Below are positions 1 through 49,771 of a stretch of 49,771 nt of DNA, piece after piece (position 1 is the stretch's first letter; every line of letters begins with the position of its first letter). The DNA comes from a virus: IMG/VR virus record IMGVR_UViG_3300048927_000742, positions 1 to 49,771 of that record; one strand, written 5' to 3'. A program made the translations under genes and the position numbers. The notes beneath the pieces were generated by a model. The model ran no database searches, was not told the DNA's origin, and saw only the letters and a list, made by a program, of their open reading frames with translations.

Positions 1-990
1 ATGGCCAGCATCAAACCGAACGGAAAGGGTTACCGCGTCCAGCTCTATGTCGGCGGCGTGCGCGACTCCGGAACCTTCCCCACGCGCAAGGAAGCCGCTC
101 AGTGGGCGCTGGAGCGCGAGGCCGAACTGCGCGGCAAGAAGCTTCCGGACAAGACGCTGCTCGACGCCATGCGGCGATACGGGCGCGAGGAGGCGCCGAA
201 GCAGGGCGGTGCCCATTGGGAACTCCTGCGCCTGACGGCGTTCGAGCGCCTACCTATCGCCAGCCGGCGCGTCGCCTCGCTTACACCTGACGACTTCACC
301 CAGTGGAAGAACGATCGCATGCAGGTGGTGAAGCCTGCCAGCGTGGCGCGCGACATGACCCTGATGCGCGGCGTGCTCGAGGTTGCTCGCCGTGACTGGC
401 GGTGGATCCGCGAGAACCCCATGCGCGATGTGCGCTGGCCGCAGTCGCCGCCTGGTCGCGCTCGCCGGATCACGCCAGTGGAAGAGGAAGCGCTGCGACG
501 CGCGTTCGGTGTGTGGGATGCGCTGCCGACGGAGACGGTCACCAACCGCGTCGGCCTGGCCTTCCTCCTGGCGCTGGAGACTGCCATGCGCTCGGGCGAG
601 ATCCTCAGCCTGACCTGGCCCAACATCCACCTGGCCGAGCAGTACGTGCATATTCCGCGCTCAAAGAATGGCGATGCGCGTGACGTGCCGCTGACGCTAC
701 GTGCGGTGCAGATCCTGGACGCTTTGCCGCGCAGGTTCGGGCCGGCGTTCGACCTGGACGATAAGTCCCGAGACGCGATGTGGCGCAAGGTGAGGGATCG
801 AATCAAGCTGGATGACGGCACCGACGTGCGCAGCGTCCACTTCCATGATTCCCGGGCAGAGGCGATCTGGCGCCTGTCAAAGAAGCTGGATGTGCTCCAG
901 CTGGCCCGGGTCATTGGGCACAGGGACCTGAAGTCCCTGATGATCTATTACAACGAGACTGCCAGCTCGATGGCTAGGCAGCTCGGCTGA
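1..990 (+). CDS. int: tyrosine-family site-specific integrase
   Basis: Phage integrase (329 aa) that would recombine the phage and host attachment sites. The N-terminal ~60 residues resemble an Arm-type DNA-binding domain (KPNGKGYRVQLYVGG), followed by a SAM-like core-binding domain (~65-150) and the catalytic domain. Visible catalytic residues are R197 (ETAMRSGEIL), H282 and R285 (HFHDSR), H307 (VIGHRDL) and a tyrosine at 316/317 (MIYYNE). The set is complete, so the enzyme is probably active. The ATG is the first base of the window, so its promoter and ribosome site are not visible. The 3' end overlaps the convergent excisionase-like gene by 17 bp, the usual int/xis arrangement. Confidence 0.95.
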   Translation: MASIKPNGKGYRVQLYVGGVRDSGTFPTRKEAAQWALEREAELRGKKLPDKTLLDAMRRYGREEAPKQGGAHWELLRLTAFERLPIASRRVASLTPDDFTQWKNDRMQVVKPASVARDMTLMRGVLEVARRDWRWIRENPMRDVRWPQSPPGRARRITPVEEEALRRAFGVWDALPTETVTNRVGLAFLLALETAMRSGEILSLTWPNIHLAEQYVHIPRSKNGDARDVPLTLRAVQILDALPRRFGPAFDLDDKSRDAMWRKVRDRIKLDDGTDVRSVHFHDSRAEAIWRLSKKLDVLQLARVIGHRDLKSLMIYYNETASSMARQLG

Positions 991-1228
991 TCTTCGCTTC
1001 GTCGTCGGCCCACTGCAGCACCTTCGACTTCTTCCACTTTTTTTCGTTGCCGATCACCAGCGGAGCAGGGAAGCTCCCGCGCACCGCGACGCGCTCCAGG
1101 AAGCCGCGACGGTTCGGCGCGCCATACTTGGTAGTAAGCCCCAGCAGCACGGCGCAAGCGTCGGCTGACAGGTAGCAGTCGCCAGTGGCCAGCGCAGTGA
1201 TCAAGTCGATGACTTCAGTCTTGTCCAT
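974..1228 (-). CDS. excisionase / AlpA-like DNA-binding protein
   Basis: Small basic protein of 84 aa, last gene of the leftward early operon, overlapping the 3' end of the integrase gene tail to tail. The middle (YLSADACAVLLGL, then NRRGFLERVAVRGSFPAP) fits the winged-helix/MerR-type helix-turn-helix of AlpA or excisionase proteins, in which the 'FPxP' stretch precedes the wing. Its position next to int supports a directionality-factor role. The start is the ATG at 1228, which shares one base with the stop of the upstream gene (TGATG). No close family member is recognised, so an ordinary prophage regulator remains possible. Confidence 0.6.
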   Translation of the reverse strand: MDKTEVIDLITALATGDCYLSADACAVLLGLTTKYGAPNRRGFLERVAVRGSFPAPLVIGNEKKWKKSKVLQWADDEAKISRAA

Positions 1229-1575
1229 CAGGTCGATTCCAGGATGAAGCGTGGATTGATGTTCCAGCCGGCCTCGCGCGCGCCGAGCAGGCGCAGCTCG
1301 TTGGCGTCGAAGTCGTCCAGGCGCAGCCAGGCAATGGCTGCATCGATGTGTGCTGGCGAGAAGGGGCGGGCGTCGGAGAACATCCCGTAGACGGTCGAGC
1401 GCTGGCACTGCCACGGGCCAACCAGATCCTGCATACGCTTGCCGTCTTCGGCGAGGTGCCGGCGCAGCAACTGCCGCACGGTGGCCTTGCCCAGCGGCAC
1501 GCGGATCGGGCGGCCGCCGCGCGCCATGCCGTTGTGCGGCGACTGCCGGGGAAGGGAGCGGGTGCCGTCAGCCAT
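1228..1575 (-). CDS. hypothetical protein with possible helix-turn-helix
   Basis: Protein of 115 aa in the leftward operon. After a basic, glycine-rich N-terminus, residues ~30-65 (VRQLLRRHLAEDGKRMQDL followed by CQRSTVYGMFSDARPF) look like a helix-turn-helix with a short recognition helix. The C-terminal part (IDAAIAWLRLDDFDANELR) is helical and acidic. The ATG at 1575 overlaps the stop of the J-domain gene by 8 bases (ATGGCTGA), which favours this start over upstream in-frame codons. Probably a DNA-binding regulator; the function is inferred only from the fold-like pattern. Confidence 0.65.
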   Translation of the reverse strand: MADGTRSLPRQSPHNGMARGGRPIRVPLGKATVRQLLRRHLAEDGKRMQDLVGPWQCQRSTVYGMFSDARPFSPAHIDAAIAWLRLDDFDANELRLLGAREAGWNINPRFILEST

Positions 1576-2236
1576 TGGTGCGTCCCTCCCGCTCGGCCTG
1601 CTCGTATGCAGTCTGCACGGCATGGAAGTCCTCGGCGCGGCCGCCGTGGTCCGGGTGATGGCGCGCGCGGAGCCCACGGTAGGCGGCGATGATGTGGCCC
1701 GACGGAGCGTCCTCGGGAAGTTCCAACACCTGCCACCAGGTGCGCACGTCCGCCGGCGCGGCAAGCGCCGTGAAGCCCGTGAAGGCGCGCTGCAAGATCT
1801 CCGCACCCCCGTGCCGCTCGATCGCGCGCATGGCATCCAGCGTCGCTGCCACTGCCGCCAAGTTATCGGCCACGCGATCATAGCGATCGATCGCCATGCA
1901 ACGCGGCGTGCCGCCGGCGACGGGGTCGATCCAGTAGACGGCCACACCCGGGTCATTGGGCTCGGCCTGGCCGCTGCGGGGCGCGCCATCCAGGCGCAGG
2001 GTCAGGTTCGTGCTGAGGACATAGTCGCCCTCGCGCACGCCCATCCGGTCCAGCTCCTGGCGAACGCGCAGGCTGGCTTCGGCAATGGTCAGCTCACGCT
2101 TTGACCGGTAGCCCGAGCTGGTGCGGCTAGCGGTGCTGGCGGTGCTGAAGCGCGCGCGGTCGCGCTGGGCCGAAGTCAGGCGGCGCCAGCCGGCCGGCCA
2201 CTCAAGCGGGTAGGCGGGAATTACACGGTCACGCAT
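1568..2236 (-). CDS. J-domain (DnaJ-like) phage protein
   Basis: Protein of 222 aa with a C-terminal J domain. Residues ~165-215 contain WQVLELPEDAPSGHIIAAYR, then the diagnostic HPD tripeptide in ARHHPDHGGRAEDF and the following helix AVQTAYEQAE. J domains stimulate the ATPase of Hsp70 (DnaK). The N-terminal ~150 residues match no domain I recognise and may bind the client. No Gly/Phe region or zinc module is present, so this is a type C J protein. It overlaps neighbours on both sides by 8 bases. A role in recruiting host DnaK for replication or assembly is inference. Confidence 0.85.
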   Translation of the reverse strand: MRDRVIPAYPLEWPAGWRRLTSAQRDRARFSTASTASRTSSGYRSKRELTIAEASLRVRQELDRMGVREGDYVLSTNLTLRLDGAPRSGQAEPNDPGVAVYWIDPVAGGTPRCMAIDRYDRVADNLAAVAATLDAMRAIERHGGAEILQRAFTGFTALAAPADVRTWWQVLELPEDAPSGHIIAAYRGLRARHHPDHGGRAEDFHAVQTAYEQAEREGRTNG

Positions 2237-2396
2237 GGTCTGCTCCCTTTGCCGATTGTTCGGCGATGACGGCCCGCAGCCGTTCGATTTCGTCCCGGGC
2301 GTCGAGCATCAGTTTTCCGGCCTCTGGGAAGCCGCAGTCGTAGAGGTCCAGGGCCTCGGCTTCCAGCCGCAGGATCAGGTCTTCTTCTTCGCTCAT
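2229..2396 (-). CDS. small acidic hypothetical protein (55 aa)
   Basis: A 55-codon gene read from the ATG at 2396 (MSEEEDLILRLEAEALDLYD) to the TGA at 2229-2231. The start overlaps the stop of the DUF4326 gene as ATGA, and the stop overlaps the J-domain start by 8 bases, so it fits exactly into the operon tiling. It is acidic and helical, with a leucine-rich second half (LMLDARDEIERLRAVIAEQ) suggesting a short coiled coil. No family is recognised. Confidence rests on the tiling and codon pattern. Confidence 0.65.
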   Translation of the reverse strand: MSEEEDLILRLEAEALDLYDCGFPEAGKLMLDARDEIERLRAVIAEQSAKGADHA

Positions 2397-2731
2397 GGCT
2401 GCACCTCGATTGTGACCGTGGCGTCACCGTTGGCCAGCTTCAACAGAACATCGGCATGGCATGGTGTGCCAATCGGACACCAGCACGCCAAGTTCCTCCC
2501 TCGTAGCGGCGACAAATCAGTGGGATAGCGGGCAGCCTCACGCATCTGAGAGTCGTGCAGCATCTGATCGAAGAGGCCCACCGAGCCCTCGGCATCAGGC
2601 GCCGTCCGCCCGAGCGGACCTTCCTTACCTACGGGCCATGGGTTGCCCCACCGTGTGGTGCGGTCCACTTTCACCGTGTTGGCGGGCATACGCCATCCCT
2701 TCGTCCGCCTGAGTTGAATGCGCTCAGCCAT
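2393..2731 (-). CDS. DUF4326 family protein
   Basis: Protein of 112 aa with the complete signature of the DUF4326 family. The N-terminus has RRTKGWRMPANTVKVDRTTR followed by WGNPWPVG, and the C-terminus has LRGRNLACWCPIGTPCHADV. The conserved tryptophans and the CWCP...CH residues are intact. The family is common in phages and its biochemical function is, to my knowledge, unknown. The ATG at 2731 overlaps the upstream stop by 8 bases (ATGGCTGA), and the 3' end overlaps the next ATG. It lies in the accessory distal half of the leftward operon. Confidence 0.85.
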   Translation of the reverse strand: MAERIQLRRTKGWRMPANTVKVDRTTRWGNPWPVGKEGPLGRTAPDAEGSVGLFDQMLHDSQMREAARYPTDLSPLRGRNLACWCPIGTPCHADVLLKLANGDATVTIEVQP

Positions 2732-4028
2732 TCGCCTTCCCCCCGCTGGCGGCCATGGCGGCGCGGATTGCGGCCCTGATCGACGGGTGCCTGTCGCCTA
2801 GATGTCCGCGCTTCATAAAACGGTATCCGCCGCGCTCGCCTTCCGCCGGCAGTGCAAAATCAAAGCTCGCGCCGTACAGCCACCCTTTCCGAACGAAACG
2901 TTCTAGCCAGTCGATCAGCTCCGCATCCCTTGCATCCTCTTGCGAGGGCTGGGCGGTGCCGATCACGATTGGAACAACGCGATAGGCTTCCTCGGGAAGT
3001 TCGTCGTTGAGGACTTCGCAGGCTATCTCTGCTTGACGCTCGTTGAGGGCGTGCCATATGCACTCTTCCCCCAGCCAAAGCTCCGGCTTCTCGCCACTGA
3101 AATCGGCGATACCCCAAGCCATCGCCTCACCGCCCACCTCATCAGCCGGCGCGGGCTGGGCAAGCTCGTTGATCGTTTTCAGGATCAGCTTGGCGCTCTC
3201 GGTGCGCTCATGATCGTCCGCCTCACCCGGTGACAAGCTATCGTCGCGCTCGAACAAAAAACGCGCGATAAGAGATACGGCCATACCGGCCGCTTGACCG
3301 ACCACCTCACCAGCATTGCCTACAGGTTGGCTTGGCTTGGCCATGTAGTCGCGATGCTGCCCACACTTGCGACAGGCCAGCGAGCGAACGGCCGCGCCGC
3401 TACCGCCGCCCGTAGTTGCCCATTCGTGGCTGCACGCCTCGCTGTCCGGCTTGGTGGGGGCGGCGATCTGCCTATCCCACAACTTGATGAAGTGGTCCGC
3501 ATCACACCGGTCGCATCTCCACATTGCCTCGACAGGATGCTCGGCCCGCCCATGAGTCCACGATGGCTCCCCGGCGACACCCGCCGTGCAGCCACACTTC
3601 TGACAGACCCACTGATCGTCCACCCCGGCCGGCTTGCTGGTCAGCCTTGCCGTCAGTCCCGATGCTTCATCTTCGGCAAACCCGGCATCACGCAGAGCAA
3701 ATTCAACCCGATCTTCAAGGCGCCATGACGGATCAATGGCCGGCTCGCTGGTCAGGGCTTGTTTGATCGCCTCGATCACCGCCACCTGGAGCTGCGCCCG
3801 GCGCTGCGGGTCGTCGTCTGTGGTGAACCTGCAGGCCACGTCCAGGGCAGCCTGGTCGATATCGGGAGAGGCGGCCGTCAGCTGGGCGATGGCGCGCGCG
3901 GCTTCGCGCACGTCGCGGGCCAACCCGGACCACTCCTTTTCATCCAAGAACTCGGAGAGGTGTCCGAGTGCGATGAGCAGGCCGTCGTGCCGATTCGCTG
4001 CGGATGAAGTGTTGTCGATCGTGCTCAA
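2724..4028 (-). CDS. large hypothetical phage protein with zinc-ribbon cysteines
   Basis: Protein of 434 aa. It begins at a TTG (4028) that overlaps the stop of the preceding gene as TTGA, with a GGAGG about 11 bases upstream; no in-frame ATG lies nearby. The middle contains two CxxC pairs (VCQKCGCT ~143 and WRCDRCDADH ~172) and a later pair (LACRKCGQHRDY ~218), consistent with treble-clef or zinc-ribbon modules. The C-terminal third is acidic with a W/E-rich segment (ELIDWLERFVRKGWLY). This mosaic architecture, with repeated variable linkers, is typical of phage 'EA-type' early proteins. Function unknown. Confidence 0.75.
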   Translation of the reverse strand: MSTIDNTSSAANRHDGLLIALGHLSEFLDEKEWSGLARDVREAARAIAQLTAASPDIDQAALDVACRFTTDDDPQRRAQLQVAVIEAIKQALTSEPAIDPSWRLEDRVEFALRDAGFAEDEASGLTARLTSKPAGVDDQWVCQKCGCTAGVAGEPSWTHGRAEHPVEAMWRCDRCDADHFIKLWDRQIAAPTKPDSEACSHEWATTGGGSGAAVRSLACRKCGQHRDYMAKPSQPVGNAGEVVGQAAGMAVSLIARFLFERDDSLSPGEADDHERTESAKLILKTINELAQPAPADEVGGEAMAWGIADFSGEKPELWLGEECIWHALNERQAEIACEVLNDELPEEAYRVVPIVIGTAQPSQEDARDAELIDWLERFVRKGWLYGASFDFALPAEGERGGYRFMKRGHLGDRHPSIRAAIRAAMAASGGKANG

Positions 4029-4585
4029 AGGAAGATCCTCCCCAGTTGGGTCGCGACCGGCCGGCGGCCAGGAACGACATCGGAACGCTTGATGCCGGGC
4101 AGCTTCTCGATGCGGCCACCACGCGCGCGGAACTGCTCAACGGTCTCAACGCGCACCGGCGCCGGCACTGCCTTGGGCGGGCGCGTGGCCACCGCGTAGG
4201 CAGGTCGCTCGGTGTCGACCTTCGGGCGCGCGGTGCGCTTCCTGGTCTTGCCGGCGGCGGCCTGGCGTGCGACCCAGTCGCGCTGCTTCTGCCGGATCCG
4301 GGCGGTGCGCTCCTCCGGCGTCTTCGGGTAGGTCAGCGCCACCGGCACGTGCGGCCCGATGGAATAGGTGAAGCCGCCGGCCACCTTGTTGCGTCCTGGC
4401 TCGCCGTGACGAATCACCGCCTGGGTCTTGGTCCAGTCGCGCATCAGCGCCAGGATCACCTTGCCATTCAGGCCAAGCGCGTCGGCGATCTGGCGGGCCG
4501 AGACCGGCTCCGGAGCTGCAGCGATATGCGCGCGCACCGTCTTGGCCAGCACGCCGCGGGGGAGGGTCTTCGTCGCTTCTTTCAT
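4025..4585 (-). CDS. winged-helix-like regulatory protein
   Basis: Protein of 186 aa. Residues ~10-60 form a likely helix-turn-helix/winged helix (PEPVSARQIADALGLNGKVI, then LMRDWTKTQAVIRHG), a DNA-binding pattern like that of MarR or replication-type winged helices. The rest is basic and proline-rich (RKRTARPK, PPKAVPAPVRV), like a flexible tail, and ends with VEQFRARGGRIEKLPG. The start at 4585 overlaps the upstream stop as ATGA; an earlier in-frame start would overlap that gene by 34 bases and is less likely. The following gene starts with a TTG overlapping this stop. Confidence 0.7.
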   Translation of the reverse strand: MKEATKTLPRGVLAKTVRAHIAAAPEPVSARQIADALGLNGKVILALMRDWTKTQAVIRHGEPGRNKVAGGFTYSIGPHVPVALTYPKTPEERTARIRQKQRDWVARQAAAGKTRKRTARPKVDTERPAYAVATRPPKAVPAPVRVETVEQFRARGGRIEKLPGIKRSDVVPGRRPVATQLGRIFL

Positions 4586-4752
4586 CGTGGCTTCCTCATC
4601 ATCAGGCGCCGCCACCAGGGCGCGCGCAGGCGTTCGTTCTCGGCGCGCAGCTGGATCACCTCCTCGGTGATGCTGGCCAGCTGATCGCGGAGCGTGGATT
4701 TCGGCGGCTGCTTCATTCGCCGCGGCAGGCGGGGGAAGAGCTGGTTGGTCAT
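4582..4752 (-). CDS. small basic coiled-coil protein (56 aa)
   Basis: A 56-aa protein starting at the ATG at 4752. The N-terminal part is basic and proline-rich. A heptad-like helix follows (LRDQLASITEEVIQLRAENE), then a very basic tail (WWRRLMMRKPR). It overlaps the next gene as ATGA. Only 38 bases separate it from the divergent rightward gene at 4791, so it either has its own promoter there or is reached by operon transcripts crossing that gene antisense. Function unknown. Confidence 0.6.
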   Translation of the reverse strand: MTNQLFPRLPRRMKQPPKSTLRDQLASITEEVIQLRAENERLRAPWWRRLMMRKPR

Positions 4753-4790
4753 GCGAATATCGTCCCCAGTTCTAGACAGGGAGTTCGGAC

Positions 4791-5387
4791 GTGGCGAGAT
4801 TCCGGGTGCGGGGGAATTACGAGTACCAGGCGTGGCCGGAGACCGCACATGCCGCCAAGTCCATGCGGAAAATCGCGCGGCAGACCCGGGCCGGGCATAA
4901 CCATGCCCTCAGTGCCGCGATTGTGATGACTGCATTCTCGGTCGAAGCCTTCGTCCAGACCTTGGGGCCAGATGCCTATGGAGCCGCTTGGACAGCTTTG
5001 CCTCGCCCCGCTGAGAGGCTTCCGGTGAAGGACAAGCTCAAGCACATTGCGAAGACGCTCAACGTGCCGATTGACTACGGCAAGAGCCCTTGGAAGCAGA
5101 CGCTTGAACTCTTGCGGGCGCGCGACTCCCTTGCCCATCCAAAGCCGCACCCGAGACCGACCAACATCGTTTTCGAGGCAGTGGACGGTGATGACGCGAG
5201 GCTCAGATCTCGTGATGTCGCGTTCTTCGAATACAACCCCATGCATGACATTGATCTGCTCGATCGGGTCGCGGATGAAATCCAAGCCGGCCTCATCACG
5301 ATCTGGAACGCTAGCGGCGGTAATCCGCATGTCCTGAAGGCGTGGGGCATGGGACTCTGGACGGTCACCGAGGCCGGGTCCGAATGA
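4791..5387 (+). CDS. HEPN-like accessory (moron) protein, antisense in early operon
   Basis: Protein of 198 aa on the strand opposite to the surrounding operon, with a GTG start preceded by a GGGAG. It has the features of an all-helical HEPN domain: a first long helix with ALSAAIVMTAFSVEAFVQTL, a pattern common in HEPN N-terminal helices, and R111-DSLA-H116 in ARDSLAHPKPH, matching the R-x4-6-H catalytic motif followed by P. HEPN proteins are often RNases of toxin-antitoxin or abortive-infection systems. No antitoxin-like partner lies beside it on the same strand. Isolation, orientation and its own start make it a candidate lysogenic-conversion gene. The HEPN call is from motif reading only. 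Confidence 0.65.
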   Translation: MARFRVRGNYEYQAWPETAHAAKSMRKIARQTRAGHNHALSAAIVMTAFSVEAFVQTLGPDAYGAAWTALPRPAERLPVKDKLKHIAKTLNVPIDYGKSPWKQTLELLRARDSLAHPKPHPRPTNIVFEAVDGDDARLRSRDVAFFEYNPMHDIDLLDRVADEIQAGLITIWNASGGNPHVLKAWGMGLWTVTEAGSE

Positions 5388-5407
5388 CCTGATGCTTCGA
5401 TGGGGCA

Positions 5408-6601
5408 TCACGCAGCCACCGCTCGGCTCTCGTAGGCATGTGCGGCTTCGATCTGCCGCCCGATCCACGTGATGACCGGAACGGCGAACGAGTTACCGAG
5501 CATCTTGTAGCGCGGGCCGTCGGCCATCGGCCGGCCCTTGGTGCTCGGGACCAGCGTGTAGTTGTCTGGCGCTCCCTGCAGGCGCTCACACTCGATCGGG
5601 GTGAGCCGGCGGACCTGCATGCCGGCATGTACCGCAGGCGTCTGTCCGACGGACAGCGTCGGTGAAGTGCCAGCACGTGGGTCATAACCCAACGTCGTCT
5701 GAGTGCCGCCAGCCTGATGCGCGAATGCGACCGGCACCAGCGGCGTACCGCGCCCCGTGCCGTCCTCGCTCGCGTCGAAGCCGTCCGCGCGAAGCGTGTG
5801 GGCCACGGCCGGGATGATCGTGCAGGTCTCCCAGTCCTGCCGGCTGCCCTCGCCCGTTGTGTCACAACGGGCGAGGGCAGGAATCAGCTGGCGTCGTTCT
5901 GGGTCGTTGATGCCGCCACGGCGGCCAGCGCTTGCCGTAAGGCTTCCGGAAGCGCCTTCCCCCGATTCTCGGCGCGGCGCAGAATCCCCGCGCAGGCGGT
6001 CGGACTCAAGAAGTACCGGGGGGCGATTGATCCAGCTTCCAGTATCGAGGACAGCGAACGCGCGACGGCGCCGCTGCGCCACTCCGAACCACTGCGCGTC
6101 CAGCACACTCCATTCGACAAGTCCGCGTGGACCAAGCGCCACGCCCTCGTTGCCCCAGCCGTCTTTGGGGACATCGAACTCGGATCCTGCCAGCGCTCCA
6201 ACCACGACAGCAAAGTCGCCTCCCTTGTTGCTGCTGAAGGCGCCTGGGACGTTTTCCCAGACGAGCCAGCGCGCCCCGCAAAAAGTCCGAGCTGCATTGA
6301 AGATCCTCAGTTGTTCGTGAAACAGGCTGGAGCGGGCGCCGGCTAAGCCAGCACGCTTTCCCGCGACGCTCAGGTCTTGGCAGGGCGATCCGCCAATGAC
6401 GACATCCAGCGGGCCTAGGGCAGCGATCTGCTCGACGGTGATGTCCAGCACGCTGCCCAGGTTCGGCACTTGCGGCAGTCGGTGGCTCAGCAGCGCACAG
6501 GGTGCCGGGTCGATCTCGGCCACACCGACGCACTTCCAGCCGAGCGGCCCCCAGGCCAGATGCGCAGCCTCCATGCCGGAGAACAGCGACAGGTAGTTCA
6601 C
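5408..6601 (-). CDS. DNA (cytosine-5-)-methyltransferase
   Basis: Protein of 397 aa with the ordered m5C methyltransferase motifs: I (LSLFSGMEAAHLAWG), IV with the catalytic cysteine (VVIGGSPCQDLSVAGKR), VI (WENVPG), VIII (VAQRRRRAFAV), IX (RRLTPIECERLQGAPDNYT) and X (YKMLGNSFAVPV). The variable target-recognition region lies between VIII and IX. It would methylate cytosine C5 in a short recognition sequence, probably protecting phage DNA from host restriction. No cognate endonuclease gene is adjacent, so it is an orphan enzyme. The start is a GTG overlapping the previous stop as GTGA. Confidence 0.95.
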   Translation of the reverse strand: MNYLSLFSGMEAAHLAWGPLGWKCVGVAEIDPAPCALLSHRLPQVPNLGSVLDITVEQIAALGPLDVVIGGSPCQDLSVAGKRAGLAGARSSLFHEQLRIFNAARTFCGARWLVWENVPGAFSSNKGGDFAVVVGALAGSEFDVPKDGWGNEGVALGPRGLVEWSVLDAQWFGVAQRRRRAFAVLDTGSWINRPPVLLESDRLRGDSAPRRESGEGASGSLTASAGRRGGINDPERRQLIPALARCDTTGEGSRQDWETCTIIPAVAHTLRADGFDASEDGTGRGTPLVPVAFAHQAGGTQTTLGYDPRAGTSPTLSVGQTPAVHAGMQVRRLTPIECERLQGAPDNYTLVPSTKGRPMADGPRYKMLGNSFAVPVITWIGRQIEAAHAYESRAVAA

Positions 6602-6753
6602 ATGCGCGCCTCCTGCTGCGCCTTCTCCCGCTCGGCCTGCAGCGCAGGCAGCACGTTGAGGCGGACCAGGACGTCAGTCCGGGCGGATTCGCGCGCTCGT
6701 TCAACGGCCCATGTGAGAGCTGCCAACTTGTCGTTGGGGTGCGGGCTATTCAT
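6598..6753 (-). CDS. small hypothetical protein (51 aa) upstream of methyltransferase
   Basis: A 51-aa gene from the ATG at 6753 (MNSPHPNDKLAALTWAVERA) to the TGA at 6598-6600, which overlaps the methyltransferase GTG start (GTGA). It is helical and charged, ending in a coiled-coil-like segment (LQAEREKAQQEARM). The overlap implies translational coupling: ribosomes finishing this frame would start the methyltransferase. Its 5' end faces the rightward gene at 6789, whose weak promoter would lie inside this gene. Confidence 0.6.
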   Translation of the reverse strand: MNSPHPNDKLAALTWAVERARESARTDVLVRLNVLPALQAEREKAQQEARM

Positions 6754-6788
6754 GATCTGTGCCTTGAAGCAAAAAAAGGGGTGAACTG

Positions 6789-7271
6789 ATGGAGGACTTG
6801 GATTTCAGTAGGCTGAGTGAGGCGTCGTCTGCGTACGTGGCACTGGACAAGATCCTGTCGTCGGGAGTGCTGGACCGTCCCCGCGATCATTTGTTTCAAG
6901 CTGGTCTGACGTGCTTTCTCATCCATCTGAACGACTTGATGCAGAAAGCAAAAAAGGATGGAAAAAGAATCGCCGTTGTTGAAGACATCGGATTTACTTC
7001 CGGTAGTCCCAAGGACTTGACGACGCTTATCAACGACGTCCGGAATGCGGCGTGTCACGTTGGATCGCCGCTCAATGAGTTCGGAGCAGGACGGCTCCGA
7101 ATGGTCGTTGTCAGCGGATATGCGCCAGCGGCGATGGTCATCGGTGACGATCGCTTTGGATGCGAATATGCAGACGACTGCGCAGTGCATTTCGGACCGC
7201 TCAGGCTGTATATGCGCCGACATCTCTGGCGTGCTTGGCGTGAGGTGCAGCTGCGCGTGCCAAGGATATGA
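6789..7271 (+). CDS. HEPN-like accessory (moron) protein, second antisense singleton
   Basis: Protein of 160 aa on the opposite strand to the leftward operon and visibly AT-richer than its neighbours. It starts at an ATG preceded by AAGGGGTG. It is mostly helical, with an R-x4-H motif at R85-NAAC-H90 in LINDVRNAACHVGSP, which resembles the HEPN active-site helix. The C-terminus has beta-like hydrophobic stretches (RMVVVSGYAPAAMVIGDD). A possible promoter lies upstream (TTGTCG at 6728-6733, 17-bp spacer, CATGAT at 6751-6756). The stop lies two bases from the convergent gene's stop, a tight insertion. It could be a toxin-like or superinfection-exclusion gene; function unproven. Confidence 0.65.
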   Translation: MEDLDFSRLSEASSAYVALDKILSSGVLDRPRDHLFQAGLTCFLIHLNDLMQKAKKDGKRIAVVEDIGFTSGSPKDLTTLINDVRNAACHVGSPLNEFGAGRLRMVVVSGYAPAAMVIGDDRFGCEYADDCAVHFGPLRLYMRRHLWRAWREVQLRVPRI

Positions 7272-7273
7272 GG

Positions 7274-7540
7274 TCACGCGGCGCTCTCCTGTTCGAACAT
7301 GGCGGCCAGGTCCATCTCATCGACCCGGTTGCGAAGCTGGATGCGGGCACGCATGACGCGCTCGGCGATGTAGGCGCGGTTGTCGGTGCCTGGGAACGTT
7401 ACCGACGCCATGTGCACGGCATTGGCGGCGTCGCGGCGGTACAGGCGGTAGATGACGAACTCGCTGGCGGCGGTGGGAAAGCGCGTCCAGCAGAAGCGCG
7501 ACTTGCGGCGCGGGCCGCGGCGGGTGAGGTGGCGGCTCAT
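7274..7540 (-). CDS. hypothetical protein
   Basis: Basic 88-aa protein (first 20 residues rich in Arg: RHLTRRGPRRKSRF) followed by a mixed alpha/beta segment (EFVIYRLYRRDAANAVHMAS) and a helical end (RVMRARIQLRNRVDEMDLAA). The ATG overlaps the previous stop as ATGA. I recognise no family. Its position between small genes of the recombination/early operon suggests an accessory early protein. Confidence 0.65.
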   Translation of the reverse strand: MSRHLTRRGPRRKSRFCWTRFPTAASEFVIYRLYRRDAANAVHMASVTFPGTDNRAYIAERVMRARIQLRNRVDEMDLAAMFEQESAA

Positions 7541-7725
7541 CCGACGAGATCCTCGATGTGGGTGTCGATGGCGTCGGTCGCGCTCTCGCCTCGGTCAGCG
7601 GCAGCAAGGCCAATCGACACCAGCTCGGGCGAATATCCGAACAGCCCATGTTGCTGTTCGATCTGGATGCACTCACCGGTGCGACCGGCCACCATGGCGC
7701 GGGTGTAGGTTTCCAGGGCGCTCAT
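7537..7725 (-). CDS. small hypothetical protein (62 aa)
   Basis: A 62-aa protein (MSALETYTRAMVAGRTGECI...) with one cysteine and an acidic C-terminus (DAIDTHIEDLVG). ATGA overlaps on both sides tie it to its neighbours in the leftward operon. No domain is recognised; support is tiling and codon pattern. Confidence 0.6.
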   Translation of the reverse strand: MSALETYTRAMVAGRTGECIQIEQQHGLFGYSPELVSIGLAAADRGESATDAIDTHIEDLVG

Positions 7726-8018
7726 GCCGCCACCTTCAGATGCGCCGTCATCTGCCGCTTCTGCTCGAGCACCGCGTCCTCGATGTCCTCGATCTCTGAG
7801 GCATAGCCGAACGTGCCGATTATGTCGGCCGGGTTCGGCTCAAGCTGGCGGCCGCTGGTGTTGATGTCGGCGCAGACCACGTCGCCATTGGGCGACAGGC
7901 TCACCAGCAGCCTGTTGCAGCGCCACCGGCGCGCCGTGTTGAGCACGTGCGCGGCGATCTGCTCGTGCGTGTGCACGTGGATGTTGAGGACCACACGACG
8001 GAAGGGATAGGTCTTCAT
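7722..8018 (-). CDS. hypothetical protein
   Basis: A 98-aa protein with an alternating alpha/beta pattern (RRVVLNIHVHTHEQIAAHVL, NRLLVSLSPNGDVVCADI) and an acidic helix near the end (ASEIEDIEDAVLEQKRQM). The ATG at 8018 lies one base after the stop of the exonuclease gene, and a longer upstream frame would run into that gene, so this start is preferred. Function unknown. Being directly downstream of the recombination pair, it may be co-expressed with them. Confidence 0.65.
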   Translation of the reverse strand: MKTYPFRRVVLNIHVHTHEQIAAHVLNTARRWRCNRLLVSLSPNGDVVCADINTSGRQLEPNPADIIGTFGYASEIEDIEDAVLEQKRQMTAHLKVAA

Positions 8019-8019
8019 G

Positions 8020-9804
8020 TCATGCCGCCAGCGGGTAGGTTTCTTCGACCTTGCGCACGGCATCAGCCAGTGAGCCGCGCATCGCAATGCACATGGCGCG
8101 GAACTGGTCAGCGTCGTAGAGCTTCGCCGCTCGGTCGGTCGCCCCTGGCTGGAACCCCAGAAGGGCCAGGCCGTCGCCGGAGATCGACAGCGGCGCGATC
8201 GCCGCGTTGATGTCGCTCAGCTTGATGCGGGCCCCCGGCCTGGCCGCCGCGGCCGGGGCTTGCTGCGCCAGGGGCGCGGGGGAGGCTACGGCGGCGGGCG
8301 CTGCCTCCTTCGTGACGGCCTCTGCGGCCTCGACAATCTCGTTCTGCTGGCGCTGGAGCTCGGCGCGCTTCTGTTCGTCCGCTTCGGCCTGGCGCTGCTC
8401 GGCCTCGCGCTGCGCCTGCTCGCGCTCCATACGTGCCACTTCTTCCTGCCGGATCCGCTCGCGCTCCTGTTCCAGGCGTGCAGCCTCGCGCTGCTGGTGC
8501 TCGGCGATGCGCGCCGCAACCAGGTTGCGCAGATCCTCCGGCGCCTTGGTGGCGCACAGGGCGACCCGGTCGGCGAACAGGCCGGCGTGGTCCGGATGCT
8601 CGGCCAGGATCGCCACGTTCGCGCGGATGCGATCGGCGATCTGGCTGGCAACAACCTTGTGCTGCGCAGCCATGCCGTCCACAGCGTCCTGCATGCTGCT
8701 TAGGGATCGCTTACCTTTGATCGCGCCGCCCAAGTCCGAGGTGATCTCGCGCAGCGGTACAGCGAGCGCGTGTACCCCCATCGTGGCGTTGATTTTCTCG
8801 TAGTGACCGATGACAGCTTTGCGGCCAGCTTCAACGATCTCTGTACGGCGCCGCTCCTTTTCTGACGTGAGCAGCTTCTCGGCCAGCAGGCGGTTGTCGC
8901 GCAGCAACTTCGACAGTTGATCCTTGCGACGCATCACCGTATCGATCGTCTCGACCTGGGCCAGGATCTGCGAACCTGCGGCCTCGAGTGCAGCCTCGGC
9001 CCTCTTGATTTCCTTGATCTGGCCTTCCAGGGCGCCGAAGTCATCGTCCGTCTGCGGACTACGGATCAGCTCCCGGTCGAGGAACTCGAGCGCCCGCGCC
9101 TCAAACGCCTGGAAGTTCTCGGTTACCGTCACCTGTCCATGGACCTGGACGAAGATGGAGGGCAGGGCTTCACCGGCGATTCGGGCCGGTTTGGTCACGA
9201 CCTCAGCGACGGCGGGAGATTCGTAGGCAGCTACATCCGCCTCAAACAGCTCCCAGCCGGCGATGATGCGATCACGCAAGGCGAAGTCGGGCAGGTAGTA
9301 GGTGTCACGTGCCTCGACCAGGCCTGCGCCATCCCACTTCGAGGCCATGAACAGCACGCGATGTGCGCCACTGACCAGCATTTGCTGCTCCATCTGGATG
9401 CGGTAGTGCTCGGGCAAATCGGCACCGGTGCAGCCATCCACCATCACTCGCCGTAGTTCGTCGTTGAGCGATTTGTGCTCGAACGCGGTGTCTTCCAGCA
9501 GCGTCAGGCCGTCGAAGCTGGCCGAGTACTTCCCCTGCACGCCGACGACCGGGTACAGATCCTCGCCGACGATCTCCTCGGCCAGCGGCCGGGCCAGGGC
9601 CTCGTACCGATGGCCATCGTCGAAGCGCTTTTGCGTCGCCGGATCGACCTCAGCGGTGAGGCCGGTGGCGCACTCGCGCACCAGCTGGGCGCGGGTCTTG
9701 TAGGGGCTGCAGCCAAGCATCGCCGGCGCGTCGCTGGCGTTGTGGTGGTGGGCGCGGTGGGCGTGCCATTCCGGCGTGCCCTGGATAAGTTCTACGGTGA
9801 TCAT
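8020..9804 (-). CDS. YqaJ/lambda-exonuclease-type recombination nuclease with long coiled-coil extension
   Basis: Protein of 594 aa. Residues ~1-220 form a YqaJ viral recombinase domain of the PD-(D/E)XK fold: TPEWHAHRAHHHNASDAPAM (the R..x..ASD start), DDGHRYEALARPLAEEI, then SFDGL...FEHKS supplying the acidic residue and E-x-K, and HYRIQMEQQMLV. This is a 5'-3' dsDNA exonuclease type that makes single-stranded tails for annealing. From ~240 the protein continues as long helices, including a Glu/Arg/Gln-rich coiled coil (~430-490) and an Ala/Pro linker, ending in a small C-terminal domain. It is far longer than the ~220-residue nuclease core. It overlaps the putative recombinase partner upstream (ATGA). 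Confidence 0.85.
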   Translation of the reverse strand: MITVELIQGTPEWHAHRAHHHNASDAPAMLGCSPYKTRAQLVRECATGLTAEVDPATQKRFDDGHRYEALARPLAEEIVGEDLYPVVGVQGKYSASFDGLTLLEDTAFEHKSLNDELRRVMVDGCTGADLPEHYRIQMEQQMLVSGAHRVLFMASKWDGAGLVEARDTYYLPDFALRDRIIAGWELFEADVAAYESPAVAEVVTKPARIAGEALPSIFVQVHGQVTVTENFQAFEARALEFLDRELIRSPQTDDDFGALEGQIKEIKRAEAALEAAGSQILAQVETIDTVMRRKDQLSKLLRDNRLLAEKLLTSEKERRRTEIVEAGRKAVIGHYEKINATMGVHALAVPLREITSDLGGAIKGKRSLSSMQDAVDGMAAQHKVVASQIADRIRANVAILAEHPDHAGLFADRVALCATKAPEDLRNLVAARIAEHQQREAARLEQERERIRQEEVARMEREQAQREAEQRQAEADEQKRAELQRQQNEIVEAAEAVTKEAAPAAVASPAPLAQQAPAAAARPGARIKLSDINAAIAPLSISGDGLALLGFQPGATDRAAKLYDADQFRAMCIAMRGSLADAVRKVEETYPLAA

Positions 9805-10802
9805 GCCTGCTGCTCCTGGTCATCGCTGGGAAGGGGGAAGTCGGGGTTGTCCTGCGTCGGCGCGGCCTGGGGCGCGGGCTCAGCCAGGGCGGCGATGCGC
9901 TGGCGCTGGTCGTCGCTGAGCGTGCCTTTCGTTGCCGCCAGAGCGACGATCTGGTCCGGGGATTTCTTGCCGGCGTCGATCGCTGCCTTCCACGTCGGCA
10001 GCGCCGCAGCGAAGGCTTCTTCGGTGTACGGCTGCAGCGCGGGGCGCGCCGCGGTTTGGCCGTCCTTCGCCTGGCCGGAGAACGCCTCTTCAGCTGTGGT
10101 GTCGCCTTCCTTGATCGCGGTCAGCATGCCGCGCAGAAGGACCAGGTGTTCGAGTCCGATGTCTTCGACACCTGCGACTTCCAGCTTCGCGCAGACCTGC
10201 TCGGATGAGATGCCGAAGCGCTGGAACGCGGCGATCGCAGTGGCGCGACGGTTGGCCAGCGTCTTGACGTCGCCCATGATCACCTTGCGGGCCTCGACGT
10301 ACATGTCCTCCCAAAAAGCCTTGGGAACGCCCTTCAGCACGGCGTTGCGCAGCGCGATCGAGCACGCCGCATTCGCGGTGACGCCGATCATGTCCGCCTT
10401 GAAGCGGCGGCCCTGACGATCCACGATCCGGCGCTGCACCTCGTAGGTGATCGCGACGTTGCGCTCGAGGTCGTGGAATACGCCCTGGGCCACGATGAAG
10501 TCGCCCTTGTCATCGATCACCCGGGCGCCGGCGCGGTTGTTGCCCCAAGCGGAAGCAATCACCTCGGCAAAGCGCGCAGACGGACCTTCGATCGTTTTGC
10601 CATCGCGGGGGAGGGCATAGACGCACTGCTCGGCGATGCTCTCGCTGAGGGTCACCATCTGGATGGCCTCATCGCGGAAGCGCTTGAGCGAGCGCGGAAA
10701 GCGTCGCGCCGTCGCGATCTGCTGCTCGATCTCCGATCGGTTGATCATCGCGGCCATGCCCTCTTCGGGGACGAGCTGGCCTTCCTGTACCTGGGCATTC
10801 AT
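9801..10802 (-). CDS. putative phage recombination (annealing-type) protein
   Basis: Protein of 333 aa whose gene precedes and overlaps the YqaJ exonuclease gene, the place where RecT/Erf/Red-beta annealing proteins normally sit. The core (FPRSLKRFRDEAIQMVTLSE, YALPRDGKTIEGPSARFAEV, SAWGNNRAGARVIDDKGDFI) matches a conserved phage family with a '(Y)PRGGxxVxGPSxRxAE' signature that I associate with recombination modules. The RecT sequence signature itself is not obvious. The C-terminus is a Pro/Gln/Asp-rich tail, like those that bind SSB. The ATG at 10802 with GGAGAG nine bases upstream is chosen over a TTG at 10826. Confidence 0.6.
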   Translation of the reverse strand: MNAQVQEGQLVPEEGMAAMINRSEIEQQIATARRFPRSLKRFRDEAIQMVTLSESIAEQCVYALPRDGKTIEGPSARFAEVIASAWGNNRAGARVIDDKGDFIVAQGVFHDLERNVAITYEVQRRIVDRQGRRFKADMIGVTANAACSIALRNAVLKGVPKAFWEDMYVEARKVIMGDVKTLANRRATAIAAFQRFGISSEQVCAKLEVAGVEDIGLEHLVLLRGMLTAIKEGDTTAEEAFSGQAKDGQTAARPALQPYTEEAFAAALPTWKAAIDAGKKSPDQIVALAATKGTLSDDQRQRIAALAEPAPQAAPTQDNPDFPLPSDDQEQQA

Positions 10803-10885
10803 CTTGGTGTTCTCTCCGGCCGGCAAGGCGGCGTGGTTGGAATAGATGCCGGCACAGGGCGCCGCCGGCTGGCGTGGGAATTTGA

Positions 10886-10970
10886 TGCCGCTGTCGGGAG
10901 TCGAACCGAGGGACCGTCGTCCCCGAACCGCCGGGTTATCTACCCGGTGCTCTCCGTGAGCTGCAGCGGC
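10886..10970 (-). tRNA. tRNA-like sequence, aberrant (anticodon position GAT)
   Basis: The leftward strand folds as an 85-base tRNA-like structure. The acceptor stem is seven perfect pairs (GCCGCTG at 10964-10970 with CAGCGGC at 10887-10893). A D-like stem GCTC/GAGC encloses only five loop bases. The anticodon stem CCGGG/CCCGG has loop TAGATAA. A long variable arm contains the hairpin GGGAC-GACG-GTCCC, and the T-loop is TTCGACT. The anticodon position reads GAT (Ile), but U33 is replaced by A, the D-loop is very short, the T-stem pairs imperfectly and no CCA is encoded. It may be a decayed or atypical phage tRNA or a tRNA-mimic RNA. Confidence 0.45.
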
Positions 10971-11129
10971 TTGGTTGCCGGTCTTTCCCGGCTGTCAGCG
11001 GTGTTGCGTCCGCACCACTCGTTCACCCATGAGCTTTCGCTGGGGGCATGCTGTAGGGGCATGCCAGCACCGAGGGTTCACTCCGGATTTGATTCCGCTG
11101 CAGGAACCCACAACCCGCCAGGAATTCGG
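10971..11129. other. non-coding spacer with a GCATGC hairpin
   Basis: Together with the tRNA-like element this makes a 327-base non-coding gap in an otherwise gapless operon. It holds an imperfect hairpin at 11039-11068: the arm GCTG...GCATGC pairs with GCATGC-CAGC, with GGG bulged and loop TGTAGGG. A smaller stem (CCGG-TCTTT-CCGG) lies near 10978-10992. There is no T tract, so these are not classical terminators; they could be processing signals around the tRNA-like RNA. No credible coding frame is seen. Confidence 0.4.
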
Positions 11130-11414
11130 TCAGGCAGCGGCAGGCGCGCCTTCGATCTTTCGATACGGGTACTTCTCGGGGAACGCCTTGATGTGGCCAC
11201 CGAAGTGCTTGCCGATCGACTCAGCGCCCTGGAACGCAGCGAAGTCATCGGCGGTGAAGTTGTCGTAGTGGTAGAGCGGGCCCAGCTCGCCCTTCCAGTT
11301 CTTGAACTGCACGGCCAGCGTGTTGGTCTGGGGGTCATGGCCGATCGCGTGGATCTGCGAGCTTTCGACGTCGACCAGCGGAATGCGCACCGGCGCGGTG
11401 TCTGCGGCGGTCAT
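11130..11414 (-). CDS. KTSC domain protein
   Basis: A 94-aa protein that is almost entirely a KTSC domain. It has the pattern V-x-SS-x-I-x-AIGHD (VESSQIHAIGHDPQTNTLAV) followed by the aromatic strand LGPLYHYDNFTADDFAAF and the final GKHFGGHIKAF segment. KTSC domains occur alone in phages or fused to RNA-modifying and ligase proteins and are thought to bind nucleic acid; the exact role is unknown. The start at 11414 overlaps the previous stop as ATGA. The gene is the last before the non-coding tRNA-like gap. Confidence 0.85.
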   Translation of the reverse strand: MTAADTAPVRIPLVDVESSQIHAIGHDPQTNTLAVQFKNWKGELGPLYHYDNFTADDFAAFQGAESIGKHFGGHIKAFPEKYPYRKIEGAPAAA

Positions 11415-12046
11415 GCGGCGATCGCCTGGTCAGCGGCCTGGCCGGCCTGGATGAGCGACTGCGCTTCCTGCCGCGCAATCTCTTCGTCATCCGCATCGGC
11501 GCCGTCGGTGCTGTCGCCATCCACGATGGCGTCGCCCAGGTTGTCGCCGGTGGAGGTTTTGGCCGCCGGCGGGGTCAGGGTCAGCACGCAGCCACCACGG
11601 CGCCACGCGGCCATCAGCAGCGCATCGTCGTCTTCGTCAATCAGTACCGACACCTTCAGCGACATGGCGACGCTGCCGCCCTCGATGGGCTTCCAGGTGA
11701 TTGACTTGATCTTGGCGTCCACGTAGACCAGCGGGTCCACGTAGTCCAGCAGCGAGGAAATCAGGACCTCGTAGCCGGTGTACTTGGCGTCGATCTTCTG
11801 TTCGCCCAGGAGCGGCAGGTTCAGTGCGGTCAACGGCGTGCCTTCCATCGGCAGCGACTGCTGTTCGCCCAGCGCGGGCTTGCGGAAGAAGGCCGGGACC
11901 AGGGCCGGATCGATCGGGTTGAGGATCGTGTTGGACGCCTGGAACTGGAAGGACAGATCAGCCGCGGCGACGTCTTCCTCGCCGTGCTTTTCTTTGCGCA
12001 GATTGAGGTGCGAGAACGTCGCCTCGTGCTTCGACAGGTTGAACAT
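11411..12046 (-). CDS. conserved phage early protein of unknown function
   Basis: A 211-aa protein starting at the ATG at 12046 (MFNLSKHEATFSHLNLRKEK). It is rich in beta-type segments (DVAAADLSFQFQASN, KIKSITWKPIEGGSVAMSLK) and ends in a very acidic Asp/Ala/Glu tail (DGADADDEEIAR). An upstream in-frame codon at 12139 would start inside the leader of this gene and is less likely. Proteins of this type lie next to phage recombination genes; the acidic tail would suit a single-strand DNA-binding or DNA-mimic role, but that is speculation. Confidence 0.7.
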   Translation of the reverse strand: MFNLSKHEATFSHLNLRKEKHGEEDVAAADLSFQFQASNTILNPIDPALVPAFFRKPALGEQQSLPMEGTPLTALNLPLLGEQKIDAKYTGYEVLISSLLDYVDPLVYVDAKIKSITWKPIEGGSVAMSLKVSVLIDEDDDALLMAAWRRGGCVLTLTPPAAKTSTGDNLGDAIVDGDSTDGADADDEEIARQEAQSLIQAGQAADQAIAA

Positions 12047-12084
12047 GGGTGCCTCGTCGGTTGTGCCGGGTGACCGGCGGGGAA

Positions 12085-12186
12085 TCAGGAGGAGGGCGTC
12101 TGAGCCCAGATCGCAAGGAACAGGCCGACACCAATCCACAGGGCGGCGGTGATCCAGTCGGCGGGGGTGCGCTTCGCCTTAGCCAC
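12085..12186 (-). CDS. 33-aa single-membrane-span protein
   Basis: A tiny gene from a GTG at 12186 (overlapping the upstream stop as GTGGCTAA, the same 8-base overlap style used elsewhere in this operon) to a TGA at 12085-12087. The product starts with a basic N-terminus (VAKAKRTPADW) and then has one hydrophobic span (ITAALWIGVGLFLAIWA) with a short tail, i.e. an inner-membrane microprotein with the N-terminus inside by the positive-inside rule. Too short for family assignment. Support is the overlap geometry and clean amphipathic design. Confidence 0.5.
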   Translation of the reverse strand: MAKAKRTPADWITAALWIGVGLFLAIWAQTPSS

Positions 12187-12418
12187 GGAGGTTCACCTCG
12201 CGGGCTTGCTGGGCTTCCGAAAGGGGCGCTGCCTTCGGCTTGAACTCCCAGCAGTCGGCGCAGGGAGTGACGAACACTCGGCGACTGCATCGTTCGTACG
12301 GGTTGTCGCGATCGAACGGGTGGCTGGATGGGCGCGACTCAGTGATGCTGGCCTCGCATTCCTTGCCGCAAGAGGGGCACAACGGAGTGAAGCTCACGGT
12401 GATCTCATAGGCGCTCAT
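12179..12418 (-). CDS. small zinc-ribbon protein
   Basis: A 79-aa protein with a four-cysteine zinc-binding pattern: CPSCGKEC near residue 14 and CADCWEFKP near residue 53, separated by a basic loop (DNPYERCSRRVF). This resembles the zinc ribbons of small phage early proteins that bind nucleic acid or RNA polymerase. ATGA overlap with the gene upstream; the stop overlaps the GTG of the 33-aa membrane protein. Confidence 0.65.
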   Translation of the reverse strand: MSAYEITVSFTPLCPSCGKECEASITESRPSSHPFDRDNPYERCSRRVFVTPCADCWEFKPKAAPLSEAQQAREVNLRG

Positions 12419-12624
12419 GCCGCGCTCCCGCCGTCAGTCGGCGCATTGCCATGCCGGATTGCCCGCGAGCGCTCCTGGATCCGCCCAACAACCTCATTCC
12501 CCTCCCGGCCCAGGCGCTGCGCAGAACGGATGTCCCGCAGCGCCTGGGCGTCACTGATACCTGCGGAGCGCGCAGCCGCACGGGCGCTCTGGAAAGGACG
12601 CAGGGTGAGGATCTGTGCGCTCAT
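12415..12624 (-). CDS. small hypothetical protein (69 aa)
   Basis: A basic, helical 69-aa protein (SARAAARSAGISDAQALRDI...) with a possible short helix-turn-helix (ARSAGISDAQAL). It is the second gene of the leftward operon, with ATGA overlaps on both sides. In lambda, this position close to pL is taken by regulators such as N, and the basic composition would allow RNA binding, but there is no sequence match to any N protein. Confidence 0.55.
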   Translation of the reverse strand: MSAQILTLRPFQSARAAARSAGISDAQALRDIRSAQRLGREGNEVVGRIQERSRAIRHGNAPTDGGSAA

Positions 12625-13046
12625 GCCGCCATCCCCAGCACGCGCTCAATGGCGGCTTCGTCGCCCGACATCAGGGCGCGGCCGAGCTCTTCCGGGCGCA
12701 ACGTGGCGCGCGGCAGCTGCTCGTAGGGGTTGGGCAGATCGCGGATCTGGTTGATCAGCTCGCGGCGCGCGGCGATGCGCGTCAGCAGGCGCTGCATCGA
12801 CGTGGCGTACATCGGGCCGCGCTCGTCCTGGGGCGACAGACGCTCGCCTTCCAGTGGTCCGAAGCTCAGCAGCATGTGCCGGCGAGCGGCTTCGAAGGCA
12901 ACAGCCGGATCGGCGCCGGCGAAGTGGGCGGCTAGGTAGGCCACCACGCAACCGGGATCAGTCAGGCCGGCGTTGTAGAGGTTGGTGCGCAGGACCGGGA
13001 TGTTGTTCCGGGTCTTGGCCAGCTGGTCCTCGGTCTGCTGAAGCAT
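12621..13046 (-). CDS. first gene of the leftward early operon, hypothetical
   Basis: A 141-aa helical protein, first gene after the leftward early promoter. The ATG at 13046 is preceded by GGAGAG at a good distance. It contains a segment with regular hydrophobic heptads (MLQQTEDQLAKTRNNIPVLR), a central helix (DPAVAFEAARRHMLLSF) and an Arg-rich stretch (RLLTRIAARRELINQIRDL). No family is recognised. Expression should be immediate-early and under repressor control. Confidence 0.7.
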   Translation of the reverse strand: MLQQTEDQLAKTRNNIPVLRTNLYNAGLTDPGCVVAYLAAHFAGADPAVAFEAARRHMLLSFGPLEGERLSPQDERGPMYATSMQRLLTRIAARRELINQIRDLPNPYEQLPRATLRPEELGRALMSGDEAAIERVLGMAA

Positions 13047-13065
13047 CGTCGCTCTCCTTCGCCTG

Positions 13066-13086
13066 AGCCCCGGGAAAGTCGGGGCT
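13066..13086 (-). promoter_or_regulatory. stem-loop in the leftward early leader
   Basis: A perfect 7-bp stem (AGCCCCG/CGGGGCT) with a 7-base loop lies in the ~50-base 5' leader between the predicted leftward start (~13098) and the first gene's ribosome site. There is no T tract. By position it could be a boxB/nut-like antitermination element or a translational control hairpin; nothing in the sequence decides between them. Confidence 0.35.
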
Positions 13087-13104
13087 GCTCAAGGCGTGGA
13101 GGAG

Positions 13105-13133
13105 ATTAAACACCGCGTTTAAACATAAATCAA
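13105..13133 (-). promoter_or_regulatory. leftward early promoter (pL-like)
   Basis: Read leftward: -35 TTGATT (13133-13128), 17-bp spacer, -10 TTTAAT (13110-13105), predicted start about 13098. The arrangement is identical in type to the rightward promoter at 15.6 kb (TTGACT, 17 bp, TTTAAT). The two operator copies at 13106-13122 and 13130-13146 cover the -10 and -35 respectively, so repressor binding would block polymerase. It drives the operon that runs to 974. Confidence 0.7.
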
Positions 13134-13146
13134 CACCATGTTTAAA
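13106..13146. promoter_or_regulatory. left operator pair (oL-like)
   Basis: Two copies of the phage operator. Site 1, TTAAACACCGCGTTTAA (13106-13122), is a near-perfect palindrome. Site 2, TCAACACCATGTTTAAA (13130-13146), is the consensus in reverse orientation. The same 17-base motif (TTAAACATGGCGTTTAA in its best form) recurs at the right operator 2.5 kb away and I saw it nowhere else in the window. Start-to-start spacing is 24 bp. Presumed targets of the CI-like repressor and the Cro-like protein. Confidence 0.7.
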
Positions 13147-13178
13147 CACGGGCGATGCGGAGGCCATGAATCCTATCT

Positions 13179-13352
13179 ATGGATCCGACGCTAGCGATTG
13201 ACGATTTCTTGCGAGACGTGCTACTGGCCCAACAGGTAGGGTTGCGTCTGGCGCAACACACCATATATAGGGTTTCACGTCTAAGAACTATGGCCGATGC
13301 GCTCAAATTCCTGCGTAAAAGGCCGATAAATGGGAAGGTGAGTACACGGTAA
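13179..13352 (+). CDS. possible 57-aa protein, rightward from the left operator
   Basis: An ATG at 13179 opens 57 codons (MDPTLAIDDFLRDVLLAQQV...) ending in a basic tail (LKFLRKRPINGKVSTR). It is helical, with a plausible composition. A strong GGAGG lies at 13159-13163, but it is closer to an 11-codon frame starting at 13166, so initiation here is uncertain. The region is AT-richer than the operon. The stop codon lies inside an inverted repeat (13342-13360). It could be a real lysogen-expressed gene or chance. Confidence 0.35.
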   Translation: MDPTLAIDDFLRDVLLAQQVGLRLAQHTIYRVSRLRTMADALKFLRKRPINGKVSTR

Positions 13353-13443
13353 GCGTGTACAGGTAGACATGTTTCACGGTACAAGTCGCGCTATTATTCA
13401 AAGCGTCAACAACGTTGACGGTCGGTGGGCACCCGGGCCCACC
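13342..13443. repeat. cluster of three perfect inverted repeats
   Basis: Three perfect inverted repeats follow each other within 102 bases: GTACACG-5-CGTGTAC (13342-13360), CGTCAAC-AAC-GTTGACG (13404-13420) and GGTGGGC-6-GCCCACC (13424-13443). A TATTAT (13392-13397) lies just before the second repeat and could be a -10 box, placing a start near it. The block is non-coding apart from the 3' end of the doubtful 57-aa frame. The sites could be operators for a lysogenic-conversion gene or stems of a structured RNA. Confidence 0.45.
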
Positions 13444-13514
13444 AGGCTAAGCCAGCGGAACTCTGGCGAGCGCCTTGAGTCTCAAGCAATGGAAGGAACA
13501 ACCAGGAGGATTGT

Positions 13515-13541
13515 ATGCGAGACGTTATCGACGGCCTTTAA
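13515..13541 (+). CDS. possible 8-codon leader peptide
   Basis: ATG at 13515 with an ideal AGGAGG seven bases before it encodes only MRDVIDGL before a TAA. The Shine-Dalgarno is the strongest in this region, yet the frame is tiny. It is followed 17 bases later by a perfect hairpin and then by the DUF4760 gene, which has its own ribosome site. This looks like a leader-peptide/attenuator layout, or the remnant of a truncated gene. Confidence 0.35.
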   Translation: MRDVIDGL

Positions 13542-13558
13542 ACAGAGTTCGCACGACG

Positions 13559-13580
13559 CTACCCGCCGAAAGGCGGGTAG
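13559..13580 (+). terminator. GAAA-tetraloop hairpin upstream of DUF4760 gene
   Basis: Perfect 9-bp stem CTACCCGCC/GGCGGGTAG closed by a GAAA tetraloop, followed by only three T (TTTGC). It is a stable RNA hairpin that may act as a weak terminator or attenuator between the 8-codon frame and the DUF4760 gene, or as an mRNA-stabilising 5' element. Confidence 0.5.
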
Positions 13581-13609
13581 TTTGCATTCAGGGATTAGGA
13601 GAACAGGGA

Positions 13610-14083
13610 ATGGACTTTTTTTGCTCGGAGCTCTTCCGCAACTTGCTGGTTTTGGCAGGTGTGATCGTTGCGATTGTGAGCGTCGTCACCGCACGCACAC
13701 TGGCGCGTAAAAAGCAGACGGCGGACATGCTCTTCGCGAGTCGAAGCGACGAAACACTTCAGCTCGGGTTGCGACATATCCGCGAATACAGCACCGGATC
13801 AAGCAACATCCGGGCTCTAGTAGATGTCGAATCAGACGAAGTGGCCTCGATCAAGTATGTGCTGAATCACTTCGAGACGCTCAGCGTCGGAATTCAGTCA
13901 GGCATCTACGACGAAGGGATGATCAAGAAAAGCTGGTGCAACATGATCTGCGATGCCCACAAATGGGCTACCCCGTTGATCGACGAGATTCGGACAAAGC
14001 GTGCAAGGCCAACAGTGCTTCAGGAGCTAGATTGGTTGGCAAAGCGTTGGAATGACAGCACTCTTGAAAGGCGGAAGCCATAA
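13610..14083 (+). CDS. membrane-anchored DUF4760 protein
   Basis: A 157-aa protein starting at the ATG at 13610 with AGGAG ten bases upstream (a longer frame from 13475 would include the hairpin and is rejected). An N-terminal membrane span (NLLVLAGVIVAIVSVVTA) is followed by a basic stop (LARKK) and a cytoplasmic helical domain with the DUF4760 pattern (VASIKYVLNHFETLSVGIQS, GIYDEGMIKKSWCNMI). It lies between the immunity operators, converging on the repressor operon, in visibly AT-richer DNA. That is typical of lysogenic-conversion genes; a role in superinfection exclusion is plausible but inferred. Confidence 0.75.
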   Translation: MDFFCSELFRNLLVLAGVIVAIVSVVTARTLARKKQTADMLFASRSDETLQLGLRHIREYSTGSSNIRALVDVESDEVASIKYVLNHFETLSVGIQSGIYDEGMIKKSWCNMICDAHKWATPLIDEIRTKRARPTVLQELDWLAKRWNDSTLERRKP

Positions 14084-14087
14084 AAAA

Positions 14088-14110
14088 AACCCGCTTCGGC
14101 GGGGTTTTTT
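14088..14110. terminator. bidirectional intrinsic terminator
   Basis: Stem CCCGC-TTCG-GCGGG (14090-14103), extended by A/T pairs with one G bulged, with a T run on the right (14105-14110) and an A run on the left (14082-14089) that is a T run on the other strand. It closes the rightward DUF4760 transcript and the leftward repressor operon between converging stops. Confidence 0.85.
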
Positions 14111-14120
14111 GCGTTTGGGC

Positions 14121-14309
14121 TCAGCGCTTCCGCTGTAGCAGTCTGGCGATCAGCTTTCCCTTGATCCACTGCAGGCTCCAGGCCCGGCCATCGGCACGGA
14201 CGATCGTGGACACGTTGGAGTCCTTCTTCTTAGCCTCATTGACCCACTTGGCCATGCGCTTGTTGAAGCGCCTGAGCTTTGGCGAGTCGTCGCCATCATC
14301 CTCAGTCAT
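14121..14309 (-). CDS. small basic protein, last gene of repressor operon
   Basis: A 62-aa very basic protein. The ATG at 14309 has AAAGGA immediately upstream; a TTG at 14327 is possible but weaker. An N-terminal acidic patch (MTEDDGDD) precedes KLRRFNKRMAKWVNEAKKKD and a strand-rich end (VSTIVRADGRAWSLQWIKGK). The C-terminal half is similar in pattern to another small gene of this window (16203-16376: VTTIIRVGDAVFALRWVDGR), suggesting two members of one small family. Function unknown; expected to be expressed in the lysogen with the repressor. Confidence 0.6.
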   Translation of the reverse strand: MTEDDGDDSPKLRRFNKRMAKWVNEAKKKDSNVSTIVRADGRAWSLQWIKGKLIARLLQRKR

Positions 14310-14346
14310 TGTCCTTTGCAACCGCAATATTTTTGACTTGACCTAG

Positions 14347-14706
14347 TTACACCATCTTGTCGCCTGCAGCGTCCCTGTCCATCGCAATGATCTCTGCCAA
14401 TGCCCAGATGCCGACGAGTACCCAAGGCACGATTAGCCATCCTGTGAGGAGCGTCAGCAATAGTTGAACGACGCCGCGACCGTTGTAGCCGGCGTAGAAG
14501 TTGTGGATACCTAGCGTCCCCAAGAACAGCCCCAGGATGATGTACACACCCCGGCTCTTGGCCGTCTTAATTGGTTGCTGAAATGCGGGGGCATGGTAGT
14601 TCTGCGCCTGCACATGCGCCTGCCTCAGCGGCGCACCGCAGCCGACGCATGCCAGCGCTTGATCACTCACCTCCCGACCACACTCATCGCACTTGATTAA
14701 AGCCAT
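14347..14706 (-). CDS. zinc-ribbon plus TM2-domain membrane protein
   Basis: A 119-aa inner-membrane protein. An N-terminal zinc ribbon (IKCDECGREVSDQALACVGC) is followed by a short linker and a TM2 domain: two membrane spans around GTLGIHNFYAGYNGRG (the G-x-H-x-F-Y-x-G signature), then VVQLLLTLLTGWLIVPWVLV and an acidic DRD near the end. The gene overlaps its upstream neighbour by 10 bases (ATGGCTTTAA) and belongs to the leftward repressor operon, in the place of lambda rex genes. A membrane lysogenic-conversion function is plausible. Confidence 0.85.
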   Translation of the reverse strand: MALIKCDECGREVSDQALACVGCGAPLRQAHVQAQNYHAPAFQQPIKTAKSRGVYIILGLFLGTLGIHNFYAGYNGRGVVQLLLTLLTGWLIVPWVLVGIWALAEIIAMDRDAAGDKMV

Positions 14707-15086
14707 TCCATTTCCCCTGTTGTGTCCTTCACCAGACCAGCCTCATCGAAGGCGATCCCCTCCACCCGGCACTCTCGACCGCGCTCCATTTTTTCAAGCA
14801 GGTTAGTCAGTTCCTCATCGGACAAGCACTCGATGATCCCGCTGACCTGCATCGTTTCTTGCCGCACTAGCCACTTGAGCCAATACATATTCCCAAGGTC
14901 ATTGATTCGGCTGTAAAGCACGTCCCGCTGCAATGCATTGAGTCCGCCCCCTGCGGCAGGATCCTCCTTTCCTACGACGGTCAGCCTACGCGGCGGTGTC
15001 CTGGTTTGGATCCCCATTTCGGCGGCCAGCTGCCGCGCCATTGCCTCTAACTCCTGCTTGCTTTTTCCCATCTGCCGCACACTCAC
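14697..15086 (-). CDS. hypothetical protein translationally coupled to the repressor
   Basis: A 129-aa protein whose GTG start overlaps the repressor stop (GTGA), so it is almost certainly translated from the same mRNA. The N-terminus is charged (GKSKQELEAMARQLAAEMGI), the middle helical (LQRDVLYSRINDLGNMYWLK), and the C-terminus acidic (SDEELTNLLEKMERGRE). No family is recognised. Coupling to the repressor means it should be made in the prophage state, a feature of exclusion or conversion genes. Confidence 0.7.
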   Translation of the reverse strand: MSVRQMGKSKQELEAMARQLAAEMGIQTRTPPRRLTVVGKEDPAAGGGLNALQRDVLYSRINDLGNMYWLKWLVRQETMQVSGIIECLSDEELTNLLEKMERGRECRVEGIAFDEAGLVKDTTGEMEWL

Positions 15087-15556
15087 CCTGTGGAACGAAG
15101 CCTGGCGGCGACCTCCCTCGCAGCATCGTCCAAAGACGCTCCGCTCAGGCTCTGCGTTCCCGATTCCTGAACCATAGTCGCCGCCTCAGTGAGCAGCTGG
15201 ATGTAGCGCTCCCCCTCGATCGGCTCGATTGCCATGTCCTGAACCCGGCGGGCAATGGTCACCGCTGCGGCCATGATGTCGCGCATCGATCCCGCAGATT
15301 GAGATTGGCGCGCTCCGCCCTCTCGGACGAACATGGGCTTGGCGCCTTCAAGAATCCAATTGGCGCTGATCCCTAGCCGCTGCTGCACCTGTGAAGCTCC
15401 TGACGCACTGACGCCAGTCTTCCTGGTTTCCCAATTCTTGATGTTCTGAGGCGACTGGCCGATCTCGCGCGCCAGCTCGGACTGACCACGAAGGCGAGGG
15501 TCTACCTGGGCTGCGGCCTCGTAGAGGCGTGCCATTGAGGGGTGCATGTCGGGCAT
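15083..15556 (-). CDS. CI-like phage repressor (XRE family HTH)
   Basis: A 157-aa repressor. Residues ~25-70 form an XRE/CI helix-turn-helix (RGQSELAREIGQSPQNIKNW, then ASGASQVQQRLGISANWILE). The C-terminal half is helical (MRDIMAAAVTIARRVQDMAI) and shows no S24/LexA-type Ser-Lys protease motif, so induction by RecA-stimulated self-cleavage is not evident. The start at 15556 is favoured because operator copy 1 (15574-15590) lies just upstream; ATGs at 15547 and 15535 are alternatives. Likely binds the 17-bp operators at both ends of the region and regulates its own operon. Confidence 0.85.
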   Translation of the reverse strand: MPDMHPSMARLYEAAAQVDPRLRGQSELAREIGQSPQNIKNWETRKTGVSASGASQVQQRLGISANWILEGAKPMFVREGGARQSQSAGSMRDIMAAAVTIARRVQDMAIEPIEGERYIQLLTEAATMVQESGTQSLSGASLDDAAREVAARLRSTG

Positions 15557-15573
15557 GCGCAATTGTCCCGCCA

Positions 15574-15628
15574 CTAAACACGGCGTTGTTACACATGGCG
15601 TTGACTGACGTTTAAACATGGCGTTTAA
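15574..15628. promoter_or_regulatory. right operator triplet (oR-like)
   Basis: Three copies of the 17-base operator in the repressor/Cro intergenic space: CTAAACACGGCGTTGTT (15574-15590), TTACACATGGCGTTGAC (15589-15605) and TTAAACATGGCGTTTAA (15612-15628). The third is the best palindrome and overlaps the -10 of the rightward promoter. The second covers its -35. The first lies at the repressor promoter. The graded similarity recalls oR1-oR3 of lambda. Confidence 0.75.
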
Positions 15629-15629
15629 T
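15601..15629 (+). promoter_or_regulatory. rightward early promoter (pR-like) with leaderless output
   Basis: -35 TTGACT (15601-15606), 17-bp spacer, -10 TTTAAT (15624-15629). The predicted first transcribed base is about 15636-15637, which coincides with the A of the Cro-like ATG at 15637. There is no Shine-Dalgarno, so the mRNA appears to be leaderless. The in-frame ATG at 15628 lies inside the -10 box and cannot be transcribed from this promoter. Confidence 0.75.
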
Positions 15630-15636
15630 GCTCGCC

Positions 15637-15876
15637 ATGAACCCGACCGCCCCCAAGAAGCTGCACCCTGACGCCGCGCTGCTTGATTCCCTCGGTGGCC
15701 CGGCCGCCGTCGCGCGTGCGCTTGGTTTGAACAAGCGTACCGGCACCCAGACCGTCCAAAACTGGAAGTACCGGGGAATCCCCGAACTGACGCTGCTGAA
15801 GAACCCCAAGGTCTTCAAGGCGCCGAAGCCTCTGGTCGGTGTATCGGCAGAGGAGGGCGTGGCCAATGCTGCTTGA
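15637..15876 (+). CDS. Cro-like DNA-binding protein
   Basis: A 79-aa protein, divergent from the repressor, with a Cro/YdaS-type helix-turn-helix (LLDSLGGPAAVARALGLN, then TQTVQNWKYRGIPELTLL). The motif 'GGxxxVAxALG...VxNWxxRGIPE' is typical of phage Cro proteins. It would repress the repressor promoter during lytic growth. The start at 15637 is preferred to 15628 because the latter lies within the -10 box. The C-terminus (KAPKPLVGVSAEEGVANAA) is an unstructured tail. Confidence 0.85.
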   Translation: MNPTAPKKLHPDAALLDSLGGPAAVARALGLNKRTGTQTVQNWKYRGIPELTLLKNPKVFKAPKPLVGVSAEEGVANAA

Positions 15877-15944
15877 TGCACCGGTGGCTCGCCTATCGCC
15901 AGGGGAGTACCAAGCCATAGGCGAGCGTGTTGCGCGGGCTCTGG

Positions 15945-16139
15945 CTATTTCTTCGGTTGATAGCCGGGAACGAGCGCGCGAAGAACCACAAGCTGCCTCG
16001 CTCCCTCTGGCCACTTTCGCCCTTCGACAAGACCATCGAGGTGACCGATGAGCTTTGCCTGCGGCACTGCCATGCCTATCGCCGTCACAACGATGCCGAT
16101 GGCTTCGAGCACTTCGTTGAGTTCGTTCTTTTCGCTCAT
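15945..16139 (-). CDS. small hypothetical protein in PRE-like leftward segment
   Basis: A 64-aa protein (MSEKNELNEVLEAIGIVVTA...) with a hydrophobic helix and a C-terminal basic part (VEGRKWPEGARQLVVLRALV). The start at 16139 has a good AGAAGGGA upstream. It runs opposite to cro and cII, as in the segment between cII and cro that lambda's CII-activated pRE transcript crosses. It competes with a rightward frame on the other strand (15866-16051), but start signal and composition favour this one. Confidence 0.6.
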   Translation of the reverse strand: MSEKNELNEVLEAIGIVVTAIGMAVPQAKLIGHLDGLVEGRKWPEGARQLVVLRALVPGYQPKK

Positions 16140-16202
16140 GGATTCCCTTCTGGTGGTCGGTGGTGGTGTGGAAATCCCATCGTACCGCCAGGGGGGACTC
16201 CT

Positions 16203-16376
16203 CTACGCCGGCCACGGGTCAGGGCCGGCCTGACGCGGCCTGACGGACCAGCAGTGCATGCGGCCATCGACCCAGCGCAACGCAAACACCGCATCACCCA
16301 CCCGAATGATCGTCGTGACGTTCGGGGCTCTCTTTCTCGCTGACCTGATTCGTCTCTGCAAAGCGGCTTTGTCCAT
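16203..16376 (-). CDS. small basic protein related to 14121-14309 product
   Basis: A 57-aa gene from the ATG at 16376 (MDKAALQRRIRSARKRAPNV) to the TAG at 16203-16205. After a basic helix the sequence VTTIIRVGDAVFALRWVDGR parallels VSTIVRADGRAWSLQWIKGK of the repressor-operon gene at 14.1-14.3 kb, suggesting a shared small fold. The ribosome site is weak. With the 64-aa gene downstream it forms a two-gene leftward unit placed between cII and cro. Confidence 0.5.
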   Translation of the reverse strand: MDKAALQRRIRSARKRAPNVTTIIRVGDAVFALRWVDGRMHCWSVRPRQAGPDPWPA

Positions 16377-16429
16377 GCGGCAAGCCTGACGGGTCGGTCA
16401 TTCAGCAACCACGTTCAGGTATCCCGGCA

Positions 16430-16909
16430 ATGAACATCCTCGATGCAGCACACAAGACGGTGAAGGAATACCCGGGCGGCTCCGTGGCCCTGGCCACACG
16501 CCTGATCCGCATCAATGACGACGGCCAGGAAGTGCCGATGTCTGACGCGGTCCTCCGCAACAAGGTCAATCCGAACAACAGAACGCACCACCTGACCCTG
16601 GCCGAGGCCAGCGAGATCATGGGGCTGACCGAGAACTACCGGATGCTGCACGCGCTGGCGGCGGAGCATGGCTTCGTGCTCCATCGCTCCGACGCGCCCG
16701 AGGCCGGGTCGCTGATCGGCGCGCTGATCGACGCCGGCGAGATCAAGGGGAAGCTCTGCCAGATCATCGGCGACGCTCTGGACGACGACCGCATCACCCG
16801 CAACGAAGCGCTGCTGATCGCGGCGACCTGCAGCGACCTGCAGGAGGTGGCTTCGCACATCGCCCAGCATGCCCACGCAGCCGTTGCGAAGGCGAGAGCG
16901 GCAGCATGA
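16430..16909 (+). CDS. CII-family phage regulatory protein
   Basis: A 159-aa protein with the pattern of the CII/CP76 phage regulator family: LDAAHKTVKEYPGGSVALAT, AVLRNKVNPNNRTHHLTLAE, then EIMGLTENYRMLHALAAEHG. It keeps the 'LRNKVNP...HHLTLxEA' helix-turn-helix core. The C-terminal half is helical (ITRNEALLIAATCSDLQEVA), fitting a multimerisation domain. It is the first rightward gene after the leftward pair at 15.9-16.4 kb and presumably activates lysogeny promoters, perhaps one driving that pair toward the repressor. Confidence 0.85.
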   Translation: MNILDAAHKTVKEYPGGSVALATRLIRINDDGQEVPMSDAVLRNKVNPNNRTHHLTLAEASEIMGLTENYRMLHALAAEHGFVLHRSDAPEAGSLIGALIDAGEIKGKLCQIIGDALDDDRITRNEALLIAATCSDLQEVASHIAQHAHAAVAKARAAA

Positions 16910-17106
16910 TCCAGTCCCTTCGCCAACGCATCCAGGACCTCCTGAGGGAGCGCCGGATAGCAAGGCTGCGCGCTGAGCTACGAGACGCCACTGCGAACAA
17001 CCACGACTCCCTGGCGCGCGGCTATTGGCTGCTGCTGCGCGATGAGGTGCTATCCCGCAGCCCCCAGCAGATTGAGCGCATGGAGCGGGCAGGGGGGCTG
17101 TCTTGA
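16906..17106 (+). CDS. small basic hypothetical protein (66 aa)
   Basis: A 66-aa Arg-rich helical protein (LRQRIQDLLRERRIARLRAE...) between the CII-type and O-like genes, overlapping both by ATGA/TTGA-type junctions (the next gene starts with TTG at 17103 overlapping the TGA). No family is recognised; the high basicity suggests nucleic-acid binding. Confidence 0.6.
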   Translation: MIQSLRQRIQDLLRERRIARLRAELRDATANNHDSLARGYWLLLRDEVLSRSPQQIERMERAGGLS

Positions 17107-17864
17107 GCACCACCATCATGGCGGCCTGCTGGCCGCTCTCCATGCCCCCGACCGCAAAAGCGGTTCTGATCTCGCTTGCTGACAACGCCAACGACCAGGG
17201 CCACTGCTGGCCGGCCATCGCCACCATCAGCGAGCGCACATGCTTCTCCAAGCGCGCCGTGATCGATGCGATCACCTGGCTGGAGAACGCCAAGGTGGTG
17301 ATCGCAGACCGGACAAACGGACGGCACACGACCTACCAGATCGACCCCTCCCAATTCCGCCAACCGGTGCAGGAGGCGCACCGGTGCATTTCCCGCACCG
17401 GTGCAGCTGCCGCACCTAAACCGGTGCAGCTCCCGCACCAACCGGTGCAGATGGCTCCAAAACCGGTGCAGCAGCTGCACACTAACCGTAAGAACCATCA
17501 AGAACCAAAAGCACGAACCGCCACTTCCTCGAAATCGAGGTCGATGACCTTCGATACCTGGAACACCGCTCTTGGCGACCAGGATGCGATCCAGGTTGAA
17601 GACCCCATCTTCGAATGGGTCGAGAAGGCGGGTATCCCGGCAGAGTTCCTGGAGCTGGCCTGGCGCGCGTTCGTCGACCGCTACACCGGCGATGCGAAGC
17701 GCTACACCGACTGGCGCGCTGTGTTCCGCAATGCTGTCCGCGGAAACTGGCTCAAGGTCTGGTATCTGCACCCGCAGGCCGGTTACAGCCTGACCACGAT
17801 TGGTGAGCAATACCGTCGTGTCCGCGACGCAGAAGCCTTTTCCGATGCGGAGGCCGCTGCATGA
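17103..17864 (+). CDS. O-like replication initiation protein (helix-turn-helix)
   Basis: A 253-aa protein with an N-terminal winged-helix domain typical of phage replication initiators (MPPTAKAVLISLADNANDQG, CWPAIATISERTCFSKRAVI, RTNGRHTTYQID). A low-complexity linker (~90-130) follows, whose codons form six DNA iterons. The C-terminal domain (WVEKAGIPAEFLELAWRAFV, YTDWRAVFRNAVRGNW) has the DnaT/O-type helicase-loader pattern. It would bind the iterons inside its own gene and load the DnaB helicase encoded next. The start is TTG, overlapping the previous TGA; an internal ATG lies five codons downstream. Layout matches lambda O plus ori. Confidence 0.85.
   Translation: MSTTIMAACWPLSMPPTAKAVLISLADNANDQGHCWPAIATISERTCFSKRAVIDAITWLENAKVVIADRTNGRHTTYQIDPSQFRQPVQEAHRCISRTGAAAAPKPVQLPHQPVQMAPKPVQQLHTNRKNHQEPKARTATSSKSRSMTFDTWNTALGDQDAIQVEDPIFEWVEKAGIPAEFLELAWRAFVDRYTGDAKRYTDWRAVFRNAVRGNWLKVWYLHPQAGYSLTTIGEQYRRVRDAEAFSDAEAAA
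17363..17470 (+). repeat. six iterons, probable replication origin
   Basis: Six exact copies of ACCGGTGCA start at 17363, 17380, 17397, 17420, 17441 and 17462, with start-to-start distances of 17, 17, 23, 21 and 21 bp. Several extend to GCACCGGTGC or ACCGGTGCAG. The core ACCGGT is palindromic. Immediately to the right comes an A-rich stretch (17475-17515) that could be the unwinding element. Repeats in the middle of an initiator gene followed by A-rich DNA is the lambdoid origin design. Confidence 0.8.
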
Positions 17865-19306
17865 ACGCGCCCCACGATTTCAACCGCGAGGATCTCGGCC
17901 AACTGCGCATGCCGCCGGCGAGCATCGAGGCCGAGCAGCACGTCTTGGGCGGCCTGCTGCTGGTGCCGCGGGCCTGGTGGGACATTGCCGACGCGCTGAC
18001 CGCCGGCGAGTTCTACCGCCGCGACCACCAGCTGATCTGGACGGCGATCAGCGAGCTGCACGAGCGCAAGCAGCCGATCGACTGGACCACGGTCGGCGAC
18101 TGGTTCGAAAGCCGCGGCCAGGGCGACCTGATCATGCACGGTGCCTACCTGATCGAGCTGTCCTCGAACACGCCGTCTGCGGCGAACATCCGCGCGTACG
18201 CCGAGATCGTGGCCGACAAGGCGCGCCTGCGGCAGCTGATCGACGTTGGTACCGAGATCGTCAACTCGGCGTTTCAGACCAAGGGCCGCAGCAGCATCGA
18301 GCTGGTGGGCGAGGCGCAGAGCCGCATGGGCGGGCTGCTCGACAATGAGCCGTGCGACCTGGAGCCGGTGGCGCCAGTCATGCAGCGCGTGTTCGATCGC
18401 CTCTCGGACCGCTCGCGCGCCGGCGCAGTGCTGCAGGGCTTGGGCACAAGCATCGCGGACCTGGACGTCATCCTCGGCGGCCTGCGTCCCGGCGGCCTCT
18501 ACGTCTTGGCCGCGCGCCCCAAGATGGGCAAGACCACCCTTGCCCAGAACATCAGCGAGTACTGCGCGCTGGTTGCCGGCAAGCCGGTGGCGTTCTTCAG
18601 CTTCGAGATGCAGCCGGAGGAACTGGGCGACCGCATGCTGGCCAGCGTAGGCGGCATCAGCGGCACCAAGATCCGCAACGGCGACCTGGACGACATCGAC
18701 TGGACCAACGCCACCTCAGCAATGACCAAGCTGCGCGCGGCGAAGATCTTCGTGAGCCGCCCGCGCAACGCCAGGGTCGAGCACGTCACCGCGCAGGTGC
18801 GCCGCCAGCACGCGCGCGAGCCGCTGGGTTTGGTGGTGATCGACTACCTGCAGCTGATGAGCGTGCAGGGCGATAACCGCTCCGTCGGCATCGGCGAAAT
18901 CACCCGTGCGTTGAAGCTCATGGCTGGCGAGATCGGCGTGCCGGTGCTGCTGCTGAGCCAGCTCAACCGCAAGGTGGAGGAACGTCCGAACAAGCGCCCG
19001 ATGGTCTCGGATCTTCGCGACTCCGGCTCGATCGAGCAGGACGCTGATGCGGTGATCTTCATCTACCGCGACGAGATATATAACCGAGAGAGCCCCGACC
19101 GCGGCCTGGCCGAGCTGATCGTCGCCATCCAGCGCAACGGCGCGCCGGGCGATTGCAAGGCGCTCTACATGCCCGAGCGCTTCAAGTTCCAGGACGTACC
19201 TGACTCCTGGATGCCGTTTCGGCCTGCTGCGGAGCCGAAGGCTGCGCCCAAGCCCCGGGGATTCCGTAAGCCTGCGGCGCCACGCAGCCAGGGATACGAC
19301 GAATGA
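17861..19306 (+). CDS. dnaB: replicative DNA helicase, DnaB family
   Basis: A 481-aa DnaB-type hexameric helicase. The N-terminal domain (~15-115) has PPASIEAEQHVLGGLLLVPR; the RecA-like domain has Walker A ARPKMGKT (218-225), FFSFEMQPEEL, Walker B LGLVVIDYLQLM and the motif LLSQLNRKVEERPNKRPMVS followed by DLRDSGSIEQDADAVIFIYR. All motor motifs are intact and length is normal. It overlaps the O-like gene (ATGA), implying coordinated synthesis of loader and helicase, so the phage supplies its own helicase. The Pro/Lys-rich C-terminus (AAPKPRGFRKPAAP) is a tail. Confidence 0.95.
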   Translation: MNAPHDFNREDLGQLRMPPASIEAEQHVLGGLLLVPRAWWDIADALTAGEFYRRDHQLIWTAISELHERKQPIDWTTVGDWFESRGQGDLIMHGAYLIELSSNTPSAANIRAYAEIVADKARLRQLIDVGTEIVNSAFQTKGRSSIELVGEAQSRMGGLLDNEPCDLEPVAPVMQRVFDRLSDRSRAGAVLQGLGTSIADLDVILGGLRPGGLYVLAARPKMGKTTLAQNISEYCALVAGKPVAFFSFEMQPEELGDRMLASVGGISGTKIRNGDLDDIDWTNATSAMTKLRAAKIFVSRPRNARVEHVTAQVRRQHAREPLGLVVIDYLQLMSVQGDNRSVGIGEITRALKLMAGEIGVPVLLLSQLNRKVEERPNKRPMVSDLRDSGSIEQDADAVIFIYRDEIYNRESPDRGLAELIVAIQRNGAPGDCKALYMPERFKFQDVPDSWMPFRPAAEPKAAPKPRGFRKPAAPRSQGYDE

Positions 19307-19944
19307 CCCAGACCGCGGCGGCCAAGAAGATCAGGGCCAAGCGCGCATCGCGACCGATCTATGCGCTGATAGAGCGCGTGGTGGTGCTTGGCACCGGCGA
19401 AGAGCGACTGGCCTTGCTGGCCGAGCACCCGGTCGACCGCGAGTTGATGAAGCAGCGCGGCTATCGCCGAGGGCAAGAAGTACGCCTGGAAATAAAGGCG
19501 CCGCGCGACGCATGGCGCCATCGGCTGCTGCACAAAATTGGGCAGCTCATGACCGACAACGTCGAGGGCTGGCAAGAGCTGGACACGCACGAGGCGGTGA
19601 AGCGCCTGCAGCGTGAGGCTGGCGTCTGCTGCGACGAGATCGACATGGACGCGACTGCGGTGGTCGCCGCGGTGTTGGCTGCATCGGATGCGGCTTTCGG
19701 CCCTGGCGCCAGCAAGTTGCTGCGAGAAGTTCTGCCGAAGATCGAAACCATCCCCGTCACCGTGGCGCGCTCGCTGGCATTCGATTCGATGGATGAGGAC
19801 GAGTTCCGCCGGCTCTTCGAAGGCATCACCCGACACATCGGCGACGCCTATGCGCACGTGATGCTGGAAGAGGTGGTGGCTGAGTTCTGGCTTATGGCAA
19901 ACGGCCAGGGCACACAGTCGGCACCGGCGAGGAGAGCGGCATGA
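19303..19944 (+). CDS. DUF1367 phage protein
   Basis: A 213-aa protein with the DUF1367 pattern: RGYRRGQEVRLEIKAPRDAW, RHRLLHKIGQLMTDN, and later IPVTVARSLAFDSMDEDEFR. DUF1367 proteins are found in lambdoid early regions near nin-type genes; their role is not established, but DNA metabolism is suspected. ATGA overlaps on both sides place it in the replication operon. The N-terminus is basic (AKKIRAKRASR). Confidence 0.8.
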   Translation: MTQTAAAKKIRAKRASRPIYALIERVVVLGTGEERLALLAEHPVDRELMKQRGYRRGQEVRLEIKAPRDAWRHRLLHKIGQLMTDNVEGWQELDTHEAVKRLQREAGVCCDEIDMDATAVVAAVLAASDAAFGPGASKLLREVLPKIETIPVTVARSLAFDSMDEDEFRRLFEGITRHIGDAYAHVMLEEVVAEFWLMANGQGTQSAPARRAA

Positions 19945-20741
19945 AGGCATCGGAGATCAAGGCGGCCTTCCCAACGGAGGAGGTGCTCTGCGAGTGCTTC
20001 TTGGCTGGTCTGAAGAAGATCGGCGGCTGGACCGCGTACCCGGAGACGGCTGGCTTCGACATCCTCGCTGTATACGATGCGACTGGCCACCAACTCGGCA
20101 TCGAGGCGAAGCTCGCGCTCAACGCGAAGGTGGCCGATCAGATCCTGCCCGATCACTACATGGGATACGGCAGCGAAGGGCGCGAAGGACCCGACTTCCG
20201 TGCCGTCATCGTGCCGGCGATCACCGAGGCTTCGTCGGGGATCGCGAAGATGCTTGGCATCTTGGGGGTGATGGTGTGGACGCCGGAGCCTGGCTACAGC
20301 CGCGGCTGGGACTTCTCTCGCTGCCTGAGCCGCTACAGCAGTGCTCGACCTGATCGGCGAGCTTACGATGCAGAGGACGGGCCTCTCAACGAATGGGACA
20401 TGGCTTGGCACGACTGGAACCCGGCCAGCCGCTGCAAGCTTCCGGAAATCGTGCCAGCGGTTCGCTGTGGCGTACCGGCACCGCTTCGTCTGACACCTTG
20501 GAAGATCGGCGCGCTGCGCGTGCTGGCCCAGCTGGAGGTGTGCGGCTTCGTCACCGCAAAGTCGGTCCGCGACTGCGGGGTCGACGCGCGCCGCTTCTGT
20601 GCCTCCGACGGATGGCTGGAGCAACTAGGCGGTGGTCGGTGGGGCCGCGGCAAGGTGCCGGCGTTTGATGCGCAGCACCCCGAGGCCTACGCGCAGCTGC
20701 TGGCTGAGGCTCGGGAAAAGCTCCAAGGGGTGGCGGCATGA
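19941..20741 (+). CDS. PD-(D/E)XK-like nuclease-fold protein
   Basis: A 266-aa protein. The N-terminal ~100 residues read like a restriction-endonuclease fold: an acidic helix (FPTEEVLCECFLAGLKKIGG), then D40 in ETAGFDILAVYD and E55-A-K57 in QLGIEAKLAL, giving the D...ExK active-site set. Next is a central W/R-rich segment, and residues ~185-235 resemble a winged helix (KIGALRVLAQLEVCGFVTAK). Possible roles are Holliday-junction or recombination nuclease or DNA-structure-specific endonuclease. No close family is recognised; assignment is from motif spacing. Confidence 0.6.
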   Translation: MKASEIKAAFPTEEVLCECFLAGLKKIGGWTAYPETAGFDILAVYDATGHQLGIEAKLALNAKVADQILPDHYMGYGSEGREGPDFRAVIVPAITEASSGIAKMLGILGVMVWTPEPGYSRGWDFSRCLSRYSSARPDRRAYDAEDGPLNEWDMAWHDWNPASRCKLPEIVPAVRCGVPAPLRLTPWKIGALRVLAQLEVCGFVTAKSVRDCGVDARRFCASDGWLEQLGGGRWGRGKVPAFDAQHPEAYAQLLAEAREKLQGVAA

Positions 20742-20929
20742 AGTGCGCCCATTGCGGCTGCGCAGGCGCCGCCAATACTTGGAACCTGCAGGTGTGCGCC
20801 GACGGCCGCCGCAAGCGGACGAAGCGTCTGTGCGATCCGTGCGATGCCCTTCTCAACGCGCGGGTGCTGGCTTTTTTCGGTGACCCGAAGGCGGCCGAGA
20901 AGATGCGCAGATACAGGGCGGCAGCATGA
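20738..20929 (+). CDS. small zinc-finger protein (63 aa)
   Basis: A 63-aa protein with two CxxC pairs, CAHCGC near the start and LCDPCDALLN in the middle, separated by a basic loop (DGRRKRTKR). This makes a compact zinc ribbon like those in NinF or other lambdoid nin-region proteins. The C-terminal helix is basic (DPKAAEKMRRYRAAA). Overlaps both neighbours. Confidence 0.65.
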   Translation: MKCAHCGCAGAANTWNLQVCADGRRKRTKRLCDPCDALLNARVLAFFGDPKAAEKMRRYRAAA

Positions 20930-21333
20930 AGCGCGCCATCAAGCCGGCGACGCGCGCCGAGCTGGCCTACCAGGAGACTGCGCGCGCACTCGGCTGCGTC
21001 GTCTGTCGCTGGCGCATCGCGGCAGGCCTGCAGCGGGCGATGGCATGCGGCCACGTGCGGCTGCACCACCGCAACGTCGGCGACCTGCACGGGCAGAAGC
21101 AGCTGGGCCAGCACGCGGTCGTCGCCATGGGTGACTGGCACCACCAGGGCATCCCGCTGCCCGGCATGAACGGCCGGGCCATGTACGAGCTATTCGGCCC
21201 GAGCTTCCAAGAGCAGTCGCGCGAATTCCGCGTGTGGACGCTCGACGTGCTGCCAGGGCTAGGCCGGGGGACCGAAGCATGGCAGGCATATCAAAACCAA
21301 CTCATCGATCAGCAACAGGGGAAAGCGGCATGA
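20926..21333 (+). CDS. Ref-like (RecA-dependent) nuclease or HNH-type protein
   Basis: A 135-aa protein with a compact zinc/His-rich nuclease core: LGCVVCRWRI, CGHVRLHHRNVGD, then GQHAVVAMGDWHHQGIPLPG, and FGPSFQEQSREFRVWTLDVL. The spacing of CxxC, HH, and the second HH matches the Ref (recombination enhancement function) nuclease family of phages, which cuts DNA at RecA-made D-loops. A plain HNH enzyme is the alternative. Its position between a zinc-finger gene and the RuvC-like gene supports a recombination role. Confidence 0.65.
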   Translation: MKRAIKPATRAELAYQETARALGCVVCRWRIAAGLQRAMACGHVRLHHRNVGDLHGQKQLGQHAVVAMGDWHHQGIPLPGMNGRAMYELFGPSFQEQSREFRVWTLDVLPGLGRGTEAWQAYQNQLIDQQQGKAA

Positions 21334-21587
21334 ACCTTTACACCGACACCGTGCAGGACATCGCGGCCGTGATTGCCAAGCGCATCGCGGCGCGCGGCAG
21401 CAACTGGCGCGTCTACGCCCGCAACGACGGAACCGTGGCCATGGACAAGGTCGGCGACGTGCGTCGTTCCGTGGAGCTGCCCGATGCGTGCCTGGTCGGC
21501 ACCTATAACAAGGCTTCGCTGCCGCTGGACATCGCCGATGACCTGAAGGCGCGCCGGGATGAGATTGGCGCGGGGGTGGCGGCATGA
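21330..21587 (+). CDS. small hypothetical protein (85 aa)
   Basis: An 85-aa protein starting at the ATG at 21330 (MNLYTDTVQDIAAVIAKRIA...), overlapping the upstream stop as ATGA. The pattern is mixed alpha/beta (NWRVYARNDGTVAMDKVGDV) with no recognised domain. It sits between two nuclease-type genes in the nin-like region. Confidence 0.6.
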   Translation: MNLYTDTVQDIAAVIAKRIAARGSNWRVYARNDGTVAMDKVGDVRRSVELPDACLVGTYNKASLPLDIADDLKARRDEIGAGVAA

Positions 21588-22120
21588 CCGGCAGGGTCAC
21601 GTTCGGTATCGATCCGGGCATGGCTGGTGCCGTCGCCACGCTGATCGACGGGGAGCCAGGTCCCCTGCTGGACATGCCGACGATGGCGGTGGGCGACAAG
21701 ACGGAGGTCGACGCCGCCGCGCTCGCGCGCTTCATCCGCGACGTGCGCAGGGCGAACGACGGCGCCTACTTCTGCGCCACGATCGAGCGGGTCCGCGCCA
21801 TGCCGCCGCGACAGGTGGGCGGTGTGGAGCGCCGGCCCGGCGCCCAGTCGTCCATGAACTTCGGCGAGAGCTACGGCAAGGCCAAGGCTGTGCTGGAAGT
21901 GTTCGGCCTGGACTTCAGCCTGGCCGAGCCGCAGTCGTGGAAGCGCCATTTCGGACTGATCGGTCAGGAGAAGGACGCCAGCCGGCAGTTGGCGCTGCGC
22001 CGCTTCCCCTCGATGGCCAGCCTGCTGAAGCGGAAGAAGGACGACGGGCGCGCCGAGGCCCTGCTGCTGGCGCTCTGGCACGAGCAAAAGCACCTGACCG
22101 GCACGGCGAGGGCGGCATGA
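21584..22120 (+). CDS. RuvC-like Holliday junction resolvase
   Basis: A 178-aa RNase H-fold protein with the RuvC-type acidic set: D10 in VTFGIDPGMAGAVATL, E68 in CATIERVRAMPPRQ and D153/D154 with E158 in KKDDGRAEALLLALW. The order and spacing fit phage RuvC-like resolvases that cut four-way or branched DNA before packaging. Length is close to bacterial RuvC (~170). It functionally replaces RusA/Rap in the lambdoid nin region. Overlaps its neighbours by ATGA junctions. Confidence 0.85.
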   Translation: MTGRVTFGIDPGMAGAVATLIDGEPGPLLDMPTMAVGDKTEVDAAALARFIRDVRRANDGAYFCATIERVRAMPPRQVGGVERRPGAQSSMNFGESYGKAKAVLEVFGLDFSLAEPQSWKRHFGLIGQEKDASRQLALRRFPSMASLLKRKKDDGRAEALLLALWHEQKHLTGTARAA

Positions 22121-22365
22121 CTCACGGGGGAAGCCTTACCCCGCCCGAACGCGCGACCGAGCGGCTGCAGGCAAAGCGCCGCAAGGCGCTGTTCAACGCA
22201 GACCGACGCAAGCACGGCGCCTGCGCGATCTGCACCTTCCGCGACACCACCTTCGGGATCGTGCACTGCAAGGGCTGGCCAGACCGGCAGCGGGGCATGT
22301 GCCAGCAGGACGACAAGCTCCCGAAATTCGCATTTGACGACACCACTATGGGGAAATATCGATGA
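22117..22365 (+). CDS. small cysteine-containing hypothetical protein (82 aa)
   Basis: An 82-aa protein from the ATG at 22117. The N-terminal half is basic (ERLQAKRRKALFNADRRKHG). The second half contains CAICTF, VHCKGW and GMCQQD, spacing suitable for one zinc site. It is the last small gene before the antiterminator, overlapping both neighbours by ATGA. Function unknown. Confidence 0.65.
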   Translation: MTHGGSLTPPERATERLQAKRRKALFNADRRKHGACAICTFRDTTFGIVHCKGWPDRQRGMCQQDDKLPKFAFDDTTMGKYR

Positions 22366-22910
22366 GCGCTGCCGAGAAACTAGACCGAGAAGAGGTCTTC
22401 GAGGCGCGGCTGCGGCAGTGGGCCCGTTACTTCGGAGAGCGGCGCGCGCGCGGCGAGGAGCAGCTGGCGCATCGGGAGGCGGCCGCCGGCGCCGGGCTCT
22501 ACAGGTCGCCGGCGGGTGTCATGGCCGGGCAGGGTGCGGGTGTCGCTGGCTTGGCGCCGCTGGTCCGCGACAGTTCCGGCCGCCGTGCGCTCATGGGGCA
22601 GGCGGCAGGCCTATCCGACCGAAAGGGCAATGTCGCGCCGGTGCCGTCCTGGGCCGTGGAACCCATCCGCGCGACCGAGACGCGCACGTCCGCCGGCGCC
22701 AGCTATGTGCCCGAGGACGCTCAGCGGATCGAGCGGGCTGTGCTTGACCTGCAGCGGGCCATCCCGGAACTGGGCCTGGCCTTCCGGCTCAATTACTGCG
22801 CCGCCGGCCACCCGGCGGAAAAGGCGGAGCGGATGGGCATCGGTCGGGGGAAGCTGCGCGAGCTGGTCGCCGAGGCCAGGGGCTGGATCCGTCGCGATGT
22901 CGGTGGTTGA
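22362..22910 (+). CDS. putative Q-like late antitermination protein
   Basis: A 182-aa protein, last gene of the rightward early operon. A variable Ala/Gly-rich N-terminus precedes a conserved C-terminal helix-turn-helix resembling sigma region 4 (RAIPELGLAFRLNYCAAGHP, EKAERMGIGRGKLRELVAEA), the layout of several phage antitermination Q-type proteins. The strongest support is context: a promoter overlaps its stop codon and an intrinsic terminator lies ~50 bp further, so a factor reading through that terminator is needed for late transcription. It could instead be a DNA-binding late activator. Confidence 0.7.
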   Translation: MSAAEKLDREEVFEARLRQWARYFGERRARGEEQLAHREAAAGAGLYRSPAGVMAGQGAGVAGLAPLVRDSSGRRALMGQAAGLSDRKGNVAPVPSWAVEPIRATETRTSAGASYVPEDAQRIERAVLDLQRAIPELGLAFRLNYCAAGHPAEKAERMGIGRGKLRELVAEARGWIRRDVGG

Positions 22911-22935
22911 CGTGTCGGACACAACGCCCTAGATT
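22907..22935 (+). promoter_or_regulatory. late promoter (pR'-like)
   Basis: -35 TTGACG (22907-22912) overlapping the end of the Q-like gene, 17-bp spacer, -10 TAGATT (22930-22935), predicted start near 22942. It is followed within 25 bases by an intrinsic terminator. This matches lambdoid late promoters, which sit directly after Q and whose transcripts end early unless Q modifies the polymerase. Confidence 0.6.
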
Positions 22936-22965
22936 TCGCGGCATCGTGACAGAGTCGCCTCCGAA

Positions 22966-22990
22966 GCCCGGCCAATGAGCCGGGTTTTTT
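22966..22990 (+). terminator. intrinsic terminator (tR'-like)
   Basis: Stem CCCGGC-CAATGA-GCCGGG preceded by a G/A-rich flank and followed by six T (22985-22990). Strong rho-independent terminator between the late promoter and the lysis genes. Confidence 0.85.
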
Positions 22991-23293
22991 GCGTCTGGCA
23001 CACCGAAATACCGACCGCCGTCGCCGGCAAGATCCTCGCCCAGCGCGGGGTGTGCTGCCGGGAAGCGCACGGGCCTTGCCACGACGCGAGGCTACTCATC
23101 CGGTGCCGGCGGTCGGTGCCTATTGGCCCATGTCAGTGAGCCACCCCGGCTGTTCTCGCTCTCTCCGAGCGGCCGGGACCACCTACGCCCGTCGGTCCCA
23201 GACCAGATCAACCATCGCGTCCAGCTGGCATAGGGGACGGGCACCCATTCGGCCCGCCGTGAGGCGCCCCGTACCTATTCCCTGGAGTTGCAC
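22991..23293 (+). other. late leader region, non-coding
   Basis: About 300 bases between the terminator and the first lysis gene. A 54-codon frame starts inside the terminator loop (22975) but has an implausible Cys/Arg-rich composition and no ribosome site. I see no second promoter of good quality. The stretch would be the 5' leader of the late mRNA, about 350 bases long. Confidence 0.5.
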
Positions 23294-23854
23294 ATGGCCC
23301 TGCTGCCGCTGCCGATCGCACCGGAAATTGCCGTCACGCGCATCATCCGGCCGGCGCTGGCGCTGCTGCCGTCGCGCATGACCAGTGACCAGGCTGTCGT
23401 GCTGCTGCTGTGCATCATGTTGCAGGAGTCGGCGCTGAAGTATCGCTGGCAGGTTGTCGACCTGAATCATCCAGAGCGCAAGGGTCCGGCGCGCGGGCTG
23501 GCGCAGTTTGAGCTGGGCGGCGGCGTCAAGGGCGTCTGTACGCATGCCGCCAGCCGAGCTCCGGCCGCGGCCCTTTGCGAGCAACGCGGCGTCCCGTTCG
23601 AGCAGCGCACCATCTGGGAGGCGCTGGACGATGATGACCTGCTGGCCGTTGGCCTGGCGCGCCTGCTGCTCTTTACGGATGCGCAGCCGCTGCCGGCGAT
23701 CGGTGCGGTTGAGACGGCCTGGCAGTACTACCTTCGCGTGTGGCGCCCTGGCGCCTACACCAACGGTGGGGCGGCCAAGCGCGCGGAGCTGTGTGGCAAG
23801 TGGGAGCGGAACTACGCTGTCGCGCGTGCCGCGCACGATGCGGTGGAAGCGTGA
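23294..23854 (+). CDS. lytic transglycosylase-like phage protein (probable endolysin)
   Basis: A 186-aa protein with a soluble lysozyme/transglycosylase-like core: ML-Q-E-S in LLLCIMLQESALKYRWQ provides the catalytic glutamate position, and GPARGLAQFELGGGVKGV corresponds to the 'GLxQ' substrate-binding segment. The C-terminal half (LARLLLFTDAQPLPAIG, ETAWQYYLRVWRPGAY) continues the helical fold. It is the first gene of the late transcript and stands just before a holin-like gene, so it is probably the endolysin. The ATG at 23294 with TGGAG upstream is preferred over a TTG at 23288. Confidence 0.65.
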   Translation: MALLPLPIAPEIAVTRIIRPALALLPSRMTSDQAVVLLLCIMLQESALKYRWQVVDLNHPERKGPARGLAQFELGGGVKGVCTHAASRAPAAALCEQRGVPFEQRTIWEALDDDDLLAVGLARLLLFTDAQPLPAIGAVETAWQYYLRVWRPGAYTNGGAAKRAELCGKWERNYAVARAAHDAVEA

Positions 23855-24309
23855 GCGCCGGCACCGGCCGCACCCTGCTGGGCACCGTCAGCCTGGCCAG
23901 CATCCTTGCCGCGCTGGCCCTGCTGTCGGCGCACTCGGCTGATTTGGACTGGCTGATCGCCTACGTCCACCGGCTGACAGCTACTGCGCCGCTGGGTTTC
24001 TGGACGGTTCTGCTGGGCATGCTGATCGGCTGGGTGGTGATCATCCGGATCAACTGGATTCCGTCCGAGTGGCTGCCGATGACGCGCCGCGGGCAGATGG
24101 CGGTCGCGCAGATGGTCGGATCGGTCGCGACGTTCAGCGTGATCTACCTGTGGTGGGACAACCACGTCAGCGCGCTGGTCGCGCTTCTGTTCGGCCTGGC
24201 TTCGCCATTGAGCCTGTCCTGCGTTCTGGCAACCCTCGAACTTCTGCCCTGCGCCATCACCCGGCGCCTGGCTGCGGAAGTCAGGGGCGACCCGAAGGAA
24301 CCGAAGTGA
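23851..24309 (+). CDS. holin-like membrane protein
   Basis: A 152-aa protein with about four membrane spans: LLGTVSLASILAALALLSAH, LGFWTVLLGMLIGWVVIIRI, MAVAQMVGSVATFSVIYLWW and VALLFGLASPLSLSCVLATL, with a basic/charged C-terminal tail (EVRGDPKEPK). It starts with a GTG overlapping the endolysin stop (GTGA). The position between endolysin-like genes suggests a holin, though four spans is more than usual; a prophage membrane protein of other function is possible. Confidence 0.6.
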   Translation: MSAGTGRTLLGTVSLASILAALALLSAHSADLDWLIAYVHRLTATAPLGFWTVLLGMLIGWVVIIRINWIPSEWLPMTRRGQMAVAQMVGSVATFSVIYLWWDNHVSALVALLFGLASPLSLSCVLATLELLPCAITRRLAAEVRGDPKEPK

Positions 24310-24893
24310 TGCCGTTGTCCGGGATCGACAAACAACAAGAGGAGCGGCTCCTTGCCGCGCCCGAAGGCCGCCGCGGTGGCCGCAAAACGGACAGGGAACG
24401 AATCAACCAACAGGCATCAGACCTGACAGACGAGACGCTGGCCAAGGCTCAGAGTAACGGGGTCATCAAGGCCGAGACGCTCCTGAAGGAGTTCTGGCCG
24501 CACAACGAGATCCCACATCTGGGCCCGGACAACGTGGAGCGCGTGGGCTTTGGGCACGCGCTGAAGAAGATCCCCCAGCCGGAGGAGATCTCGCTGCGGC
24601 AGTTGGAGCTGAGGCTCAAGGGCATCGCGGCGGAGCTGGAACCTCGCATCTTCACCCTGCTGGCGCTGCAGCCAGGCGCGGAAACGAAGATCGGCTACCT
24701 CTACGCCATCGCCGACATCCTGGAGCTGGCCGTCATGGACCCCTGGGACGAGCTCTGGGCCGCGGCCAACGCCGGCGACTGGCACACCGTCTCGCTGCTG
24801 CTGGTGACGATCACCTGGCGCGCGGTGGACGGCGACAAGGTGGAGCGACGGATGGCGGCCGGCAACCTGATCTTCGCCCTGAGGGAAGCCTGA
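24309..24893 (+). CDS. degenerate lysozyme-like protein of lysis module
   Basis: A 194-aa protein starting at the ATG at 24309 (a GTG at 24306 overlapping the previous stop is equally possible). The segment RVGFGHALKKIP recalls the 'xIGxGH' lysozyme motif. The end (ANAGDWHTVSLLLVTITWRA, KVERRMAAGNLIFAL) parallels the C-terminal helices of T4/P22-type lysozymes ('RRxxExxLF'). The usual catalytic Glu and surrounding residues are not clear, so it may be inactive or have a changed role. Basic N-terminus, no signal peptide. Confidence 0.5.
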   Translation: MPLSGIDKQQEERLLAAPEGRRGGRKTDRERINQQASDLTDETLAKAQSNGVIKAETLLKEFWPHNEIPHLGPDNVERVGFGHALKKIPQPEEISLRQLELRLKGIAAELEPRIFTLLALQPGAETKIGYLYAIADILELAVMDPWDELWAAANAGDWHTVSLLLVTITWRAVDGDKVERRMAAGNLIFALREA

Positions 24894-24894
24894 T

Positions 24895-25041
24895 ATGTAC
24901 GGATCGAGCTTGGACGGCATGTTTGCCGGGTTGATCATCATGGCCGCTCTGGCGGGCGCTGCTGTTCTCGGACTGCTGATGTGGCTGGTGCCGATGGCGT
25001 GGGAGTGGATCAAGCCCTGGCTGCACATGGTGACGGCATGA
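24895..25041 (+). CDS. 48-aa single-span membrane protein of lysis cassette
   Basis: A 48-codon gene beginning one base after the previous stop (ATG at 24895) and overlapping the Rz ATG (ATGA). The product MYGSSLDGMFAGLIIMAALA... has one long hydrophobic span followed by a Trp/Lys-containing amphipathic end (PMAWEWIKPWLHMVTA). Size, hydrophobicity and place between lysozyme-like and Rz genes fit a small holin, antiholin or pinholin. Confidence 0.6.
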   Translation: MYGSSLDGMFAGLIIMAALAGAAVLGLLMWLVPMAWEWIKPWLHMVTA

Positions 25042-25514
25042 ACCGGATCCTGATCGCCATCACCGCATTCGTCGTGTGGTCCGGGCTCGCCTTCGGCGCC
25101 GGATGGCTCTGGCGCGGCGACCGGGCGGAGACCGTGCAGGCCACCCAGGTGGCCACGTCCGCCAAGGGTGAGGCGCGGGCCCAGGCCACCGCCCGGACAC
25201 AAGAACACCAGCAGGCCGCCACCCTGGCCGAGATCGGAGACAAGCATGAGCAGGACCGCCAAGCAGCCCAAGCTGTCCCTGACGCCGTTGTGGCTGACCT
25301 GCGCGCTGGGAATCTCCAGCTGCGCGACGACCTCGCCACCTGCAGCACTGCCCGCCTGTCCGATTCCGTCACCGGCGCCATCGAACGTGATGCGCACGCC
25401 CAATTACGAGGAGAGGTTGCGGGCGCTGTTATTCAAGTCGGACGCGACGCCAACGACCAGCTCAGAGCAGCCCAAGCCGTGATCAAGGCGGACCGAGAGG
25501 GGGGCGTCCCTTAA
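25038..25514 (+). CDS. Rz-like i-spanin
   Basis: A 158-aa inner-membrane spanin. N-terminal signal anchor (ILIAITAFVVWSGLAFGAGW) followed by a long Ala/Gln/Glu-rich coiled-coil periplasmic region (ATARTQEHQQAATLAEIGDK...). It would join with the embedded Rz1 lipoprotein to fuse inner and outer membranes at lysis. Length and architecture match Rz. The start overlaps the 48-aa membrane gene (ATGA). Confidence 0.85.
   Translation: MNRILIAITAFVVWSGLAFGAGWLWRGDRAETVQATQVATSAKGEARAQATARTQEHQQAATLAEIGDKHEQDRQAAQAVPDAVVADLRAGNLQLRDDLATCSTARLSDSVTGAIERDAHAQLRGEVAGAVIQVGRDANDQLRAAQAVIKADREGGVP
25246..25482 (+). CDS. Rz1-like o-spanin lipoprotein, embedded in Rz
   Basis: A 78-aa protein read in the +1 frame entirely inside the Rz gene, from the ATG at 25246. 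A signal sequence (KLSLTPLWLTCALGISSC) ends in a lipobox ISSC, and the mature part starts CATTSPPAALPACPIPSPAP, the proline-rich sequence typical of Rz1. It ends with a charged tail. It would be exported, lipidated and sorted to the outer membrane, then pair with Rz. Confidence 0.8.
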   Translation: MSRTAKQPKLSLTPLWLTCALGISSCATTSPPAALPACPIPSPAPSNVMRTPNYEERLRALLFKSDATPTTSSEQPKP

Positions 25515-25616
25515 GCACCGTGTGCTGCGGGTAACGCTGCAAGGTGAATATCCGTAGCAGCGAGGACCCGTGAACTGCGTCGCGCTGCCTCGGCCGTGGC
25601 CGGTGCTACAAAGGGC

Positions 25617-25633
25617 GTGGGAATGATTCCCAC
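25617..25633. promoter_or_regulatory. perfect palindrome ahead of cysteine-rich gene
   Basis: GTGGGAA-TGA-TTCCCAC, a perfect 7-bp inverted repeat with a 3-base centre, ends three bases before the AAGGAG of the secreted protein gene. An extended -10-like sequence (TGCTACAAA, 25604-25612) just upstream would place the transcription start at its left edge. It could be an operator or a hairpin hiding the ribosome site. Confidence 0.45.
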
Positions 25634-25649
25634 ACAAGGAGATCTACGG

Positions 25650-25946
25650 ATGAAGGGCATTATCTTTGGAGTCGCAATTGCGGTAGGCGCAGTTCTCTCT
25701 GTAACCAGCCCGAACGCTCAGGCCTCTTGCGCGTCGATCTGCGCTCACGAGTACGACCTTTGCATTGAGGACGGTCGCACCGCCGCTCAGTGCCGGACCG
25801 AGCAGCAAACGTGCCTGGCGGACTGCCTCGGCAGTTCGGTAACTACCCAGCACCGCCAAACCAACATCAAGGACCAGAAGGGACAGCAGATCGTCCTGGG
25901 CCAGAGCCGTCCCGCCAGCCTCATTCCGCTGAAAGCCGATTCCTAA
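25650..25946 (+). CDS. secreted small protein with mirror-symmetric cysteine spacing
   Basis: A 98-aa protein from the ATG at 25650 (AAGGAG nine bases upstream). It has a clear signal peptide (MKGIIFGVAIAVGAVLS, cut near AQA|SC). The mature part contains six cysteines with spacing C-x3-C-x6-C-x9-C-x6-C-x3-C, a symmetric pattern expected of an alpha-helical hairpin held by disulfides, then an unstructured tail. It stands alone between the lysis cassette and terminase, with its own palindrome upstream and terminator downstream. It is probably a lysogenic-conversion gene acting in the periplasm or outside; target unknown. Confidence 0.7.
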   Translation: MKGIIFGVAIAVGAVLSVTSPNAQASCASICAHEYDLCIEDGRTAAQCRTEQQTCLADCLGSSVTTQHRQTNIKDQKGQQIVLGQSRPASLIPLKADS

Positions 25947-25970
25947 ATTCCCTCTCCGCATCTATTCAAG

Positions 25971-25995
25971 ACGCCGGCCTCGCGCCGGCGTTTTT
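25971..25995 (+). terminator. intrinsic terminator after cysteine-rich gene
   Basis: GC-rich stem ACGCCGG/CCGGCGT (25971-25991) with loop CCTCGCG, followed by a T run (25991-25995). Separates the secreted-protein gene from the terminase genes; late transcripts must read through it. Confidence 0.8.
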
Positions 25996-26038
25996 GTTTC
26001 CGCCTCCCACATATGGCCCCACCCGGGGGCGCCAGACC

Positions 26039-26497
26039 ATGCCCAACCTCAACCCGAAGCAGCAGCGGTTCGTCGCTGAGTACCTGAAGGACCAGAACGG
26101 CGCCAAGGCAGCCGTCCGGGCGGGGTACGCCAAGGCAACCGCCAGGCAGCAAGCAAGCCGCCTGTTAACAAATGCTGACATCGCTGCTGCTGTTAACAAG
26201 GGACACGCCCGGGTCGCCAAGAAGGCGGAGATCACCGTCGAGTCGCTCGCCCGAGAGCTGGAGCAGGCCCGCACGCTGGCCATCAAGGAGAAGCAGGTGA
26301 GCGCGGCAGTGGCCGCCACCATGGGCAAGGGAAAGCTGGCCGGCCTGCTGGTAGAGCGCCGGCATCACACGGGCGCCGTAGGCACCTACGACCTGACGAA
26401 GCTGAGCGAAGATGACCTCGACCGCCTTGAAACGATCCTCGGTCCGCTTGCCGACGCTGGCGGAGATCCGAGCGGAGAGGGCGAGACGGGCGGCTGA
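26039..26497 (+). CDS. terS: terminase small subunit
   Basis: A 152-aa protein of the Terminase_2 type: LNPKQQRFVAEYLKDQNGAK, AAVRAGYAKATARQQASRLL (helix-turn-helix that recognises pac/cos DNA), then NADIAAAVNKGHARVAKKAE and a helical oligomerisation region. The C-terminus is acidic/Gly-rich (DDLDRLETILGPLADAG). The ATG at 26039 is used because the signature begins directly after it. It overlaps the large subunit gene by 86 bases in another frame. Confidence 0.9.
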   Translation: MPNLNPKQQRFVAEYLKDQNGAKAAVRAGYAKATARQQASRLLTNADIAAAVNKGHARVAKKAEITVESLARELEQARTLAIKEKQVSAAVAATMGKGKLAGLLVERRHHTGAVGTYDLTKLSEDDLDRLETILGPLADAGGDPSGEGETGG

Positions 26498-27980
26498 GGC
26501 CGAGCGGCGGCGCATCGCGGAGAACGTCGAGGGCATCCGCGCCAGGTCGCAGTCCCTGGAGGGCTTCATCCGGGAGCATTGGCACATCCTGGAGCCGGTC
26601 AGGCAGCTGAAGTTCGGCTGGGCGCTGCGGGCAATGTGTCGCCACCTGGAGGCGGTGACAGAGGGCAGGATCCAGTTCCTGCTGATGACCGTGCCCCCGG
26701 GCATGATGAAGTCGCTCCTGATGGTCTTCTGGACCGCATGGGAGTGGGGCCCGGTCGGTAGGCCTGACCTGCAGACGCTGGCCACCTCCTACAGCCAGCC
26801 GAATGTGCTGCGTGACAACCTGAAGCTGCGGCGCCTCATCGAGAGCGACCAGTTCCAGGCCGCTTGGCCGATGAAGCTCCGTGGCGACCAGAACGCCAAG
26901 GGCAAGTTCGAGAACACCGGCAACGGCTTCAGCGAGGCCCGGCCCTTCAGCTCGATGACTGGTGGCCGCGGCGACCGGGTCAAGGTCGACGATCCACACA
27001 GCACCGAGACGGCCGAGAGCGACGCCGAGCGCAAGACCACGGTCCGCATCTTCCGCGAGGGCATCACCGACCGCCTCAACGACATCACCTCATCGGCGAT
27101 GGTCATCATCATGCAGCGCCTGCACCAGCAGGACGTGGCAGCGGTGGCCATGGATCTGGACCTCGGGTTCGTGCACCTCAACCTCCCTATGGAGTTCGAG
27201 GCCGAGCGCACCGACAAGGACGGGAAGAAGACCGGCGGGCCGTGCCGCACCTACGTGGGCGGGGAGCTGTTCTTCGAGGACCCTCGCACGCAGGACGGCG
27301 AGCTGCTGTTCCCCGAGCGCTTCCCGCGCGCCGAGATCGATCGTCTGAAGCGGGCGAAGGGCTCATACGCCTACGCCGGCCAGTACCAGCAGCGGCCCAC
27401 GCCGCGCGACGGCGGATCGTTCAAGCGGGAATGGTTCGAGGTCGTGGACGCGGCTCCGGCCATCTCCACGGCCCGCAAGGTGCGCCGATGGGACTTCGCC
27501 GCCACGGACCCGAAGAAGAAGACCAGCAGCGATCCCGACTACACGGTGGGCCTGCTGCTGGGCGAGAGCGGGGGCATCTATTACGTGCTCGACGTGGTGC
27601 GCGACCAGGTGTCACCCGCCGGCGTGGAGCGGATGCTGAAGAACACCGCGCTGCAGGACGGCAGGACGATCAAGGTCCGCATCCCGCAGGACCCAGGCGC
27701 CGCCGGCAAGTCCAACGCCGCGCACCAGGTGAAGCTCCTGGCAGGCTGGGACATCAAGGCAGCAATCGAGTCCGGATCCAAGGAAGTCCGCGCGACACCG
27801 GTGGAGGCGCAGGCCGAGGCCGGGAACATCAAGCTGGTGGCTGGCCCCTGGGTCGCCGCCTTCCTCGATGAGATCGCCGAGTTCCCCAACGCAAAGCACG
27901 ACGACCAGGTGGACGCGCTATCCGGCGCATTCGCTGAGCTGGTCACTGGCAGCACCTACAACCTTGGAAGCGCACTCTGA
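26412..27980 (+). CDS. terL: terminase large subunit
   Basis: A 522-aa packaging motor and nuclease. The ATPase domain has a Walker A-like LMTVPPGMMKS (91-101), the strand LQTLATSYSQPNVLRD, and the Walker B region near GRGDRVKVDDPHSTETAES. The C-terminal RNase H-like nuclease has RRWDFAATDPKKKTSSDPDY and NAKHDDQVDALSGAFAELV with the metal-binding aspartates. Length and order are standard. The N-terminal ~45 residues are very basic/helical and overlap the small-subunit gene, so a later start cannot be excluded. The end overlaps the portal ATG by one base. Confidence 0.95.
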   Translation: MTSTALKRSSVRLPTLAEIRAERARRAAEAERRRIAENVEGIRARSQSLEGFIREHWHILEPVRQLKFGWALRAMCRHLEAVTEGRIQFLLMTVPPGMMKSLLMVFWTAWEWGPVGRPDLQTLATSYSQPNVLRDNLKLRRLIESDQFQAAWPMKLRGDQNAKGKFENTGNGFSEARPFSSMTGGRGDRVKVDDPHSTETAESDAERKTTVRIFREGITDRLNDITSSAMVIIMQRLHQQDVAAVAMDLDLGFVHLNLPMEFEAERTDKDGKKTGGPCRTYVGGELFFEDPRTQDGELLFPERFPRAEIDRLKRAKGSYAYAGQYQQRPTPRDGGSFKREWFEVVDAAPAISTARKVRRWDFAATDPKKKTSSDPDYTVGLLLGESGGIYYVLDVVRDQVSPAGVERMLKNTALQDGRTIKVRIPQDPGAAGKSNAAHQVKLLAGWDIKAAIESGSKEVRATPVEAQAEAGNIKLVAGPWVAAFLDEIAEFPNAKHDDQVDALSGAFAELVTGSTYNLGSAL

Positions 27981-29815
27981 TGGGCAAGCTCGCCACACTT
28001 CGCGACGGGCTGGTAAACCTGGTCGCCAATCTGGGCACCGGCCGCGACAAGGCGGCGCATTCGCACTACGGCCTGGCCCTGCTGTCGGACGCTGACCTGT
28101 CCAATGCCTACCGCGGCACGTGGCTGGCCAGGAAGATCATTGATATCCCCGCGTTGGACTCTGTGCGGAACTGGCGCAGCTGGAACGCCGATCAGGCGGA
28201 GATCAGCGCGCTGGAGGCCGAGGAGACGCGGCTGGGCTTGAAGGTCAAGCTGCTGGAGGTGCACACCAAGGCACGACTGTTCGGTGGCGCGGCGTTGTAC
28301 ATCGGCACCGGCGATTCGGATCCGTCCAAGCCGCTGGACCCGGCACGCCTGGGCAAGCAAGGCATCAAGCACCTCAACGTGCTGACCAAGCGCATGCTCA
28401 CCGCTGGCGAAAAGGATCTTGATGCCGAGTCGCCAGACTTCGGCAAGCCGGCCCACTACACGCTGTCGTCGTCGCTCGGAGGCCAGGTCAAGATCCATCC
28501 CTCGCGCCTGGTGATCCTGCACGGGGCCCACCGGCCGGATCCGGACCTCGATGGCGGCGATGGCTGGGGCGACCCGGTGCTGCTGGCCATCAGCGATGCG
28601 GTCAAGCAAGCCGACAGCACCAGCGCCAACATCGCCAGCTTGGTCTTTGAGGCCAAGGTCGATGTGCTGAACATCCCCAACCTGATGTCGCAGCTGGCAG
28701 ATCCTGCCTACGAGGCGCAGCTGCTCCAGCGCCTGCAGCTCGCGGCGATGGCCAAGGGCATCAACGGCATGCTGGTCCTGGACGGCGAGGAGACCTACAA
28801 CCAGAAGACGGCCAACTTCACCGGCCTCACCGATGTGCTGCTGGCCTTCCTGCAGCAGGTCTCCGGCGCGGCTGACATCCCGCTGACGCGGCTGCTTGGC
28901 CAGTCGCCCGGCGGCTTGAACAGCACCGGCGACAACGACATCCGGAACTACTACGACCGGATCCGTTCGGGCCAGGAGCTGACGCTGCAGCCCGCGCTGG
29001 CGGTGCTGGACGAGTGCCTGATCTATTCGGCACTGGGCCGCCGGCCGAAGGAGGCGTTCTACAACTGGCGGAGCCTGTGGCAGACCACGGACACCGAGCG
29101 CGCGACCATCGGCAAGACCACAGCCGACACGATCAAGACGATCGCCGACACCGGGCTTATCCCAGATGACGTGCTGTCCAAGGTCGCGGTCAACATGCTC
29201 ACCGAAGCAGGGATCGCGCCAGGACTTGAGTCCGAAATGGACGAGTTCGAGGCCGAGAACCCGGACTGGCAGGACGAGAAGGACGAAGAGGAGCGCGTGG
29301 CCGCCACGCTGGCAGCCCAGCAGCACGGCCAGCAAGTCACGGACTCAATGCCGCGGCCGCTGTATGTGCGTCGCGACGTGCTCAACGGAGCCGAGATACT
29401 GGCCTGGGCCAAGTCCCAGGGCTTCGAGACCACGCTCCCGGCAGACGACCTACACGTGACCATCGCCTACAGCCGTGCTCCGGTGGACTGGATGAAGGCT
29501 GGCAGCGACTGGGCCTCGGGCGAGGACGGTCGCACCACGATCAAGCCCGGCGGCGCGCGTCTCATCGAGAAGTTCGGCGGCGGCGCGGTAGTGCTGCTGT
29601 TCAACAGCTCGGAGCTGTCCTGGCGGCACGAGACTATCAAGGAAGCCGGGGCGTCCTGGGATTGGGCAGACTATCAGCCGCACATCACGCTTACCTACGA
29701 GCCTGGCGACGTCGACCTTAATGTCGTCGAGCCGTATCGCGGTGCGATCGAGCTAGGGCCGGAGATCTTCCAAGCGATCGACGAAAACTGGCGAGCCGGG
29801 ATCGAGGAATCCTGA
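27980..29815 (+). CDS. portal protein fused to Acb1-like anti-CBASS 2H phosphoesterase
   Basis: A 611-aa two-part protein. Residues ~1-440 are a portal of the DUF1073/phage_portal_3 family (YRGTWLARKIIDIPALDSVR, TRLLGQSPGGLNSTGDNDIR). Residues ~460-611 form a 2H phosphoesterase domain with two HxT motifs: H492-V-T494 in DLHVTIAYSRAP and H568-I-T570 in YQPHITLTYEPGD, plus RPLYVRRDVLNGAEILAW before them and E595/W604 after. Acb1, known from T4, cleaves cyclic di- and trinucleotide signals of CBASS immunity and has portal-fused relatives. So the portal gene also carries an immune-evasion domain. Both His-x-Thr motifs are intact. Confidence 0.88.
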   Translation: MGKLATLRDGLVNLVANLGTGRDKAAHSHYGLALLSDADLSNAYRGTWLARKIIDIPALDSVRNWRSWNADQAEISALEAEETRLGLKVKLLEVHTKARLFGGAALYIGTGDSDPSKPLDPARLGKQGIKHLNVLTKRMLTAGEKDLDAESPDFGKPAHYTLSSSLGGQVKIHPSRLVILHGAHRPDPDLDGGDGWGDPVLLAISDAVKQADSTSANIASLVFEAKVDVLNIPNLMSQLADPAYEAQLLQRLQLAAMAKGINGMLVLDGEETYNQKTANFTGLTDVLLAFLQQVSGAADIPLTRLLGQSPGGLNSTGDNDIRNYYDRIRSGQELTLQPALAVLDECLIYSALGRRPKEAFYNWRSLWQTTDTERATIGKTTADTIKTIADTGLIPDDVLSKVAVNMLTEAGIAPGLESEMDEFEAENPDWQDEKDEEERVAATLAAQQHGQQVTDSMPRPLYVRRDVLNGAEILAWAKSQGFETTLPADDLHVTIAYSRAPVDWMKAGSDWASGEDGRTTIKPGGARLIEKFGGGAVVLLFNSSELSWRHETIKEAGASWDWADYQPHITLTYEPGDVDLNVVEPYRGAIELGPEIFQAIDENWRAGIEES

Positions 29816-29835
29816 TGTCCGGAACGTTCTGAATA

Positions 29836-30153
29836 TCAAGCCGTGGCGAGTGAGGGGACCAAGGCTCGCAGCGTGGCCAGCTCCTTAACGCTACCAATTA
29901 CGGTGGCGCCGGTGTGCTCCATTGATCCAAGCAGTGCCAAGTCATGAGCCGGAGCAATTGCCGCCCTAATCCGGGCTGCAATCTGTTCACGCGTTGCTGT
30001 ACTGCTGATTAGCCAAAACGAGGTTGGCTCGTACCACCAGTGGTCGCCGCACACTGCTCTTACGGCTTCAACTAAGGCGTCATAGCGAGCGCTGTATTCA
30101 CGGCCGCCGATAACGACTTCCTTGATTCGGAAGGTAATCCAGTAAGTAGCCAT
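29836..30153 (-). CDS. Cas2/SinR-fold-like small protein, antisense accessory gene
   Basis: A 105-aa protein read leftward inside the rightward structural operon. The start at 30153 has AGGGAA upstream. It begins YWITFRIKEVVIGGREYSAR and continues ARYDALVEAVRAVCGDHWWY, EPTSFWLISSTATREQIAAR, the beta-alpha-beta ferredoxin pattern with the W-[YH] and T-x-x-W/F-L-I strand seen in SinR/Cas2/VapD-like proteins. It lacks the early catalytic Asp of Cas2. Own orientation and start suggest an accessory gene added after the portal. RNA- or DNA-binding is possible; no partner is adjacent. Confidence 0.6.
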   Translation of the reverse strand: MATYWITFRIKEVVIGGREYSARYDALVEAVRAVCGDHWWYEPTSFWLISSTATREQIAARIRAAIAPAHDLALLGSMEHTGATVIGSVKELATLRALVPSLATA

Positions 30154-30261
30154 TTCGTCATTCCCTGAGAACTGTCATGTAGGCGAAAAGCCTAGGCGCC
30201 TCGCGTCTCGGGGCCAATGAGACGCACCAGACCCCATTCGGGCCACATATCGGAGCCACCC

Positions 30262-31386
30262 ATGTTCCTCACCGATCGAGTCTCGGTCTCGGCGCCACGC
30301 CGGACCGCGGACGGCTACCTCGTGGCTGACGCCAAGGTGGCGCGCACGGGCATCCAGGAATACCTGGGCTCGGAAGTCGGCAAGCCCGACATGCCCATCG
30401 TGCGGCTCTACCGGCCCCCGGAGGAGGTGTTCTCCAAGGACGCCATGCACAGCTACGCCTATCGGCCCATGACCGTCGAACACCCGGCGGCCATGGTCGA
30501 TGCCAGTACGTGGCGCGCTGTGTCCGTTGGCCAAACAGGCGCCGAGGTGGTGCGCGACGGCGAGTTCGTCCGCGTGCCGCTGGTGCTCATGGACTCGGCC
30601 GCGGTGAAAGCCTGGGATTCGGGTAAGCGCGAGCTTTCCATGGGCTACACCTCCGAGATCGTCTTCCAGGACGGCATGACACCCGATGGCCAGCCATACG
30701 ACGCCATCCAGACCAACCTCCGAATGAACCATCTCGCGCTCGTCGATCGTGCGCGCGGCGGCAACCAACTACGCATCGGGGATGGGCGCGCCCCCGGTGA
30801 CAAGGATCGCGCCGACAACCCAACGAGGAACCACACCATGAGCGACACCAAGACCCGGACCGTCATGGTCGATGGGCTGCCGGTCGAGTGCACCGACGCC
30901 AGCGCCATCGCCATCGACAAGCTGCAGCGTCAACTCAACGACGCCGCAGCCTCGGCCACCGCCAAGGACACGGCCCACACCGCCGCCATCGCCGCCAAGG
31001 ATGCGGAGATCGCCAAGCGCGATGCATCGATTGACGACCTGAAGTCGAAAGTGCTCGACGCGGCCGCGCTGGACGCCCGCGTGCAGGAGCGTTCGGCCCT
31101 GGTGACCAAGGCCAAGTCTCTGCACGACGCCGACTACACCGGCAAGTCCGACATGGACATCCGCAAGGCAGTGCTGGTCGCCAAGCTCGGCGACGCTGCG
31201 GTGGCTGGCAAGTCCGACGCCTACGTCGAGGCGCGTTTCGACGGACTGGCAGACGGCGTGAAGCTGGTCGATCCCGTCGCCCGCGCACTCGCCGATGGCG
31301 CCCGCACCCCCGTAGCCGACCACGGCTACAGCGAATCGGTCCGCCGCCTGGCGCTGGGCCCGAACTACAAGCCGCAGGAGGCCTAA
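30262..31386 (+). CDS. DUF2213 prohead protease-scaffold protein
   Basis: A 374-aa protein. The N-terminal ~180 residues are a DUF2213 domain (VSVSAPRRTADGYLVADAKV, YRPMTVEHPAAMVDASTW, KRELSMGYTSEIVFQDG, RMNHLALVDRARGGN). The H-P and S-x-G-Y-x-S elements are like those of prohead serine proteases. A linker leads to a helical, Ala/Lys/Asp-rich C-terminal region (IAAKDAEIAKRDASIDDLKS) with scaffold character. It precedes the cement and capsid genes as expected. ATG at 30262 (GGAG upstream) is preferred over 30217. Confidence 0.8.
   Translation: MFLTDRVSVSAPRRTADGYLVADAKVARTGIQEYLGSEVGKPDMPIVRLYRPPEEVFSKDAMHSYAYRPMTVEHPAAMVDASTWRAVSVGQTGAEVVRDGEFVRVPLVLMDSAAVKAWDSGKRELSMGYTSEIVFQDGMTPDGQPYDAIQTNLRMNHLALVDRARGGNQLRIGDGRAPGDKDRADNPTRNHTMSDTKTRTVMVDGLPVECTDASAIAIDKLQRQLNDAAASATAKDTAHTAAIAAKDAEIAKRDASIDDLKSKVLDAAALDARVQERSALVTKAKSLHDADYTGKSDMDIRKAVLVAKLGDAAVAGKSDAYVEARFDGLADGVKLVDPVARALADGARTPVADHGYSESVRRLALGPNYKPQEA
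30838..31386 (+). CDS. possible nested scaffold protein (internal start)
   Basis: An in-frame ATG at 30838 (MSDTKTRTVMVDGLPVECTD) lies exactly at the border between the protease domain and the coiled-coil part of the DUF2213 gene and has its own GAGGAA eight bases upstream. Internal initiation would yield a 182-aa scaffold identical to the C-terminus, as lambda Nu3 lies within C. The good ribosome site in the middle of the gene is the evidence; expression is unproven. Confidence 0.5.
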   Translation: MSDTKTRTVMVDGLPVECTDASAIAIDKLQRQLNDAAASATAKDTAHTAAIAAKDAEIAKRDASIDDLKSKVLDAAALDARVQERSALVTKAKSLHDADYTGKSDMDIRKAVLVAKLGDAAVAGKSDAYVEARFDGLADGVKLVDPVARALADGARTPVADHGYSESVRRLALGPNYKPQEA

Positions 31387-31389
31387 GAC

Positions 31390-31839
31390 ATGCCCGCCAT
31401 CCAGACCACCTACCTCGACACCCAGCCTGCCGCCATTGCCGGTGCGCCGGCCACCATGGTCCCCAGCACCATCATCAGCCGCACCGTCGAGGATGTCGCC
31501 GGCATCGGCTTCGGCAAGCCGGTCCAGCAGGGCACCGCGGACAAGGGCATTGCCGCTTTCACCGGCGGCACCTTCACCGGCATCACTCTGCTGGACCGCT
31601 CCGCGACCGGCGTGGCCGGCAACGCCGACGCATTCCCGCAGCGGGCATCGGCGCGCGTCCTGACCAAGGGCGACGTCTGGGTGCAGGCCTCCGTGGCAGT
31701 CGCCGCGGGCAATGGCGTGTACCTCACCGCGGCCGGACTCTTCACCAACGTGGCCACGGCCAACACCGCCATCCCCGGCGCCCGCTGGGACACCAGCACC
31801 ACTGCGGCCAATCAGTTGGCCGTGGTCCGTCTCGGCTAA
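31390..31839 (+). CDS. capsid cement/decoration protein-like
   Basis: A 149-aa Ala/Gly/Thr-rich beta protein (TMVPSTIISRTVEDVAGIGF, GGTFTGITLLDRSATGVAGN, KGDVWVQASVAVAAGNGVYL) located between the protease-scaffold and the major capsid protein. The pattern and position fit DUF2190/structural cement proteins that stabilise the capsid surface. Strong Shine-Dalgarno (AGGAGG) within the preceding gene's end. Confidence 0.75.
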   Translation: MPAIQTTYLDTQPAAIAGAPATMVPSTIISRTVEDVAGIGFGKPVQQGTADKGIAAFTGGTFTGITLLDRSATGVAGNADAFPQRASARVLTKGDVWVQASVAVAAGNGVYLTAAGLFTNVATANTAIPGARWDTSTTAANQLAVVRLG

Positions 31840-31851
31840 GGAGCCACATTC

Positions 31852-32799
31852 ATGAGCGCACTTCCCCTGTTCGATGCCCAGGCAGCCCTGGGCTTCGTCG
31901 TGGCCCAGACCTCGATCATCGAGCCTGGCGTCTACGCCACCGTCTATCCGGACATCCAGTACCGCGACCTGATCCCGGTGGACACCTCCGGCAGCGAGTT
32001 CGCCACCTCGGTGACCTACTACTCCCAGGATCAGTACGGCCGGGCCGACTGGATCAACGGCAATGCCGATGACATCCCAAAGGCCGGCACCAACCGCAGC
32101 CAGTTCCAGACCGGCGTGCACACCGCGGGCATCGGCTACGGCTACGGCTGGGAGGAGATCGGCCGCGCGCAGCTGCTGCGCATCAACCTGCCGACCGAGG
32201 ACGCCAACGCCGCCAAGCGTGCGGCGGAAGAGATGGTCGATCGTGTCGCGCTCAACGGCGACGCCTCGAAGGGCTTCACCGGTCTGTTCAATGCAGCCGG
32301 TGTCACCCCGGTCGCGGCGCCCACGGGCGCGTGGGGCACGCTGCTGGCGCCTGGCACCGCCACGCCGGACCAGATCGTCGCCGACATGAACGCGGCGCTG
32401 ATGAACGTGTTCAACGGCACCAACACCGCGGCCATCGCCGATCGCCTGCTGCTCCCGTGGTCGAAGTTCCTGCTCATCTCCACCAAGCGGATGAGCAACG
32501 ACAGCGACATGACCATCCTGCAGTACTTCCTGGCCAACAACGTCTATACGGCGATGACTGGCCAGCAGCTGACGGTCCGTGGCATGCGGGGCCTGGACAC
32601 GGCGGGCGCCGGCAGCACCGCTCGCCTGATCGCCTACCGCTACGACCGGAACGTGCTGAAGCTGCACATGCCGATGCCGCACCGCTTCCTGCCGGTGTAC
32701 CAGTCCGGTCCGCTGCGCTGGGACGTCCCCGGCGTGATGCGCCTGGGTGGCCTGGACGTGCGCCTGCCCAAGCAGATCGTCTACGTCGACGGCATCTGA
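31852..32799 (+). CDS. major capsid protein (DUF2184 family)
   Basis: A 315-aa protein with the DUF2184 capsid pattern: VYATVYPDIQYRDLIPVDTS, VTYYSQDQYGRADWINGNAD, GYGYGWEEIGRAQLLRINLP, DRVALNGDASKGFTGLFN and the end RFLPVYQSGPLRWDVPGVMR. These are HK97-fold capsid proteins common in siphophages with DUF1073 portals. Preceded by AAGGAG and followed by a stable hairpin with no T tract, as often seen after highly expressed capsid genes. Confidence 0.9.
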   Translation: MSALPLFDAQAALGFVVAQTSIIEPGVYATVYPDIQYRDLIPVDTSGSEFATSVTYYSQDQYGRADWINGNADDIPKAGTNRSQFQTGVHTAGIGYGYGWEEIGRAQLLRINLPTEDANAAKRAAEEMVDRVALNGDASKGFTGLFNAAGVTPVAAPTGAWGTLLAPGTATPDQIVADMNAALMNVFNGTNTAAIADRLLLPWSKFLLISTKRMSNDSDMTILQYFLANNVYTAMTGQQLTVRGMRGLDTAGAGSTARLIAYRYDRNVLKLHMPMPHRFLPVYQSGPLRWDVPGVMRLGGLDVRLPKQIVYVDGI

Positions 32800-32807
32800 C
32801 CCGCCAC

Positions 32808-32831
32808 GGCCCCGGGCTTCGGCTCGGGGCC
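32808..32831 (+). other. stable UUCG hairpin downstream of capsid gene
   Basis: 10-bp stem GGCCCCGGGC/GCTCGGGGCC (one G-T pair) closed by TTCG, immediately after the capsid stop and before the next ribosome site, without a T run. It is probably an mRNA 3'-end stabiliser protecting the capsid message or a partial terminator. Confidence 0.6.
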
Positions 32832-32847
32832 ACAGAGGAGCACACGC

Positions 32848-33387
32848 ATGGAAATCACCAACAGCCACACCGGTCCGCTGGGCTTGCCCGACGGCACCAT
32901 TCTCGCCCCGGGCATTCCGACCAAGGTCCCGAACTGGGAAGCCCTGAAGAAGAACGCCGTCGTGCAGGCATGGCTCGACGCCAAGATCCTCGACGAATCG
33001 AAGAACGGCACCTACAGCGCCGTGCTGATCGGGACCGACACGCTGCCGGCGAACATCGAGCTGACGGCGACCAAGTCCGTACAGCTGGCCGATGTCGTGA
33101 ACCACGGCTTCAAAGTCTCCGGCCTGTCGCTGGAAGACTGGAACTCGCTGCCGGTCCCGGAACGCAACGAGAAGCTGAGTGCGGCAGTCGCCGCGCTGAA
33201 GGCCGAAGCGGAAGCGGAAGAAGCCGAGAAAGTTAAGGCCGCCGAACTCGCCGAGCAGGAGCGGGCCGCGCTCTTCGCCAAGCTCGATGCGCTGGAAGTG
33301 AAGTACGACAAGCGCACCGGCACGGCCAAGCTGCAGGCAGCGCTGGTCGAAGCCGAGAAGGCCAAGGCCGGCAACAACGAGGACTGA
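32848..33387 (+). CDS. hypothetical head protein with C-terminal HeH/LEM-like motif
   Basis: A 179-aa protein. The N-terminal half is beta-rich (HTGPLGLPDGTILAPGIPTK, PANIELTATKSVQLADVVN). The middle is an Ala/Glu/Lys coiled coil (ALKAEAEAEEAEKVKAAELA). The end (ALEVKYDKRTGTAKLQAALV) has the short helix-extension-helix seen in HeH/SAP domains at the ends of phage head proteins. The place after the capsid gene suggests a head-completion or DNA-binding role. Confidence 0.65.
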   Translation: MEITNSHTGPLGLPDGTILAPGIPTKVPNWEALKKNAVVQAWLDAKILDESKNGTYSAVLIGTDTLPANIELTATKSVQLADVVNHGFKVSGLSLEDWNSLPVPERNEKLSAAVAALKAEAEAEEAEKVKAAELAEQERAALFAKLDALEVKYDKRTGTAKLQAALVEAEKAKAGNNED

Positions 33388-33390
33388 CCC

Positions 33391-33903
33391 ATGTACGGAA
33401 CGGTCGCAGGCGCAGACGCATATCACGCCCAGCGGGCGAACTCCGCATGGGCGGCCGGCAGTGAGGTGGCGCGCACCGCAGCACTGGTGCGCGCCACCGA
33501 TTACATCGACGGTCGCTACCGCTTCCAGCTGCCAACCGGCACCTGGCAGTCCATGTTCACCGGTGCCCGCACCGCCGGCCGTGGCCAGCTCAATGAGTGG
33601 CCGCGCATCGGTGCCGTGGACTACAGCGGCTACCTGCTGCCGGCGGATGTTGTACCGGATGAGGTAGAGCGAGCGGCCTATGAGGCGGCGTTGCGGGAGC
33701 TGGCCAAGCCCGGCAGCCTTTCCCCGGACTACACGGCCAGCACTACCGCAATCCGCAAGAAGGTCGGCCCGATCGAGGTCGCCTACAGCGAGAAGACAGC
33801 TGACGGCACGGTGCCGAACCGGCCGATCATTTCGATGATCGACGAGATCCTGGCGCCGCTGCTTCGCCGACCGGTGCAAGGACCGGCCGTGGTGGTCGTA
33901 TGA
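33391..33903 (+). CDS. head-tail connector (DnaT-like ssDNA-binding family)
   Basis: A 170-aa protein with the signature of the phage adaptor family often labelled 'DnaT-like ssDNA-binding': YHAQRANSAWAAGSEVARTA, ALVRATDYIDGRYRFQLPTG, NEWPRIGA, VERAAYEAALRELAKPGSL and the end RPIISMIDEILAPLLR. Despite the name, the position between capsid and neck genes indicates a head-tail connector. Overlaps the next gene by ATGA. Confidence 0.75.
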   Translation: MYGTVAGADAYHAQRANSAWAAGSEVARTAALVRATDYIDGRYRFQLPTGTWQSMFTGARTAGRGQLNEWPRIGAVDYSGYLLPADVVPDEVERAAYEAALRELAKPGSLSPDYTASTTAIRKKVGPIEVAYSEKTADGTVPNRPIISMIDEILAPLLRRPVQGPAVVVV

Positions 33904-34256
33904 ACGCCATCTACGAGGATCTGCTGCAGACCGCGATCGAGCTGATCGAGGAGTTCGGCTACACGGCACAGCTCCGCCGCAAGGGCGCTCCTACTGGCCC
34001 GCCGCACAATCCGCAACCAGGCGCGGACACGTTCCACGACTGCAAGGTGGTGGAGGTCGAGTACAGCCTGACCAACCGAGACGCCACGCTGGTGCTGCGC
34101 GGGGACAAGCTGGGCCTCATCTCCACGGCCCTCGACATCGTGCCGGCCATGGACGACGTCCTGATGCTGGCCGACGGGAGCTACCGCTTCATCGACCTGC
34201 AGCCGCTCCAGCCGGGCGGCCAGGTGCTGCTCTACGAGTTCCACTGCCGCAAGTAA
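33900..34256 (+). CDS. head closure/neck protein-like
   Basis: A 118-aa protein (LLQTAIELIEEFGYTAQLRR) with a central beta barrel-like pattern (CKVVEVEYSLTNRDATLVLR, VLMLADGSYRFIDLQPLQPG) as in gp16-type stoppers of siphophages. Order (connector, stopper, tail completion) fits. No direct family recognition. Confidence 0.6.
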   Translation: MNAIYEDLLQTAIELIEEFGYTAQLRRKGAPTGPPHNPQPGADTFHDCKVVEVEYSLTNRDATLVLRGDKLGLISTALDIVPAMDDVLMLADGSYRFIDLQPLQPGGQVLLYEFHCRK

Positions 34257-34264
34257 GGATCGCC

Positions 34265-35356
34265 ATGCCCCCAGCCTCCGCCCGTCAACTCGAACAGCTG
34301 GCGCGCAAGCTGGAGCCGGGGATCGCCAAGGCGTTCTTGCGCGCGATCGCCGAGATGACCAACGCCGCGGCGGTGCAGCTGATCGCTGACCTGTTGCAGG
34401 CCGGCCGGGTGGATGAGGTCCTCACCGTGCTGGGCATGGACGAGGCGCGCTTCAACGACGTCAGCGAGGCGCTGCGCGAGGCCTTCAAAACCGGCGGGCA
34501 GCAGGCCACGCAGGACATGCCGAAGCTGCGCATGACCCTAGATCCCGGCATCACCGGCACATACCGGCCACGGTCAACGTCGCCGGTGGTCAAGACCAGT
34601 TTCAACCTGAGCAACCCGGCCGCCGAGCAGTGGCTGCGCGAGAACGCGGCTCGCTTGGTCACCGGCATCATCAATGACCAGCGGGAGATGATCCGGCAGA
34701 CGCTGCAGCAGGGCATCGCCGCTGGCCGGAACCCGCGCCAGACCGCGCTGGACATCGTTGGCCGCGTGTCGGAGACCGGGCGCCGCGCGGGCGGCCAGAT
34801 CGGTATCACCGCACAGCAGGGCCAGTTCGTCCAGAACCTGCGCGCCGAGCTGGCCAGCGGCAATCCGAAGCAGATGGCGAAGTACTTCACCCGCGAGCGC
34901 CGCGACAAGCGCCTGGACGGCATCGTCAAGCGCGCCATCGCTGCGGGCAAGCCGGTGAGTCAGGCCGAAATCGACAAGATCGCGGGGCGATACGCCGACC
35001 GGCTGCTGGCGCTGCGCGGCGAGATGATCGCGCGCACGGAGTCGATCAGCAGCATGGCCGCCGGCAGGGAGGAGGCCTACCGCCAGAAGATCGAGGCGGG
35101 CCTGCTGGATCCGGAGAACGTCACCGCTACCTGGTCAGATTCCGGCGACCGCCGCGTGCGCCACTCGCACCACCTGATGAATGGGCAGAAGCGCAAGTTC
35201 GGCGTGCCGTTCCAGACGCCCAGCGGAGCCCTGATGAACTACCCCGGAGACACCTCACTTGGCGCCGGCCCGGAAGAGACAATCGGCTGCCGCTGCGTGA
35301 AGCAGTACCGGATCGATATGACAGCGGAGGCGCTACGTGGCCAGCAAGTTCGGTGA
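34265..35356 (+). CDS. Mu F-like head morphogenesis protein
   Basis: A 363-aa protein whose C-terminal part carries the phage Mu gpF/SPP1 gp7 motif: RGEMIARTESISSMAAGREE, VTATWSDSGDRRVRHSHHLM, then LGAGPEETIGCRCVKQYRID. These minor head proteins associate with the portal and may be ejected or assist assembly. The N-terminal region is helical (LARKLEPGIAKAFLRAIAEM) with repeated Gln/Arg-rich segments. Unusually it lies downstream of the capsid gene rather than right after the portal. Overlaps the next gene by 20 bases. Confidence 0.85.
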   Translation: MPPASARQLEQLARKLEPGIAKAFLRAIAEMTNAAAVQLIADLLQAGRVDEVLTVLGMDEARFNDVSEALREAFKTGGQQATQDMPKLRMTLDPGITGTYRPRSTSPVVKTSFNLSNPAAEQWLRENAARLVTGIINDQREMIRQTLQQGIAAGRNPRQTALDIVGRVSETGRRAGGQIGITAQQGQFVQNLRAELASGNPKQMAKYFTRERRDKRLDGIVKRAIAAGKPVSQAEIDKIAGRYADRLLALRGEMIARTESISSMAAGREEAYRQKIEAGLLDPENVTATWSDSGDRRVRHSHHLMNGQKRKFGVPFQTPSGALMNYPGDTSLGAGPEETIGCRCVKQYRIDMTAEALRGQQVR

Positions 35357-35759
35357 TCAGGTCAAAGCCCACGCAGAGAAGTACAAGCTCAGGCAGGCGG
35401 CCATCTTCCGCGAAAGCGCGCAAGCGGTGCTGGAAGAGGCGAACACGCCAGAGGGCGCCGGCGGCAGGATGCCGGTGGATACCAGCTTCCTGCGCAACTC
35501 CGCCGCCGCCAGCACGGAGGGCCCGGCCACTGCAGGCAGCGAGCCGGCGCTGGTGTTCTCCGGGCTGAAGCTCGGCGAGAAGGTCTGGGCCGGCTGGACC
35601 GCTGTGTATGCCATGCGGATCGAGCACGGCTTCCAGGACACCGACAGCCTCGGCCGCGAATACAACCAGTCCGGCAAGGGCTTCATGCGCGCCGCCGCGC
35701 AGAACTGGGACTTCATCGTGGCCAGGGTCACCGCTGAGGTGAAGGAAAAGATCCCATGA
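35337..35759 (+). CDS. HK97 gp10-like tail-completion protein
   Basis: A 140-aa protein starting at a GTG within the end of the previous gene. The sequence RMPVDTSFLRNSAAASTEGP, then WTAVYAMRIEHGFQDTDSLG and GKGFMRAAAQNWDFIVARVT, follows the HK97 gp10 pattern ('xPVdTGxLRxS...YAxxvEyG...ffrpAl'). These proteins act at the neck/tail junction. Ends with ATGA overlap to the next gene. Confidence 0.8.
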   Translation: MASKFGDQVKAHAEKYKLRQAAIFRESAQAVLEEANTPEGAGGRMPVDTSFLRNSAAASTEGPATAGSEPALVFSGLKLGEKVWAGWTAVYAMRIEHGFQDTDSLGREYNQSGKGFMRAAAQNWDFIVARVTAEVKEKIP

Positions 35760-36157
35760 CCGACACCGAGATCTACGAGGCCTTCGCCGCGCTGGTGACG
35801 TCGTTCGCCGACGCTCAGGGCCTGTCCTGCTCATATCCGGGCATCACCTTTGCCCCGCCGGCCGACGGCGAATGGCTGGAACTGCAGTGGTTCCCCAACC
35901 AGACCCAGAACTACGGCATGGCCGACGACGGCCCATCGCTGCTGCAGGGCTTCGGCCAGTTGTCTGCCTGCTATCGGCCGGGCGCCGGGATCATGGTCGG
36001 CACCGCGATTACCGACCAGATCATCGCCGCGTTCGGCAAGGGCACGACCTTCGCCGGCGTGCGCGTGTACCGCAAGCCGTGGGTCAGCTCGATCATCAAC
36101 GACCCGGAGCGCGTCATGCATCCGGTCACCATCATGTGGCGCGGCTTCGATAGCTGA
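35756..36157 (+). CDS. tail terminator (DUF4128-like)
   Basis: A 133-aa protein (TEIYEAFAALVTSFADAQGL, GITFAPPADGEWLELQWFPN, GFGQLSACYRPGAGIMVGTA, VMHPVTIMWRGFD) with the pattern of DUF4128/lambda U-type tail terminators that cap the tail tube. It lies between the gp10-like gene and the tube protein, the standard place. Followed by an intrinsic terminator. Confidence 0.8.
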   Translation: MTDTEIYEAFAALVTSFADAQGLSCSYPGITFAPPADGEWLELQWFPNQTQNYGMADDGPSLLQGFGQLSACYRPGAGIMVGTAITDQIIAAFGKGTTFAGVRVYRKPWVSSIINDPERVMHPVTIMWRGFDS

Positions 36158-36184
36158 TCGCCGGGCACCAGCGTTACCCAACAC

Positions 36185-36209
36185 CCCGCCTCGTGGCGGG
36201 TTTTCTTTT
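36185..36209 (+). terminator. intrinsic terminator before major tail gene
   Basis: Stem CCCGCC-TCGT-GGCGGG (36185-36200) followed by TTTTCTTTT. It lies inside the late operon between head/neck and tail genes, so it is either read through by Q-modified polymerase or serves to adjust expression. Confidence 0.8.
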
Positions 36210-36231
36210 GCCCAGAAACGAGGAAATTGCA

Positions 36232-36693
36232 ATGGCCCTGGCAAAAACCAATAGCGGCGACAAGCTCTACATCAGCTCGACGGCTACGAACGAAGACCTG
36301 ACGGAAACCGAATACAAGGCGCTCACCTGGATCGAGATCAGCAACGTCGGCAATGTCGGTGAGCGCGGCGCGTCTACCAATATCTTGAGCTACGACACGT
36401 GGGGTTCGGACACGGCCCTCAAGGGCAAAGGCATCACCGATGCCGGCAGCCCGACCATCGAAGTGGCGGAGGACCTGGCCGACCCGGGTCAGATCGCGCT
36501 GCGCGCAGTGGCGCGGCTGCCTGGCAACTACCCCTTCAAGATCGGTCGTACGGATGGCTCGTTGGAATTCTTCCGCGGCATCGTCACCGGCCCGGTCTTC
36601 AATGGCGGCCGCAACGAGGACTTTGTCCTGAACACCTTCACCCTGGGCCTGAACCAGCTGCCCATGCGCGTCGCCCCGCCGGTCACGCCGTAA
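36232..36693 (+). CDS. major tail tube protein
   Basis: A 153-aa protein from the ATG at 36232 with GAGGAA upstream (an in-frame start at 36193 would lie within the terminator hairpin). The pattern DKLYISSTATNEDLTETEYK, WIEISNVGNVGERGASTNIL, AVARLPGNYPFKIGRTDGS fits the lambda V/phage tail tube fold. The position before the G/T chaperones confirms it. Confidence 0.85.
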   Translation: MALAKTNSGDKLYISSTATNEDLTETEYKALTWIEISNVGNVGERGASTNILSYDTWGSDTALKGKGITDAGSPTIEVAEDLADPGQIALRAVARLPGNYPFKIGRTDGSLEFFRGIVTGPVFNGGRNEDFVLNTFTLGLNQLPMRVAPPVTP

Positions 36694-36795
36694 CCCGCAC
36701 ATCCGGGGGATAGGGCGCGCGCCTGACAAGCGAGACCTGATCCGAATCGTTTCCCCCCGGATCTTCCTTTCGGATCGAACCACAAGGATCACCAC

Positions 36796-37188
36796 ATGAC
36801 CGACCTGAGCACCATCGTGGCCGCCGAGCGCGCCATCGAGATCAAGCACCCATCGACCGATGAGCCGGTGGGCCTGGCCCTGACCATCCTGCCGGACACG
36901 CATCCACAGGTGCGCGCGGCGTCGCGCAAACTCTCCAACGAGCGTCTGATGGGCAAGGGCAAGCTGACTGCGGAAAAGCTGGAGGCGGGCCGCATCGACA
37001 TGCTGGTCGCATCCGTCGGCGGCTGGGAATGGCGGGGCGACCTGAACTTCGAGGGCACGAAGCCGGAGTTCTCGGAAGCCAACCTGCGCAAGGTCATCAA
37101 GCGCCTGCCCTGGATCGGCGATCAGATCGACCGGGAGGTGGCCGACCGGGCCGAGTTTTTTCGCGGAGCTGACCAAGCGGCTGCATGA
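36796..37188 (+). CDS. tail assembly chaperone (G-like)
   Basis: A 130-aa protein directly after the tube gene and before the tape measure gene, the position of lambda G. It starts MTDLSTIVAAERAIEIKHPS and has the typical helical core with one WEWRGDLNFEG strand. Near its end the mRNA contains TTTTTTC (37156-37162), and the following frame continues without its own ribosome site, so a fraction of ribosomes probably changes frame here to make the longer GT-type product. Confidence 0.85.
   Translation: MTDLSTIVAAERAIEIKHPSTDEPVGLALTILPDTHPQVRAASRKLSNERLMGKGKLTAEKLEAGRIDMLVASVGGWEWRGDLNFEGTKPEFSEANLRKVIKRLPWIGDQIDREVADRAEFFRGADQAAA
37156..37162 (+). other. putative programmed frameshift site (TTTTTTC)
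   Basis: In the G frame the codons are GAG TTT TTT CGC. A -1 shift would hit TGA within five codons (37170-37172). Only the +1 (equivalently -2) frame is open and gives the protein-like continuation AELTKRLHDAMYLTVRYDM. A Phe-tRNA moving from TTT (37159-37161) to TTC (37160-37162) re-pairs perfectly, a classic +1 mechanism; a -2 shift, as in phage Mu, gives one extra Phe. Confidence 0.7.
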
Positions 37189-37192
37189 CGCG

Positions 37193-37528
37193 ATGTACCT
37201 GACCGTCCGCTACGACATGGCGGACGATAAGGGCGAGACACGCCGTGAGCGCAACAGGCGGTTTGGCAAGCAGACACCTGAGGTCCGGATCCCGGACCAG
37301 GCAGGCCACGTCTGGAGCTGGTTCTGGGAGCTTTCAGCGCGCCGGCGTAGCGGCCCCGAGTCGCTGACCTACGGAGAGATCTCCAACTGGACGCGGATCA
37401 CCTGCCGGGACGTGCTCCCGGTCGAGGTGTCGATGCTCATGGCGATGGATGACGCCTACCTGCGCGCCGTGCGGGAAGAACAGCAGGCCGCGCGCGAGCG
37501 GGCGATGCAACAACCACCGAAGGGATAG
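37193..37528 (+). CDS. tail assembly chaperone, frameshift-dependent part (T-like)
   Basis: The second half of the G/GT pair. The frame is open from the slippery site (37163) to 37528; an internal ATG at 37193 gives 111 aa but has no Shine-Dalgarno, so it is probably translated mainly by frameshifting. The sequence DDKGETRRERNRRFGKQTPE and HVWSWFWELSARRRSGPESL, then YGEISNWTRITCRDVLPVEV, resembles the C-terminal part of GT-type chaperones ('W.w..eL...R.......l.y.ei..w'). It binds tape measure and tube protein during tail assembly. Confidence 0.8.
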   Translation: MYLTVRYDMADDKGETRRERNRRFGKQTPEVRIPDQAGHVWSWFWELSARRRSGPESLTYGEISNWTRITCRDVLPVEVSMLMAMDDAYLRAVREEQQAARERAMQQPPKG

Positions 37529-37533
37529 AACGC

Positions 37534-40500
37534 ATGGATATCGCCGAGCTTGGCTATTCGGTCGACAGCAGCGGACTGATCGAGGGCGAGAAGGCCCTCG
37601 ATCGCACCGCGGCTGCGGCGGACAAGGCCGGCACCGCTGCCGAGCGGATGGGTTCCGACTTCACGGCGATGTCCAAGGCGATCGACCAATCGTCGAAGGC
37701 CTTGGGCGATCGCCTGGGCGGCGCGCTGGATCGTATCGGCGTCGGCACCGGCCTGGCCGTGGCAGAGCTGCAGACGCTCAACAAGACCCAGAGCGAGATG
37801 CTGACCTATCTCACCTCCCTGGACCAGAAGCTGGTGAGCGCTGGCCTGGCCATGCAGCAGCTGGGGCAGGCCGGGTCATCGGCGGCAAAGGGCACGCAGG
37901 AGGCAGCAACTGCAAGCCAGCGGCTTGAGCAGGAACTGGCACAGCAGGAGGCCCGCTTGAAGTCCGTGGCACAGGCAGGCGTTGCATGGGCCGAATCAAA
38001 TCGGAATGCCAACCTGTCGGACCGGGCGCTGGCTGAGGCTGCACAGATTGCGGCGTCTGGCATCGACGTGCAGGCGCGTGCGATGGCTGGGGCCGGTAGC
38101 GAGGCTGACCGCCTGGCCGCGAAGGCAAAGATTCTCCAGGAGGCTGAGGCCCGGGCGGCCAACGAGGCGCGCGAGGCGGCGCAGGCCACCGAGCGGCAGG
38201 CTCTGAACCTCAAGCAGTTGTTGGGCCAGATCGACCCAACAATCGCCAAGCTGGACAAGCTGGCCGACATGGAAGAGCGGCTGGAGAAGGCCGCCGATCT
38301 CGGCATGATCAAGCCGGCGCAGTTCCAGCAGTTTCAGGGCCAGATCGACGCGACACGCGCGAAGCTGCTCAACGCTGGCAAGGGTTCGGACGAATTCACC
38401 GGTTCGCTGGGCCGCCTGAACCTCAAGTCGGCCGAGACCATGCGGAACTTGTCGCAGCTGGTGAGCGCCACTGCAACGGGCAACTTCGGCCTGGCCGGCA
38501 ACCAGGTGCTGCAACTGGGCACCTCAGCTGGTGCGACCGGCTTGCTATTCAGTGGGGCGGGCGCAGCAGTTGCGGGCTTCACCGCCTTGGTCATTGCCGG
38601 CGTCGCGGCCTGGAAGCAAGGGCAGGATGAGCTGTTCGACTTCCAGAAGAACCTGATTCTCACCGGCCGAAATGCCGAGGTGTCCGAAGCTCAGTTCCAG
38701 GGCCTTGTTGACCAGCTCGACAGTCTTGTGGGCGTCAGCCGCGGCCAGGCCGTCGATGCGCTGAGCGCGGTCTCGGCATCGAGCAAGCTGGTTGGCCAGA
38801 ACATGGACCTGGTCGCCGCCGCCGCCGCACGCATGGAAGCGTCCACCGGTCAGGCGATCAGCAAGACCGTCAGCTGGTTCGAGGAGATCGCCAAGGATCC
38901 GGTGGAGGGCATCCTCAAGCTCAGCGACGCCGTGGGCGGCTTGGACCGCGCGCAGCTGGCGCGGATCGTGACGCTGCAGCAGGAGGGTCAGGAACAGCAG
39001 GCCGTAGCCGAAGCAATGGTCATTGCCAAAGATCGTCTGGACGAGCTCGCGGACCGCTCCGAGGCGGTGATGCCGCCGATGGTTCAGTGGTGGCGAGATG
39101 TCAAGAACGAGGCGTCTGGTGCGTGGGGCGAGGTTGTCACCTTCACGGGCCACGTCAACGATCTGGCGACGACGCTTGCGTCGAAGATGCCTGCTGCCGG
39201 CGCTGCCCTCAAAACCATGTTCAACGCGATGCTGCCAAGCACTCAGCTGGGACAGCTGAACAGCTGGCTCAGCGGGGGAGCGCTTCCAACCCCGCTCTAC
39301 GATCCGGAGGAAGACTCGGCCGCTGCGAAGCAGAAGAAGCTGGGTGCCGAAACCGTCCAAGTGCTCAAGGAGCAGGCCTTGGCAGAAAAGGCTGCGTCTG
39401 ACGCGCTGAACAGCCGGCTATCGGGATTGGACCGCGTTTCTGCCAAGCAAGCGGCTTTGAACACGATCATCGAGACCTACAACAAGCTGTCCGACAACGA
39501 CCCACGGCACTTCGACGGCTCGATGGCGAGGCTGATCGCCAAGTCGAACGCAGATATCGACAAGCAGTTCAACCAGCGCGAGGGATTGACCAAGGCCAAC
39601 ACCGACGACAACTCGGCCCAGAGCTTCGTCGCCAACATTCAGCGGCAGATCACCGCCAATGAGCAGTTGGCCGCCAGCGGTGAGAAGGTGACGGCCAGCG
39701 ACCGCCTGGTGATCCAGGCGCGGCAGCTGCTGGCCGACAAGACCAACACCATGACCGCGGCGACCCGTTCGCTGCTGCAGGCCTTGATCCCGACGCTGGA
39801 GACGACTGACGCTCAGGCCCAGGCCGAGGTGCAGCGTCAGCGTGACCTGCAATCCAGCATCGCACTGACCGACCGGCTCGCGCAGATCGAGAAGCAACGA
39901 CAGGATCAAGCTGATCTTGACCTGATGAGCATCGGCTTGGGCACGGACGAGAGCCAGGTTCTGCAGCGACAGCTCGACATCCAGCGTAAGTACTTCGATG
40001 AGATGGAGCGGCTGAAGAGGCAACAGAACGGGGATCATCCGCTGGGCGCGGATGAGTACGCCGCTGAGGTATCGCAGATCGAAGCGAGCCTCGGGCGCGT
40101 GCTGGACATCGAGCGGAACTACCAGAGCCAGCGGATGGCCGCGCTAGGCGACTGGCGCACAGGCTTCAGCACTGCGTGGAAGGACTACGCATTCGCAGCG
40201 GCCGATGCCTCATCGCTGGCAGCCGGCGCACTCACCAACGCGCTGGGCGGCATGGAGGACGCTTTTGTCCAGCTCGCAACGACCGGAAAGATCTCCTTTC
40301 GCAGCCTGGCTGATTCCATCATTGCCGATCTTGCGAGGATCGCCGCCAAGCAGCTGATCACCGGGCTGGTGGGGAACCTGTTTGCCGGGATCGGAGGGCA
40401 GTCAGCGGCGGCCACTCAGGGATACGTCGACGACTACAGCGCCATCTATGGTGGAGGACGTGCGGCTGGTGGCCCGGTGTCTCGCGGCAGCTACTACGAA

Positions 40501-40821
40501 GTCGGTGAGCAAAATCGCCCTGAGCTTCTTCAGCAGGGCGGAAAGAGCTACCTGATTCCCGGCAACGATGGTCAGGTCATTCCGATGGCGGCCTCGTCAT
40601 CTGGCGGTTCCGGGCAGATGCGAACGCCCCAGATCAATATCAACGTGCAAGGCGACGCCAACGTGGAAAGCGCGTCGGCCAGCCAGAACAGCACGGGAGG
40701 ATTTGATGTCACGGTCATCCTGAAGCACTTCAAGAACGCCATAGCTGAAGACATCTCCAGCGGTACAGGCAGCGTGACTTCTGCACTCAAGGGCCGCTAC
40801 GGCCTGAAGGCGACTGTGTAA
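37534..40821 (+). CDS. tail tape measure protein
   Basis: A 1095-aa protein of lambda-type tape measure design. The N-terminus is helical (VDSSGLIEGEKALDRTAAAA), followed by long Ala/Gln/Glu coiled coils (~110-250) and a hydrophobic domain (TGLLFSGAGAAVAGFTALVI ~335-355). The middle has TMP-N-like repeats (AARMEASTGQAISKTVSWFE) and the end has the conserved FRSLADSIIADLARIAAKQL, with GGPVSRGSYYEVGEQNRPE and the Gly/Ser tail. It sets tail length; by the usual ~0.15 nm per residue this predicts a tail near 150-165 nm (inference). AAGGGA ribosome site; one-base overlap with the next gene. Confidence 0.95.
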   Translation: MDIAELGYSVDSSGLIEGEKALDRTAAAADKAGTAAERMGSDFTAMSKAIDQSSKALGDRLGGALDRIGVGTGLAVAELQTLNKTQSEMLTYLTSLDQKLVSAGLAMQQLGQAGSSAAKGTQEAATASQRLEQELAQQEARLKSVAQAGVAWAESNRNANLSDRALAEAAQIAASGIDVQARAMAGAGSEADRLAAKAKILQEAEARAANEAREAAQATERQALNLKQLLGQIDPTIAKLDKLADMEERLEKAADLGMIKPAQFQQFQGQIDATRAKLLNAGKGSDEFTGSLGRLNLKSAETMRNLSQLVSATATGNFGLAGNQVLQLGTSAGATGLLFSGAGAAVAGFTALVIAGVAAWKQGQDELFDFQKNLILTGRNAEVSEAQFQGLVDQLDSLVGVSRGQAVDALSAVSASSKLVGQNMDLVAAAAARMEASTGQAISKTVSWFEEIAKDPVEGILKLSDAVGGLDRAQLARIVTLQQEGQEQQAVAEAMVIAKDRLDELADRSEAVMPPMVQWWRDVKNEASGAWGEVVTFTGHVNDLATTLASKMPAAGAALKTMFNAMLPSTQLGQLNSWLSGGALPTPLYDPEEDSAAAKQKKLGAETVQVLKEQALAEKAASDALNSRLSGLDRVSAKQAALNTIIETYNKLSDNDPRHFDGSMARLIAKSNADIDKQFNQREGLTKANTDDNSAQSFVANIQRQITANEQLAASGEKVTASDRLVIQARQLLADKTNTMTAATRSLLQALIPTLETTDAQAQAEVQRQRDLQSSIALTDRLAQIEKQRQDQADLDLMSIGLGTDESQVLQRQLDIQRKYFDEMERLKRQQNGDHPLGADEYAAEVSQIEASLGRVLDIERNYQSQRMAALGDWRTGFSTAWKDYAFAAADASSLAAGALTNALGGMEDAFVQLATTGKISFRSLADSIIADLARIAAKQLITGLVGNLFAGIGGQSAAATQGYVDDYSAIYGGGRAAGGPVSRGSYYEVGEQNRPELLQQGGKSYLIPGNDGQVIPMAASSSGGSGQMRTPQININVQGDANVESASASQNSTGGFDVTVILKHFKNAIAEDISSGTGSVTSALKGRYGLKATV

Positions 40822-41177
40822 TGGCGACCCTTTCTGACTTCGCAAAGATTCGCTTCTCAAATATGTCAGAGACCTTCGACCCATCAGTCGAATCGTCCGA
40901 GATGGAGCGTGGCCCGCCCAAGTACCGAGTGCTCAACTCTCAGGTGCTCATGAAGCTCAGCGTCACGCTGCTTTTTCTGACATCTGACGACAGCGATGCA
41001 TTCGAGGATTGGTACTTCAACGAGGTCAAGCGCATTGGCTCCTTCCCAGTCCTGATCCCGCGCAACGGCAAAACCGTTGTGGCCAATTTCGAAAAGGGCA
41101 GCATCGGGACGCTCACGTTTCAGGGCGCCGGCTTTCATTTCGGGCAGCGCGACGTGGTTCTCGAATACCTGCGTTAG
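40821..41177 (+). CDS. minor tail protein (lambda M-like)
   Basis: A 118-aa protein after the tape measure gene. Sequence such as FLTSDDSDAFEDWYFNEVKR and FPVLIPRNGKTVVANFEKGS fits the distal-tail/M-type fold of lambda-like tails. Order M, L, K, J is retained in the next genes. Followed by a strong terminator-like hairpin. Confidence 0.75.
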   Translation: MATLSDFAKIRFSNMSETFDPSVESSEMERGPPKYRVLNSQVLMKLSVTLLFLTSDDSDAFEDWYFNEVKRIGSFPVLIPRNGKTVVANFEKGSIGTLTFQGAGFHFGQRDVVLEYLR

Positions 41178-41206
41178 ATCCCCGGGCCGATTGGCCCCTA
41201 CCTATC

Positions 41207-41230
41207 AGGCCCGCTTCGGCGGGCCTTTTT
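41207..41230 (+). terminator. intrinsic terminator inside tail operon
   Basis: Perfect 8-bp stem AGGCCCGC/GCGGGCCT with a TTCG loop (41207-41226), then a T run extended by CTTT. It lies between the M-like and L-like genes. Like that at 36.2 kb it must be passed by late transcription, which suits an antitermination mechanism. Confidence 0.85.
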
Positions 41231-41244
41231 CTTTGGGCAAGGTC

Positions 41245-41712
41245 ATGGCATCCACACAGTTCGTAGAGCAACTCCAGAAGGTGAGGGACAAGGACGGCGT
41301 GATCGCCCTACTGCACATCACCTGCGACGCATGGAGTGGTCCTCTGCTGATCGCCAATGACACCCGCCCCTGGAACAGCAATGGCTTGGAGTACCTGGGC
41401 TTTAAATTCGGTTTCACCCTGCTCAGCGACGTCGCAGGCGAGACGCCACGCACCAACATCGTGATCACCAACGTTGGGCGCGGTCTGACCGAGGAGCTGG
41501 AGAAGGTCGGGCCGAACGAACTGGTCATGGCCAAACTGATGTTGGCCAGCCGAGCGGATCCAAACAGGATCGAGGAAACCTGGGTGTTGCCCATGTCGGC
41601 CGTGTCGGTCACGCCGGAGCGCGCCGCGGCGCAGTGCGGCATGGACTTCCTGATGCGCCAGCAGGCAATGAACATGCGGTTCACGCCTGAGCTTACGCCC
41701 GGTGCGCACTGA
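41245..41712 (+). CDS. minor tail protein (lambda L-like, DUF1833 type)
   Basis: A 155-aa protein starting at the ATG at 41245 just after the terminator. Pattern: VIALLHITCDAWSGPLLIAN, LEYLGFKFGFTLLSDVAGET, NIVITNVGRGLTEELEKVGP, a DUF1833-type tail tip protein. It overlaps the NlpC-type gene by one base. Its place between M-like and K-like genes corresponds to lambda L. Confidence 0.8.
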   Translation: MASTQFVEQLQKVRDKDGVIALLHITCDAWSGPLLIANDTRPWNSNGLEYLGFKFGFTLLSDVAGETPRTNIVITNVGRGLTEELEKVGPNELVMAKLMLASRADPNRIEETWVLPMSAVSVTPERAAAQCGMDFLMRQQAMNMRFTPELTPGAH

Positions 41713-42107
41713 TGCGCGCGTCAGACCTGGACCCCTTCATCGGCCGCGCCTACGACCCCGAGTCCTTCGATTGCGTCGACCTGGTACGCGAAGCGTCGCT
41801 GGCGCTGTTTGGCCGGGACATCGAGTTGCCCGGTGGTCACCCGCGCGGCCTGAAGCGGCTGCCGATGGTGTCGTCTGTCGCCCGGCAGCTGGCCGTGCCC
41901 ACCGACACGCCTCGCGATGGCGACCTAGTGCTGATGTTTGATCGAGGCCTCTCCGTGCCCACGCACGTCGGCCTGTACTTCTGGCTGGCACACAGCGCTT
42001 GGGTCCTGCACGTGGGCGCCGGCGTTCCCTTCAGCACAACCCACGCCGTTGCGGATCTTCCGCGATTCGGTGCACCGATAGAAGGCTATTACACATGGGC
42101 GTCATGA
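41712..42107 (+). CDS. NlpC/P60-type tail tip peptidase (lambda K-like)
   Basis: A 131-aa cysteine peptidase-like protein. C21 in PESFDCVDLVREASLALFG is the nucleophile position, H85 in VPTHVGLYF the base, and H100 in AWVLHVGAGVPF a possible third residue. Compact NlpC/P60 domains in tail tips probably cut host peptidoglycan during DNA injection. Standard order (L, K, J) supports the call. The end overlaps the J-like gene. Confidence 0.85.
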   Translation: MRASDLDPFIGRAYDPESFDCVDLVREASLALFGRDIELPGGHPRGLKRLPMVSSVARQLAVPTDTPRDGDLVLMFDRGLSVPTHVGLYFWLAHSAWVLHVGAGVPFSTTHAVADLPRFGAPIEGYYTWAS

Positions 42108-45100
42108 CCCCGCTGGTCGTCAACCGGCATCCAATCCTGCTGGATCGGCAGGAGCAGGGGCAATGGGCACTGCTGGCAGGGGAGACGCTCTATTCCTTCC
42201 TGCAGCGGCATGTGCCCGATCTGGATGGCCAGCCTTGGTGCGTCACCGTGGGCGGGCGCGAGATCCCGCGGCACATGTGGCACATGGCCAGACCCAAGAA
42301 CGGCCACGTGATCGAGGTCCGGGGCGGCCTGGGTGATAACGCCCTGTACTACATCGCCATGGCCGTGCTGATCTACTTCACGGCCGGCGCCGGTGCCACA
42401 TGGGCCGGCGGACTGAGCGCCGCGACTGGCATCAGCGCGGGCGCTATCTACGGCGCGGCATTCATTGCCGGCTCGATGCTGATCAACGCGGTCCTGGCGC
42501 CCAAGCCGCCAAGCGCCAGTGGCGCGGCCTCCAAGGACAGCGTCTACAACATCGGCGCGGCCCGCAACGCACTGCGTCCTTACGAGCCGTTCGCGATGAA
42601 CTTTGGCGAAGTGCGGAGCACGCCGGACTATCTGTCGAAGCCTTACACCTACTACGAGGGCAACCAGCAGTACGTGGCGATGCTGTTTCAGCCTGGCCTG
42701 AACTGCGAATCGATCGGACCCCTGTACAACGGCGATGCCCTACTGAGCAGCTTCGACGGCGTCACTGAGTGGTACGCCGGCTTCCCGGGCATGCCCCAGC
42801 AGGAAATCCCGATTTACAGCAACGTCGATACCATCGACGGTGCGGAGCTGGCCACGACCAAGGCCTGGGTCCAGCGCACGACCAGCGCCAACACTGTGGC
42901 GGTCCAGATCAATCTGGAGTACATGCTCGGCGGGACCGGCACCAGCGGCAAGGAGTACCAGGTCAGGGAGACCGTGGAGGTCCAGTACCGGCCGGTCGGC
43001 ACGGCGGCATGGCTGCCGCTGCTGACGCGCTCGTTCACCAGTAAGGACCAGACCACCGTCCGCCGCGCCACGCTGTCGGCGGACCTGCCGCGCGGGCAGT
43101 ACGACGTGCAGGCGCGCATCCGCGGCGACGGCAACTACGAGGGCAAGAACCAGCAGACCAACAAGTTCCAGTGGACCACGCTGGGGAGCGTGCAGGCCGA
43201 CGATGCCGACTACACCGGCATCCCGCGCATCGGCGTGCGGATCAAGGCCACCGGCCAGCTCAACGGCTACCCCGACGAGATCCGCGGCGTGGTCAAGGCC
43301 GAGCCGATGCCGATCTGGAACGGCACCACGTGGGCGACCGCGACCGACCGTGCCAGCGGGCTGTCCAATCCTGGCGCGCAGCTGCTCAAGTACGCACGTG
43401 GCCATGCCATCGTGAAGGCGGGGAAGAGCATCCGCTACGCCGGCCTCGGCCTCACCGACGACATGATCGACATCGAAGCCCTCAAGGGCTTCATGCTCCA
43501 CTGCACCGCCAACGGCTATACCTACGACTACATCGTCAAGGACGCCAAGTCGCACGACGAGGTGTGCAACACCATCGCCCTGGCCGGCATGGGACAGATC
43601 AGCTGGGCAGGCGGCAAGTTCTCGGTGGTGTGGGCCGGTGCGGACCAGCCCGTCAGCGGCGTGGTCAACATGGCCACGATCAAGAAATCCAGCTTCAAGC
43701 TGGACTACTCGTTGGTCTCGGCCGCAGACGGCATCGAGTACACCTACTTCGATCGCGACAACTGGTCCAGCCAGACCATCTACGTGAACGCGCCGGGCGT
43801 GGAAGTGGCGCTCAATCCGGCGAAAGTGTCGGGCGAGGGCATCACCAACGCGCTGCATGCCGCGCGCATGGCGCGCTACCACCTAGCGCAGAGCCTGTTC
43901 CAGTACAAGGCGATCAGCTACGACACCGACCTGGAGCACATGACCTACCGGCGCATGTCGGTGCTGGCGCTCCAGCACGACATGACGCAGTGGGGCTACG
44001 GGGGGCGCCTAGTCGGCTCGACCCTCAATGGCAGCGTGACCACGCTGCATCTGGATGAGCCTGTGCCGCCGCCCGCGGCGGGCAACGCCTACATCGGCGT
44101 GCGCGTGCCGGGCGAGCGCGTCTACCGGGTCCTGCGCGTGCGCGCCTTTGCCGGCGAGTCGCGCGATATCGAGCTGGTCGACGCTTGGCCTGGCGATGTA
44201 GCGCTGCCCGGTGCTGGCAACGAAGCCCACGACCACATCTGGATCTACGACTTCAAGCAGACGCCGGGCTATCGCGTGCGCGTGACCGGCATCGAGCCGC
44301 AGTCCGACCTCAAGGGTGCCGGCGTCAGCGTGGTGCCGGAGAGCGCTGAGTTCTGGGACTACGTCATCAACGGCACCTACCGGAAGCCGGACAACCAGAG
44401 CCTGCTGCGGACCAAGCCAACCGCCAGCAATTTGGTGGTGACCGAAGCGCAGGTGGTGCAGGGCGACACCGTGTTCACCGAGCTGGTGGCCACGTTCGAC
44501 GTGAGTGGCCCGGTCGGCATCACGCGGGTCTTCTCGGACACCGATGGCAATGCCGAACTGGAACTGGTCGCTGAGACCACCGGCCGCACGGCGCGCTGGC
44601 GCATACCGAGTGCCGGCGCGTACCCGATCACCGTGCGCCCTTACAACCTCGATGGCGAGCCTGGGACCGCCATCAGCGTCATCTACACCACCCAGGGCAC
44701 CGACGCGCCTCCGGTGCTGGTTGACAGCTTCACCGTCGAAGAGCTGTCCGGGGGCGTGCGCCGTTATTCGTGGGGGTACAGCGACGACACGATCCAGTCG
44801 GCCGACTTCGCGGGCGTGGAGATTCGCTACATCGCTGGCGACATCGCCGCGCCGGTGTGGGCTGACATGACCCCGCTGGGCGACGATGGCTACCACGCGG
44901 CTGCGTTCGAGGCGGTGCTGCCGCCGTCGGGGACCTGGACCTTCGCGTGCCGGTCCCGCAACACCAGCGGCACGCTGTCCACCGCGGCGCGCGTGGTCAC
45001 GCAGACGCTGGGTGCCAACTTGGGCGAGCAGCTGGGCGCGGTTGGGGACGACGCAGCCGAAGCCAACAGGAAGGTGACCCAGGAGATCATCGACCGGTTC

Positions 45101-46720
45101 AACGCCGACGTCGCCGCGGCCGAAGCCGCTGCGGCCGACGCGTCAGCCAAGGCAAATGCGGCACGCGATGCGGCAATAGCGCATGCCGACGTGATCGGCG
45201 CACAGGTCGCTGACATCATCGGCGCCGACGAGTGGGTGACCGGCAAGGACTATCCCCAGGGCGATCTGGTCAAGCGCAATGGAACGCTATATCGGGCCCT
45301 GCGCGCCAGCAACAGCGTCGAGCCTGGCGCGACTGGCAGCGGCAACGACTGGCAGGCCGTGGGCAACTACGACTCGCTGGGCGAGGCTGTGGCGGCCAGC
45401 ATCTCCATCGGAAACGCGAACACGTCCTCGATCGCCAGCGAAGCTCAACAACTGGACGCGGTCCAGGCGCGCATGCCGGCGGGCGCTGGCCAGCTTGCGA
45501 CCTCTGCGCTAGTTGCCACGGAAGCACAGGTCCGCGCGGATGCCGACACTGCACTTGGCAGCCGCACGTCCACCGTCGAGGCGCGAATGCCGACCGGCAC
45601 GGACAAGCTGGCCAATGAAGCGCGTGTGGTGTCGGCAGAAAATGCCAGCGCCAGCCGGGACACGGTATTGGGCCAGCGCGTTGATGGCGTGGTCGCCAGG
45701 CTGCCGGCCAACGGTGCGGTGGCCGCGTCCGAGGCAACCGTCACCGCCTTCAACCAAGCAAGCATCGACCGGGACGGCGTGCTGGCTCAGAGCGTCAATA
45801 CCGCGCAGACCACGGCCAATGGCGCGCAGTCCACGGCAATCAGCGCACTCAACGCCTCGGGCGACAACGCGACGGCGATCACGCAGGTCAAGCAGGCGCA
45901 GAACGGTAACGGTAACGAAGCGCCGAACCCGGTCTTCGCGACCATGCAAGGCTGGTCTGTCTTCACGAACAATACTGGCCTTGCGCTGACCGTCACACCC
46001 AACAGCGGCACGCTCGCGGGAGACGCGAACGTATACACCCCACTGAATCAGCCGAGCTTGTTGGCGATCGTCAACGGCACTCCGCCGACCGGTACTCAGG
46101 TCGAGATCGCCACAACCAATCTGATCCCAGCGAAGGATGCGGAGAACTTCCTTGCTTCGGTGTGGGTGAACGGCTTCCGTTGCAACATCCGGGTCGCGAT
46201 CTACTACTACAACGCGAACGGAACATTCCTGGGATCGGCGACCAGTCCGATTCAGTCGGCGCCAGCACTTGGAAATGCGACCTTCAACAACACGCCGCGT
46301 CTTTCGGTCCCGCTGTTGATTCAAGGCACGACGGCAGTTTACGTGCGCATTGGCTTCCAGATGATCGCGCGGGGCGAGCCAAACCTGTACGCGTGGTTCA
46401 CTCGCCCAATGCTGGAAAAGGTGCCTCCTGGCAAGACGATTCCGTCGCCTTGGACCGAGGGCGCCGCAGGTCTGACGTCTGTGACCTTCGCCATGAAAGC
46501 GGCACAGGAAGCGAGCGTCACGCTCGCAACAAGCGTCAACGGCTACGTCTCGGGCTTCACCAGCGTCAACAACGGCACCAGCAGCAGCTTCACGATCTTG
46601 GCAACGGCGTTAAATGTGCTCAATCCCGCCGGCGGCGCACGCCAGGAGTTCAGCAACGGCAACTGGCGCACCTACGACGTCAACGGCGTGCTGATCGTGG
46701 CAATGGGGATCAACATCTGA
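42104..46720 (+). CDS. central tail tip / host-specificity protein (J-like)
   Basis: Protein of about 1538 aa. Start at the ATG at 42104 (ATGA overlap) or at 42095, where GAAGG is better spaced. The N-terminal ~60-150 carries hydrophobic helices (ALYYIAMAVLIYFTAGAG, AIYGAAFIAGSMLINAV), then the J-type tip domains (SKPYTYYEGNQQYVAMLFQP, IPRIGVRIKATGQLNGYPDE, GYRVRVTGIEPQSDLKGAGV) and fibronectin-like segments. It continues through an Ala-rich coiled coil (~1000-1040), a carbohydrate-binding-like W-rich module (EWVTGKDYPQGDLVKRNGTL), three 38-aa repeats and a jelly-roll-like region (~1280-1440). Presumably recognises the host receptor. Confidence 0.9.
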   Translation: MTPLVVNRHPILLDRQEQGQWALLAGETLYSFLQRHVPDLDGQPWCVTVGGREIPRHMWHMARPKNGHVIEVRGGLGDNALYYIAMAVLIYFTAGAGATWAGGLSAATGISAGAIYGAAFIAGSMLINAVLAPKPPSASGAASKDSVYNIGAARNALRPYEPFAMNFGEVRSTPDYLSKPYTYYEGNQQYVAMLFQPGLNCESIGPLYNGDALLSSFDGVTEWYAGFPGMPQQEIPIYSNVDTIDGAELATTKAWVQRTTSANTVAVQINLEYMLGGTGTSGKEYQVRETVEVQYRPVGTAAWLPLLTRSFTSKDQTTVRRATLSADLPRGQYDVQARIRGDGNYEGKNQQTNKFQWTTLGSVQADDADYTGIPRIGVRIKATGQLNGYPDEIRGVVKAEPMPIWNGTTWATATDRASGLSNPGAQLLKYARGHAIVKAGKSIRYAGLGLTDDMIDIEALKGFMLHCTANGYTYDYIVKDAKSHDEVCNTIALAGMGQISWAGGKFSVVWAGADQPVSGVVNMATIKKSSFKLDYSLVSAADGIEYTYFDRDNWSSQTIYVNAPGVEVALNPAKVSGEGITNALHAARMARYHLAQSLFQYKAISYDTDLEHMTYRRMSVLALQHDMTQWGYGGRLVGSTLNGSVTTLHLDEPVPPPAAGNAYIGVRVPGERVYRVLRVRAFAGESRDIELVDAWPGDVALPGAGNEAHDHIWIYDFKQTPGYRVRVTGIEPQSDLKGAGVSVVPESAEFWDYVINGTYRKPDNQSLLRTKPTASNLVVTEAQVVQGDTVFTELVATFDVSGPVGITRVFSDTDGNAELELVAETTGRTARWRIPSAGAYPITVRPYNLDGEPGTAISVIYTTQGTDAPPVLVDSFTVEELSGGVRRYSWGYSDDTIQSADFAGVEIRYIAGDIAAPVWADMTPLGDDGYHAAAFEAVLPPSGTWTFACRSRNTSGTLSTAARVVTQTLGANLGEQLGAVGDDAAEANRKVTQEIIDRFNADVAAAEAAAADASAKANAARDAAIAHADVIGAQVADIIGADEWVTGKDYPQGDLVKRNGTLYRALRASNSVEPGATGSGNDWQAVGNYDSLGEAVAASISIGNANTSSIASEAQQLDAVQARMPAGAGQLATSALVATEAQVRADADTALGSRTSTVEARMPTGTDKLANEARVVSAENASASRDTVLGQRVDGVVARLPANGAVAASEATVTAFNQASIDRDGVLAQSVNTAQTTANGAQSTAISALNASGDNATAITQVKQAQNGNGNEAPNPVFATMQGWSVFTNNTGLALTVTPNSGTLAGDANVYTPLNQPSLLAIVNGTPPTGTQVEIATTNLIPAKDAENFLASVWVNGFRCNIRVAIYYYNANGTFLGSATSPIQSAPALGNATFNNTPRLSVPLLIQGTTAVYVRIGFQMIARGEPNLYAWFTRPMLEKVPPGKTIPSPWTEGAAGLTSVTFAMKAAQEASVTLATSVNGYVSGFTSVNNGTSSSFTILATALNVLNPAGGARQEFSNGNWRTYDVNGVLIVAMGINI
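45461..45802 (+). repeat. three 114-bp (38-aa) tandem repeats in J-like gene
   Basis: Units start at 45461 (VQARMPAGAG), 45575 (VEARMPTGTD) and 45689 (VVARLPANGA), exactly 114 bp apart. Each begins V-x-A-R-[ML]-P and continues with [LV]A...A...A. They are diverged at DNA level, so they are old. The likely structure is a repeated helical or fibre-shaft segment in the tail tip, which could vary in copy number between related phages. Confidence 0.7.
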
Positions 46721-47022
46721 TGGCCGCTGGACTGAAAATCCGAGATGCAACCAGCGGCCAGCTCATCGTGGATCTGACCGATCGCCTCACGCAGTTTTGC
46801 GGATCGACCGCCATCGCGGCCGGCTCGTCAGGGAGCGTGACCGCCACGGCGCGCCAGCCTGGCAACAAGATGTGGGCGGTGTTCGTGCCCGACGCCGGTA
46901 GCACCTCGTTTACGCCGGCGATGCCGAAGTTCACCTTCTCCGCCAATTCGGTCTCATGGGAATATACGAGCATCAGCTCGGGGACCCAGATCGGTGGGAC
47001 GCTGTTGTACGGGATCTACTGA
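46720..47022 (+). CDS. small tail tip protein
   Basis: A 100-aa beta-rich protein (LKIRDATSGQLIVDLTDRLT, SGSVTATARQPGNKMWAVFV, FTFSANSVSWEYTSISSG) overlapping the J-like stop (TGATG). Proteins of this type follow the J gene in several siphophages and are tail tip or fibre-associated. The exact role is unknown. Confidence 0.75.
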   Translation: MAAGLKIRDATSGQLIVDLTDRLTQFCGSTAIAAGSSGSVTATARQPGNKMWAVFVPDAGSTSFTPAMPKFTFSANSVSWEYTSISSGTQIGGTLLYGIY

Positions 47023-47768
47023 TGGCCATGTTCAAGGCGGTGACCGACAGCGGCAACGTGCTGCAGATCGGGGACAACTGGATGGGCTATGCGTTCATTC
47101 AACGGCTGACGGTCACGACCACGGCACGGACCGAATCCAGCGACGTCGCCAAGGAAGGCGGCGTGGTCGCCAACACCCGGGCGTGGTCTTTCACGATCAC
47201 CGGCGACAACCCCATCGTCGCAGTGGCAGGGAACAACAGCGCGGTGCTGCTGGGACGGGCGCAGAACGGCGCGAGCTTCACGTTCACCGGATGGTGTGGC
47301 GTGGGCGCCGACGGCGCATCTGCGGTGAACAGCTTCACCGTCTACGTGTTCGATCGGCCGTCGCTGGTCGGGCAGGGCAAGTACCTGCGCATCCGGAACG
47401 GCGCCGGGCAAGTTCTCTTCGATGCCACCTGCAAGTACATGCGTGTGGTAGGCCTCATCGACACCGCCGGCGGCGTCAGCTCTGTCACCCTGCCATCGGG
47501 CAAGACCTACGGCGCTCTGCTGGGCGGCAGCGGCGGGAAGATGGTCGCCGAAGCACTGTCGCATGGCTCGGAGTCTCTTTGGCGGACCCGCGTTGTCGTA
47601 TCGCGGATGACGGTCAACGTCGCCGACAACGTGGTCGCTACAAACGAGCGCAGCTTCTACAACTACGTGAACTACTCCAGCAGCATCCCCACCTCGGTGC
47701 CGCGCGTGGGCACCTACGGTGACAACAACATCCTCTCGCCGATCCTCGATTTGACCGGCTATCTCTGA
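47022..47768 (+). CDS. tail tip/fibre-associated protein
   Basis: A 248-aa beta-rich protein (SGNVLQIGDNWMGYAFIQRL, TRAWSFTITGDNPIVAVAGN, VNSFTVYVFDRPSLVGQG, GKTYGALLGGSGGKMVAEAL). The N-terminal sequence is of the same style as the preceding gene, suggesting both decorate the tail tip. It starts at the ATG at 47022, overlapping the upstream stop. No enzymatic motif is seen. Confidence 0.75.
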   Translation: MAMFKAVTDSGNVLQIGDNWMGYAFIQRLTVTTTARTESSDVAKEGGVVANTRAWSFTITGDNPIVAVAGNNSAVLLGRAQNGASFTFTGWCGVGADGASAVNSFTVYVFDRPSLVGQGKYLRIRNGAGQVLFDATCKYMRVVGLIDTAGGVSSVTLPSGKTYGALLGGSGGKMVAEALSHGSESLWRTRVVVSRMTVNVADNVVATNERSFYNYVNYSSSIPTSVPRVGTYGDNNILSPILDLTGYL

Positions 47769-47805
47769 CCACCCTCGGCTTCGGCCTATCCAGGAGCAAC
47801 TGACC

Positions 47806-48201
47806 ATGGCAACCGCAATCGTGCAATACCAGATTCCATTTCGGACAGGCCTGCAGCAGGTCGAGATGTCCATCGCCGGCACCATCCGAAGCGTGGGACT
47901 CATGGGCGACGTGCTGCTGGTCTTCGTCGAGGCCGAGGGCGCTCCAGAGCGTACCGTCCTGCGCGACATTCACGTGATCATCAACGAAATGGTGCCCGAC
48001 GGCCTGATCTACCTCAACACGCTGCCTTCGGACCAGGGCTTCGCCCACGTCTACACCAACCAGCAGCCCACTGCCGAGACGATCGAGGCAGCGAAGGGCG
48101 AGCCGCTGGCGCACTACACGGACATCATGGCGCTAGGAGCAGAGATCCGATATCTGCGGGGCTTGGTTGACCGCCTCACGCTGAATGCCGCAGCTGCCTG
48201 A
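47806..48201 (+). CDS. DUF7352-like small tail-region protein
   Basis: A 131-aa protein whose first half (FRTGLQQVEMSIAGTIRSVG, DVLLVFVEAEGAPERTVLRD) has the pattern of small proteins that often follow tail fibre genes ('...Q.vemP.ga.il.v..q.g...lWalvd...'). The C-terminal helix ends in a hydrophobic stretch (IRYLRGLVDRLTLNAAAA). It is the last gene of the late operon. Function unknown. Confidence 0.65.
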   Translation: MATAIVQYQIPFRTGLQQVEMSIAGTIRSVGLMGDVLLVFVEAEGAPERTVLRDIHVIINEMVPDGLIYLNTLPSDQGFAHVYTNQQPTAETIEAAKGEPLAHYTDIMALGAEIRYLRGLVDRLTLNAAAA

Positions 48202-48261
48202 GTCGGATTCGTACTGAAGCCAGCCTCGGCCAAGCGTGGCGCCGCCGCCGCTACGGTAGGG

Positions 48262-48465
48262 CTACCAAGTCAGGCAGAACACCATGTTGTTGAGAGCCTG
48301 GGCGACTTGAGAGCGGTCGTCTGCGGCTAGGCCCGCCAGCGCTTCGATCGTGATTGGGTCTAGCGCGCCTAAGACGTCATAACCATTGAGCTTCGCGTCA
48401 ACAAGTTTCGTTGCCGCGCCGGTTACGCGCTCCTGAATCAATACGGTGTTCACGTCCATCCCCAT
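48262..48465 (-). CDS. small hypothetical protein at right end
   Basis: A 67-aa leftward protein (MGMDVNTVLIQERVTGAATK...) with a clean amphipathic composition and conserved-looking helices (DPITIEALAGLAADDRSQVA). The start is ATG 48465 or 48459; a GGGGGC lies nine bases before the first. It faces the late operon's end, separated by a short hairpin (GGTAG-GG-CTACC near 48255-48266). Candidate accessory gene of the right end. Confidence 0.55.
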   Translation of the reverse strand: MGMDVNTVLIQERVTGAATKLVDAKLNGYDVLGALDPITIEALAGLAADDRSQVAQALNNMVFCLTW

Positions 48466-48785
48466 CGATAACCGCCCCCTGCGGTCTCGACCAATCCTAG
48501 TCCGAAACTCAGGGGTGTGGAAGTCAGGCGGGGTAGGGCGCGGTAAGCGCTTGGTCCGGGGGGCGGGGGATTCCTTGCAGCAATCCAGTTGCCATGGCCT
48601 CCGCCGGCCGCATCGGCGTCAGATCCATTTACCGTACCTGACTGCGGTTAACCGAGACCGAGGCATGTTTGGCTGGCACCAGCCCCTGGATTCCCCTCGG
48701 CAGCGATGGCGGCCGCCATCCTTTTGCGCGCAAAAGCGTGACGCAAACGAAATCATTGTGTGCTTTTTGGAAGTCAAAATAGCCC
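48466..48785. other. 320-bp intergenic region with 16-bp palindrome
   Basis: No credible gene. A perfect 16-bp palindrome CTTTTGCGCGCAAAAG lies at 48721-48736, about 50 bases before the next gene's ATG. The stretch from 48740 to 48785 is AT-rich (GAAATCATTGTGTGCTTTTT) and could contain the promoter of that gene, but no clear -35/-10 pair stands out. A G-rich run (GGTCCGGGGGGCGGGGGA, 48552-48569) lies further left. Confidence 0.45.
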
Positions 48786-49094
48786 ATGCACACGATGACC
48801 CCGCGCGATAGACAGAGGCTTCGGCAAATCTTGCCAAGTGACCTGCGAGGCCAGCAGTTGTCACATTTAACTGGCTTGGTCTTGAGCGTTCTCTCGCCGG
48901 AATTCCTGGAGAACGCAAAGCCTGTTTGGGTTGGTCAGGATGGCACTCGTTGGTACGGTGCCATCGAGGAAGCGTTCGCCGCGGCGATCTGGAAAGCGGC
49001 TAAGGCCCAGCACCCGCAACCAATCGTGGCGGTAGGCCGACCATGGATGGCTCGTACGAATGCGGAGGGCCTGTGGACCTGCGGCCCCGCGTAA
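48786..49094 (+). CDS. hypothetical accessory protein, right end
   Basis: A 102-aa protein (start ATG 48786, or 48795) with helices LRQILPSDLRGQQLSHLTGL and IEEAFAAAIWKAAKAQ and a Trp-rich end (GRPWMARTNAEGLWTCG). The GC content is lower than in the structural genes. It lies downstream of a 16-bp palindrome that may control it. No family recognised; possibly a lysogenic-conversion gene next to the attachment site. Confidence 0.6.
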   Translation: MHTMTPRDRQRLRQILPSDLRGQQLSHLTGLVLSVLSPEFLENAKPVWVGQDGTRWYGAIEEAFAAAIWKAAKAQHPQPIVAVGRPWMARTNAEGLWTCGPA

Positions 49095-49178
49095 GCAGCG
49101 GCCGGAGCGTGCAAGAAGTGTGACGGCAGCCGATTTCGTTCTCATCGGTTGAGACAGCTGACCACAATCCTCCCCCTC

Positions 49179-49478
49179 ATGTCGCTACCAACCGGATTCC
49201 ACTGGCAGCTCGGGCCATTTGATAACGAGGATGAACCTTCACTCCTGGCGCTTTCCGGCAACTGCGTCCTTCGGCTCGTCCGACGGGGTGACGGCAGTTG
49301 GTTTGCAGTGCTAAATGCTTATGAGGTGGAAAACTGCTATCGGGCGGTGCGCGACTGCTCATCTTTCATCAGCGCCCGCATTGGCGCGGAAATTTGGGCT
49401 TCTCTCCATGAAGATAGGTTGCGTGCTGCTGTCGCCGGCTTATTGGGCAGCAATCTTGAGCTAAACAGCGATGGCTAA
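49179..49478 (+). CDS. hypothetical accessory protein, right end
   Basis: A 99-aa protein from the ATG at 49179 (MSLPTGFHWQLGPFDNEDEP...). A beta-rich start (SLLALSGNCVLRLVRRGDGS) is followed by helices (RAVRDCSSFISARIGAEIWA). No Shine-Dalgarno precedes the start (pyrimidine-rich), so initiation may be weak, leaderless, or from a TTG at 49149. Shortly after the stop an ATGGCTAA overlap opens a 19-codon frame (MANAREMRAQAKRL...) that looks like the first residues of a truncated further gene. Confidence 0.6.
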   Translation: MSLPTGFHWQLGPFDNEDEPSLLALSGNCVLRLVRRGDGSWFAVLNAYEVENCYRAVRDCSSFISARIGAEIWASLHEDRLRAAVAGLLGSNLELNSDG

Positions 49479-49561
49479 TGCTCGCGAGATGCGCGCCCAG
49501 GCAAAACGCCTCCAACCTGCGAATAGCTGACGATTTAGCCAGCGAGGCTTCTAGCGGCCAG

Positions 49562-49771
49562 CTAGTCCACACACCCGGCGACGGCAAGGATCTTGTCCAC
49601 CCGTCTAGCAACATGGGCGGCGTCGAAGGCGCCAACGGCCGCGTCCTCAATCAAATCTAGCTCGCCAGCCAACACCATTAAGCGGTCGGCCCTGTCCTCG
49701 TGCTTTTCGCGCATCGCCGGGAGGCGGGCAACGACGTCATCCAGGCGCTGATCCAACTCTGCTCGGTTCAT
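49562..49771 (-). CDS. small hypothetical protein at window edge
   Basis: A 69-aa acidic helical protein (MNRAELDQRLDDVVARLPAM...) whose ATG is the last codon of the window, so its upstream region is not visible. The sequence is coiled-coil-like (REKHEDRADRLMVLAGELDL). The small-gene style resembles phage early proteins. Together with the integrase ATG at base 1 it suggests the region was cut at gene ends. Confidence 0.55.
   Translation of the reverse strand: MNRAELDQRLDDVVARLPAMREKHEDRADRLMVLAGELDLIEDAAVGAFDAAHVARRVDKILAVAGCVD

Follow-up and report, generated by a model that had tools for sequence, protein, structure and literature searches.

The window analyzed here, a virus record of 49.8 kb taken at its full length of 49,771 nucleotides, carries a leftward unit in which the gene for a CI-type repressor is followed by genes for a 129-residue protein (hereafter P129), a membrane protein that combines a zinc ribbon with a TM2 domain, and a basic protein of 62 residues, with a terminator at the end. 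To the right of CI lie Cro, the small leftward ORFs p64 and p57, CII, an O-like replication protein and a helicase-like protein. A DNA search against phages returned no match for the window. The features on which the following discussion draws are listed by coordinate, with E-values of profile matches in parentheses:

13113-13151, no strand assigned: likely OL-like site, with two GTTTAAAC palindromes (13117, 13140), upstream of a leftward gene (12621-13046)
13475-14083, plus strand: DUF4760 gene, convergent on the terminator (PF15956, 4e-32)
14090-14103, both strands: bidirectional intrinsic terminator, a perfect G+C-rich hairpin with T-runs on either strand, scored as a terminator on plus and minus
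14121-14309, minus strand: 62-residue basic protein, net +9
14347-14706, minus strand: zinc-ribbon and TM2-domain membrane protein, 119 residues (PF05154, 3.3e-11)
14697-15086, minus strand: P129, phrog_27415, repressor-linked (profile match and adjacency to the repressor)
15083-15556, minus strand: CI-type repressor, 157 residues, ATG at 15556 (HTH_3, 0.001; HTH_19, 9e-4; phrog_18068, 2e-12)
15557-15627, no strand assigned: CI/Cro intergenic operator region, containing one GTTTAAAC palindrome (15610-15617)
15628-15876, plus strand: Cro-like regulator (phrog_8008, 4e-16; P22_Cro, 0.017)
16203-16376, minus strand: p57, a small protein between cro and cII on the CI strand
16430-16909, plus strand: CII-type activator (PF06892, 3e-30)

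An earlier note on this DNA had described a tightly coupled cassette in the position at which lambda carries rexAB, and the layout holds up in detail. The GTG start codon of P129 lies inside the CI stop (GGGTGAGTG), the zinc-ribbon/TM2 gene overlaps P129 by exactly 10 bases (ATGGCTTTAA), and the ORF for the 62-residue protein, 37 nt after TM2 and provided with an AAAGGA Shine-Dalgarno-like sequence, is indeed the last gene before the bidirectional hairpin. P129 and TM2 are real genes and not chance ORFs because each matches established profiles (phrog_27415 at 7e-16 for P129; PF05154 at 3e-11 and phrog_10292 at 2e-23 for the TM2 protein). Three GTTTAAAC palindromes occur in the window against 0.04 expected, and their sole positions, 15610, 13117 and 13140, all adjoin early promoter regions. 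The palindromes are likely CI/Cro operators forming OR-like (15610) and OL-like (13117 and 13140, upstream of the leftward early operon) sites, which places the unit between the two, as rexAB is placed in lambda. The 62-residue protein and p57 are paralogues (BLASTP 1e-7 for the pair), and their genes look placed to flank an establishment transcript driven by CII; a single-sequence search of viral contigs with the 62-residue protein found none. At two other loci, L121 (83% identical) and L189, p57 has a relative on the CI strand, upstream of CI. Elsewhere in the region, the DUF4760 gene, with a G+C content of 52% vs 65% for the window and a hydrophobic N-terminus, is another moron candidate, and a tRNA-Ile (GAT) is predicted at 10886-10970 on the minus strand, within the leftward early region.

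P129 consists of an N-terminal helix, a PxLxVV-like stretch and a helical C-terminal domain, and its match to phrog_27415 spans residues 13-123 of 129, with 11 of 11 homologues matching the same profile. Comparison with homologues supports equally well a start at an in-frame ATG five codons in, which would give a product of 124 residues (MGKSKQEL...). The protein has no match in Pfam and only chance-level matches among solved structures. Single-sequence scans of viral and genome contigs gave nothing; homologues surfaced through genomes of the host family and a profile. Nine of 297 genomes from the host family of Stenotrophomonas rhizophila encode a homologue, whose gene in all nine cases immediately follows a same-strand gene for a short HTH regulator, and the profile built from these nine retrieved 79 viral loci. 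The sole homologue in an annotated phage is gp43 of Stenotrophomonas phage S1 (32% identity), which overlaps the repressor gp44; this repressor belongs to the same SQ class as the window CI (see below), but S1 differs in having no TM2 and in carrying a convergent DUF4124 gene after gp43. Because phrog_27415 has no assigned function, and a limited search of the open-access literature found no paper describing it, the assignment of P129 as a repressor partner, developed below, appears to be new.

The positional association of P129 is with one class of repressor. Among the 87 loci counted, which are those where a candidate ORF stands upstream (77 from viruses, nine from hosts and the window), P129 immediately follows a repressor that has a common helical C-terminal domain of ~75 residues (E <1e-3) in 86, a count that is partly circular for sequence, although not for position, since the viral loci were gathered with the P129 profile and the profile of the C-terminal domain was built from 24 of the same repressors. 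The loci are not independent, and weight is therefore put on position and on clusters, of which the 86 repressors form 31 at 60% identity. At one linker position, S-Q or S-H is found in 85 of the 86 P129-linked repressors as against about 4% in shuffled sequences; the one exception (L189) has SL, and the one locus outside the 86 (L159) has a divergent repressor in which SH is still present. The window CI itself is composed of an HTH, a linker with the SQ motif at residues 85-86 and the helical C-terminal domain. The Peptidase_S24 profile matches none of 32 P129-linked repressors (the window CI and 31 relatives) and is present in all eight examined repressors without P129. The repressor of L011 is informative in this respect: its N-terminal DNA-binding part is 65% identical to that of the window CI over 82 residues, and it carries S24 and has no P129. 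One DNA-binding part can thus be joined either to S24, for self-cleavage, or to the SQ/helical domain in company with P129, and we infer that P129 may supply the regulation otherwise given by S24.

Other proteins can occupy the P129 position. Queries with the repressor C-terminal domain found none among phage records, and a class-level search returned weak, chance-level matches only. Searches with this domain did, however, recover SQ/SH repressors lacking a P129 relative at threshold, each with another protein overlapping the repressor stop. The occupant is a 153-residue PAS-domain protein at L215 (PAS_3, 2.5e-12), a locus also found in a viral contig; a membrane protein at L219; a short protein at L218 and at L222; and a remotely P129-like protein at L223, L260, L262 and L265 (as a group, hhalign probability 93%, E 4e-7), where the E-values of slot-partner comparisons are those of single comparisons. 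A scan for further partners like that of L260 found none. Judged by eye, the PAS, membrane and short partners start with a helix resembling the P129 N-terminus. Tentatively, repressors with an SQ linker and the helical C-terminal domain might each be paired with a co-transcribed partner in which the same type of N-terminal docking helix is joined to an input domain that can be exchanged (the P129 domain, a PAS sensor or a membrane domain), a scheme that we regard as possible but speculative. The prophage repressor overlapped by a PAS-domain protein, at L215 (1032-2097) and L287 (1897-2962), possibly represents an environmental sensor wired to a CI-type repressor. An order-level search returned mostly one chromosomal XRE regulator beside a convergent glyS (L261, L263, L264 and L266-L285), which served as a weak control; its C-terminal domain is common with the phage repressor, and it is possibly a domesticated repressor. 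In this regulator SQ is absent at the aligned position and a partner is absent in seven of seven loci inspected, but the repressors without SQ amount in essence to a single orthologous lineage, and the correlation between SQ and partner therefore rests on few independent losses.

The membrane gene follows a different pattern. The TM2 protein scores 43.7 bits against PF05154 (curated cut-off, 27.9), has two CxxC knuckles, CDEC and CVGC, at its N-terminus (Zn_Ribbon_1, 20.7 bits, below the cut-off of 25) and contains two hydrophobic regions, at 53-72 and 76-110. A match to the superinfection immunity protein family PF14373 has an E-value of 0.2 and spans 22 residues only. Whereas P129 is tied to a repressor class, TM2 is tied to none in particular: ZnR-TM2-type proteins are found behind S24 repressors in seven loci, abutting in six (L003; L004, equivalent to L016/L224, from Stenotrophomonas rhizophila; L252; L229; L096; and L099, most of them no more than tens of bases away), and at L005 the TM2 gene lies 220 bases behind an S24 repressor. 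In L005 and L099 the TM2 domain is joined to a different N-terminus. At L224, a second zinc-ribbon membrane protein (1002-1469, minus strand) stands in tandem behind the ZnR-TM2 gene, a duplication in this slot. When the next same-strand gene behind P129 is compared across loci, its product is classed as secreted or membrane-bound by a hydrophobicity rule in 15 of 21 distinct clusters vs 22% of background ORFs (P 2e-6). Lipoprotein signals are seen in several of the remaining third genes, at L125, at L179 and, in L156, in an alternative frame. The best reading of these data is that TM2 occupies a cargo slot usually holding lipoproteins, secreted proteins or membrane proteins, and that the TM2 protein is a candidate for superinfection exclusion or lysogenic conversion.

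On balance, we find it somewhat probable that this is a lambda-like immunity region whose lysogenic operon, the unit described here, consists of two independently exchanged modules, with P129 as a dedicated repressor partner that sets or releases repression and TM2 as separate cargo with a candidate role in exclusion or conversion. P129 travels with one S24-less repressor class while the membrane gene varies, so P129 is probably a control partner and not half of a Rex-like pair. Against this, co-transcription with CI could merely reflect a convenient lysogenic slot, and P129 might act on the host. In the alternative that takes up these points, P129 would be an independent lysogen-expressed effector, anti-phage or host-modulating, placed on the repressor promoter and hitch-hiking with the repressor class. 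Morons accumulate in lysogenic operons, and the third slot clearly does collect them, yet P129, unlike the third gene, is retained across about 31 clusters of repressors and is absent behind the S24 repressors examined, and the proteins that take its place in other loci have N-termini that look related; we therefore consider an independent effector unlikely.

Less likely still is the proposal of the earlier note that P129, as a soluble sensor, and the TM2 protein, as a membrane effector, work in a single exclusion system, in which P129 would sense a superinfecting phage and drive the TM2 protein to depolarize the cell. The proposal draws on the rexAB-like position, on the translational coupling of a soluble with a membrane protein, and on experimentally supported analogues, namely Sbash gp30/31, CarolAnn gp44/43 and Butters gp30/31, lysogen-expressed soluble and membrane pairs whose membrane parts have four TM segments (PMC7542560). 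Those pairs are co-conserved, whereas the two genes considered here are exchanged independently: TM2 is absent from the loci of 86 other P129 homologues, and P129 is absent from the TM2/S24 loci. The gene set, for which the note had advised a search in other prophages, is therefore not conserved; in the loci examined, P129 and TM2 are never together outside the window, and the regular neighbor of P129 is the repressor. A two-component Rex model is unlikely because of this independent exchange and because TM2, with its two hydrophobic regions, does not have the four-segment topology of RexB, Sbash gp31, CarolAnn gp43 and Butters gp31. The note was correct that no cassette member matches RexA or RexB (none in Pfam, PHROGs, PADLOC or NCBIfam), and PADLOC returned no defense match for the cassette, only a weak regulator HTH similarity of CI. 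The likeness to lambda cI-rexA-rexB lies in a leftward operon behind cI between OL and OR, presumably expressed in the lysogen here as well, with a membrane protein at its end; the genes are unrelated, and P129 goes with the repressor and not with the membrane protein. The exclusion genes of Pseudomonas phage Fc02, also considered for comparison, have another arrangement, upstream of the repressor and with a DEDDh-exonuclease-like product (PMC9936078).

Two further alternatives have fared worse. The TM2 protein might be a regulator of prophage induction, a membrane sensor feeding back on the repressor, and not an exclusion protein; TM2 recurs directly behind S24 repressors and membrane proteins do occur among the repressor partners (L219), but the unrelated lipoproteins and secreted proteins in the third slot fit cargo better, and we judge such a role quite improbable. 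Finally, a toxin-antitoxin-like pair, in which CI or its C-terminal domain would neutralize P129 and make prophage loss costly, would suit the common layout of an HTH protein overlapping a small downstream partner and a weak resemblance of CI to YdaS (7e-5, below cut-off), but is very improbable for an immunity repressor situated between operators with Cro and CII nearby, with PAS and membrane proteins, unlike toxins, among the alternative partners and with no match to a toxin family.

Returning to P129 as a control partner, the first module would consist of P129, made from the CI message in the lysogen, and a repressor that has no S24 self-cleavage domain. Through its own N-terminal helix, P129 would probably bind the SQ linker or the helical C-terminal domain of the repressor and might then either stabilize repression or release it on some signal, in place of the S24/SOS switch; a signal-released co-repressor and an antirepressor held inactive appear about equally plausible on present sequence evidence. 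In the second module, the cargo slot, the zinc-ribbon/TM2 protein of the window would probably act at the inner membrane in superinfection exclusion or another form of lysogenic conversion, exclusion being the most plausible in view of other envelope proteins that lysogens express. Somewhat similar in layout to the first module is the repressor/antirepressor pair ImmR-ImmA of ICEBs1, in which an S24-less HTH repressor and a co-transcribed, overlapping partner provide another route of induction, ImmA being a zinc protease with an HExxH motif. The P129 gene is likewise directly behind, and overlapping, the gene for an S24-less repressor, but P129 has no HExxH motif and indeed no histidine, and is not a metalloprotease. 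TF-smORF modules, which were studied for S24 repressors only, provide non-SOS control of CI through a small protein whose gene is divergently transcribed and TF-activated (PMC10432266); P129 would also give small-protein, non-SOS control, although its gene is not divergent and its repressor lacks S24. The authors of that study set non-proteolytic CI proteins aside on the ground that these require additional factors from phage or host (PMC10432266).

How phages with S24-less repressors are induced is an open question, such repressors having been excluded from a recent study of non-SOS induction (PMC10432266), and P129 could fill this gap. With a recurrent partner conserved in position, a candidate interaction motif and occasional replacement by a PAS-domain protein, the question is now directly testable. 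Additionally, the regulatory slot can now be separated from a variable envelope-cargo slot, and it is in the latter that exclusion functions are to be sought. If the scheme of a common docking helix with exchangeable input domains were true, different phages would plug different signals into one repressor class, a modular form of non-SOS control in temperate phages.

Follow-up and report, generated by a model that had tools for sequence, protein, structure and literature searches.

Phage morons, discussed for instance for the Stenotrophomonas phage DLP4 (PMC6469090), are extra genes that carry their own expression signals, lie between functional modules, and are missing in related phages. The gene analyzed here, found in a viral sequence of 49,771 nucleotides (hereafter, the window), is of a similar kind: it is absent from the same site in close relatives, is followed by a terminator, and is preceded by a candidate promoter. 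Unlike the characterized morons, it encodes a member of a protein family with no known phenotype, and its expression in the lysogen is a prediction. The predicted fold of its product is shared with plant α-hairpinins, which, according to the corresponding section of PMC11591084, consist of two antiparallel helices stapled by disulfides, often have Cys as the sole conserved residues, and follow the motifs CX3C-X4-20-CX3C or CX3CX3C-X4-20-CX3CX3C. The window protein has the predicted helix-loop-helix, but its Cys pattern (3-6-9-6-3) fits neither of the motifs given there; it is bacterial, and no homology to the plant proteins was found. The best explanation, to which we assign a probability of roughly 60%, is that a host gene was captured by the phage together with its leader and terminator, as a self-expressed moron whose product would reside in the periplasm of the lysogen.

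Genetic setting of the six-cysteine gene

The gene occupies positions 25650-25946 on the plus strand and encodes a 98-residue protein with predicted export. It sits between the genes for the two spanins and those for the small and large terminase subunits. Upstream, on the same strand, are the inner-membrane spanin Rz (25038-25514; PHROG 2466, E = 3.6e-27, with the Pfam Phage_lysis match just under its cut-off) and, nested in it, an Rz1-like lipoprotein spanin (25246-25482, plus strand; PHROG 4306, E = 7e-4, lipobox recognized by eye). The downstream neighbor is the terminase small subunit (26039-26497, plus strand; Pfam Terminase_2, E = 2.5e-21; PHROG 51). The presence of an integrase (1-990) and a CII-like regulator (16430-16909) identifies the phage as temperate, in agreement with the lysogen assumed in the original prediction. 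The intrinsic terminator that had been noticed after the gene was found at positions 25968-25994 of the plus strand, as an 11-bp stem with a T run; the fold over 25960-26000 has an energy of -18.7 kcal/mol (z = -4.3). Positions 25604-25995 enclose the whole unit, from the promoter candidate through the terminator.

Three other features of the window were observed along the way. Just 5' of Rz, positions 24895-25038 encode a 48-residue protein with one likely membrane helix (PHROG 33742, function unassigned; E = 0.0015), perhaps a holin. A minus-strand frame at 5408-6601 starts with a cytosine-DNA-methyltransferase-like sequence, as judged by eye. A 1066-residue open frame antisense to the head genes (30769-33969, minus strand) is probably an artefact of high G+C.

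Related loci were fetched through the large terminase, yielding 73 viral loci and 14 from bacterial genomes, including Xanthomonas and Stenotrophomonas. None of the 73 viral loci encodes the six-Cys protein. The gap between Rz and the small terminase gene, 524 bases in the window, ranges from 9 to 1086 bases in the 42 relatives in which both genes could be placed, and none of these 42 gaps contains a terminator by the criterion used; the gene and its terminator are therefore an addition in the window phage, and a late-operon lysis gene was rejected because relatives lack it. Searches of 46 whole virus records (the 44 behind the related loci and two carriers of the 17-base palindrome described below) brought up no credible homologue; two matches had E values below 1 (0.0014 and 0.009), and both are interrupted by an internal stop. 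By tblastn, the phage collection had no match and plasmids yielded nothing useful; in a comparison of the DNA of the unit with phages the terminator stretch alone matched. Scanning contigs from viruses and genomes for patterns, starting from the protein or its relatives, was equally unproductive.

The predicted exported protein and its chromosomal relatives

The protein is organized into a signal peptide (residues 1-25), a helical hairpin (about residues 26-60), and a conserved tail (residues 61-98). The signal peptide, which the original prediction had rated as good, has a mean Kyte-Doolittle hydropathy of 2.16 over residues 3-20, followed by what appears by eye to be a plain AxA-type site, NAQA/SC; these features support the predicted secretion. 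A canonical lipobox requires Leu, Val, or Ile at position -3. None was found by eye in this protein, where A-Q-A-S precedes Cys27, so it was rejected as a lipoprotein, including a superinfection-exclusion lipoprotein with a lipidated Cys. In Gram-negative hosts, the destination set by a plain signal peptide is the periplasm. No signal for export across the outer membrane was identified in the window protein, which would accordingly be expected in the periplasm of the lysogen.

The mature part contains six cysteines in an arrangement, Cys27-x3-Cys31-x6-Cys38-x9-Cys48-x6-Cys55-x3-Cys59, that has exactly the mirror symmetry originally reported. On an ideal helix, positions 0, 4, and 11 share one face within 40 degrees, and so do positions 0, 7, and 11; in an antiparallel hairpin, the Cys pairs 1-6, 2-5, and 3-4 come to matching heights of 0, 6, and 16.5 Å. 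With the three pairs equal in height and face, the mirror symmetry is what three disulfides between the helices would demand geometrically. When given the whole protein, AlphaFold2 predicted two helices, residues 24-41 and residues 45-59 (mean pLDDT 61, near 88 in the core); the core alone gave a hairpin with pLDDT 93. The confidence for the tail was low, yet the tail is well conserved with the two closest relatives. The protein can thus be modeled as an antiparallel two-helix hairpin with three disulfides, C27-C59, C31-C55, and C38-C48; the disulfide-locked hairpin proposed earlier is supported by this predicted fold and by the retention of the Cys ladder in relatives.

Foldseek found no match under E = 0.001, and fold searches overlapped with other Cys-stapled hairpins at noise level only. 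Two small Cys-rich helical hairpins resemble the prediction, the nemertean neurotoxin B-IV (1vib; Z = 3.1, rmsd 2.3 over 37 residues, sequence match E = 0.97) and the sea anemone acrorhagin I (6ux5; Z = 4.5, rmsd 3.2 over 43 residues). Because these scores are at noise level, the likeness is taken as convergent, with no evidence of a common function.

The gene is not an orphan. Among 395 genomes of the Stenotrophomonas rhizophila family (Xanthomonadaceae), 31 had a match to the single protein at E = 0.01 or better. The best relatives, L102 and L103, are 44 to 46% identical over the full length (E about 4e-23) and are followed by seven more (L104 to L110) at E values from 1.9e-11 to 1.1e-5; the weaker matches are mixed, some holding the six-Cys pattern and others being frame noise. 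A profile built from 18 members identified the family in 64 of the 395 genomes at E = 1e-5, several of them with at least 10 matches. At higher ranks, the same profile found matches in 4 of 369 genomes of the class (E = 1e-4), and a profile of 41 sequences found them in 4 of 349 genomes of the phylum. Five of these eight matches belong to the set already searched for the family (G049 and G121, each twice, and G147), and the others are G463, G576, and G816. The distribution is patchy even at close range: a close relative is present in 2 of 38 genomes of the genus of G416, and a single-protein query found none at E = 1e-5 in 91 genomes of the genus of G049. Two virus records and four bacterial genomes gave weak matches that on alignment resembled frame noise or chance; the exception is L093, which the profile placed in the family. 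The window gene, with its 3-6-9-6-3 spacing (3-6-9-6-3/4 in the family) after a signal peptide and its significant similarity to chromosomal members, appears from these searches to be the sole phage-borne member found so far.

The relatives in the family are chromosomal and often form tandem arrays. L102 adjoins genes for DNA polymerase IV and a dipeptidyl peptidase IV (DPP IV-type); no phage gene was seen near it, and no prophage could be recognized there. The region around L103 (L132) is about 94% identical to that around L102 (L131). Elsewhere, an L104-type relative lies between genes for a LuxR-type response regulator and a large hybrid histidine kinase, as identified with Pfam (L133:5051-9841), and three similar exported proteins with conserved Cys and a common GVRNAGTSTFY stretch are encoded beside the L110 relative (L135:2991-4969).

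All six cysteines are invariant in a 41-row alignment of relatives. This invariance is partly built in, since a loose six-Cys pattern served to pick the rows, but the choice of spacing among those the pattern permits is not. That spacing was kept in homologues rather than lost, being 3-6-9-6-3 in 25 of the 41 sequences, 3-6-9-6-4 in 14, and 3-6-8-6-3 and 3-6-6-6-3 in one each. The pattern is present at the match in 31 of 33 profile-match loci; L141 lacks it, and the other exception, L152, is the same place as L113+719, where the pattern is present. Besides the cysteines, conservation is seen at a Gly in the loop, which is nearly invariant, and at a position in helix 1 that is aromatic in most sequences. 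Purifying selection within ortholog sets is indicated by low dN relative to dS: the values are 0.04/0.31 for L102 and L103, and each of the 45 pairings among ten L129-type genes has dN below dS. The gene tree has a single starred branch, L102+L103, and does not firmly place the phage gene, so that the direction of transfer rests on the distribution described above.

No convincing family match was obtained in Pfam, NCBIfam, PHROGs, or PADLOC, the last of these run with the window protein only. Matches to Myticin (E = 0.006) and Hefutoxin (E = 0.65) were taken as chance Cys matches. PHROG 10261, annotated as a moron and membrane protein, matched the window protein weakly (E = 0.006), probably by chance, since only 1 of 18 family members matched it. 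A search of open-licence papers, which is weak evidence of absence, found none on a six-Cys hairpin family. The protein family thus appears to be undescribed in the libraries searched; the moron is of a known kind.

The leader and its palindrome

A consensus scan found no sigma-70 promoter, and the scanner also missed the terminator; given this result, the promoter was deduced from the conserved sequence TGCTACAAA (25604-25612, plus strand), a putative extended -10 element that recurs as TGCTA(G/C)AA 5' of L102, L103, and L107. Transcription would be expected to start near 25617-25619. The 17-base perfect palindrome GTGGGAATGATTCCCAC was found where it had been reported, at the ribosome site (25617-25633, plus strand). 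It has eight-base arms around one base, is the sole match in the window at up to three mismatches (0.09 expected), and ends two bases 5' of the Shine-Dalgarno sequence AAGGAG (25636-25641, plus strand; recognized by eye), which is conserved in L102, L103, and L107. As RNA, the palindrome is predicted to fold into a 7-bp stem with a 3-base loop at the predicted 5' end of the transcript.

Conservation is concentrated in this leader. Over the 47 bases preceding the start codon, identity to L102 and L103 is 75 to 77%, compared with 51 to 56% further upstream and 60% in the open reading frame; the same three stretches in L107 give 71, 50, and 49%. The conserved elements are TGCTA(G/C)AA, the palindrome core, and the ribosome site. 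The L107 leader keeps the stem, with an altered loop and one outer pair changed from T-A to C-G, and a terminator comparable to that of the phage follows L102 and L103. At this position, other subfamilies have stems of different sequence, among them GCCTGG...CCAGGC, GCCTGA...TCAGGC, and GCCCG...CGGGC. Under a criterion of at least 5 bp, with stem pairs plus G-C pairs of at least 9, leader stems were found in 9 of 22 diverged family representatives; among other genes from these loci, used as controls, 8 of 42 had one (p = 0.058). The result is borderline, with only a modest enrichment of such stem-loops in the family; dinucleotide shuffles of the leaders gave a mean of 1.3 of 22 and reached 9 in none of 1000. 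The L104-type relatives have no such stem by the same criterion.

A perfect dyad at the expected start of transcription, with its sequence conserved in L102 and L103, would also suit a repressor operator that lets a phage or host regulator switch the gene individually. This reading is unlikely, as the core GGGAATGATTCCC is found exactly once each in the genomes of L102 and L103 (G416 and G428), at the six-Cys gene, once in the window, and, as an exact core, in none of five further genomes, and as the stems of other subfamilies differ in sequence. A regulon operator was rejected because the site does not recur at other genes. The 17-mer also occurs in AT-rich stretches of two other viral contigs; 400 to 500 bases read beside it show no sign of a six-Cys gene, the protein search of the whole records was empty, and these occurrences were dismissed as coincidence. 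Since the core occurs once per genome, and only at the six-Cys gene, the palindrome is more likely to act as a gene-bound 5' RNA stem-loop than as a regulon operator. The original proposal of an individually controlled gene holds in that the unit is self-contained; its reading of the palindrome as the control site is better replaced by the RNA stem-loop.

Stem-loops at the 5' terminus reportedly stabilize mRNA, that of papA among others, in work attributed to Emory in 1992 and to Bricker in 1999. The papA-type stems lie at or near the 5' end of the transcript, before the ribosome site, and the window stem, with its start deduced from the leader, is placed likewise. A 5' structure hinders RppH and RNase E and thereby protects mRNA, as stated in the relevant part of PMC3997798. 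An Rfam search produced nothing useful.

Proposed capture of the gene and candidate functions

The proposed capture of a host gene can be pictured as follows. A complete bacterial transcription unit, comprising promoter, 5' stem-loop, ribosome site, gene, and terminator (about 25604-25995), would have moved from a Xanthomonadaceae chromosome into a temperate phage, where it now separates the lysis cassette from the terminase genes. It would be transcribed on its own from the prophage, and the stem-loop just before the ribosome site would probably shield the mRNA from 5'-dependent decay, favoring steady expression. The product would pass through Sec and then be oxidized in the periplasm to a hairpin with the ladder C27-C59, C31-C55, C38-C48, and the conserved tail of about 38 residues may carry a specific contact. 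The most probable site of action is the lysogen's own envelope, rather than other cells, just as the chromosomal relatives would act in the envelopes of their hosts. A redox-linked or binding role in the periplasm is a first guess. The weakness of the promoter by consensus is a point against the capture of a whole unit.

The redox side of this guess draws on gene neighborhoods. In 11 of 16 family regions (L137, L138, L181 to L188, and L193), a glutaredoxin-like gene is located no more than a few kilobases away, and none was found in L189 to L192 or L194. The regions were hand-picked for clustered family matches, the array-bearing genomes may be close kin, and 4 of 14 regions in one batch showed no family open reading frame by the filter used. 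One of the 11, the membrane-anchored protein encoded at L137:6295-6702, was confirmed by Pfam (PF00462). The neighbor points to thiol-disulfide chemistry for that branch of the family, and the strong conservation of only the cysteines, a Gly, and an aromatic residue would suit a periplasmic thiol-disulfide partner whose disulfide ladder is its working part and exchanges with the glutaredoxin-like protein. We regard this as tentative and on balance improbable for the phage protein, given that the branch of the phage gene lacks the neighbor, none having been seen beside L102 or in the phage itself, and that structural disulfides account for the Cys conservation equally well.

Superinfection exclusion or receptor blocking at the lysogen envelope is quite unlikely. 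Exclusion morons are expected to be present in one phage and not in its relatives, and this predicted exported product of a temperate phage has that distribution; the protein nonetheless has no canonical lipobox and no homologue among the known exclusion proteins of Pfam, PHROGs, or PADLOC, and its chromosomal relatives are under purifying selection outside any phage context. More generally, no homologue was found with a function as a surface modifier, receptor blocker, or effector on other cells, the roles originally suggested. A secreted antimicrobial of the α-hairpinin type, directed against competitors, is very doubtful: the tandem, divergent copies would suit it, as would the Cys-stapled helix-loop-helix plan described for plant α-hairpinins in the section cited above (PMC11591084), but orthologues are under purifying selection, the mature charge is near neutral or negative in many members, and no dedicated exporter or immunity gene was recognized in the regions examined. 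A lysis-timing factor working with the adjacent Rz/Rz1 on the same strand, like a periplasmic antiholin, is highly improbable, because the gene has its own terminator and is absent from all 73 related loci (42 of them showing Rz and the small terminase gene), and because linkage to lysis genes does not extend to L102, which has polymerase IV and peptidase genes and no recognized lysis gene beside it.

Returning to the captured host gene, the phage copy turns an apparent orphan into an entry point to a bacterial family that is chromosomal, tandemly multiplied, under purifying selection, and absent from the main libraries. The signature C-x3-C-x6-C-x9-C-x6-C-x3-C offers a simple probe for other triple-disulfide hairpins. 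As a long shot, the family and the membrane-anchored glutaredoxin could form a periplasmic redox or quality-control system of the Xanthomonadaceae, in which the phage copy retunes the envelope of the lysogen under its mRNA-stabilizing stem-loop; if so, the phage gene would be the only phage-borne member so far of an undescribed disulfide-ladder hairpin family. With its compact leader and terminator, the phage copy amounts to a natural cassette for expressing a single gene, and its function should therefore be testable with one deletion or one plasmid.
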